Shown: piece after piece, positions 1 to 28,366 of the stretch
Layout: each line of letters begins with the position of its first letter
How positions within the stretch are numbered: the stretch's first letter is position 1
Virus record (IMG/VR): IMGVR_UViG_3300042691_002359
Coordinates: 1-28,366 of that record
DNA: 28,366 nt
From: a virus
Reading direction: 5' to 3' (one strand)
The notes under the pieces: model-generated
Database searches by the model: none
Seen by the model: the letters and a program-made list of their open reading frames with translations, nothing else
What the model was told of the DNA's origin: nothing
Made by a program: the position numbers and the translations under genes

Positions 1-30
1 ACCCCAGTCTTGTGGTTGCTGGACAGACAC
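1..30. repeat. Left copy of 30-bp terminal overlap
   Basis: These 30 bases are identical to the last 30 bases of the window (28337-28366). The portal reading frame passes through them without a break. I read this as the overlap left when a circular or circularly permuted genome is linearised, not as a biological terminal repeat, because it lies in the middle of a gene. Removing one copy gives about 28,336 bp. Confidence 0.95.
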
Positions 31-734
31 AAGTAGGCACTGGATCAGGTGCTATCATTCGTGTAGAAGAAAATTCAGATCCTGGATTAAAGCCCTACGT
101 TCTTGACTTTGGTGGCAGTGACGTTGCTGGCATCTTAAGTGCTGTGCGTCAATCAACAGACTCAATAGACAAGATGGCAAACACTGGTGCTGTTCGTGCT
201 ACAGAAAGCCGTACAATGAGTGGCGTTGCTATGGAAACAGAGTTTCAATTACTCAACGCACGTCTCAGCGAGTCAGCAGATGAGTTAGAGTTGGCTGAAG
301 AACAAATTTGGCAATACTGGTTTGAATATCAGGGTCAACAATGGATGGGTTCTGTAGAATATCCAGGCTCATTCAACATACGTGATACTGGCTCTGAGAT
401 CGCACAGTTACAACAGGCTAAATCAGCAGCCACAGATCCTGCTGTACTACGCAAGATTGATGAACACATTCTTGATTGGTTAGGTGAGGAAGAAGAAGTT
501 CTACCATTCATTGATCCTAACCCACAACCAGGTAGACTCTATCCAGATGGTGAAGTGATTAACAGTAACTTGCCCGCTGCCTATCAGCCCTCAACAAATC
601 CAGAGGTGCCAGAAGGACAAAACTGTGGCAACTGTGAATACTACAAAGCAGGCGAGATGTACTGTACTAAATTTGATGCGCCAGTTCGTGCTGTGTTCTG
701 GTGTGCCAAGTGGGAAGAACGAGAAGAAGATTAA
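1..734 (+). CDS. Portal protein, C-terminal part (continues from the right end)
   Basis: This is the 3' half of the portal gene whose start is at 27514. Across the circle junction the codon is formed by base 28336 plus bases 1-2, and the joined protein is 518 residues, a usual portal length. The GTG at position 12 is internal and is not a start. Portals form the dodecameric ring at one capsid vertex through which terminase pumps DNA. The stretch here covers the helical stem and crown, with many Gln and Glu residues. Its end carries a C-X2-C-X9-C-X12-C pattern (C483, C486, C496 and C509 of the joined protein), which looks like a metal-binding knuckle, followed by an acidic tail. The terminase genes lie directly upstream around the circle and the scaffold and capsid genes downstream, which supports the call. 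The junction is certain from sequence; the cysteine function is inference. Confidence 0.9.
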   Translation, partial: PSLVVAGQTQVGTGSGAIIRVEENSDPGLKPYVLDFGGSDVAGILSAVRQSTDSIDKMANTGAVRATESRTMSGVAMETEFQLLNARLSESADELELAEEQIWQYWFEYQGQQWMGSVEYPGSFNIRDTGSEIAQLQQAKSAATDPAVLRKIDEHILDWLGEEEEVLPFIDPNPQPGRLYPDGEVINSNLPAAYQPSTNPEVPEGQNCGNCEYYKAGEMYCTKFDAPVRAVFWCAKWEEREED

Positions 735-759
735 AGCCGGGAGCGGATCGGCAAAGTTC

Positions 760-822
760 GTGTGTTAGGGAGGACATCAGTCATGTTAAATACTCCTCTT
801 TTTAACGTTTTCCCTAACACAC
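760..822 (+). other. Long inverted repeat in the portal 3' region
   Basis: GTGTGTTAGGGA at 760-771 is the perfect reverse complement of 811-822, giving a 12-bp stem that can be extended inward by G-T pairs. Inside the loop GTTAAA (785-790) pairs with TTTAAC (801-806). No T-run follows, so this is not a standard terminator. It occupies most of the 106-nt gap between the portal and the next small gene, whose ribosome binding site (TAGGAG, about 829-834) lies just outside the stem. It may stabilise the portal mRNA 3' end or control the downstream ORFs. Confidence 0.75.
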
Positions 823-840
823 ACCCTATAGGAGCATAAC

Positions 841-1002
841 ATGCCCATACACAAAGCAACAGGCCCAAGAGGCGGCAAAGGTTGGCAATATGGAACCTCT
901 GGGAAAGTTTATCCTACCAGAGCGCAGGCTGTTCGTCAAGCGCAGGCAATCAAAGCCTCGCAGGCAGCAGCAAAGAAAAAACCTAACACAAGGAGCAAAT
1001 GA
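841..1002 (+). CDS. Small basic protein, 53 aa, between portal and scaffold
   Basis: This ORF starts at an ATG with a good Shine-Dalgarno sequence (TAGGAG) 6-7 nt upstream. The product is Gly-rich at the N-terminus (GPRGGKGWQYG) and Ala/Gln/Lys-rich afterwards, ending in a Lys-Lys-Lys-Pro segment. The net charge is strongly positive and there is no membrane segment. It lies between portal and scaffold, and its last codons overlap the next tiny ORF, so it is probably part of the head operon. I do not recognise a family. Small basic ORFs in this position could be nucleic-acid-binding or minor head components, but that is inference. Confidence 0.65.
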   Translation: MPIHKATGPRGGKGWQYGTSGKVYPTRAQAVRQAQAIKASQAAAKKKPNTRSK

Positions 1003-1052
1003 TGGCTTACGGAAAGAAGAAAGGTGGCAAGAAACCGCCTAAAAAGTATTGA
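1002..1052 (+). CDS. Tiny Lys/Gly-rich peptide ORF, 16 aa
   Basis: The ORF begins MAYGKKKGGKKPP and ends in KKY. AAGGAG at 990-995 is spaced 6 nt from the ATG at 1002. An ATG at 999 is also in frame but would be only 3 nt away, so 1002 is preferred. It overlaps the TGA of the preceding gene by one base. Seven of 16 residues are lysine. Very short MxYGKKK-type peptides next to phage portal genes occur elsewhere as far as I recall, but their function is unknown. The RBS and coupling make translation plausible; no function can be assigned. Confidence 0.5.
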   Translation: MAYGKKKGGKKPPKKY

Positions 1053-1066
1053 TATTACCGATAATC

Positions 1067-1074
1067 AATAAATA
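1067..1074 (+). promoter_or_regulatory. T4-late-type promoter box AATAAATA before scaffold gene
   Basis: AATAAATA lies within the context CAATAAATAATACAT, in the gap between the tiny ORF and the scaffold gene, 32 nt before the ATG. It matches the T4 late promoter TATAAATA at 7 of 8 positions. The same extended context recurs at 22903-22917, and the core recurs at 13265, 21180, 21408 and 25744. It would drive the scaffold-capsid-tail block. Confidence 0.6.
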
Positions 1075-1106
1075 ATACATTACACTCATAAGGAGGCACA
1101 GCGACG

Positions 1107-1787
1107 ATGTCTGACAATACATTGGCAACAAACATGGTAACAGATACCACAGGTGACAATCTTGAAAATCTGGCAAACGCAACCAAAACTTATACGCAAG
1201 AAGAGTTTGATCGACACATGGCAGGCTTGAAATCCAGCATTGCCAAAAAGTATGAGAAACAGTTAAATGTTTACTCTGAACTTGGTGACATTGACACTCT
1301 TAAGTCGCTCAAGGCTGAAGCAGAAAAGCGTCAGACTGAGCAACAAATCAAGCGTGGAGAGTTTGAAAAAACACTTCAAGAATTGGCTGCTAAAAAAGAC
1401 GCAGAAATCCAGCGTAGAGATTCAGTTATTAAAGAGTATAAGGTTAACACTCCTCTGTTAAGCGCAGCCGCTAATATGCGTGCCGTGGCTCCAGAACAAG
1501 TCAAAGCCCTACTCAGTAATAATGTTAGACTGAACGCAGATGGTGAAGTAGAAGTGGTAGACAGCAAGGGCGCTGTTCGTTATAACGATCGAGGCGAACC
1601 ACTGTCAGTTGAACATTTAGTGCGAGAGTTCTTGGATTCGAATCCGCATTTTGTTCAACCAGCACCTGCTACTACCAACACCAAAAGTAGTTACACGGCT
1701 GACAATGAAAAGATTGATCTCTCAAAGTTGGACATGCGAAATCCAGAGCATAGAAAGATCTATGCCGCTGCCCGCAAAGGCAGATAA
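1107..1787 (+). CDS. Capsid scaffolding protein
   Basis: This is a 226-residue, highly charged, largely helical protein. Residues about 28-110 are Glu/Lys/Gln-rich and suited to coiled coil. A more mixed segment follows, then a basic C-terminus (HRKIYAAARKGR). The composition, length and position immediately before the major capsid gene are those of siphovirus scaffold proteins, which line the procapsid interior, bind coat through a basic C-terminal tail and are removed before packaging. There is no protease motif, so scaffold exit or host proteolysis would be needed. AAGGAGG lies about 10 nt upstream of the ATG, slightly long spacing. No sequence signature proves the function, so the call rests on context and composition. 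Confidence 0.8.
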   Translation: MSDNTLATNMVTDTTGDNLENLANATKTYTQEEFDRHMAGLKSSIAKKYEKQLNVYSELGDIDTLKSLKAEAEKRQTEQQIKRGEFEKTLQELAAKKDAEIQRRDSVIKEYKVNTPLLSAAANMRAVAPEQVKALLSNNVRLNADGEVEVVDSKGAVRYNDRGEPLSVEHLVREFLDSNPHFVQPAPATTNTKSSYTADNEKIDLSKLDMRNPEHRKIYAAARKGR

Positions 1788-1824
1788 AATTTTTAATGCC
1801 ACATAATCAAGGAGATTTTTAATC

Positions 1825-2667
1825 ATGGCTAATACAAGTTCTATTAACAGCGAATTATTTGCTAACCTGGTTACCGCTGCTCAGTTTGCTGCCTATGAAA
1901 ATAGCGTAGCACGTCAGATGGTAACCGTATTTGACGCACCAGTCAATGCTGGTAAAGTCCTACAAGTTCCAGTATGGAGCGGAATCAGTGCTGAGTTGAT
2001 TACCAACGAAGCAGCCGCTACTGCCAAGGACACAAACACTTCAAGTCAGACTATCACTCTTGGTGAGCACGTTGTTTACCATCAGATCACTGACATGCTA
2101 CGTGATTCATCTTTCAGCGACGTGTTCGCACAAATTGGTGACCAGTCAGGTCGCGCCATTGCTGAAAGCATGGACAAGCAAGTGTTTGATCTATTCTCCA
2201 GTTTCTCTACAGAAGTTGGTCCAGGTGCTGGCGCTGAAGTAACTGTTGACACACTATTGAAGGCTGCTGCCACTCTACGTGCTGGCAAGTTAACTGGTCC
2301 TTTCTTTGCTGTTCTACATCCAAAGCAGGCATACAATGTTAAGAAGCAATTGGCCAACGCTGGCGCTTCTACAATCCCAAGTTTAAGTGCTGTTGGTGAT
2401 TCAGTTCTTTCTGGATTCTACCTTGGCACAGTTGCTGGCATCCAAATCTACGAAAGCGGTTTAATCACTGTTGACGGTAGTGACGATGCTGTTGGTGCTG
2501 TATTTGCCCGTTCTGCTATTGGACACGCAATGCGCGGTTCTGTAGAAATGAACGAATTGTATCTTCCTAAAGAGCGTGCCACTGACGTGGTACTCAAGGC
2601 TGTTGCTGGTGCTGCTATTCTCCAGAACAGTCACGGTGTTAAAATCACTGGTGACGCTGCTCTGTAA
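1825..2667 (+). CDS. Major capsid protein (HK97 fold)
   Basis: This 280-residue protein forms the icosahedral shell. An N-terminal helical arm (residues 1-45) precedes a P-domain-like stretch with a typical VPVWSGISAEL segment. The E-loop-like region follows, then a segment rich in small residues, and it ends with DVVLKAVAGAAILQNSHGVK, the kind of beta-rich closing segment seen in HK97-fold coat proteins of N4/P22-like and marine siphophage groups. The length fits a coat without a cleaved N-terminal delta domain. AAGGAGA is well placed before the ATG. Codons are enriched in GCT, GGT and CTA-type choices compared with the fibre genes, consistent with high expression. Upstream is the scaffold and downstream the connector genes. 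Confidence 0.92.
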   Translation: MANTSSINSELFANLVTAAQFAAYENSVARQMVTVFDAPVNAGKVLQVPVWSGISAELITNEAAATAKDTNTSSQTITLGEHVVYHQITDMLRDSSFSDVFAQIGDQSGRAIAESMDKQVFDLFSSFSTEVGPGAGAEVTVDTLLKAAATLRAGKLTGPFFAVLHPKQAYNVKKQLANAGASTIPSLSAVGDSVLSGFYLGTVAGIQIYESGLITVDGSDDAVGAVFARSAIGHAMRGSVEMNELYLPKERATDVVLKAVAGAAILQNSHGVKITGDAAL

Positions 2668-2684
2668 TCAAAGGAACGCACATT

Positions 2685-3194
2685 ATGGCTTTCATTAAAT
2701 CAGGTACAACTGTAACAAGTTTCGCCGAATATCAAGATGTCCTTGATGCGGATCAAAGACTTTTTGATGCTAATGAAGGCCTTACTGACGACATCGTGGA
2801 AGCACACTTGACAAGAGCAACAGAACGCATACTCACAAGGTTGCGTTCTACAGCATGGTGGCAAAGTTATTACCTAAAAATGACTAACGGATCCACCATA
2901 AGCACAGTGGCTGACATACCCGCACTAAATGCCAGTAAGATCAAAGATAGACTCAATGATTTTACTGAACTCTGTGTTTCAATGGCATTGGCAGACTACA
3001 TTCTGCCCAATGTCGCTGACTTTAGCAATGAAGACTCAGCAGAACGCAAGAAGATGGGCTATTACAAACAAAGAGCAGAATTGCTTTTTGAAGAATTAGT
3101 CTCAGCAGGTGATTGGTATGATTTTGACGGAAGTGGTGTAATAGCCAGTTCTGAAAAACAGCCAGGTGTTTACAATCTTAAGAGGGTGAGATGA
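2685..3194 (+). CDS. Head-tail adaptor (connector) protein
   Basis: This 169-residue, mostly helical acidic protein sits directly after the capsid gene and overlaps the next gene by ATGA. Helices around residues 40-60 (ARATERILTRL-like) and 83-105 (RLNDFTELCVSMALADYIL) match the pattern of gp6/gp15-type adaptors, which bind the portal ring after packaging and provide the docking site for the next neck protein. The C-terminal part (DWYDFDGSGVI) is acidic and ends in a short basic tail. An AAGGAACG ribosome site precedes the ATG. The identification is by position, size and helical pattern rather than a diagnostic motif. Confidence 0.7.
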   Translation: MAFIKSGTTVTSFAEYQDVLDADQRLFDANEGLTDDIVEAHLTRATERILTRLRSTAWWQSYYLKMTNGSTISTVADIPALNASKIKDRLNDFTELCVSMALADYILPNVADFSNEDSAERKKMGYYKQRAELLFEELVSAGDWYDFDGSGVIASSEKQPGVYNLKRVR

Positions 3195-3583
3195 GAACTG
3201 CTATCTATGATTATATCAAGGCTCTATCGCTGGGCACATTTAAACTCAGCGATGAGCGTCCTTTTGATGCCAGTGGCAACCCACTGTACATCAAGAACAT
3301 GAAGACAGTCTATGTGGACAACGCACAGACTACTCATGACAACTTGATATCAACATTAGATGGACTTGTCATCGTTGCTGAAACAACTTCAGTTCGTGCC
3401 TACTTTAGCACAGACGCTAAACAATTGCCTTCAAATTACTCATCATTGGTTAACAGCATAAAGGGTGCCAGAACAACCACAGACATTACTGGTGTAAACC
3501 GTAGAGAAGTGGATGTTACTACTCGTTATGAAGAAGATAAAATGATAACAGAATTTGAATTTAGATTTACCAACATATCTTAA
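3191..3583 (+). CDS. Tail terminator / head-tail joining protein
   Basis: This 130-residue alpha/beta protein starts in an ATGA overlap with the adaptor gene and precedes the major tail protein. Tail terminators (lambda gpU type) form a hexameric ring that stops tail tube growth and joins to the head. The N-terminal helix (RTAIYDYIKAL), the central strand-turn pattern and the C-terminal strand pair (RREVDVTTRYEED, then MITEFEFRFTNIS) fit that fold. No enzyme motif is present. It could alternatively be a neck stopper, since the adaptor, stopper and terminator functions are not each separately identifiable here. Confidence 0.6.
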   Translation: MRTAIYDYIKALSLGTFKLSDERPFDASGNPLYIKNMKTVYVDNAQTTHDNLISTLDGLVIVAETTSVRAYFSTDAKQLPSNYSSLVNSIKGARTTTDITGVNRREVDVTTRYEEDKMITEFEFRFTNIS

Positions 3584-3598
3584 AAGGAAGAAAATATC

Positions 3599-4096
3599 AT
3601 GGCTTATATCAATCCAGCACCTGGAACCACAAGTCAGATCGTTTTGAAGTTAGACGTTGCTTCAAGCGAATCAGACGTTACCCTTGGTGCTACACCATTA
3701 ACTGTGCCTGCTCTACAGGACATTACAATCAACGCTGCCAACGACGTGTTCACTTGGGACCAGTTAGACAGTACAGCGAAGAAACAGATCGCTACTACTT
3801 CTACTAACAGCATCTCTATGAACCTTGTTGTTGACCCAGACAGTTTCTTTGGAACTACTCTGGCATCTGTACAAACTGATACTGTTGCTGCTCAAGGCCT
3901 ATTAGGCTTAAGCCGTAACAAGACTTTAGTTACTTTCGTTCTAAAGTTTCAGGAAGGCGGTGCTTCAGACAAGTTCATCAAGGGCACTGGCTACATCACT
4001 GGTTTAGCACCAACAGTAAGTGCTGCTGCTCCAGTATGGGTATCTCCAATCACAATTACTGTGACTGGCGAGTACACAGTTTCTGCTACAGAGTAA
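3599..4096 (+). CDS. Major tail (tube) protein
   Basis: This 165-residue beta-rich protein has alternating Thr/Val/Ile strands, a central acidic loop and a C-terminal strand ending in TGEYTVSATE. Tube proteins of siphoviruses stack as hexameric rings around the tape measure. Position (after the terminator-type gene, before the chaperone pair and tape measure), size and codon bias like the capsid gene support the call. AAAAGGAAG is upstream of the ATG. A strong intrinsic terminator follows within 20 nt, as expected after a highly expressed structural gene. Confidence 0.85.
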   Translation: MAYINPAPGTTSQIVLKLDVASSESDVTLGATPLTVPALQDITINAANDVFTWDQLDSTAKKQIATTSTNSISMNLVVDPDSFFGTTLASVQTDTVAAQGLLGLSRNKTLVTFVLKFQEGGASDKFIKGTGYITGLAPTVSAAAPVWVSPITITVTGEYTVSATE

Positions 4097-4113
4097 TCTG
4101 TTTTAGATCAAAG

Positions 4114-4142
4114 AATAGGGGCATTTTAGCCCCTATTTTTTT
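4114..4142 (+). terminator. Intrinsic terminator after major tail protein
   Basis: A perfect 9-bp stem AATAGGGGC (4114-4122) pairs with GCCCCTATT (4129-4137) around a 6-nt loop, followed by a run of T residues to 4142. This is the clearest terminator in the genome and would separate the head/major-tail transcript from the chaperone-tape measure transcript. Confidence 0.93.
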
Positions 4143-4149
4143 CTCATGA

Positions 4150-4157
4150 TGTAAATA
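4150..4157 (+). promoter_or_regulatory. Possible late-type promoter box TGTAAATA
   Basis: TGTAAATA differs from TATAAATA at one position. It starts 8 nt after the T-run of the terminator and 25 nt before the next ATG. Because transcription is likely stopped at 4142, a promoter is needed here for the tail assembly genes, and this is the best candidate. It is weaker than the exact AATAAATA boxes. Confidence 0.4.
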
Positions 4158-4174
4158 CAGTATAGGATCCAAAG

Positions 4175-4348
4175 ATGAATATTATAGATTCAAAGACCGA
4201 TAAAGAGTTATTAGAAAGTCTGTTAGCAGAGTTAGCCAAAGCCAGCAATGAACTACGCTGTGCCAAGGATGACATTGCCAAAATACAAAGCAGATTAAGT
4301 TTCGTGTTAGCGGTTGCTAATACATTGATTAAAAGACAAGGAGATTAA
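4175..4348 (+). CDS. Small coiled-coil protein, 57 aa
   Basis: The ORF fills the gap between the tail terminator signal and the tail chaperone gene. The product is almost entirely predicted helix with a Leu/Ile/Ala heptad-like pattern (ELLESLLAELAKASNEL) and a basic end (IKRQGD). AGGA at about 4163-4166 is spaced 8 nt from the ATG. The stop is 5 nt before the next ATG, so the two are probably co-translated. Small helical proteins before the chaperone are seen in some siphophages, but I do not recognise a family. A role in tail assembly is inference from position. Confidence 0.65.
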   Translation: MNIIDSKTDKELLESLLAELAKASNELRCAKDDIAKIQSRLSFVLAVANTLIKRQGD

Positions 4349-4353
4349 TAGAT

Positions 4354-4650
4354 ATGAAACTTACACAACTGGCAGCAAAACCCCAACTTATAGAAATGAA
4401 ACTTGATGACGAAGAAGTCATCAAAGAGTTTGGTGAACCCTTGGAATTCCACACCTGGGATCGCCAACCACTTGAAGTGTTTATGAAGTTGGCAAACAGC
4501 CGTGAAAATGACGGCGCACAAATGATTGACATTGTAAGAACATTGATTCTTGACGAAAAAGGCAAACAGATTATCACCAGTGAAGTCATGTTGCCTACCA
4601 ACGTTCTTATCAAAGTTATCAGTAAGATTGTTGAAACATTGGGAAAGTGA
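4354..4650 (+). CDS. Tail assembly chaperone, short form (lambda gpG analogue)
   Basis: This 98-residue acidic N-terminal protein mixes helix and strand (KLTQLAAKPQLIEMKLDDEE). It is produced when ribosomes terminate at the TGA at 4648-4650. In lambda the gpG/gpGT pair coats the tape measure protein and recruits tube subunits, and the ratio of short to long form is set by a programmed -1 frameshift. Here the last codons are TTG GGA AAG TGA, which contains the slippery heptamer GGGAAAG exactly as in lambda. Position between the major tail and tape measure genes agrees. Confidence 0.85.
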   Translation: MKLTQLAAKPQLIEMKLDDEEVIKEFGEPLEFHTWDRQPLEVFMKLANSRENDGAQMIDIVRTLILDEKGKQIITSEVMLPTNVLIKVISKIVETLGK

Positions 4651-4901
4651 TAGGGGAAGATCCAGACTGGGACAACGTAGAAACTATGATGATACTCAGT
4701 TTGGATAATCTTGCTCATCGCTATCATTGCTTACCCAGTGAGGCATTAGAGAGAGGCACTACTTTTGATTTCTATGTGCTTGATATTAGTACCAAATGGG
4801 CCAGATATCAAGCAGACAAAGCAGAAGGTAAAGTGCCTGCTTCAAAGATGCCCACAGAACAAGAAATGTTAGCAATGATTAAACGAGTAAGGAGCGAATA
4901 A
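4354..4901 (+). CDS. Tail assembly chaperone, -1 frameshift fusion (lambda gpGT analogue)
   Basis: This is the predicted fusion made by a -1 slip at 4641-4647. Codons 1-98 are read to AAG at 4645-4647, then reading resumes at 4647 (GTG ATA GGG) to the TAA at 4899-4901, giving about 182 residues. The extension (from 4647) has no SD of its own and only a GTG at the overlap, so frameshifting explains it better than independent initiation. The extension is helical, acidic at its start and basic near its end (MLAMIKRVRSE), and in the lambda system this T domain contacts the tube protein. The stop overlaps the next gene's ATG (TAATG). Confidence 0.82.
4641..4647 (+). promoter_or_regulatory. Programmed -1 ribosomal frameshift site GGGAAAG
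   Basis: The heptamer is in the correct register (G GGA AAG) and is immediately followed by the zero-frame TGA. Slippage moves ribosomes into the open -1 frame that encodes the T domain. The sequence is the same as the classical lambda G-T site. A stimulatory structure downstream is not obvious by eye. Confidence 0.88.
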
Positions 4902-5185
4902 TGACTGTAAAGTTTGACAACAAACCTTTAACAGGACTCGTTAAAGATTTAAAAGAGGAAGCAAAAACACTTCCCCAAGAATCACTGATGAAATTTAAAA
5001 GTCTGACACCCGTTAAATCAGGCAATGCTCGCAGGAACACCAAGTTAGAAGGACAAAAGGTAGTGGGCGACTATGCTTATTCAATGAGATTAGACGAGGG
5101 GCATAGCAAGCAGGCTCCAGAAGGTATGATTAAACCTTTTGAAAAATGGTTTAAGTCATATGTAGAAAAGAACTTTAGGAAATAA
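4901..5185 (+). CDS. HK97-gp10-like tail/neck protein
   Basis: This 94-residue protein contains the pattern TPVKSGNARRNT, then a DYAYSMRLDEGHSKQAPEGM stretch. This is the typical core of HK97 gp10-like proteins, in which a conserved 'sG.lr.s' segment is followed by 'Y...vE.Gt..m.a.p'. Those proteins act at the head-tail interface or as tail completion factors. The unusual point is its position after the chaperone rather than before the major tail gene. It begins by TAATG overlap with the chaperone frameshift product and ends 2 nt before the tape measure ATG. Confidence 0.7.
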   Translation: MTVKFDNKPLTGLVKDLKEEAKTLPQESLMKFKSLTPVKSGNARRNTKLEGQKVVGDYAYSMRLDEGHSKQAPEGMIKPFEKWFKSYVEKNFRK

Positions 5186-5187
5186 TC

Positions 5188-7863
5188 ATGGTAGCCACAA
5201 CAAGAGCGGAAGTTGACATAGTCGTAAATGGACTTAACAATTTAGACAAACTACAAAACAAACTTGACACAGTCACTGATAGATTTGGTAGACTGCGAAC
5301 TGCTCTGTTGGGAGTTGGATTTGCTGCCTTTAGTAGATTAAGTCTACAGTTAGCAGATCAGATTGCTGATTTGTCTGCTGCCACAGATATTTCTATTGCT
5401 AAAATTAAAGAGTTTGGTGATGCTTTAGAAGAAGCAGGAGGTAGAGGCGATGCTGTAGACATGGCATTAACTACCTTTAACAATAAATTAGAAGAAGCAC
5501 GAGCAGGTAGTTTAAAGGCACAGGCACAGTTTAGAAACCTTGGCATCTCATTAGAAGATTTAGGCAATCCCAACACCAACGAACTGTTAGACAAAACTGC
5601 CAAGGGAATGGCAGCATTAGAAAGTAGTTCAGCAAGAGCCGCTGCCGCACAGGACATGTTTGGCAAAGCAGGTAGAGGTGCTGACCCAAGACAACTTGCT
5701 GAAAGTTTAGTTGCTGCTGCTGGCAGCGGTGACAAGTATGCTGAATCAATTCGCAGAGCCGCAGAACTACAGGGCAACTTTGACAAAGCCATTAAAGAAC
5801 TAAAACTAATCTTCCTTGAAGCCTTTGAACCAGCCATTGTAAAAATCAACGAATTAGCCAAGAGTCTCAGAGAAAGTGAAGGTGCTATTACCAGCATCAC
5901 AGATTTAGTCAAAGTATTAGGCATAGTGTTAGCCACAACATTTGCTGTGGGCGCAGCCGCAGGTTTAGTAAGGATTCTTGGAACTATGGGCAGAGGCATT
6001 GAAGCCGTTGCCAAGTTAGCAGGTGTTGCCGCAGGCTCAGGTATATTTAGAGCAGCAGGTCCACACATGACTGCCTTAAGAGGCGTTGTTACTCTTATTG
6101 CTGCCATAAGCACAGCAATATCAGCAAGTTCATTGCTGTTTGATGACTTTGGTGATAGAGTTGCCAATGCCTGCGCTCGTGGCATTGAAGCGTTAGGTGC
6201 TTTTGCTGGACAACTGCTGAATCTTCCCACAGACTTAATTGGTAAAATATTTGGTATCAAAGATCCTATTGGACTTGGAACACCTTTATTGAAGATGGTG
6301 GAGAACGCTAAAAAGAGCAGAGAAGAATTTGAAAGAGCAGCCAAGGCAAGAAGAGACGCTGCCAAACCACCAGCAGCAGCACCTCAGGCCAATCGTCCAG
6401 GAGACGCAAGAGTACCTGTTGATACCACAGCACTGAGAAACCAAGTTAATACTATTAAACAGATAGGCACTGAATACGACAGAAACATCAATAAACAACT
6501 GGCGGCAATAGACATTGAAAGACAGTCCATAGGACAGGGCAAATTAGCCAACGACATTAGACGAGCACAGGCAGACATTGAAGAAAAAAATCGTGAAGCC
6601 ATTACAAAACTAAAAGAAGAGCGTGACAAACTAAATCTATCAGAAACATCACCTGAAGTTATAGCAGCCTATGATGCTACTATCAAGAGATTAGAACAGT
6701 CATTGTCATTAGACAAAGCCAGAGTTGAAGAAAAACTCAAAGCCAGAGAAATAGATCTACAAGCAGACAAGTTAAAACTCTATGCTATTACAGCACAAGA
6801 AGATGCTGAAAAATCTATTCAAGGCATTAGAGATCAAACAAGAAAAAATATTCTACCTGACATACAAGCCAGGTATGAAGAAATCACCAGCAAGATTAGA
6901 GAAAATGCTCAGGCTGCTATCAAAGCAGAAGAAGCAGAACTACCACGTGGACAAAAGTTAAGTCAACAGCGTATAGATCAAATCTATGCGGCAATGACAC
7001 AGAAAATCACTGAACAAAAGTCAGCCATTGACGCACTTGTTGCCAGTGAAGAACAGCGTCGTTTCAATCAGTTTGGTTTGACTAATCAACAGCGTCTACA
7101 AGAAGAACTAAACAAAGCCACAGATGACTACAACAAGTTATTCTTATCACCACAGCAGAGAATACTCTATGATTTAGAGGCTGCTGCCAGAGCCAAAGCC
7201 AAAGCAGAAGTTGATGCTTTAGAAATAGGCAGAAATCAAAAGTTAAACGCTGAAGAAAGAAAGAGACTGGAAGAGCAATATTATGCTGTGGCTATACAAG
7301 GTAGTGAAGAATTAGGACAAAAACTATTAGCCACAAGAGACCTATCAAGATCCTGGAGTTATGGATGGAAAGAATCACTTCAAGAATATGTTGACAATGC
7401 CACAAATGCCGCTCAGGCAGCACAGAGAATCTTCCAAAGAGCCACACAGAGCATGGAAGATGCTTTTGTTAACTTTGCCAAGACTGGTAAACTTGAATGG
7501 AAATCTTTTGTTGCCAGCCTTGCTGAAGAACTATTGCGTAGTCAAGTAAGACAGTTGATTGGAAAACTCTTTACCTTTGGTAGTGGAGGCGGGGGAGGCG
7601 GATTTAATTTAGGAGATCTCTTTGCTGGATTCTTTGCCAATGGTGGTATGATTCCAGCAGGACAGTTTGGTGTTGTAGGCGAAAGAGGTCCTGAATTAGT
7701 TTCAGGTCCAGCAACTGTGACACCTATGGCTGGAACACAGATGGTTACTTACAATATCAATGCTGTTGATGCCGCTTCGTTTAAGTCAATGATAGCCAGA
7801 GATCCTGGATTTATTCACGCTGTGGCACAACAGGGTGCTAAAATGACACCATCAAGGAGATAA
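5188..7863 (+). CDS. Tape measure protein
   Basis: This is the second largest protein (891 aa). It sets tail length and is ejected ahead of the DNA. The N-terminal 50 residues and a hydrophobic region at about 235-320 (several Ala/Val/Ile-rich segments) are followed by a long Lys/Glu/Gln coiled-coil region from about 395 to 720. A six-glycine run at 800-805 precedes a C-terminal domain with FANGGMIPAGQFGVVGERG and later ELVSGPATVTP, a signature of lambda gpH-like tape measure ends. From the family rule of about 1.5 angstrom per residue the tail should be near 130 nm. No lysozyme or peptidase motif is evident. It is tightly packed between the gp10-like gene (2 nt) and the next minor tail gene (2 nt). 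Confidence 0.92.
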   Translation: MVATTRAEVDIVVNGLNNLDKLQNKLDTVTDRFGRLRTALLGVGFAAFSRLSLQLADQIADLSAATDISIAKIKEFGDALEEAGGRGDAVDMALTTFNNKLEEARAGSLKAQAQFRNLGISLEDLGNPNTNELLDKTAKGMAALESSSARAAAAQDMFGKAGRGADPRQLAESLVAAAGSGDKYAESIRRAAELQGNFDKAIKELKLIFLEAFEPAIVKINELAKSLRESEGAITSITDLVKVLGIVLATTFAVGAAAGLVRILGTMGRGIEAVAKLAGVAAGSGIFRAAGPHMTALRGVVTLIAAISTAISASSLLFDDFGDRVANACARGIEALGAFAGQLLNLPTDLIGKIFGIKDPIGLGTPLLKMVENAKKSREEFERAAKARRDAAKPPAAAPQANRPGDARVPVDTTALRNQVNTIKQIGTEYDRNINKQLAAIDIERQSIGQGKLANDIRRAQADIEEKNREAITKLKEERDKLNLSETSPEVIAAYDATIKRLEQSLSLDKARVEEKLKAREIDLQADKLKLYAITAQEDAEKSIQGIRDQTRKNILPDIQARYEEITSKIRENAQAAIKAEEAELPRGQKLSQQRIDQIYAAMTQKITEQKSAIDALVASEEQRRFNQFGLTNQQRLQEELNKATDDYNKLFLSPQQRILYDLEAAARAKAKAEVDALEIGRNQKLNAEERKRLEEQYYAVAIQGSEELGQKLLATRDLSRSWSYGWKESLQEYVDNATNAAQAAQRIFQRATQSMEDAFVNFAKTGKLEWKSFVASLAEELLRSQVRQLIGKLFTFGSGGGGGGFNLGDLFAGFFANGGMIPAGQFGVVGERGPELVSGPATVTPMAGTQMVTYNINAVDAASFKSMIARDPGFIHAVAQQGAKMTPSRR

Positions 7864-7865
7864 CA

Positions 7866-8246
7866 ATGAGTTTTCAATGGATTATAAACAATGCTGAAAC
7901 ATTAAGCATTGACAGAAAGAAAACTGTAGCAATTACTCAAGCCCGAGACGGAACTATGAGATCAGTGAGCAGAGGTGTTCCGCCTAAAAAGTTTCAAGTA
8001 AAACTTCCTGATGGTATTCCTTGGACCATGATTAAAAGCGACATTGAGTTGGCAGAATCATTAGATAGAATCAATTCAACTACCATCACAATACCCTACG
8101 CTAAATTTCCTTGGTACTATGGCAATGTAGCCCCAGCATTGGATGAAACCTACACAGTAAAATGTTTGGAATTTCCAGAGTGGACTATATTTGCCCGTAA
8201 TCAAGTAAGTTGGAGTGGACCTTTTGTTTTTGTAGAGGTTGTCTAA
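7866..8246 (+). CDS. Minor tail protein (lambda gpM position)
   Basis: This 126-residue beta-rich protein directly follows the tape measure gene. Aromatic and basic residues are frequent (PPKKFQVKLPDG, WYYGNV, EFPEWTIFARNQV). The place and size correspond to lambda gpM or the first distal tail protein, which initiates assembly at the tail tip. The stop codon overlaps the next start (TAATG). I see no diagnostic motif, so a more exact assignment is not justified. Confidence 0.6.
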   Translation: MSFQWIINNAETLSIDRKKTVAITQARDGTMRSVSRGVPPKKFQVKLPDGIPWTMIKSDIELAESLDRINSTTITIPYAKFPWYYGNVAPALDETYTVKCLEFPEWTIFARNQVSWSGPFVFVEVV

Positions 8247-8848
8247 TGGATTTAAGCGCATACACTTCAATACAAAGCAATCTGTTTGTCAAGATTGTCA
8301 TAGAACAATACAAGGTTAGTCCAGGTGACACACCTGTAGCCGTGACACTGAGATTCAGCGACCTCAAAAATCCCTACACACTCAACGGTGAAGTTTATTC
8401 AGGTGTAGGGTCATTAATGAGCATTACAGAAACAGCCAGTGAGTTAAGAACAAGTTCAGGTGAACTTTCTATCACATTGGCAGGCATTCCTAACAACAGC
8501 ATCTATGAAATTGTCAATAGCAGAATAAAAGGCTGTAGTGTCACTATCTATAGAGCAATCTTTGATCCTATTACACAGGCAATTTTATCTATAGCAGGCA
8601 ATCCAGCGGTTAGATATAGAGGCTTTGTCAACAACTACAGCCTACAAGAAGAGTTTGACATAGATTCAAGAACAGCCAGCAACACCATTACACTGATCTG
8701 TAACAGTTCAGTTGACTTATTAGAAAATAAGATATCAGGTAGAAAAACCAATCCAGCAAGTCAAAAAAGATTTTATTCAACTGACTTGTCTATGGACAGA
8801 GTGCCTACATTAGAAAATGCCACATTTGACTTTGGAGTACCTAAATGA
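8246..8848 (+). CDS. Minor tail protein (lambda gpL-like position)
   Basis: The start is the ATG at 8246, overlapping the TAA of the previous gene. A longer reading frame from a TTG at 8210 would run into the previous gene and is not used. The 200-residue product is beta-rich, with the pattern VTLRFSDLKNPYTLNGEVYSG and later YRGFVNNYSLQEEFD, resembling DUF2163/gpL-type tail tip proteins that describe a surface field followed by a short CSVTIYRAIFD strand. In lambda, gpL lies between gpM and gpK/I/J and carries an Fe-S cluster. Here only two cysteines are visible, so a cluster is unlikely. It ends in an ATGA overlap with the next gene. Confidence 0.6.
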   Translation: MDLSAYTSIQSNLFVKIVIEQYKVSPGDTPVAVTLRFSDLKNPYTLNGEVYSGVGSLMSITETASELRTSSGELSITLAGIPNNSIYEIVNSRIKGCSVTIYRAIFDPITQAILSIAGNPAVRYRGFVNNYSLQEEFDIDSRTASNTITLICNSSVDLLENKISGRKTNPASQKRFYSTDLSMDRVPTLENATFDFGVPK

Positions 8849-9606
8849 GTTTTATAGATGATATTGTAGATTTTGGATCAAGTGCTCTTAAGTTTTTAGG
8901 TGGCAATAGTTTAGGCAGCACCTTGGCAAGAACAGCACTCACGGGATTTGTTCTTAATCAAGTTACCAAAAGTGTCAACAAGGGCAACAATCAAGAAGTT
9001 GACAAAGGCAATAGATTACAAATCAATCCCAGCACCGACACTACCATTCCCATAGTCTATGGAGATGCTTACATTGGTGGTAAAATTGTAGATGCCAGAT
9101 TAAGTGAAGACAACAAAACCATGTGGTATTGTTTGGTATTAAGTGAAAAGACTGGTACAATTTTTAGCACATCCACTCAAAGTGTTATTAGTTTTGAAGG
9201 CGTTTACAGAAATCAACTACAGGTAGGATTTCAATTAGATGGATACACAGTGGCAAACTTCAGTGACGAAGATGGCAACGCTACTACCAAACCCGACGGA
9301 TTGATTAAAGTTTATCCTTTCAGTGGCGGCAGCAACTATCCAGTTAAATTTACTGGTTATACTAACGGAAATACTTCTACAGCCAATGTACTGTTCCCTG
9401 AATGGACCAGCAATCACCTAATGAATGATTTAGTATTTGCCATCGTCAGTGTTGAATATAATAAAACCAATGACATAACAGATTTAGGTGAGTTTACATT
9501 TCATTTAAGAAACACAATGAAACAGCCAGGTGATGTAATCTATGATTACATGACTAACACACGCTATGGCGCAGGTATTCCGCCAGAGGAGATTTTTGTA
9601 TCATGA
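8845..9606 (+). CDS. Tail tip attachment protein, N-terminal segment (gpI/gpJ-like)
   Basis: These 253 residues begin with a helical, Gly-rich hydrophobic segment (about 10-42) and continue into a domain with INPSTDTTIPIVYGDAYIGG, the hallmark of the N-terminal region of gpJ-like host specificity proteins ('...iPvvYG...vGG'). The end, DVIYDYMTNTRYGAGIPPEE, is normally continued in the same polypeptide by an 'SLNALNxYSD' segment. Here the frame stops at TGA 9604-9606, and that segment (NSLSELNGYSQTPLSYTD) appears at the start of the next ORF. The break lies just after a run of five T (9593-9597), so a -1 slip or an ancestral indel are both possible. Confidence 0.72.
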   Translation: MSFIDDIVDFGSSALKFLGGNSLGSTLARTALTGFVLNQVTKSVNKGNNQEVDKGNRLQINPSTDTTIPIVYGDAYIGGKIVDARLSEDNKTMWYCLVLSEKTGTIFSTSTQSVISFEGVYRNQLQVGFQLDGYTVANFSDEDGNATTKPDGLIKVYPFSGGSNYPVKFTGYTNGNTSTANVLFPEWTSNHLMNDLVFAIVSVEYNKTNDITDLGEFTFHLRNTMKQPGDVIYDYMTNTRYGAGIPPEEIFVS

Positions 9607-11429
9607 ATAGTTTAAGCGAATTAAATGGCTACAGTCAAACTCCTCTATCCTATACCGACGATAGAAATGCCGCTGTTATCTTTGATAGAATAATTCCTAT
9701 CGATCAATTTACTACCACAGCGGTAGGACAGGCACACCTTGTGCCCGCAGGTATTGAAATCACAGAAATTATCAAACCTGAACTAATGAATGTCTACTAT
9801 GAGATAGATGTTAGTTTTGTACCAGGTGCTTCAGTATCTTGGCCCGTGACTCCTCCAGGATGTGCTGTGAGTAATCCTTCTGTTGGTGTGTATAGAATGA
9901 GTGGTATAAGTTCAAAAGCACAATGGGATTTGGTAAAGAATCCATCTATTGTTATTGGACCTACCTGGGACAATGACTTTATCTACTATCCATCTATTCA
10001 TTATGATCCAAGTAAAACCAAAGAATGGTATGTAGTTGTATTGGTAGGTGTCATTGCCAATGTTAGTGCCGTAAGTTCTCTCAGTGCTACTCTTACAGGT
10101 ATTACAACCAATAGTGCTGATATACAAGCACAGTCTACCATTAATGTTAATGGTACACATATCAAGTCTCTACAGGCAAGCCTACAGTCTTATGCTATAG
10201 TAACAGCACAAGGTGATATTGCTATTAGATTTAATGTCTATGCCAATGTAGAAACAATTTCCAATGCGGTGTTTGGTCCAAGCCCAAGTTTAAATTCTGT
10301 GGCTTCTTTCACTTCTAACCCAGTTAAGAAAACAGATACTCAGGCAGCGTTCGCAGCGGCTGCTGCTTTGACACATCCTGGAACGCCACGACTACGAACC
10401 AGTGCTGTTCCTTTAAGTTCAAGTGCTACATTGACACTTGCTCCAAGACTGTTAAGCATAACAAGACAAGCCAATGGGTCAGACCCATTGGCTATGAATA
10501 ATACCAGTTATTTTATTGCCAATGAAACAGACAATGCTGTCTATGTTTACAATAAATCTACAAGAGCATTGACAAGAACTATAAACAATCCTAATCCATA
10601 TGGAGCAAGTTTAGATATATTTGGTAGATGTATAAGAGCCAATGATACCTATTTGGTTGTTGGTGCTCCAGCAGAAGATGTGTCTCCTACTATTTTAAAT
10701 GTAGGTAAGGTCTATGTATTCAACGCATCTACAGGAGCATTGGTAGGAACCTGTAGCAATCCTTCAAATGTAGGAACTACTTCATTTGGTACAGTAATGG
10801 CATTTGATGGTAGTCAGGTGTTTGTTGGTAATCAGTTAGAAGATTATAATGGTTATACTGATGCTGGTTCTGTTCATGTGTTTGCCGTAAATGGTAGTTT
10901 CGCATATACATTAAGACCTCCTGAATACGCAACAGTTGGAACTACAAGATTTGGTAGTGCTGTATTTGTTGGCGGTGGCAAATTAGTTGTAGTTGGTAAT
11001 GTTGGAACTTATGTTTACAATGCTTCTACAGGTGCTTATTTGTACAAACTTTCTGTAAATCCTAACCCAGGAAAAATCAATGTTAATTCAACTCTAATTG
11101 GAATCATTGATGATTTAACATACAATACTGTGAATTTGTATGATATTAGCACTGGAACATATGTAAGAACCATTGACACTATTCCTCCTAATGACTATCC
11201 TGGTAGCATCCCAGGACAGAATGACATATACATGACCGATATCTATTTGATGAGATACAATACTGTCTATACTATAGGAACTGGAAATGTTGTTTGGTCT
11301 CATTTAGATAAACCTTCAGGAAGCAATTCTGACTGGGCTTATATAGCATTTAGCAACAGTGATGTACTATTAGGAACAAATAGCACCTTTGATTCAGACT
11401 ATGGTACAACCTGGATTTATAAGATTTAA
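9603..11429 (+). CDS. Tail tip middle protein with FG-GAP-like beta-propeller module
   Basis: The 608-residue ORF starts in an ATGA overlap with the preceding tip segment. Its first 20 or so residues look like gpJ sequence (see the previous gene). A beta-rich region with no recognised family follows to about residue 285. Residues about 290-600 form repeating blades: SYFIANETDNAVYVYNKST, YLVVGAPAEDV, GKVYVFNASTGALVGTC, FGTVMAFDGSQVFVG, AGSVHVFAVNGSFAYTL and FGSAVFVGGGKLVVVG. This is the FG-GAP / integrin-alpha-like propeller pattern, usually a ligand- or carbohydrate-binding surface. A receptor-binding role at the tail tip is therefore likely but inferred. The protein is rich in Asn, Thr and Ser, and its codon use is slightly more AT-rich than that of its neighbours. 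Confidence 0.68.
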   Translation: MNSLSELNGYSQTPLSYTDDRNAAVIFDRIIPIDQFTTTAVGQAHLVPAGIEITEIIKPELMNVYYEIDVSFVPGASVSWPVTPPGCAVSNPSVGVYRMSGISSKAQWDLVKNPSIVIGPTWDNDFIYYPSIHYDPSKTKEWYVVVLVGVIANVSAVSSLSATLTGITTNSADIQAQSTINVNGTHIKSLQASLQSYAIVTAQGDIAIRFNVYANVETISNAVFGPSPSLNSVASFTSNPVKKTDTQAAFAAAAALTHPGTPRLRTSAVPLSSSATLTLAPRLLSITRQANGSDPLAMNNTSYFIANETDNAVYVYNKSTRALTRTINNPNPYGASLDIFGRCIRANDTYLVVGAPAEDVSPTILNVGKVYVFNASTGALVGTCSNPSNVGTTSFGTVMAFDGSQVFVGNQLEDYNGYTDAGSVHVFAVNGSFAYTLRPPEYATVGTTRFGSAVFVGGGKLVVVGNVGTYVYNASTGAYLYKLSVNPNPGKINVNSTLIGIIDDLTYNTVNLYDISTGTYVRTIDTIPPNDYPGSIPGQNDIYMTDIYLMRYNTVYTIGTGNVVWSHLDKPSGSNSDWAYIAFSNSDVLLGTNSTFDSDYGTTWIYKI

Positions 11430-11438
11430 GGAAACAGC

Positions 11439-13247
11439 ATGCCATCAATAAATGCTTTTGAAATTAATGGGGTTGTTGATACCAGTCAAACGGTATTAAA
11501 CAACCTAAACACTTTAGCCACAGCATCAGGCTGTTGGGTTACCTACGATGTTAGCACAGGACTTTGGAGTGTTATCATTAATAGAGCAGGAGCCAGTGTT
11601 AAAAGTTTTAATGATTCTAATATCATAGGCGGTATAAATGTCAGCGGTTCAGGCATCAATGAAAGTTACAACAAAGTCACTGTGGAGTTTCCACACAAAG
11701 ATTTAAGAGATCAGATTGACTATATTGATTTGGCAATTCCTGAAGCAGATAGATTCGAAAATGAAGAAGACAACACGCTGAACATACAACTTAACATTGT
11801 TAATGATCCAGTTCAGGCACAATATATTGCTGCTGTTGAACTAAAACAAAGTAGAGTTGACAAAGTTATAGATTTTAGAACTGATTATAGTGCGTTGGGT
11901 GTTAGAGCGGGTGATCTCATTGATGTCACAGCCTCAGCCTATGGTTTTAGTTCAAAAGTTTTTAGAGTTATAAAATTAAGTGAAATTGACAGTGATGACG
12001 GCAACATAGAACTACAGATTACAGCATTAGAATATGATGCCAATGTCTATAACTCGTCTGGATTGATTCGTAGTGAAAGAACAAAGAAAACAGGTATTCT
12101 TCCTAAAATTACCAACGATACACTACAGAACATAGACGATCAAGCAGCGGGTGTTGATTTAGAAAGACTGTTGTTAACTACTGCTGCCACAGGACTGCTA
12201 AACTATGCTCTGTCAAGAAATCCTCTTACAGGAAAAATCACACAAAGCATTACAGCAACAGACGCTAAACGTGATGCTGTATTAAGCAAAATAAAAGAAC
12301 CAGATGTTAGCATTGCTGGACCTTCGTCAATCTGTGAAGGTAATACATTAACTTTAGTTGTAAGCACAGACTGTGATTGTCTATTGGATACATCTGCCTA
12401 TGAATTTTCCTACACCATTACAGGTGTACAAGCCGCAGACATTACTCCATTTCCACTTACTGGTAAAACCAAAGTTGGTTTAATACAGATTCCAATTATA
12501 CAAGATGCTTCCAGTGAAAGTGAAACATTGGTGTTTACCATTGGTAATGCCAGCAAGTCTGTGACATTATTAGACAAACTAACCTATACCTATAACTGTA
12601 CTATCAGTGCTACCAGCGTCACAGAAGGTGGAAGTTTAACTGCCACCTTGACTACTACAGGCATTAGCGATGGTACTTCAATACCTTATCAGTTAAGCAG
12701 CAATGCTGGTGGAAGAATTACAACACCATTAACTGGTAATGTCACAGTAAACAGCAATCAGGCAACATTGACTATTACCACTGTAGATGATGCTATCTAC
12801 CAAGGCAATGCTTCTATCAGTTTAACGTTTGATCCATCTGCCAGCGATCCATGTAATCAGTTAAACAACTCGTTAAACTTTACTGTCCTTGACAATGATA
12901 CACCTCCACCACCTCCACCAGCAGACACTACCTGCGAATATGTCAGTGTACCAATGGTGTGGTGTGGAGTTTTTGATGGCACTGATAATCAAATGAAATC
13001 AGTGAGTGTAAGGCAATATGCCATGTTACCAAAACCACTGGCAGGAGAAGCCACTGTTACAGTTCCATTAACATTGACTGTTACCAAAGGCAACCCCAGT
13101 ACTATCACTGTGGCAACTACAACCACTGTGGCATCATCAAGTTCTTTAGGCGGATCACCAATACAAATTATCACCGCCTTTAACACAGTAGCACCAAAAG
13201 GATTGATTACAGGATCCGCTACGACTACTGTATACGGCTATTTCTAA
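11439..13247 (+). CDS. Tail tip protein, C-terminal segment with Calx-beta-like domains
   Basis: This 602-residue protein has its own SD (AAGGAAA, 5 nt from the ATG). It opens with FEINGVVDTSQTVLNNLNTL and then CWVTYDVSTGLWSVIINRAG, the standard central part of gpJ-like tail tip proteins. RAGDLIDVTASAYGFSSKVF, at about residues 150-170, is also typical of these. From about residue 285 it becomes a chain of Ig-like strands. One block (SVTEGGSLTATLTTTG ... ATLTITTVDDAIYQGNASIS ... FTVLDNDTP) matches the Calx-beta pattern, followed by six prolines and a Cys-containing C-terminal domain. So the ancestral tip protein appears divided over three genes, with the propeller gene inserted between. Several cysteines (CDCLL, CTISA, CNQL, CEYV, WCGVF) could form disulfides in the virion. 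Confidence 0.78.
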   Translation: MPSINAFEINGVVDTSQTVLNNLNTLATASGCWVTYDVSTGLWSVIINRAGASVKSFNDSNIIGGINVSGSGINESYNKVTVEFPHKDLRDQIDYIDLAIPEADRFENEEDNTLNIQLNIVNDPVQAQYIAAVELKQSRVDKVIDFRTDYSALGVRAGDLIDVTASAYGFSSKVFRVIKLSEIDSDDGNIELQITALEYDANVYNSSGLIRSERTKKTGILPKITNDTLQNIDDQAAGVDLERLLLTTAATGLLNYALSRNPLTGKITQSITATDAKRDAVLSKIKEPDVSIAGPSSICEGNTLTLVVSTDCDCLLDTSAYEFSYTITGVQAADITPFPLTGKTKVGLIQIPIIQDASSESETLVFTIGNASKSVTLLDKLTYTYNCTISATSVTEGGSLTATLTTTGISDGTSIPYQLSSNAGGRITTPLTGNVTVNSNQATLTITTVDDAIYQGNASISLTFDPSASDPCNQLNNSLNFTVLDNDTPPPPPPADTTCEYVSVPMVWCGVFDGTDNQMKSVSVRQYAMLPKPLAGEATVTVPLTLTVTKGNPSTITVATTTTVASSSSLGGSPIQIITAFNTVAPKGLITGSATTTVYGYF

Positions 13248-13264
13248 CAGGTAAAAATGCCCGC

Positions 13265-13272
13265 TATAAATA
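13265..13272 (+). promoter_or_regulatory. T4-late-type promoter box TATAAATA
   Basis: This is an exact TATAAATA in the 54-nt gap before the gene at 13302, with 29 nt from the box to the ATG and an AAGGAG ribosome site between. It is the only copy with T in the first position and so equals the T4 late consensus. It would start the fibre-region transcript. Confidence 0.65.
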
Positions 13273-13301
13273 GATTTCAAGCATAATTTAAGGAGACTAT
13301 A

Positions 13302-13730
13302 ATGTCAGCAGCAAGTAATTATTTAGAAAATAAAGTTCTGGATCATGTGTTAAGAAATAGTTCGTACACACAACCAACAGGACTTTGGTTAGCATTGTTT
13401 AAAAACACATCAGGCAATGCGGCAACTAATTTAGAAGCAGGAACACTAACTGATGAAATTTCAGGTGGTAGTTATGCTCGTAAAAATATCAACGTCAACG
13501 GTACCAGTGGCGCATTTGGTGCGGCATCTGGCGGTGTTACCACAAACACTCAGACTGTTACTTTTGATATTGCCACAGCCAATTGGGGTACTGTTACACA
13601 CATTGCTATCATGGATGCGGCAACCACAGGTAACGTTCTATTTTGGGGTGCGGTAACTACACCAAAAACTATTGAAACAGGCGATACCTTCCAAGTAACA
13701 TCTGGTAACCTATCCGTAAGTTTAGCCTAA
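13302..13730 (+). CDS. Virion-associated tail protein of a widespread phage family
   Basis: This 142-residue protein has the recognisable layout of a family common in siphophage tail regions: an N-terminal helix (SNYLENKVLDHVLRN), then WLALFKN, then GGSYARKNINV and an alternating strand motif ending TANWGTVTHIAIMDAATTGN. The closing IETGDTFQVTSGNLSVSL strand is also typical. The role is uncertain; it may decorate or connect fibres. It resembles Gp80-type actinophage and cyanophage tail proteins as I remember them. It has its own promoter-like box and a good RBS, and its stop overlaps the next start (TAATG). Confidence 0.7.
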   Translation: MSAASNYLENKVLDHVLRNSSYTQPTGLWLALFKNTSGNAATNLEAGTLTDEISGGSYARKNINVNGTSGAFGAASGGVTTNTQTVTFDIATANWGTVTHIAIMDAATTGNVLFWGAVTTPKTIETGDTFQVTSGNLSVSLA

Positions 13731-13876
13731 TGAACACAACACCTGAACAGAGAATTGCTATTTGTAAGCAATGTAAGAACTTCTTACCCACTTTTCAGAG
13801 ATGTGTTCTTTGTGGTTGTTTTATGGCTTTCAAGACAAGAATACAAAGTTCTTCTTGTCCTGAAGGAAAATGGTGA
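13730..13876 (+). CDS. Small zinc-ribbon protein, 48 aa (CPEGKW family)
   Basis: The ORF starts on the last base of the preceding stop. The product has C-X2-C (ICKQC), then C-X2-C-X-C (CVLCGC) and a final CPEGKW. This 'R..IC..C ... C..CGCF...K.......CPEGKW' layout is that of a small phage zinc-ribbon family (DUF6171-like, from memory). Function is unknown. Such genes are common between fibre genes in aquatic phages. The cysteine spacing and conserved end are what I see; metal binding is inferred. Translation is probably coupled to the upstream gene since no separate SD is evident. Confidence 0.72.
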   Translation: MNTTPEQRIAICKQCKNFLPTFQRCVLCGCFMAFKTRIQSSSCPEGKW

Positions 13877-13966
13877 TTATGAACCTAATTTAGGTCAAAA
13901 CCATTAAATAACATTAAGCAACTTCATTGGGCCATAGCACAATGATTTTATCCTTTAGGAGCAGAC

Positions 13967-14491
13967 ATGCCAGGCGTACTTAACTTCCAACAATACATTG
14001 GAGGGCCAGATAGTGTTCAAGTAGAGAACATATTCCCTTCAAATCAAAAAACACTCGTCTACACATTTAAAGATGATGCTGGAGATCCAATAAACCTAAC
14101 AGGTTGGACTTTCGCAGCAGACTATCAAACGCTGGTCATAGACGAAATTGCCTTTAACCGTAATACCAACAAACCCAACTTTGCCAACTCAACTGTGGTA
14201 GGTTCATTTGCCAAAGTTGAAGTAGGAGGTGCCACAGCACCCAGCATTGTGGTTGCTGCCAATGGTACGGTTAAAGTTCATTTCCCCGCAGGCATGTACA
14301 CTGGACCAATTATTCCAGATGCTCGTAAAAATGTACCTATAACAGTATTTTCCTTAACTTGGACAGACACATCTACACCAGTACAGATCAACAGCCATCG
14401 TTGGGCTTTGGTTAACTGCTGGGAACCAGATGTTACTATAGGCGATCCAACTTTAGCCGTGGGATATACCGCATTGACAGTAGGAGCCTAA
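13967..14491 (+). CDS. Tail/fibre-associated structural protein, 174 aa
   Basis: This beta-rich protein contains VYTFKDDAGDPINLTGWTFA near residue 40, reminiscent of the N-terminal module of BppU-type baseplate and fibre attachment proteins, where an adhesin or fibre docks. TTAGGAGC precedes the ATG. It is followed after 1 nt by the collagen-like fibre gene, so the two are likely expressed together and may form an adaptor-fibre pair. The 90-nt gap upstream contains only a short palindrome (ACCTAATTTAGGT region) and a weak ATTAAATA box at 13903-13910. The adaptor role is inference. Confidence 0.55.
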   Translation: MPGVLNFQQYIGGPDSVQVENIFPSNQKTLVYTFKDDAGDPINLTGWTFAADYQTLVIDEIAFNRNTNKPNFANSTVVGSFAKVEVGGATAPSIVVAANGTVKVHFPAGMYTGPIIPDARKNVPITVFSLTWTDTSTPVQINSHRWALVNCWEPDVTIGDPTLAVGYTALTVGA

Positions 14492-14492
14492 T

Positions 14493-15860
14493 ATGTCCTA
14501 CACCATAACAATAGAAGAAGTGCTCAACGGTATAACCGTAACGCCTCCAGCCGCCAATGAGGTCACAGTAAGCACCACAAACTATCCAATCACTATCAGT
14601 TATGATGCTATTCAGTTAGATGGCGTTGATGTTACCAATGCTGTGATTGACGGTAGTGGTAATCTTATACTGACAAAAAGCGACGGCACCACTATCAATG
14701 CTGGACAAGCCAAAGGTGCTACGGGTGATACAGGACCCGCAGGACCCGCAGGACCACAAGGTGCCACAGGTGCCACTGGCGCTACAGGTGCCACAGGCGC
14801 TACTGGTGCCACTGGTCCAGGTGTAGCCGCAGGCGGCACAGCAGGACAGGCTTTAGTCAAAGTTGATGGCACCAACTACAATACTACTTGGGCCACAATA
14901 ATCACAGACGTTGTTCAAGATACAACACCACAACTTGGTGGCGATCTTGATGTACAGAATCGTAAAATAACAACCAGCACAGTCAATGGCAATGTTGTCA
15001 TTGAACCTAACGGCACTGGTAATTTACAAGTTTTAGGACAACAGGTTGTTATTGGTGACACTGGCGGATTCTATGGTGAAATAACCAGTTCCACAGGTGC
15101 TGGTATTCGTGTAAGTCCTTCAGGTGGCGGTGCTAATCAAGGTGCCTACTACATCTATCCAGGAGCCAATGCTGACATTGCTGTCAATCCAGATGGCACA
15201 GGTTCTGTGAGATTAGAAGCACAAACAACCAAAGTTGGTACATTTGGCAATGGTGGTACTGTTACCAGTTACGGTGATGGTAATCTTACATTAAACACCA
15301 ACAGTGGTACCAACTCAGGCAGCATTGTAATCAACAAAGGTGCCAATGCCAATATTGCTATTACTCCTAATGGCACAGGCAAAATCATACTTGACGGACT
15401 TGCTTGGCCCAACGCAGATGGTGTCAGCGGATATGTTCTACAAACCAATGGCACAGGTACACTACAATGGGTCAATGGTGCTTCATTGGGCTTTGGCGTC
15501 TACATGGATGCTGTACAAGACGATCCAGCACCAACACTGGGTGGTGAATTAAACACCAACGGTTACAAAATTAAAACCAATGTTACCAATGGCGACATAA
15601 AAATAGAACCCAATGGTACTGGCAAGGTTAAATTAGGTAATATTGCCTATCCCAACACAGATGGCTCTGCTGGGCAAGTATTAAAAACAGACGGGTCTGG
15701 CTCCCTTGGATGGGCTGACAAGCAAGATCCAACAATCGTCAATGACAGTCAGCCCAATGTTCAATCAACAGGTCAACATTGGTATAGACCCGTAACTGGT
15801 GCGTTCTACACAGCCCGCAACGGTGGATGGGATCCAATCAATGATGACGGATTTTTTTAA
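14493..15860 (+). CDS. Tail fibre protein with collagen-like repeat
   Basis: In this 455-residue fibre, residues 1-74 are beta-rich (attachment). Residues 75-110 are twelve Gly-X-Y triplets (GAT, GDT, GPA, GPQ type), which fold as a collagen-like trimeric stalk. The rest carries repeated fibre units: DTTPQLGGDLDVQNRKI, then NGNVVIEPNGTGNLQV, then ITPNGTGKIILDGLAWPNAD, and a later copy with APTLGGELNTNGYKI. The C-terminus (WYRPVTGAFYTARNGGWDPI) resembles a short tip domain. The same units occur in the next two genes, so these three are paralogous modules. Fibres of this type are trimeric and bind host surface glycans. Confidence 0.82.
   Translation: MSYTITIEEVLNGITVTPPAANEVTVSTTNYPITISYDAIQLDGVDVTNAVIDGSGNLILTKSDGTTINAGQAKGATGDTGPAGPAGPQGATGATGATGATGATGATGPGVAAGGTAGQALVKVDGTNYNTTWATIITDVVQDTTPQLGGDLDVQNRKITTSTVNGNVVIEPNGTGNLQVLGQQVVIGDTGGFYGEITSSTGAGIRVSPSGGGANQGAYYIYPGANADIAVNPDGTGSVRLEAQTTKVGTFGNGGTVTSYGDGNLTLNTNSGTNSGSIVINKGANANIAITPNGTGKIILDGLAWPNADGVSGYVLQTNGTGTLQWVNGASLGFGVYMDAVQDDPAPTLGGELNTNGYKIKTNVTNGDIKIEPNGTGKVKLGNIAYPNTDGSAGQVLKTDGSGSLGWADKQDPTIVNDSQPNVQSTGQHWYRPVTGAFYTARNGGWDPINDDGFF
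14715..14822 (+). repeat. Collagen-like Gly-X-Y coding repeat
   Basis: These 108 bases encode twelve consecutive Gly-X-Y triplets, six of them GAT (Gly-Ala-Thr) in a row. At DNA level the unit is the 9-mer GGTGCCACA and variants. Third bases differ between copies, so it is not a recent simple slippage product, but it remains prone to length change. Confidence 0.9.
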
Positions 15861-15872
15861 AAGGAGGCCCAC

Positions 15873-17780
15873 ATGGCTATTAGAATTAAGAGAAGTTCAG
15901 GAGATACAGCACCAGCCCTGTTAGAATCAGGACAGTTAGCCTATGTAGAGGGCGCAACCAATGGTGGTACACTATACTATGGTGAGATTGGCGGAACAGT
16001 TCGCGCAATCGCTGGTAAGAAATACATTGACAAACTCAATGGTATTGAAGCAGGAGCACAGGTTAACACAGTTACCTCCGTGGCTGGTAAGACTGGTGCG
16101 GTTACTCTTGCCGTAGGCGATGTTACCAACGCAGAATCAACTGCTAACAAAGGACAAGCCAACGGTTATGCCTCATTAGATGGCGCTGGCAAAGTTCCTT
16201 CAACACAGTTACCAAGTTATGTTGATGACGTATTAGAATATGCTAACCTTGCTGGTTTCCCAGCCACAGGCGCATCAGGCATCATCTATGTGGCTCAAGA
16301 TACTAACAAAACATATCGTTGGAGTGGTTCAACCTATGTTGAAATCTCCGCAAGTCCTGGCAGCACAGATGCTGTCACAGAAGGTTCAACCAATCTTTAC
16401 TACACAGATGCTCGTGCTCGTGCCGCAATCTCTGTAACAGATAGTGGTGGTGATGGATCATTAAGTTACAACAACTCAACTGGTGTACTAACCTATACAG
16501 GTCCAAGTGCCAGTGAAGTTCGCGCACATTTTTCAGCAGGCACAGGCATTTCAATCACTGATGGTGTTGTTGCTTCTACAATCACACAGTACACTGACTC
16601 TGCGGCAAGAGCCGCTGTAAGTGCTACAGATGCTGGTGGCGATGGTTCATTCAGTTACAACTCCAGCACTGGTGTGTTTACCTACACAGGTCCAGGTGCT
16701 ACAGATTACCGTGCTGCCTTTAGTGCTGGCACAGGCATTACAATTACCAATGGCGTAGTTGCTACAACAATCACACAGTATGCTGATTCAAATGCTCGTA
16801 GTGCCATTTCAGTTACTGACTCAGGTGGTGATGGTTCATTAAGTTACAATAACACTACTGGTGTTATCACCTACACTGGTCCAGGTACCAGTGACTATCG
16901 TGCTGCTTTCTCAGCAGGTACAGGTATCACTATCACTGATGGTGTAATTGCTTCTACAATCACTCAAGGTTTGATGGATGTTGTTGATGATACTACTCCA
17001 CAACTTGGTGGTAATTTAGATGTTAATGGCAAAGACATTACTTCTGCCAGCAACGGCAACATTGTAATTGCTCCAAATGGTTCAGGTGTTATTGTTCTTA
17101 ACAAAGACGGTACATCAATGACTGTGGCTCGTAGAACAGCCAGTTCTGGCACAAGTTCTAACGCATTAAGCGTACAGCGTAACTATACTGCTGATACATT
17201 AAGCAACATGGACGGACACATGGCTGCTTTGGCATTCAGTATGCGCGATTCAACTGCTACACAGGCATTCTTTGCTCGTGTAGGTGGTGAATATGCCACA
17301 GACGGTGGGCACTCAATTGCCTTTGAAGGCAGCGGCAATAACTTTACCAATAGCACAAGATTCCTCACAGTGGCTGCTGATTTTGTTGGATTAGGTGATG
17401 GTACCAATTCAAACGCACAAAATGTTACCACTGTGGGCACACAGGATTTGGTGTTAAGCACTAACTTTAACACAGATTCAGGTACAATCACAATCGCTGA
17501 TGGTGCTAATGCTAACATTTCTATTACACCAAATGGCACTGGTAAGATTGTTCTTGATGGTTTAAGTTGGCCCACAGCAGATGGCTCTGCCAACTATGTG
17601 CTTAAGACAGACGGTAGTGGCAATTTAAGTTGGACTGCTCAAACTGCTGGTGTTACACAATTCACTGGTTTAAGTGATGTTCCAGCAAGTTACAGCGGTG
17701 CTGGTGGTTACTATGTCAAAGTTAACTCAGGTGCCTCAGCATTAGAGTTCAGTCAACACATTGACGACGGTACATTCTAA
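15873..17780 (+). CDS. Tail fibre protein with three 63-residue tandem repeats
   Basis: The N-terminus of this 635-residue protein (MAIRIKRSSGDTAPALLESG, then LAYVEG) is the usual start of a large class of fibre proteins of marine phages. A shaft follows with GIEAGAQVNTVTSVAGKTGA and ESTANKGQANGYASLDGAGK. Residues 177-365 are three tandem copies of a 63-residue unit with YTDARARAAISVTDSGGDGS and TGVLTYTGP. Then come the unit DTTPQLGGNLDVNGKDI, a unique domain, and ITPNGTGKIVLDGLSWPTAD shared with the neighbouring fibres. It ends HIDDGTF. AAAAGGAGG before the ATG is a strong SD. Trimeric side- or tip-fibre function is inferred from the family. Confidence 0.83.
   Translation: MAIRIKRSSGDTAPALLESGQLAYVEGATNGGTLYYGEIGGTVRAIAGKKYIDKLNGIEAGAQVNTVTSVAGKTGAVTLAVGDVTNAESTANKGQANGYASLDGAGKVPSTQLPSYVDDVLEYANLAGFPATGASGIIYVAQDTNKTYRWSGSTYVEISASPGSTDAVTEGSTNLYYTDARARAAISVTDSGGDGSLSYNNSTGVLTYTGPSASEVRAHFSAGTGISITDGVVASTITQYTDSAARAAVSATDAGGDGSFSYNSSTGVFTYTGPGATDYRAAFSAGTGITITNGVVATTITQYADSNARSAISVTDSGGDGSLSYNNTTGVITYTGPGTSDYRAAFSAGTGITITDGVIASTITQGLMDVVDDTTPQLGGNLDVNGKDITSASNGNIVIAPNGSGVIVLNKDGTSMTVARRTASSGTSSNALSVQRNYTADTLSNMDGHMAALAFSMRDSTATQAFFARVGGEYATDGGHSIAFEGSGNNFTNSTRFLTVAADFVGLGDGTNSNAQNVTTVGTQDLVLSTNFNTDSGTITIADGANANISITPNGTGKIVLDGLSWPTADGSANYVLKTDGSGNLSWTAQTAGVTQFTGLSDVPASYSGAGGYYVKVNSGASALEFSQHIDDGTF
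16401..16967 (+). repeat. Three tandem 189-bp repeats inside fibre gene
   Basis: Copies start at 16401, 16590 and 16779, each exactly 189 bp (63 codons). The protein copies are very similar, and the DNA is diverged mostly at third positions. The constant period and open frame indicate duplication under selection for fibre length. Confidence 0.88.
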
Positions 17781-17794
17781 TAAGTAAAAAACAA

Positions 17795-17813
17795 AGGGGG
17801 TGAAATGCCCCCT
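17795..17813 (+). terminator. G/C hairpin between fibre genes, weak or partial terminator
   Basis: AGGGGG (17795-17800) pairs with CCCCCT (17808-17813) around a 7-nt loop. No T-run follows, so it is at best a weak terminator or an RNA-stabilising stem. It lies directly after the stop of one fibre gene and before the RBS of the next. Confidence 0.4.
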
Positions 17814-17841
17814 GCCTAATACATTTAATGAGGATATCTCT

Positions 17842-20481
17842 ATGGCAATCAGACATAAACGAACAACAACTACAGGCTACACTTGGCAATCAGGTGATAC
17901 TGTAGAGGGACAAATTGGTTTAAACATAACCGATGGTACCCTACACTTTAAAAAGTCAAATGGCACCTATGTCAGCATCAGTGAAGGTGCTGGCGGAGGC
18001 ATTGACAATGTTGTAGAAGATACAACACCACAACTTGGCGGCAATCTTGATGTCAACGGCAATAGCATTGTGTCTACCAGTAATGGTAACATTACACTGG
18101 CGCCTAATGGCACAGGCAAGGTTGTTATTTCAGGTGATTTACAAATTGATGGCACAACCACAACTGTAAACTCAACCACACTGGATGTAGATGACATCAA
18201 CATTACCATAGCCAAAGGTGCTGCCAACGCAGCCGCTGCTGATGGTGGAGGTATTACATTAGAAGGTCCTACCACAGCCGCAACTATTACCTATGCGTCA
18301 GCAGATGACTCATGGAATACCAACAAGAAAACTTCTGTACCAGAACTACAAGTTGACAACATCAACATCAATGGTAGTAGCATCATATCTACCAATACTA
18401 ATGGCAATATCACTATTGCTCCTAATGGTACAGGTGATATAGTTTTAACCACTGACACAGTAAACATCAATGAAAATACTGTGACAATTCAAACAGCCAC
18501 TTCTGATGCGTCTACATTGTCATTGACAACACCTGGCACTACAGCCAGCACATCTAAAGTTAACATCAAAACAGGTGATGGTTCAACTACCTTTAGTCAG
18601 ATTGAATTATTAAGCGGTAGCAATGGCACAGAAGGACATCGTTTTATAGGATCAAGTATTGGCTCAGCCACTGCTGGGGCATCATTATTTTTACGTGGAC
18701 ATTTGGCTGCTGACGGTACAACCCCAAGTGCTGGTAGTATTATAATTCCCAGCACAGCCAATGGCAATATTACCATTCAACCCGATGGCACCGGCGATAT
18801 TCTACTTAATGCCGATACTGTGAGAGTCGGTGACACTAACGCTGCCGCAACTATTACCACAAACGGCACAGGTGATTTAACACTTAATACCAACAGTGGC
18901 ACAAGTTCTGGATCAATTGCCATTACCAATGGTGCCAACGGTAATATTACCATAGCACCGAACGGCACTGGAGTAGTTTCAGTAACAGGTTTACATGTTG
19001 GCACAATTACTTCAACAGCAGGTTCAAGTCCTATCACTGGACGACATACTGCCATTGCCAGCAACAGTATAGCCAACGTCAGCCTCAACGCACAAAAACA
19101 TAGAACAGACATTGCCTTGGCGTCAATGACTGATGAGCCTGCGGTTGTAGGTTTTTCAGTACGCGACAATACTAATACCAACAGAAACTTTGGTAGATTA
19201 ATCGGACGCTATCAAGGCACAGGAACTAACCCTAATTTTACCTTTCAGTATTCTACAGATGGATTTACCACTACTAACAATGCTGTTACAATAGGTGGAG
19301 GTGTTGCTGCTTTTGGTGCTACTAACTCTGCTTATACATTAACAACCAATGGCACTGGCAACTTGACATTGAACACTAACAATGGTACCAACTCAGGTAG
19401 CATTGTAATTAATCAGGGTGTAAATGGAAACATTAGTATAACTCCTAACGGCACTGGCATTGTGGTGCTTGATGGCATTAACTGGCCCGTCACAGGCGGA
19501 ACCAACGGCTATGCTTTAACCACAAACGGTAGCAACCAAGCAAGTTGGAGTCAGTTAAATCTTGCTTCTGCTGTCACAGGCACACTACCAGTAGCCAATG
19601 GCGGTACTGGTGCTACATCAGCAATTGGCATTTGGAATACGTTAAACAGTAGTTACACTGGTATCAACGTCAATACATCATTGACTACTGCCAGCACTTA
19701 TATTCAACACGTCTATGGTGGAACCAACGTAGTAGTAACTATGCCAGCGGCTACCTCAATGAACCTTGGACACGGGTTTGTTATCTACAATACCAGCGGT
19801 ACCACTGTAACAGTAAACACATCAGCCGCTGCTGCCATTGCCACAGTACCCACAGGTATGGCAGCACGTTTCTGGGTTAACAACAACGGAGGTAACTTAC
19901 CAGCCAACTGGACCTATGGTTACACAGAATTTACTGGTGTAACAGGTACTGGTAGTGCTGTGTTAAGTGCCGCCCCCACTATTACAGGTAGTGCTGTTAT
20001 TGGTGGAACTACATTTCCATCAGCAACTGGCACAACTGGACAGGTATTGACACTATCCAGTGCTGGCACAGCCGCATGGACTACACCAAGTGGCGGCGGA
20101 GCACAATATGCTCTAATCACTGGTGCTACTACATTTTTTAGCACCACAAAGTATATCAACTGGACTACAGAAGACTATGATGCTAATAATTTAGTCACTG
20201 TGGGCAGTAACGGAACATTTACCATCAGCAATGCTGGAACTTATCTTATTCAATGGATTACATCTCATACTATGTCAGATCCTAATACTTGGAGATTGTA
20301 TAATCAAACTGGTAGTGCCGTGTTAAAATCATTCACAACAAATGGCACCAGTGGCATGTTTGGTGGGTATAGTTACATTGACACTATCACTGCCAGTAGA
20401 ATCTATAGATGGGAATGTCCAAACACAGGTAATACTGCTGTTAACAATGTTCCACAAATGTTGATTACTAAAATAGCATAA
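17842..20481 (+). CDS. Large tail fibre protein with C1q-like tip
   Basis: The start is taken at ATG 17842, with GAGG 8 nt upstream; an in-frame GTG at 17800 overlaps the hairpin and lacks an SD. The 879-residue product repeats the fibre units of the previous genes: DTTPQLGGNLDVNGNSI, several NGNITIAPNGTG and NLTLNTNSGT copies, and IVVLDGINWPVTGG. Between them is a KVVISGDLQIDGTTTTVNST unit known from other phage fibres. After a Gly-rich hinge (GGTGATSA, later PSGGGAQY) the last 125 residues form a jelly-roll-like domain (NGTFTISNAGTYLIQWITSH, SRIYRWECPNTG) that resembles C1q/TNF-like phage receptor-binding tips. It is likely the distal adhesin; trimeric assembly is inferred. Confidence 0.82.
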   Translation: MAIRHKRTTTTGYTWQSGDTVEGQIGLNITDGTLHFKKSNGTYVSISEGAGGGIDNVVEDTTPQLGGNLDVNGNSIVSTSNGNITLAPNGTGKVVISGDLQIDGTTTTVNSTTLDVDDINITIAKGAANAAAADGGGITLEGPTTAATITYASADDSWNTNKKTSVPELQVDNININGSSIISTNTNGNITIAPNGTGDIVLTTDTVNINENTVTIQTATSDASTLSLTTPGTTASTSKVNIKTGDGSTTFSQIELLSGSNGTEGHRFIGSSIGSATAGASLFLRGHLAADGTTPSAGSIIIPSTANGNITIQPDGTGDILLNADTVRVGDTNAAATITTNGTGDLTLNTNSGTSSGSIAITNGANGNITIAPNGTGVVSVTGLHVGTITSTAGSSPITGRHTAIASNSIANVSLNAQKHRTDIALASMTDEPAVVGFSVRDNTNTNRNFGRLIGRYQGTGTNPNFTFQYSTDGFTTTNNAVTIGGGVAAFGATNSAYTLTTNGTGNLTLNTNNGTNSGSIVINQGVNGNISITPNGTGIVVLDGINWPVTGGTNGYALTTNGSNQASWSQLNLASAVTGTLPVANGGTGATSAIGIWNTLNSSYTGINVNTSLTTASTYIQHVYGGTNVVVTMPAATSMNLGHGFVIYNTSGTTVTVNTSAAAAIATVPTGMAARFWVNNNGGNLPANWTYGYTEFTGVTGTGSAVLSAAPTITGSAVIGGTTFPSATGTTGQVLTLSSAGTAAWTTPSGGGAQYALITGATTFFSTTKYINWTTEDYDANNLVTVGSNGTFTISNAGTYLIQWITSHTMSDPNTWRLYNQTGSAVLKSFTTNGTSGMFGGYSYIDTITASRIYRWECPNTGNTAVNNVPQMLITKIA

Positions 20482-20490
20482 GGATTAACT

Positions 20491-20775
20491 ATGACAAGAG
20501 AATCAGTAAACAGCCGTGTGGCTGTATTGGAAACAAAAGTAGAAGCAATTAACACCAAGTTAGACGATGTTAGGGCAGATATAAAGGAAGTTCATGCCTG
20601 CTTACACAAAACTCGTGAACTAATTCTTGATGAAGTTAAAGGTCTCAGAGAAGAAGAAAAAACTGTTCACAAAGAGCATGATTCGAGATTAAAGGCATTG
20701 GAAAATTGGCGTTGGTACACCATTGGCATTGTTTGTGCCATAGGTGTCATTGCCAAATTTGTATTTGGAGTCTAA
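20491..20775 (+). CDS. Coiled-coil protein with C-terminal membrane anchor (possible holin/lysis accessory)
   Basis: This 94-residue protein has about 70 residues of Leu/Val/Glu/Lys coiled coil (VAVLETKVEAINTKLDDVRA), then WRWYTIGIVCAIGVIAKFVF, a single membrane segment at about 74-92. This layout is that of XhlA-type haemolysin and other small lysis-associated proteins, which stand between fibre genes and endolysin in many phages. No endolysin is recognisable next to it. It could alternatively anchor a fibre-assembly factor. AAGGA precedes the ATG. The membrane segment and coiled coil are seen; the lysis role is inferred. Confidence 0.6.
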   Translation: MTRESVNSRVAVLETKVEAINTKLDDVRADIKEVHACLHKTRELILDEVKGLREEEKTVHKEHDSRLKALENWRWYTIGIVCAIGVIAKFVFGV

Positions 20776-20777
20776 AT

Positions 20778-20798
20778 CATACCAATAAGTATGGTATG
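20778..20798 (+). promoter_or_regulatory. Hairpin enclosing a start codon
   Basis: CATACC (20778-20783) pairs with GGTATG (20793-20798) around a 9-nt loop, and the ATG of the next gene (20796-20798) lies in the 3' arm. No clear SD exists before that ATG. Translation might depend on ribosomes arriving from the gene upstream and opening the stem. Confidence 0.5.
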
Positions 20799-21188
20799 GA
20801 TAACGAATTATTTGTCAAAAAACTGAAAGAATTAGCACAACTCAAACAGGTTAAAACACCTGGTGGCCCTGCCATTAGAATGCCTGATGATCCAGAACCT
20901 GTTTGGCGCAATGGCAAAGAATTTATCGTAAGCAAAGACAACAACCCCACTCTAACATATGAAATTGTTAGGATGTATCCCATTGTCAAAGACTGTGAAG
21001 ACTGCGGCAAAGAGTCTGTATCTGATAGAAGTGTACAGCGTAAACTGTCTTCTTTTCCTCAAAATCATTGGCGTGTAAGTTGTAGTCATTGTAAAATGAA
21101 TCAGCATCCAGAAACAGGTGAGTTCTCCATACCAAATAACATTGTAAATGTCTTTTTTCACCGCTATTACAGCATAAGAAATAAATAA
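20796..21188 (+). CDS. Hypothetical zinc-ribbon protein, 130 aa
   Basis: The ATG at 20796 is used; an upstream GTG at 20706 would overlap the preceding gene heavily. The product has an N-terminal helix (ELFVKKLKELAQLKQVK), a middle region with RMPDDPEPVWRNGKEFIV, a C-X2-C pair (CEDCGKE) and a second C-X2-C pair (SCSHCKM) about 25 residues later. This looks like a treble-clef or zinc-ribbon core. No nuclease or lysin motif is visible. The end overlaps a late-type promoter box (21180-21187). I do not recognise the family. DNA or RNA binding is possible from the zinc knuckle but unproven. Confidence 0.65.
   Translation: MDNELFVKKLKELAQLKQVKTPGGPAIRMPDDPEPVWRNGKEFIVSKDNNPTLTYEIVRMYPIVKDCEDCGKESVSDRSVQRKLSSFPQNHWRVSCSHCKMNQHPETGEFSIPNNIVNVFFHRYYSIRNK
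21180..21187 (+). promoter_or_regulatory. T4-late-type promoter box AATAAATA before a short non-coding unit
   Basis: AATAAATA overlaps the last codons and stop of the preceding gene. Nothing coding follows for 250 nt. Instead there are nested stems and a terminator ending near 21375. The box thus would produce a discrete RNA of about 180 nt starting close to 21193. Confidence 0.55.
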
Positions 21189-21192
21189 TTAC

Positions 21193-21375
21193 GTCCAGGA
21201 GAGTTTGCCATACTTGCCTGGATAGGTGTTAGGGGGTTTTTGTTCTTTCATCGATTGCCGTTGATGAAACCGTGTGAGGCCTGTCATCTTTACACATCTC
21301 CGTTGCCAAACCTAACATCGATATTCCCTCAACCCACGTGGTTGGCAAAGCCCTCGCAATGAGGGCTTTGTTTTG
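21193..21375 (+). ncRNA. Candidate structured small RNA (about 180 nt)
   Basis: The stretch lies between a promoter-like box and an intrinsic terminator and contains no ORF. Perfect stems are TCCAGG (21194-21199) with CCTGGA (21217-21222), TGTTAGG (21227-21233) with CCTAACA (21311-21317), and TTTCATC (21246-21252) with GATGAAA (21263-21269). TTGCCAA (21303-21309) can pair with TTGGCAA (21342-21348), which competes with the terminator stem and abuts the TGTTAGG pairing. This arrangement suggests a folded RNA or attenuator. No known class is recognised. GTGTTAGGG at 21226-21234 could also pair in trans with 812-820. Confidence 0.55.
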
Positions 21376-21376
21376 G
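21347..21376 (+). terminator. Intrinsic terminator closing the small RNA
   Basis: AAAGCCCTC (21347-21355) pairs perfectly with GAGGGCTTT (21361-21369) around the loop GCAAT, followed by GTTTTGG, with further T-rich sequence from 21381. The T-run is short but the 9-bp stem is strong. Confidence 0.8.
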
Positions 21377-21388
21377 CTTCATTTTCTA

Positions 21389-21417
21389 TTGACTTTTTCT
21401 GCGATTTAATAAATAAT
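21389..21417 (+). promoter_or_regulatory. Composite promoter: sigma70-like -35 plus late-type box
   Basis: TTGACT (21389-21394) is followed after 17 nt by AATAAT (21412-21417), a plausible sigma70 pair. The late-type box AATAAATA (21408-21415) overlaps the -10 position. It lies 22 nt before the 59-aa gene and after the terminator, so the gene and the structured region behind it could be transcribed both early and late. Confidence 0.55.
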
Positions 21418-21437
21418 AGTGTAAGACAGGCACTTAT

Positions 21438-21617
21438 ATGGCAAATTATAAAAACAAGGCATACGCTAATACCAAAAAGGGCACCTCCGTCAAAGACGCA
21501 GAGGGCTATTGGTATCACCAAAAACAAACTCAGGCACAAGACAAACTCATCAAACAATGGCTACAATCCTCAGGCAAAAAATTATCTAACACTAAAGGTT
21601 GGCGGGCCAGTTTGTAA
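21438..21617 (+). CDS. Small basic protein, 59 aa
   Basis: The ORF begins MANYKNKAYANTKKGTS, continues with a Tyr/Trp-containing turn (AEGYWYHQKQ) and an amphipathic helix (AQDKLIKQWLQSSGKKL), and ends GWRASL. It is strongly basic with many Lys and Gln. The start follows the composite promoter by 20 nt; the SD is weak (ACAGG). Codons differ from random reading in this region, and the frame is open to a TAA at 21615-21617. I recognise no family. Small basic early phage proteins may bind nucleic acids or host factors, which is speculation here. The 425 nt behind it are non-coding and structured. Confidence 0.62.
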   Translation: MANYKNKAYANTKKGTSVKDAEGYWYHQKQTQAQDKLIKQWLQSSGKKLSNTKGWRASL

Positions 21618-22042
21618 TACCGCTGTGGAAAAACCAGGCAACTAAAACCTGGACACGTAACATATTGAGGCACCCCCGTCGTGGAAACGACTATCCTGAG
21701 AAATGGAAGTGGGTCAGAGGTTGAAAACAAAGATAACCAACGCATTGATATAGTATGAATGTTAGCATACGAAAACACTGGCTATAAAAACCCACAGCAC
21801 AAGGAACGAGGCGTGGGGTAGACTACAGTATAACCTATACTTTAGTTGATGTCGTGGTAGGAATGGAAAAGCACAGAGTCCATTAGCATACAGTGAATAA
21901 AGACCTACTTCCAACATGTCTTGGCTGAGATAACTCACAGAAAGAGGACGGAACCATAAAAGAGGTTCCGTCTGACTAAACAATCTACAGAAAGTTCTTA
22001 ATAATTCTTATAAGATAAGTTTGAAAGAAAAACAAATCACAA
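21618..22042 (+). ncRNA. Candidate large structured RNA (about 425 nt)
   Basis: No ORF of note occurs here, but perfect stems are dense. CCAGG/CCTGG are at 21634-21638 and 21648-21652. GTCGT/ACGAC (21678-21691) closes a GGAA tetraloop of the GNRA type. GTGGGT/ACCCAC (21709-21714 and 21790-21795) encloses GTATG/CATAC (21753-21770). AGTATA/TATACT (21827-21841) is extended outside by CTA/TAG. GTAGG/CCTAC (21857-21861 and 21904-21908) encloses AATGG/CCATT (21862-21866 and 21880-21884). GACGGAACC/GGTTCCGTC is at 21947-21955 and 21964-21972. The region also has many unpaired A runs, as in ornate phage RNAs. I cannot assign it to GOLLD, ROOL or another class by eye, and boundaries are approximate. 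Confidence 0.6.
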
Positions 22043-22084
22043 GTGAAGTTTGAACAGAACGCAGTGAAGTGAAAACAGAACGCA
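22043..22084 (+). repeat. Two 21-nt tandem repeats
   Basis: Units at 22043-22063 and 22064-22084 share GTGAAG, then a 3-base variable part, then AACAGAACGCA; a third partial copy (GTGATT) follows. They lie in the leader of the gene at 22127, behind the structured RNA. They could be protein binding sites or part of the RNA. Confidence 0.75.
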
Positions 22085-22090
22085 GTGATT

Positions 22091-22110
22091 AGGACTAACT
22101 GGTTAGTCCT
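22091..22110 (+). promoter_or_regulatory. Hairpin just upstream of RBS
   Basis: AGGACTAAC (22091-22099) and GTTAGTCCT (22102-22110) are perfect complements, with only TG between them. TTT and then AAGGAG, the SD of the gene at 22127, follow directly. It could define the 3' end of the structured RNA (short T-run) or protect the mRNA 5' end. Confidence 0.6.
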
Positions 22111-22126
22111 TTAAGGAGAAACAAAA

Positions 22127-22375
22127 ATGACACACATCTTTTATGCTCGATATTTGCCTTTTGATTTACTCAGTACATTTGACAATCAAAAAGACGAAAT
22201 GATAAAACACCTCATAGGTGAAAGTGCTGTTCAACGAGCAATAGAACTTGATTGCTCATTGACTTTATTAACGGGAGCCTACGACTTTAACAGCCAAATG
22301 GTACAAGTAGGCATAAAAATACAAGGCCCAGATGAACGAGTAACATTTTGGCTTTTGGCATACCAACCAAAGTAA
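22127..22375 (+). CDS. Hypothetical protein, 82 aa
   Basis: An AAGGAG SD 11 nt before the ATG supports this start. The product has a mixed N-terminal part (HIFYARYLPFDLLSTF), a helix (EMIKHLIGESAVQRAIEL) and strands (CSLTLLTGAYDF, MVQVGIKIQGPDERVTFWL), ending AYQPK. It is a small alpha/beta protein with no membrane segment and no motif I recognise. It is the first gene after the structured RNA, and the -35 box of the next gene's promoter begins immediately after its stop codon. An early host-interaction function would fit its place but is unsupported by sequence. Confidence 0.7.
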   Translation: MTHIFYARYLPFDLLSTFDNQKDEMIKHLIGESAVQRAIELDCSLTLLTGAYDFNSQMVQVGIKIQGPDERVTFWLLAYQPK

Positions 22376-22404
22376 TTGACTTTCATGTCAAAAGCATTTA
22401 TACT
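22376..22404 (+). promoter_or_regulatory. Sigma70-type promoter TTGACT-17-TATACT
   Basis: TTGACT (22376-22381), a 17-nt spacer and TATACT (22399-22404) give near-consensus spacing. The -35 lies in a small inverted repeat, TTGAC-N6-GTCAA. The likely transcription start, about 7 nt on, falls on or next to the ATG at 22411. TATACTAAC is shared with the promoter at 23954. Confidence 0.82.
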
Positions 22405-22410
22405 AACACT

Positions 22411-22746
22411 ATGAAATATATTATAACATTGATAAACAGTGAAGGCATTATGAGTGAGCACACTCTTCAATTGCCAGTAAGTTCAGACATACAATGGCAT
22501 GACTTTGTGGCTCTCTCGCAGGTTAAGAATTTACTGTTAATGAATCCCACAATGACAATATTGGATGTCACTCCAGAAGGCATGTCCGATAGATTTACAG
22601 ATGAACAAATGATGGCTAATCAATTGGCTGCTATGGGTATTAAAACTACTAAAAATCAAAAAGGAATCACAGTTTATGAAAGTGATAGTGATAGTGATGA
22701 TGTCGCTGATGATGTCAGCCTGCTCGACGATAGCCTCAATGTATGA
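22411..22746 (+). CDS. Hypothetical protein with acidic Ser-Asp tail, 111 aa
   Basis: Upstream in-frame TTG (22348) lies before the promoter, so the start should be ATG 22411 (possibly leaderless) or ATG 22450, which has GAAGG 4 nt upstream. The product has an N-terminal strand pair (KYIITLINSEGIMSEHTLQL), a helix with ALSQVKNLLLMNPT, a Met-rich helix (DEQMMANQLAAMG) and a very acidic end with SDSDSDDVADD. The last 71 bases overlap the next gene in another frame, where the same AGTGAT repeats encode a hydrophobic signal peptide. Function is unknown; acidic tails can mimic nucleic acid or bind basic partners. Confidence 0.68.
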   Translation: MKYIITLINSEGIMSEHTLQLPVSSDIQWHDFVALSQVKNLLLMNPTMTILDVTPEGMSDRFTDEQMMANQLAAMGIKTTKNQKGITVYESDSDSDDVADDVSLLDDSLNV

Positions 22747-22885
22747 TAGAAATGATCCCTGTCAAACAAGAGCAGAACTGGGTCGTGCTCCAGGCTATCA
22801 AGCACCTTCATGGTGTGGAGCCAGTTCAGGTAGAACTGTGATTTATTCTACCCGAGGTGAGCCTATAGGATATATCCGTAAATAA
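22676..22885 (+). CDS. Phage lipoprotein, 69 aa, overlapping the upstream gene
   Basis: The N-terminus is basic then hydrophobic (MKVIVIVMMSLMMSAC), with a lipobox-like MSAC and the lipidated cysteine at position 16. The mature part of about 54 residues contains DPCQTRAELGRAPGYQAPSW, a second Cys pair partner (WCGASSG) and a Gly/Arg-rich end (RGEPIGYIRK). AAGGAA lies about 10 nt before the ATG. The gene starts inside the preceding gene in another frame. Small phage lipoproteins often act in superinfection exclusion (T5 Llp) or as outer-membrane spanin subunits (Rz1). Neither can be chosen here, since no inner-membrane spanin partner is seen. Lipidation implies a Gram-negative-type host envelope. 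Confidence 0.72.
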   Translation: MKVIVIVMMSLMMSACSTIASMYDRNDPCQTRAELGRAPGYQAPSWCGASSGRTVIYSTRGEPIGYIRK

Positions 22886-22903
22886 CACTATTTTGCCAAT
22901 TAC

Positions 22904-22911
22904 AATAAATA
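22904..22911 (+). promoter_or_regulatory. T4-late-type promoter box AATAAATA, 6 nt from an ATG
   Basis: AATAAATA with the same flanks as the copy at 1067 (CAATAAATAATACAT). The ATG at 22918 starts 6 nt after the box. No Shine-Dalgarno fits between, so an RNA starting from this box would be leaderless or nearly so. Confidence 0.6.
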
Positions 22912-22917
22912 ATACAT

Positions 22918-23346
22918 ATGGCAGCAAGAGAAAATTATCCTGAACGCAAAGTGCCCTACAAGCCAAGGCCCGCAACTTATAAAAACAAAGGCAAAAGGTT
23001 AGGACCACGTCCTCATGTTTGGATTTCCGGCCCTGATCCTTTACGTCACGAACAATATATTTGTTGGCTCAAAGCCAAGGCACAGGCTAATTTCCGCAAG
23101 GAAAGTTGGGAATTGACTTTTGAACAGTATGAGTTCTTATGGAATCAAGACGGTTCATGGTATCAGCGCGGTAGGGGCAGTGATGACTTACTAATGACAC
23201 GCCGAGACAGCAGTCAGCCATGGAACAAGGACAACTGTTATATAGAACTGCGTAGAACACATCTAAAAAGAAACTGTCAACTACAATCAGGAAAACCTAA
23301 AAGAAAACTTGGCGAAGGAAGACTACAAAATGGCAAACGAATTTAA
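22918..23346 (+). CDS. HNH-related DNA-binding or nuclease-like protein
   Basis: This 142-residue, very basic protein has the segments HVWISGPDPLRHEQYICWLK, LTFEQYEFLWNQDGSW and LLMTRRDSSQPWNKDNCYIE, followed by RRTHLKRN. The last stretch matches the 'LdRiD...Gy...NcrwatR.eq..N' signature at the end of HNH homing-type endonucleases. A canonical leading HH/HxxP zinc site is not clear, so activity is uncertain. I recall similar small proteins in T4-like aquatic phages. The ATG has no SD, and a promoter box lies 6 nt upstream. Its end overlaps the next gene by 17 nt. Confidence 0.62.
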   Translation: MAARENYPERKVPYKPRPATYKNKGKRLGPRPHVWISGPDPLRHEQYICWLKAKAQANFRKESWELTFEQYEFLWNQDGSWYQRGRGSDDLLMTRRDSSQPWNKDNCYIELRRTHLKRNCQLQSGKPKRKLGEGRLQNGKRI

Positions 23347-23719
23347 AACAATCAAATACATGCCTAAAACTACTCAGGCAAAAACTGAGTATAGAGAAAT
23401 TGATCCAGAAGACATGGCATGGCTACAAACAGAATTAATCCGCTGGTTAGCACATGGATCAGAAATTCAACAACGTAGAGATGAAGACGCAGAATATTTT
23501 GTCAAACATTGGTGGACTAAAAGAACACAGACACTACCTCGAGGACAACATGGTCCTAACAGCCCACAAAGTTTTGTTGGCGGCACGGTGAACAATTTGG
23601 TATTTGGTTCACAGCGAGATCTCAGCAACAAGCAAATGGATTCTATACAAAACATATCTAATGTTATGGGTCAGGCATTTGAAGGGTGTCATCAGATCCG
23701 CTTTCAAATAGGATTCTAA
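23330..23719 (+). CDS. Hypothetical protein, 129 aa
   Basis: The start is taken at ATG 23330, with AAGGA about 10 nt upstream; an in-frame TTG at 23309 is less likely. The product is rich in Gln, Trp and charged residues: an N-terminal segment (FKTIKYMPKTTQAKTEYREI), a helix with DMAWLQTELIRWLAHGSEIQ, then EDAEYFVKHWWTKRTQ and a Gly/Asn-rich part (GQHGPNSPQSFVGG), ending in a helix and FEGCHQIRFQIGF. No family is recognised. It overlaps the HNH-like gene and is followed by a coiled-coil gene after 1 nt, so all three are probably one unit. Confidence 0.66.
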   Translation: MANEFKTIKYMPKTTQAKTEYREIDPEDMAWLQTELIRWLAHGSEIQQRRDEDAEYFVKHWWTKRTQTLPRGQHGPNSPQSFVGGTVNNLVFGSQRDLSNKQMDSIQNISNVMGQAFEGCHQIRFQIGF

Positions 23720-23720
23720 T

Positions 23721-23957
23721 ATGAGCAAATTTCATGACTTTGATCCGTTAGACGCATTGGTACAATGTCAGAGACTGAGTCAAACTTCATTTAACAACAC
23801 ACAGGAGTTGGCTCGCAGTCACAATCATTTAGACAAACTGCTGAGTGAACTGCTACAACAGCACAACAATCTGGTAGACTTGTTGATGCGTACTCGCAAA
23901 GAATTACAACGATTACAACGAGAACTTGACACAATTAAGAATAACCAAAAAGATTGA
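23721..23957 (+). CDS. Coiled-coil protein, 78 aa
   Basis: This is an almost entirely helical protein with His/Asn/Leu repeats (NNTQELARSHNHLDKLLSEL, then LQQHNNLVDLLMRTRKELQR). No membrane segment or catalytic motif is present. It starts 1 nt after the preceding stop, with no separate SD evident, so translation is likely coupled. Its stop codon overlaps the -35 box of the following promoter (TTGACC begins at 23954). The family is unknown; such small coiled coils may serve as oligomerisation or adaptor proteins. Confidence 0.65.
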   Translation: MSKFHDFDPLDALVQCQRLSQTSFNNTQELARSHNHLDKLLSELLQQHNNLVDLLMRTRKELQRLQRELDTIKNNQKD

Positions 23958-23982
23958 CCCAATTTGGTTTGTCAGTTATACT
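23954..23982 (+). promoter_or_regulatory. Sigma70-type promoter TTGACC-17-TATACT for the ATPase gene
   Basis: TTGACC (23954-23959), 17-nt spacer and TATACT (23977-23982). The spacer carries the perfect palindrome CCAATTTGG (23959-23967), a possible operator. The start codon at 24017 is 34 nt downstream of the -10, with AGGTG before it. This makes the ATPase independently transcribed. Confidence 0.8.
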
Positions 23983-24016
23983 AACTGCTTATCAACAACA
24001 CACTGACAGGTGTAAA

Positions 24017-24877
24017 ATGGCATTTACAACTACCCAAAAAAATTACATGTCTGAAGGCGCAAATCAGGACCTGATGTTGCGTAATCATATTCGCACAATG
24101 TTGGGCATTACACCCAGCAAAGTTCAAAGTAAGCGACATACTATTATCAGTGGACCTCCAGGTATTGGTAAAAGTTATTCTACAATGGATGAAATTCAGC
24201 AGGCTAATGTAAATTATATTCAATTTGGCGCAGGAGCCAGTGACAGCGCAATGGCGCTTAAATTAGCCTATTCAGTTAACAAACTTGGTCCTTCAGATGA
24301 ACTTGTTGTTCTGTTAGATGATGCTGATGATGTGGTATTTCGTGATTATCAAACTGCTAACAAATTTAAATTTGCCATGGCTAAAGATGATCCTTTCTAC
24401 GCACAGGAAATTAACTTTACAACTCAGCGTAATCAATATGAAAAATCTGGACGCAGAGATTTAGTAGAAGCCATTGACGCATTCACTGTGCCAGGTAGTG
24501 TAGGCATACAAATCCCCATGGATCAAGTTAGATTTTATATTATTTGTAATCGTAACTGTGAAGATAAAAAACAGTTTGGTCCCAAAGTCTATGGTGCTGT
24601 AGAAGCCATTGTGGATCGTGTAAAATACAAAAGATTAGATTTTGAATGGAAAGTATCTTGGGGATGGTTAGCGCATGTTCTTACTAAAAGTCAACCATTT
24701 TCGAATTATCACTTAACTGATGAACAAAAGACTCAACTGGCTGATTGGATGTGGACTAAATGGGAAACAATGCGTAACACCAGTTATAGAACTGTGGAAG
24801 AAATGGCTGAATATATGATTAATGATCCTGCTAACGCAGAAGAAATTTGGTCCACTACGTTCTTAAGAAAAGTTTAA
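24017..24877 (+). CDS. AAA+ ATPase (MoxR/helicase-loader-like P-loop protein)
   Basis: The start at ATG 24017 is chosen because the promoter occupies 23954-23982, so the longer frame from 23954 cannot be the main product. In this 286-residue protein Walker A is GPPGIGKS (46-53), Walker B LVVLLDD (96-102, with a second Asp where Glu is usual), and a sensor-1 strand FYIICNRN has Asn178. VDRVKYKRLDFEWKV follows and may supply the arginine finger. The C-terminal helical part (LTDEQKTQLADWMWTKW) is the lid region. Such ATPases in phages act as remodelers, helicase loaders or MoxR-like chaperones. Here it is the only energy-using enzyme outside packaging, so a role in replication initiation or host takeover is possible. 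Confidence 0.85.
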   Translation: MAFTTTQKNYMSEGANQDLMLRNHIRTMLGITPSKVQSKRHTIISGPPGIGKSYSTMDEIQQANVNYIQFGAGASDSAMALKLAYSVNKLGPSDELVVLLDDADDVVFRDYQTANKFKFAMAKDDPFYAQEINFTTQRNQYEKSGRRDLVEAIDAFTVPGSVGIQIPMDQVRFYIICNRNCEDKKQFGPKVYGAVEAIVDRVKYKRLDFEWKVSWGWLAHVLTKSQPFSNYHLTDEQKTQLADWMWTKWETMRNTSYRTVEEMAEYMINDPANAEEIWSTTFLRKV

Positions 24878-24878
24878 C

Positions 24879-25703
24879 ATGTCTAAAATTAATCCTAAAT
24901 TGTTAGATCAAGTATTTGACGGAGTTGAACTACCTGATAATACCGCAATGATACGTCAAACAGCCATTGCTAAAAGAAATCAATCCGGTTGGTATGAAAA
25001 GAATAATCAAAGACTTCAAGATCCTGAATATGTAAAAAAACTGTCTGAATCTATAAAAGATTTTTATCAAGCCAATCCTAATTTTCAAAAAGACAAAGTA
25101 AAATCTCAGCAATGGCAACAAGCACATAAAAAAGGTTGTCAAGAACACGTAAACAGTCCTGATTATGTAAATCCTCGTGGTATGTTAGGTAAAAAACAAA
25201 GTAAAGAAAGTAAGAAAAAATTATCTGAAAAGTTAAAAGGACAAATTAAACCTATAGATGGAAATAAAAAAATAAGTGAAGCCAGACTGGGAAGAAAACC
25301 AAAACAAGAATCTATTGAAAAAATGCGTAAGTCATTAACAGGCAGAGAGTCTGGACGTAGTCGCCAGATTCAAACACCATCAGGCGTTTTCAATAAATTA
25401 AAGGATGCCGCAGATTTCTACGGAGTTGCCACTGGAAGTATCAAAAATTTTATCAAAGGACAAAACGTCAAAGAATGGTTTAAACCTCATCTTGAAGCAA
25501 AGGGTGTAAAATTCAAAGGGTTAAAGCCTTTAGGATTTAAATGGTTAGGAGATGTTAAACAAGAACTTGGTGCTAAATCTGTTCAAACACCCGATGGTAT
25601 TTTTACCAATGTCAATGAAGCAGCAGAATTTTATAAAATAACATCTACTGCCGTAAGATATAGAATAAACTCACAACCTGACAGATATTTTTACATCAAA
25701 TAA
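24879..25703 (+). CDS. NUMOD-type DNA-binding protein, nuclease domain not visible
   Basis: This 274-residue, Lys-rich protein has repeated NUMOD3-like motifs in the middle (GKKQSKESKKKLSEKLKGQI, later GRKPKQESIEKMRKSLTGRE). Two NUMOD1/HTH-like modules are at the C-terminus (TPSGVFNKLKDAADFYGVAT and TPDGIFTNVNEAAEFYKITS). These are DNA-recognition parts of GIY-YIG or HNH homing endonucleases. The N-terminal 100 residues show neither a GIY-YIG pair nor an HNH core, only a basic helical region (QDPEYVKKLSESIKDFYQAN). AAA-rich codons and higher AT than neighbours suggest separate origin. It could be a degenerate homing endonuclease or a repurposed repressor/DNA-binding protein. It ends just before a strong terminator. 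Confidence 0.75.
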   Translation: MSKINPKLLDQVFDGVELPDNTAMIRQTAIAKRNQSGWYEKNNQRLQDPEYVKKLSESIKDFYQANPNFQKDKVKSQQWQQAHKKGCQEHVNSPDYVNPRGMLGKKQSKESKKKLSEKLKGQIKPIDGNKKISEARLGRKPKQESIEKMRKSLTGRESGRSRQIQTPSGVFNKLKDAADFYGVATGSIKNFIKGQNVKEWFKPHLEAKGVKFKGLKPLGFKWLGDVKQELGAKSVQTPDGIFTNVNEAAEFYKITSTAVRYRINSQPDRYFYIK

Positions 25704-25709
25704 ACTGTA

Positions 25710-25735
25710 AAGCCCCAATAATAAGGGGCTTTTTT
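25710..25735 (+). terminator. Intrinsic terminator before the terminase operon
   Basis: AAGCCCC (25710-25716) pairs with GGGGCTT (25725-25731) around an 8-nt loop, and the T-run extends to 25735. It isolates the NUMOD/ATPase transcript from the small terminase gene, whose start codon is only 20 nt further on. Confidence 0.92.
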
Positions 25736-25743
25736 CTATGTCC

Positions 25744-25751
25744 AATAAATA
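25744..25751 (+). promoter_or_regulatory. T4-late-type promoter box AATAAATA, 4 nt from the small terminase ATG
   Basis: CAATAAATAAT context as at 1066 and 22903. It lies between the terminator (ends 25735) and the ATG at 25756, so the terminase transcript should start within this short interval. No SD exists in front of the ATG. Confidence 0.6.
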
Positions 25752-25755
25752 ATGT

Positions 25756-26190
25756 ATGGACATAGATAACCAAGACGCTGCCACCTCTATAGGAAAAATT
25801 GTAGAGGCTGAGGCTACATTACAGCCCCTAAAGACAGGACCTAAACCCAAAGAATTGGTAGAAGGTACAATCACGGGTTTACCTGTGGGTCGTGACAAGA
25901 CTGTAGTGCCACCAGATAAAGTTCAAGAATTAGCAGAACTGGGCTGTTCAGACAGAGACATTGCCAACTTTTATGGCATCAAAGAAGACACTCTACGCTA
26001 TAACTTTGCGGATAATCTTATAAAAGGCAGAGAAGAACTTAAGATTAGTCTGCGTAGAGCAATGCTACGCACAGCACACAGTGGTAATGCCGCTGTGCTG
26101 ATATTTTTAGCGAAAAATATTTTGGGCTATCAGGATCAGCCTCAAAGCACAGACGATCGCAAGCCATTACCTTGGACAGACGACGAATGA
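25756..26190 (+). CDS. terS: Terminase small subunit
   Basis: This 144-residue protein has a central helix-turn-helix (KVQELAELGCSDRDIANFYG, then KEDTLRYNF), followed by a helical oligomerisation region (LKISLRRAMLRTAHSGNAAV) and NILGYQDQP. This order is standard for small terminases that bind the packaging start site and present DNA to the large subunit. The N-terminus (about 45 residues, GPKPKE) is flexible. Large terminase follows after a 25-codon ORF, all with overlapping stop/start codons. No SD is seen; the promoter box lies 4 nt before the ATG, which suggests a leaderless or very short leader mRNA. The family call rests on the HTH and neighbour. Confidence 0.87.
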   Translation: MDIDNQDAATSIGKIVEAEATLQPLKTGPKPKELVEGTITGLPVGRDKTVVPPDKVQELAELGCSDRDIANFYGIKEDTLRYNFADNLIKGREELKISLRRAMLRTAHSGNAAVLIFLAKNILGYQDQPQSTDDRKPLPWTDDE

Positions 26191-26264
26191 TTTGGTTTCC
26201 CACTGTGTGTTTGTTAATGGTTGGTATTATCTTATTGGCAATCTATAAGGGTTGGGGTAGTTAA
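26187..26264 (+). CDS. Membrane micro-protein, 25 aa, between terminase subunits
   Basis: The ORF overlaps the small terminase stop (ATGA) and the large terminase start (TAATG), so it fills the interval exactly. The peptide (MIWFPTVCLLMVGIILLAIY, then KGWGS) is a single transmembrane helix with a short polar C-terminus. Tight coupling on both sides argues for translation. It could be a mini-holin, a membrane-targeted regulator or simply a coupling device that carries ribosomes from one terminase gene to the next. No family is known to me. Confidence 0.55.
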   Translation: MIWFPTVCLLMVGIILLAIYKGWGS

Positions 26265-27517
26265 TGCCATTAAGTTTAGCACAACAAACTATCACAGACT
26301 CTGCTTCACGTTTTCGTGTAGTAGTGGCTGGTAGACGTTTTGGTAAGACACACTTGGCTATTAGAGAATTATGCTATCACAGTCGTGTGCCCAATAGAGA
26401 TGTATGGTATGTGGCACCTTCTTACAAGATGGCTAAACAGATTGTTTGGAAGAAATTAAAAGCAAAATTACAGTCATTGAACTGGATTGAAAAACACAAT
26501 GAAACAGAACTCACCATACGGCTGGTTAACGGGAGTACTATTGCTCTTAAAGGCGCTGACAATTATGATAGTCTACGCGGTGTTGGGCTTGATTTTATTG
26601 TGCTTGATGAGTTTGCTGATATTGATCCTGACGCTTGGTATGAAACTCTACGCCCTACTCTCTCTGACAAGCAGGGTCGTGCTCTTTTTATTGGTACACC
26701 CAAAGGCATCGGTAATTGGAGTTATGAACTATATCAAAATTCGTTAGCCAATGAAGATTGGCAGAGTTTTCAATACACTACTGTAGATGGCGGCAATGTT
26801 AAGCCTGAAGAAATAGAATCAGCACGCCGCGATCTCGATGAACGAACATTTCGCCAAGAATACTTGGCAACCTTTGAAACCTATGCTGGCAGGATCTACT
26901 ATGCTTTTGATCGTGCTACCAATGTCATTGATGGTGCTCTTGAACCTGGAGACCTCGACATGATTTTAGTAGGCATGGACTTTAACATAGATCCTATGTC
27001 AGCGGTTATTGCCGTGAGGCGAGGAGATGTTATCTGTGTCATCGACGAAATACGTTTGTATTCTTCTAATACCCAAGAAATCGTGGAAGAAATACGTCAG
27101 AGATATCCAAAGAGCAAGGTTATGTGCTACCCTGACCCAGCAGGACACCAACGTAAAAGTTCAGCAGGTGGTGCCACGGATATTACAATCTTACAAAACG
27201 CAGGATGGGTCGTAAAAGCCCCAAGAACACACACGCCTGTGAGAGATCGTATCAATGCTGTTAATTCAAGATTGTGCGATTCTACAGGTATTAGACGCTT
27301 GTTTATTAAACCCCAGTGTAAATACACAATAGAAGGTTTAGAAAGACATAGTTACAAAGAAGGTACAAGTCAACCTGACAAAGAATCAGGCTACGATCAT
27401 ATGATGGATGCGTTGGGCTATATGATTGATTACATATTCCCAATGCGTAGAGATCGAGATCCCGCACTACAACAACCTCAGAGATTTGGACATCAACTAT
27501 CAAGGACTAACTTATGA
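26264..27517 (+). CDS. terL: Terminase large subunit (packaging ATPase-nuclease)
   Basis: In this 417-residue protein Walker A is AGRRFGKT (22-29), Walker B FIVLDE (111-116), and the coupling motif LFIGTPKG is at 141-148. The RNase H-like nuclease begins with MDFNIDP (catalytic D239), with further acidic residues in CVIDEIRL (D261, E262) and YDHMMDALGY (D378, D382) near the C-terminus. The protein pumps DNA into the procapsid through the portal and cuts the concatemer. Length is typical. It begins by TAATG overlap with the micro-ORF and ends by ATGA overlap with the portal gene, giving the packaging operon terS - micro-ORF - terL - portal. Confidence 0.97.
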   Translation: MPLSLAQQTITDSASRFRVVVAGRRFGKTHLAIRELCYHSRVPNRDVWYVAPSYKMAKQIVWKKLKAKLQSLNWIEKHNETELTIRLVNGSTIALKGADNYDSLRGVGLDFIVLDEFADIDPDAWYETLRPTLSDKQGRALFIGTPKGIGNWSYELYQNSLANEDWQSFQYTTVDGGNVKPEEIESARRDLDERTFRQEYLATFETYAGRIYYAFDRATNVIDGALEPGDLDMILVGMDFNIDPMSAVIAVRRGDVICVIDEIRLYSSNTQEIVEEIRQRYPKSKVMCYPDPAGHQRKSSAGGATDITILQNAGWVVKAPRTHTPVRDRINAVNSRLCDSTGIRRLFIKPQCKYTIEGLERHSYKEGTSQPDKESGYDHMMDALGYMIDYIFPMRRDRDPALQQPQRFGHQLSRTNL

Positions 27518-28366
27518 ACGCCATTGAAACACTACAACAAGAAATAGCCGCTGTGATCAGTGGCAACAAAGTCTATGATGCTTATTATCCTATTTGGAAA
27601 TTCTATCTTGAAAGTTACATGGGCGGCAGCGAGTATCGTCGTGCTGGACATCTTACAAGATATCAAATGGAAACAGACGCAGAATACACTAATAGACTCA
27701 AAGCAACACCATTAGAGAATCACTGTCAATCAGTGATCAGTGTCTATAACAGTTTTCTATTCCGTGAAGAACCAGATAGAGACTTTGACAATAATGGCAT
27801 GACATTTGATCTTGAAATGTTCCTGCGTGACGCAGACATGGAAGGACGTAGTCTCAACGCATTTATGAAGGATGTGGCAACATGGACTAATGTGTTTGGA
27901 CATTCATGGGTAGTCATTGCCAAACCCAATGTAGGCGCTGTAACTCGCGCTGATGAACAAGCACAGGGTGTGCGTCCCTATGTAAACTTGTTAACTCCTA
28001 TGGTAGTATTAGACTGGCAATGGCGCAGACAACCTTCTGGACGCTTTGAATTAGTCTACTTCAAATATCTTGAAGATGTCAACGGTGATGTGCGTACTGT
28101 CAAAGAGTGGACCAAAGATGAAATTATCACCAATGTTGTCAATCTCAAAGATCAAACAGTCAGTGAAACCATTGTTGAAGTCAATGGATTAGGCAAGATT
28201 CCTGCTGTGTGCGTTTATAATCGTCGTAGCACAGTTCGTGGCATTGGTGTAAGTGCCATTGCTGACATTGCGGATCATCAAAAGTTTATCTATAACAGTT
28301 ACAGTGAAATATTCCAAAGCATACAGATGGACAGTCACCCCAGTCTTGTGGTTGCTGGACAGACAC
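27514..28366 (+). CDS. Portal protein, N-terminal part (continues at the left end)
   Basis: The gene starts at ATG 27514 in an ATGA overlap with terL and runs past the window end. Removing the repeated 30 bases, it continues at base 1 and ends at 734 (518 residues in total). The N-terminal part has YYPIWKFYLESYMGGSEYRR, HLTRYQMETDAEYTNRLK and CQSVISVYNSFLFREEPDRD, the pattern of DUF4055-like portals. The wing then follows (VFGHSWVVIAKP, VNLLTPMVVLDWQW), with ADIADHQKFIYNSYSEIFQS leading to the stem. It forms the DNA gate at the capsid vertex. Adjacent terL and, past the junction, scaffold and capsid genes confirm the order. Confidence 0.9.
   Translation, partial: MNAIETLQQEIAAVISGNKVYDAYYPIWKFYLESYMGGSEYRRAGHLTRYQMETDAEYTNRLKATPLENHCQSVISVYNSFLFREEPDRDFDNNGMTFDLEMFLRDADMEGRSLNAFMKDVATWTNVFGHSWVVIAKPNVGAVTRADEQAQGVRPYVNLLTPMVVLDWQWRRQPSGRFELVYFKYLEDVNGDVRTVKEWTKDEIITNVVNLKDQTVSETIVEVNGLGKIPAVCVYNRRSTVRGIGVSAIADIADHQKFIYNSYSEIFQSIQMDSHPSLVVAGQT
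28337..28366. repeat. Right copy of 30-bp terminal overlap
   Basis: Identical to bases 1-30. The two copies join the two halves of the portal gene in frame, showing that the sequence closes into a circle. Confidence 0.95.

Follow-up and report, generated by a model that had tools for sequence, protein, structure and literature searches.

The window studied here, a virus record from IMG/VR that is 28,366 bases long and encodes tail genes and a T4-type terminase large subunit, contains in a single copy a structured RNA of about 415 nt (positions 21586–22002, plus strand), which is almost certainly a conserved large structured phage RNA missing from Rfam 15. Large structured RNAs are seldom found, and those known from phages, few in number (GOLLD, ROOL), still have no assigned function. 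The present RNA forms a compact class whose secondary structure is very well determined and which occurs in two unrelated phage lineages.

The original prediction, made from the sequence alone, had marked positions 21618–22042, which are indeed the largest gene-free stretch of the window, as a structured non-coding block of about 425 nt. Its structured and non-coding nature was confirmed, but its boundaries had to be moved, the new limits being taken from conservation in two alignments (A1 and A2) and from the points at which the flanks switch in relatives. Conservation sets in at the sequence CTAACAC (21586), 32 nt 5' of the predicted start and within a 59-aa ORF, while positions 22003–22042 lie outside the RNA because conservation stops near 22002. 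The plus strand of the block 21618–22042 folds with −104 kcal/mol (z = −3.16; none of 100 dinucleotide shuffles was equally good), as against a z of only −1.17 for the minus strand of the same block. Modulo 3, the distances between helices fall evenly on all three residues, i.e. at random, so that the RNA element is non-coding; the same random spacing rules out the open frames that run across it on the minus strand, and no hidden conserved ORF is present.

A model of 76 base pairs was derived from covariation in an alignment of 35 sequences, in which 98.2% of the cells are canonically paired and 46 of the 76 pairs show two-sided changes. The covariation score of these 35 sequences was 0.287 versus 0.118 in shuffles (equalled in none of 500), and pairing fell from 98.2% to 32–41% when the 3' partners were slid by 1–3 columns. 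Applied to 84 non-redundant sequences, half of which came from an unrelated seed, the same model was 96.1% paired, with two-sided changes at 54 of the 76 pairs. Compensatory changes in the homologues are therefore present, as the original prediction needed, and exceed both the column-shuffle and the slide controls, as is characteristic of a conserved structured RNA.

The 5' part of the RNA (all helices are on the plus strand) opens with two small hairpins, P1 (21602–21623; 21602–21605 with 21620–21623), which lies partly inside the 3' end of the 59-aa ORF and is 100% paired with two-sided changes at three of its four pairs, and P2 (21634–21652; 21634–21637 with 21649–21652), 96.4% paired with two-sided changes at all four. 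The covariation model then places P3 (21662–21751; 21662–21671 with 21742–21751), which closes a junction comprising P4 (21672–21675 with 21711–21714), P5 (21678–21691), P5b (21694–21707) and P6 (21719–21738). P5 is the tetraloop hairpin that had been predicted at these positions; the hairpin is real, but its loop is not conserved among relatives. A long-range pairing of 6 bp, which had been proposed between the ends of 21709–21795, turned out to be wrong, since 21711–21714 pairs instead with 21672–21675 in P4 and 21791–21798 is part of P9, both of these helices showing compensatory changes. The branched domain is followed by the hairpin P7 (21753–21770), which is near-invariant in sequence and 100% paired, and which was the source of the second search seed.

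The core of the RNA is built on the helix P8/P8b (21776–21895; 21776–21784 with 21884–21887 and 21891–21895), also part of the covariation model, which encloses P9 (21791–21817, with the loop GGAACGAG at 21803–21810), the variable P10 (about 21819–21849) and the hairpin P12 (21864–21882). In distant members P8b has been swapped wholesale and yet remains paired (GCUCC/GGAGC in L201, GACUGC/GCAGUC in L214 and UGUCGC/GCGACA in L200). P11 (21857–21908; 21857–21861 with 21904–21908), 100% paired with two-sided changes at four of its five pairs, crosses P8 to form a pseudoknot, in which a strand inside P8 pairs with a strand outside it and which is invisible to a single-sequence fold. The nested stems predicted at 21857–21908 correspond to P11 and to P12 within its span, and the predicted 9-bp stem at 21947–21972 is the hairpin P13, 94.9% paired and with pairs that are mostly invariant or changed on one side only, which separates the two units of the 3' domain.

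No Rfam 15 family reached its gathering threshold anywhere in the window; a permissive scan by E-value of positions 21150–22150 returned weak, unrelated matches only, and Rfam 15 gave nothing credible on 17 relative loci, the matches to freshwater-2, skipping-rope and isrG being far below gathering. Since neither the RNA nor its relatives match any Rfam 15 family, GOLLD, ROOL, HEARO and group I introns, the models against which a check had been proposed, are ruled out. The suspicion that the block was a large structured phage RNA outside both GOLLD and ROOL, and perhaps a new class, was thus well founded, given its homologues, their strong covariation and the complete lack of an Rfam match. 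No account of this RNA was found in the open-access papers that our survey covered.

The RNA is a member of a large family, uncatalogued in Rfam and present in two unrelated types of phage. Homologues were found, by profile searches and hand alignment, at no fewer than 157 IMG/VR loci, with 94 non-redundant elements among the matches listed. A 15-mer from the P5 hairpin retrieved five diverged copies (73–81% identity over 417–499 aligned columns), whose alignment contains long invariant stretches. A 17-mer from one of these copies (GGAAAAGCACAGAGTCC) had 78 matches in viral contigs, of which about 3 would be estimated by chance, and 77 loci were confirmed by profile search after this seed. The second seed, from hairpin P7, yielded at least 80 further elements that lack the first; therefore the family exceeds the list, and its structure was not created by the first seed. 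A seed from the P6 loop gave mostly chance matches. The 17-mer had 12 matches in 84,980 bacterial and archaeal genomes, which is the chance level, and none was accompanied by the remaining RNA, while BLAST of six members against INPHARED (50,697 phage records) found chance words only. Each record holds one copy, even where records span 220–364 kb.

Among the 94 elements from the matches listed, 52 lie in a T4-like context, with genes that by sequence resemblance encode a gp46-like ATPase, baseplate proteins and a radical SAM protein, 34 lie in a context like that of the window, and none lies in both. Genes of several unrelated families stand directly upstream, and in many cases their stop codon is supplied by the 5' end of the RNA. 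The genes downstream also vary and are often on the opposite strand, i.e. convergent. Because the two contexts are mutually exclusive and the RNA often stands before convergent genes, it probably acts in trans. A 5' cis-regulatory RNA (riboswitch or leader) was rejected on the grounds that there is no consistent same-strand downstream gene and that many downstream genes are on the opposite strand.

In the window, the RNA is preceded by the 59-aa basic ORF (21438–21617, plus strand), whose last codons overlap it and which belongs to no Pfam or PHROG family. Relatives of this ORF precede the RNA in L208 and L303, whereas elsewhere unrelated ORFs or none are found, and in L257 and L014 there is no ORF at all between the promoter motif and the RNA. 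As upstream genes vary or are absent in relatives, the 59-aa protein, which had been suggested as a possible partner of the RNA, is not conserved in that role. A separate family of 86–92 aa ORFs ends at the 5' end of the RNA in L188, L179 and 23 other elements; it carries C-x2-C and WLPK motifs (GPHAxKxxCxTCxxKFxxWLPK) and has no Pfam match.

A SegE-type GIY-YIG ORF (PF19835) is located near 55 of the 94 elements among the matches listed, in both contexts (e.g. L179, L039 and L211), either upstream or downstream of the RNA and always on the same strand; there is none near the window copy. This neighbourhood suggests that the RNA locus has spread by homing, with the SegE-type endonuclease as a possible homing partner. 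As an obligatory partner it is ruled out, being near no more than these 55 elements. The window also encodes a 274-aa ORF (24879–25703, plus strand) that adjoins the terminase gene and has a NUMOD3 motif, which is typical of homing endonucleases. Only one tRNA gene was found in 1.37 Mb of flanks around the 157 loci listed.

In the 3' domain a unit of about 27 nt is present twice, around P13 (GUCUUGGCU...ACUCACAUAAAG and GUCUGACU...AUCUACAUAAAG). In the window, unit 1 (GUCUUGGCU...ACUCACAGAAAG) occupies 21918–21944 and unit 2 (GUCUGACUAAACAAUCUACAGAAAG) 21970–21994 of the plus strand, and both end in the word ACAGAAAG (21937–21944 and 21987–21994). These last 6–9 nt are the same in the two copies within an element and different between lineages. 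A shared word of at least 7 nt, at a fixed offset between the units, is present in 87 of 90 elements, versus 14–15% for cross-paired or shuffled units, and in 85 of 90 it begins 13–16 nt after P13. About 15 different twin words occur across lineages; in addition to that of the window, they include ACAUAAAG, ACAUGAA, GCAUAAU, ACAUAAU, GAUUCAAG, GAUUCAGAG, GGCGAAAG, CCAUCAAG, AUCAGGAU, ACGAAAUG, UCAGAAU, UCGUCAAGC, ACAUCAAG and GGAAAU.

On a tree built from the remaining RNA, the twin word has changed no fewer than 27 times, compared with about 40 for shuffled labels. Part of these apparent concerted changes may reflect recombination that exchanged the 3' domain as a whole, and gene conversion could be what keeps the two units identical. 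Pairing with the 5' arm of the unit 1 hairpin was rejected as the cause of the identity, because the arm pairs with the first bases of the word only and, in several lineages, with no part of it. No consistent complement of the twin word was found within the RNA or in the surrounding 4–15 kb. A search for twin target sites of the word ACATGAA in 13 phage records returned the RNA itself and, in two near-identical records, one other site. The simplest reading of the twin words is a lineage-specific partner in trans, either RNA or protein, that would be bound twice. The rule itself provides a testable handle, in that any genuine target has to follow the word from lineage to lineage.

Five copies of the 10-mer AATAAATAAT are present in the window, all on the plus strand (at 1067, 21180, 21408, 22904 and 25744), against 0.17 expected; this 10-mer resembles the T4 late promoter, which is TATAAATA. 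The copy at 21408–21417 precedes the 59-aa ORF and the RNA, and is overlapped by a sigma-70-like site on the same strand (TTGACT-17-AATAAT, 21389–21417). Relatives of the window type have an NTAAATA motif, in the form NTAAATANTWGTGACAGGCA, 50–65 nt 5' of the RNA, and no clear late-type promoters were found in the T4-like contexts. From these motifs, it appears probable that the RNA is expressed late in the lineage of the window.

The pentamer AGGCA reaches 7.8 times the locus background in the 75 nt preceding the RNA in relatives. It is also about twofold over-represented in the plus-strand genes of the window (64 occurrences versus 31.9, sd 4.8, by synonymous codon shuffling). Downstream of the RNA, a perfect hairpin, AGGACUAAC-UG-GUUAGUCCUUU (GGACUAAC/GUUAGUCC), followed by UUU, stands at 22091–22112 (plus strand), immediately ahead of the ribosome-binding site of the following gene; it may mark the 3' end of the transcript, and would be a terminator or a control of the start site. 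Terminator-like hairpins occur within 170 nt 3' of the RNA at 11 of 96 loci, versus 2 of 96 in a control region.

Just upstream there is a second structured non-coding RNA, about 187 nt long (21192–21378, plus strand; fold z = −4.24), flanked by the late-type promoter at 21180–21189 and by a terminator hairpin (about 21344–21370, plus a T run). Its counterpart in L257 has the same place and stem order, with other paired sequences and the conserved stretch AGGCCTGTCATCTTT.

A reading to which we give roughly even weight is that the RNA is an uncatalogued class of about 415 nt that acts in trans, is probably made late and serves as a scaffold presenting two identical words to one partner. The RNA would be made late in infection; its 5' branched domain (P1–P7) and pseudoknotted core (P8–P12) form the fixed scaffold, and its 3' domain is a tandem duplication of the unit of about 27 nt, with the copies held apart by P13. 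The structure, the non-coding nature, the distribution, the independence from flanking genes and the twin-word rule are established by the analysis, whereas late expression, action in trans and the partner with its nature belong to the proposal. Each unit ends in the same lineage-specific word of 6–9 nt, and one partner species, either a host RNA recognized by base pairing or a dimeric RNA-binding protein, would be bound at the two sites, so that the RNA might work as an adaptor, sponge or decoy. As a tentative extension, it may be a natural bivalent guide or sponge RNA, with a fixed pseudoknotted scaffold and identical words re-specified in each lineage to recognize one target twice.

Other explanations have to be considered. 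By analogy with GOLLD and ROOL, the RNA might assemble into an RNA-only cage or oligomer, forming multimers via its conserved loops and using its 3' units as contacts or cargo sites. Its size, pseudoknotted core, highly conserved loops and lack of an obligatory protein neighbour are consistent with this, as is the fact that both known large phage RNAs form cages (PMC12286853). We nevertheless regard a cage as unlikely, considering that the RNA is unrelated to GOLLD and ROOL in sequence and structure, that no tRNA islands are nearby, and that the twin words, lacking a complement within the RNA, are no obvious candidates for kissing sites. The idea that the block is a non-coding spacer folded by chance, with no conserved structure, could appeal to the fact that a z of −3.16 from a single sequence is not proof by itself; its probability is practically nil, as it is refuted by covariation in two samples from unrelated seeds.

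The pseudoknotted core and invariant loops, the presence in two unrelated lineages and the SegE-type ORF near so many elements of both contexts would also agree with a ribozyme, or with the remnant of a self-splicing mobile element that the homing endonuclease next to it had moved. This is improbable, because there is no intron or ribozyme match in Rfam and no interrupted gene, downstream genes are often convergent, the helix order is unlike that of group I introns, and about 40% of the elements, including that of the window, have no SegE nearby. Finally, the start of the RNA often coincides with the stop codon of the upstream gene, which, together with the terminator-like hairpins that follow it, could point to an element that acts in cis on the transcript to which it belongs (as a 3' UTR stabilizer, processing site or attenuator). 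However, the RNA is preceded by genes of several unrelated families or by none, it is often followed by genes on the opposite strand, and its conserved structure goes far beyond what known 3' elements need, so that this explanation, too, seems improbable.

The scaffold with twin words, which is the reading we prefer, can be compared with known systems. Nearest in kind are GOLLD and ROOL, yet the new RNA belongs to neither. GOLLD is a large structured phage RNA of more than 800 nt and unknown function, induced in the lytic phase and often encoded near tRNA islands, whereas ROOL has multiple pseudoknots and no known protein partner, and its cryo-EM example, of 659 nt and near tRNA islands, forms a nanocage (PMC12286853). 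Like GOLLD, the new RNA is a large structured phage RNA with no known function; unlike it, it measures about 415 nt by its conservation limits, short of the 800 nt or more with a conserved 3' half that mark GOLLD, is not found at tRNA islands and has no Rfam match. With ROOL it shares large size and a pseudoknot, but its structure is different and again has no match in Rfam.

HEARO, or OMEGA RNA, is a structured RNA found near an IsrB, IscB or TnpB nuclease and has one variable guide. The new RNA likewise is frequently beside a nuclease ORF. However, this is a small SegE GIY-YIG ORF (58%), the sole recurrent nuclease neighbour among the matches listed, with none of the IscB/TnpB kind found adjacent, and the RNA has two identical short words and, here too, no Rfam match. 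In group I introns the helices follow the order P7-P3-P8-P7, whereas in the new RNA a hairpin sits between the 5' strand of P11 and the 3' strand of P8; such an intron was also rejected because the flanking genes are intact, variable and often convergent. The phi29 packaging RNA is a trans-acting structured phage RNA of about 174 nt whose loops kiss between copies, while in the new RNA neither complementary loops nor a consistent packaging-gene neighbour were found. To the best of our knowledge, no other RNA class has the twin-word design; if the proposed mechanism is true, the twin-word adaptor would be a categorically new RNA design, present in at least two unrelated lineages of phages.
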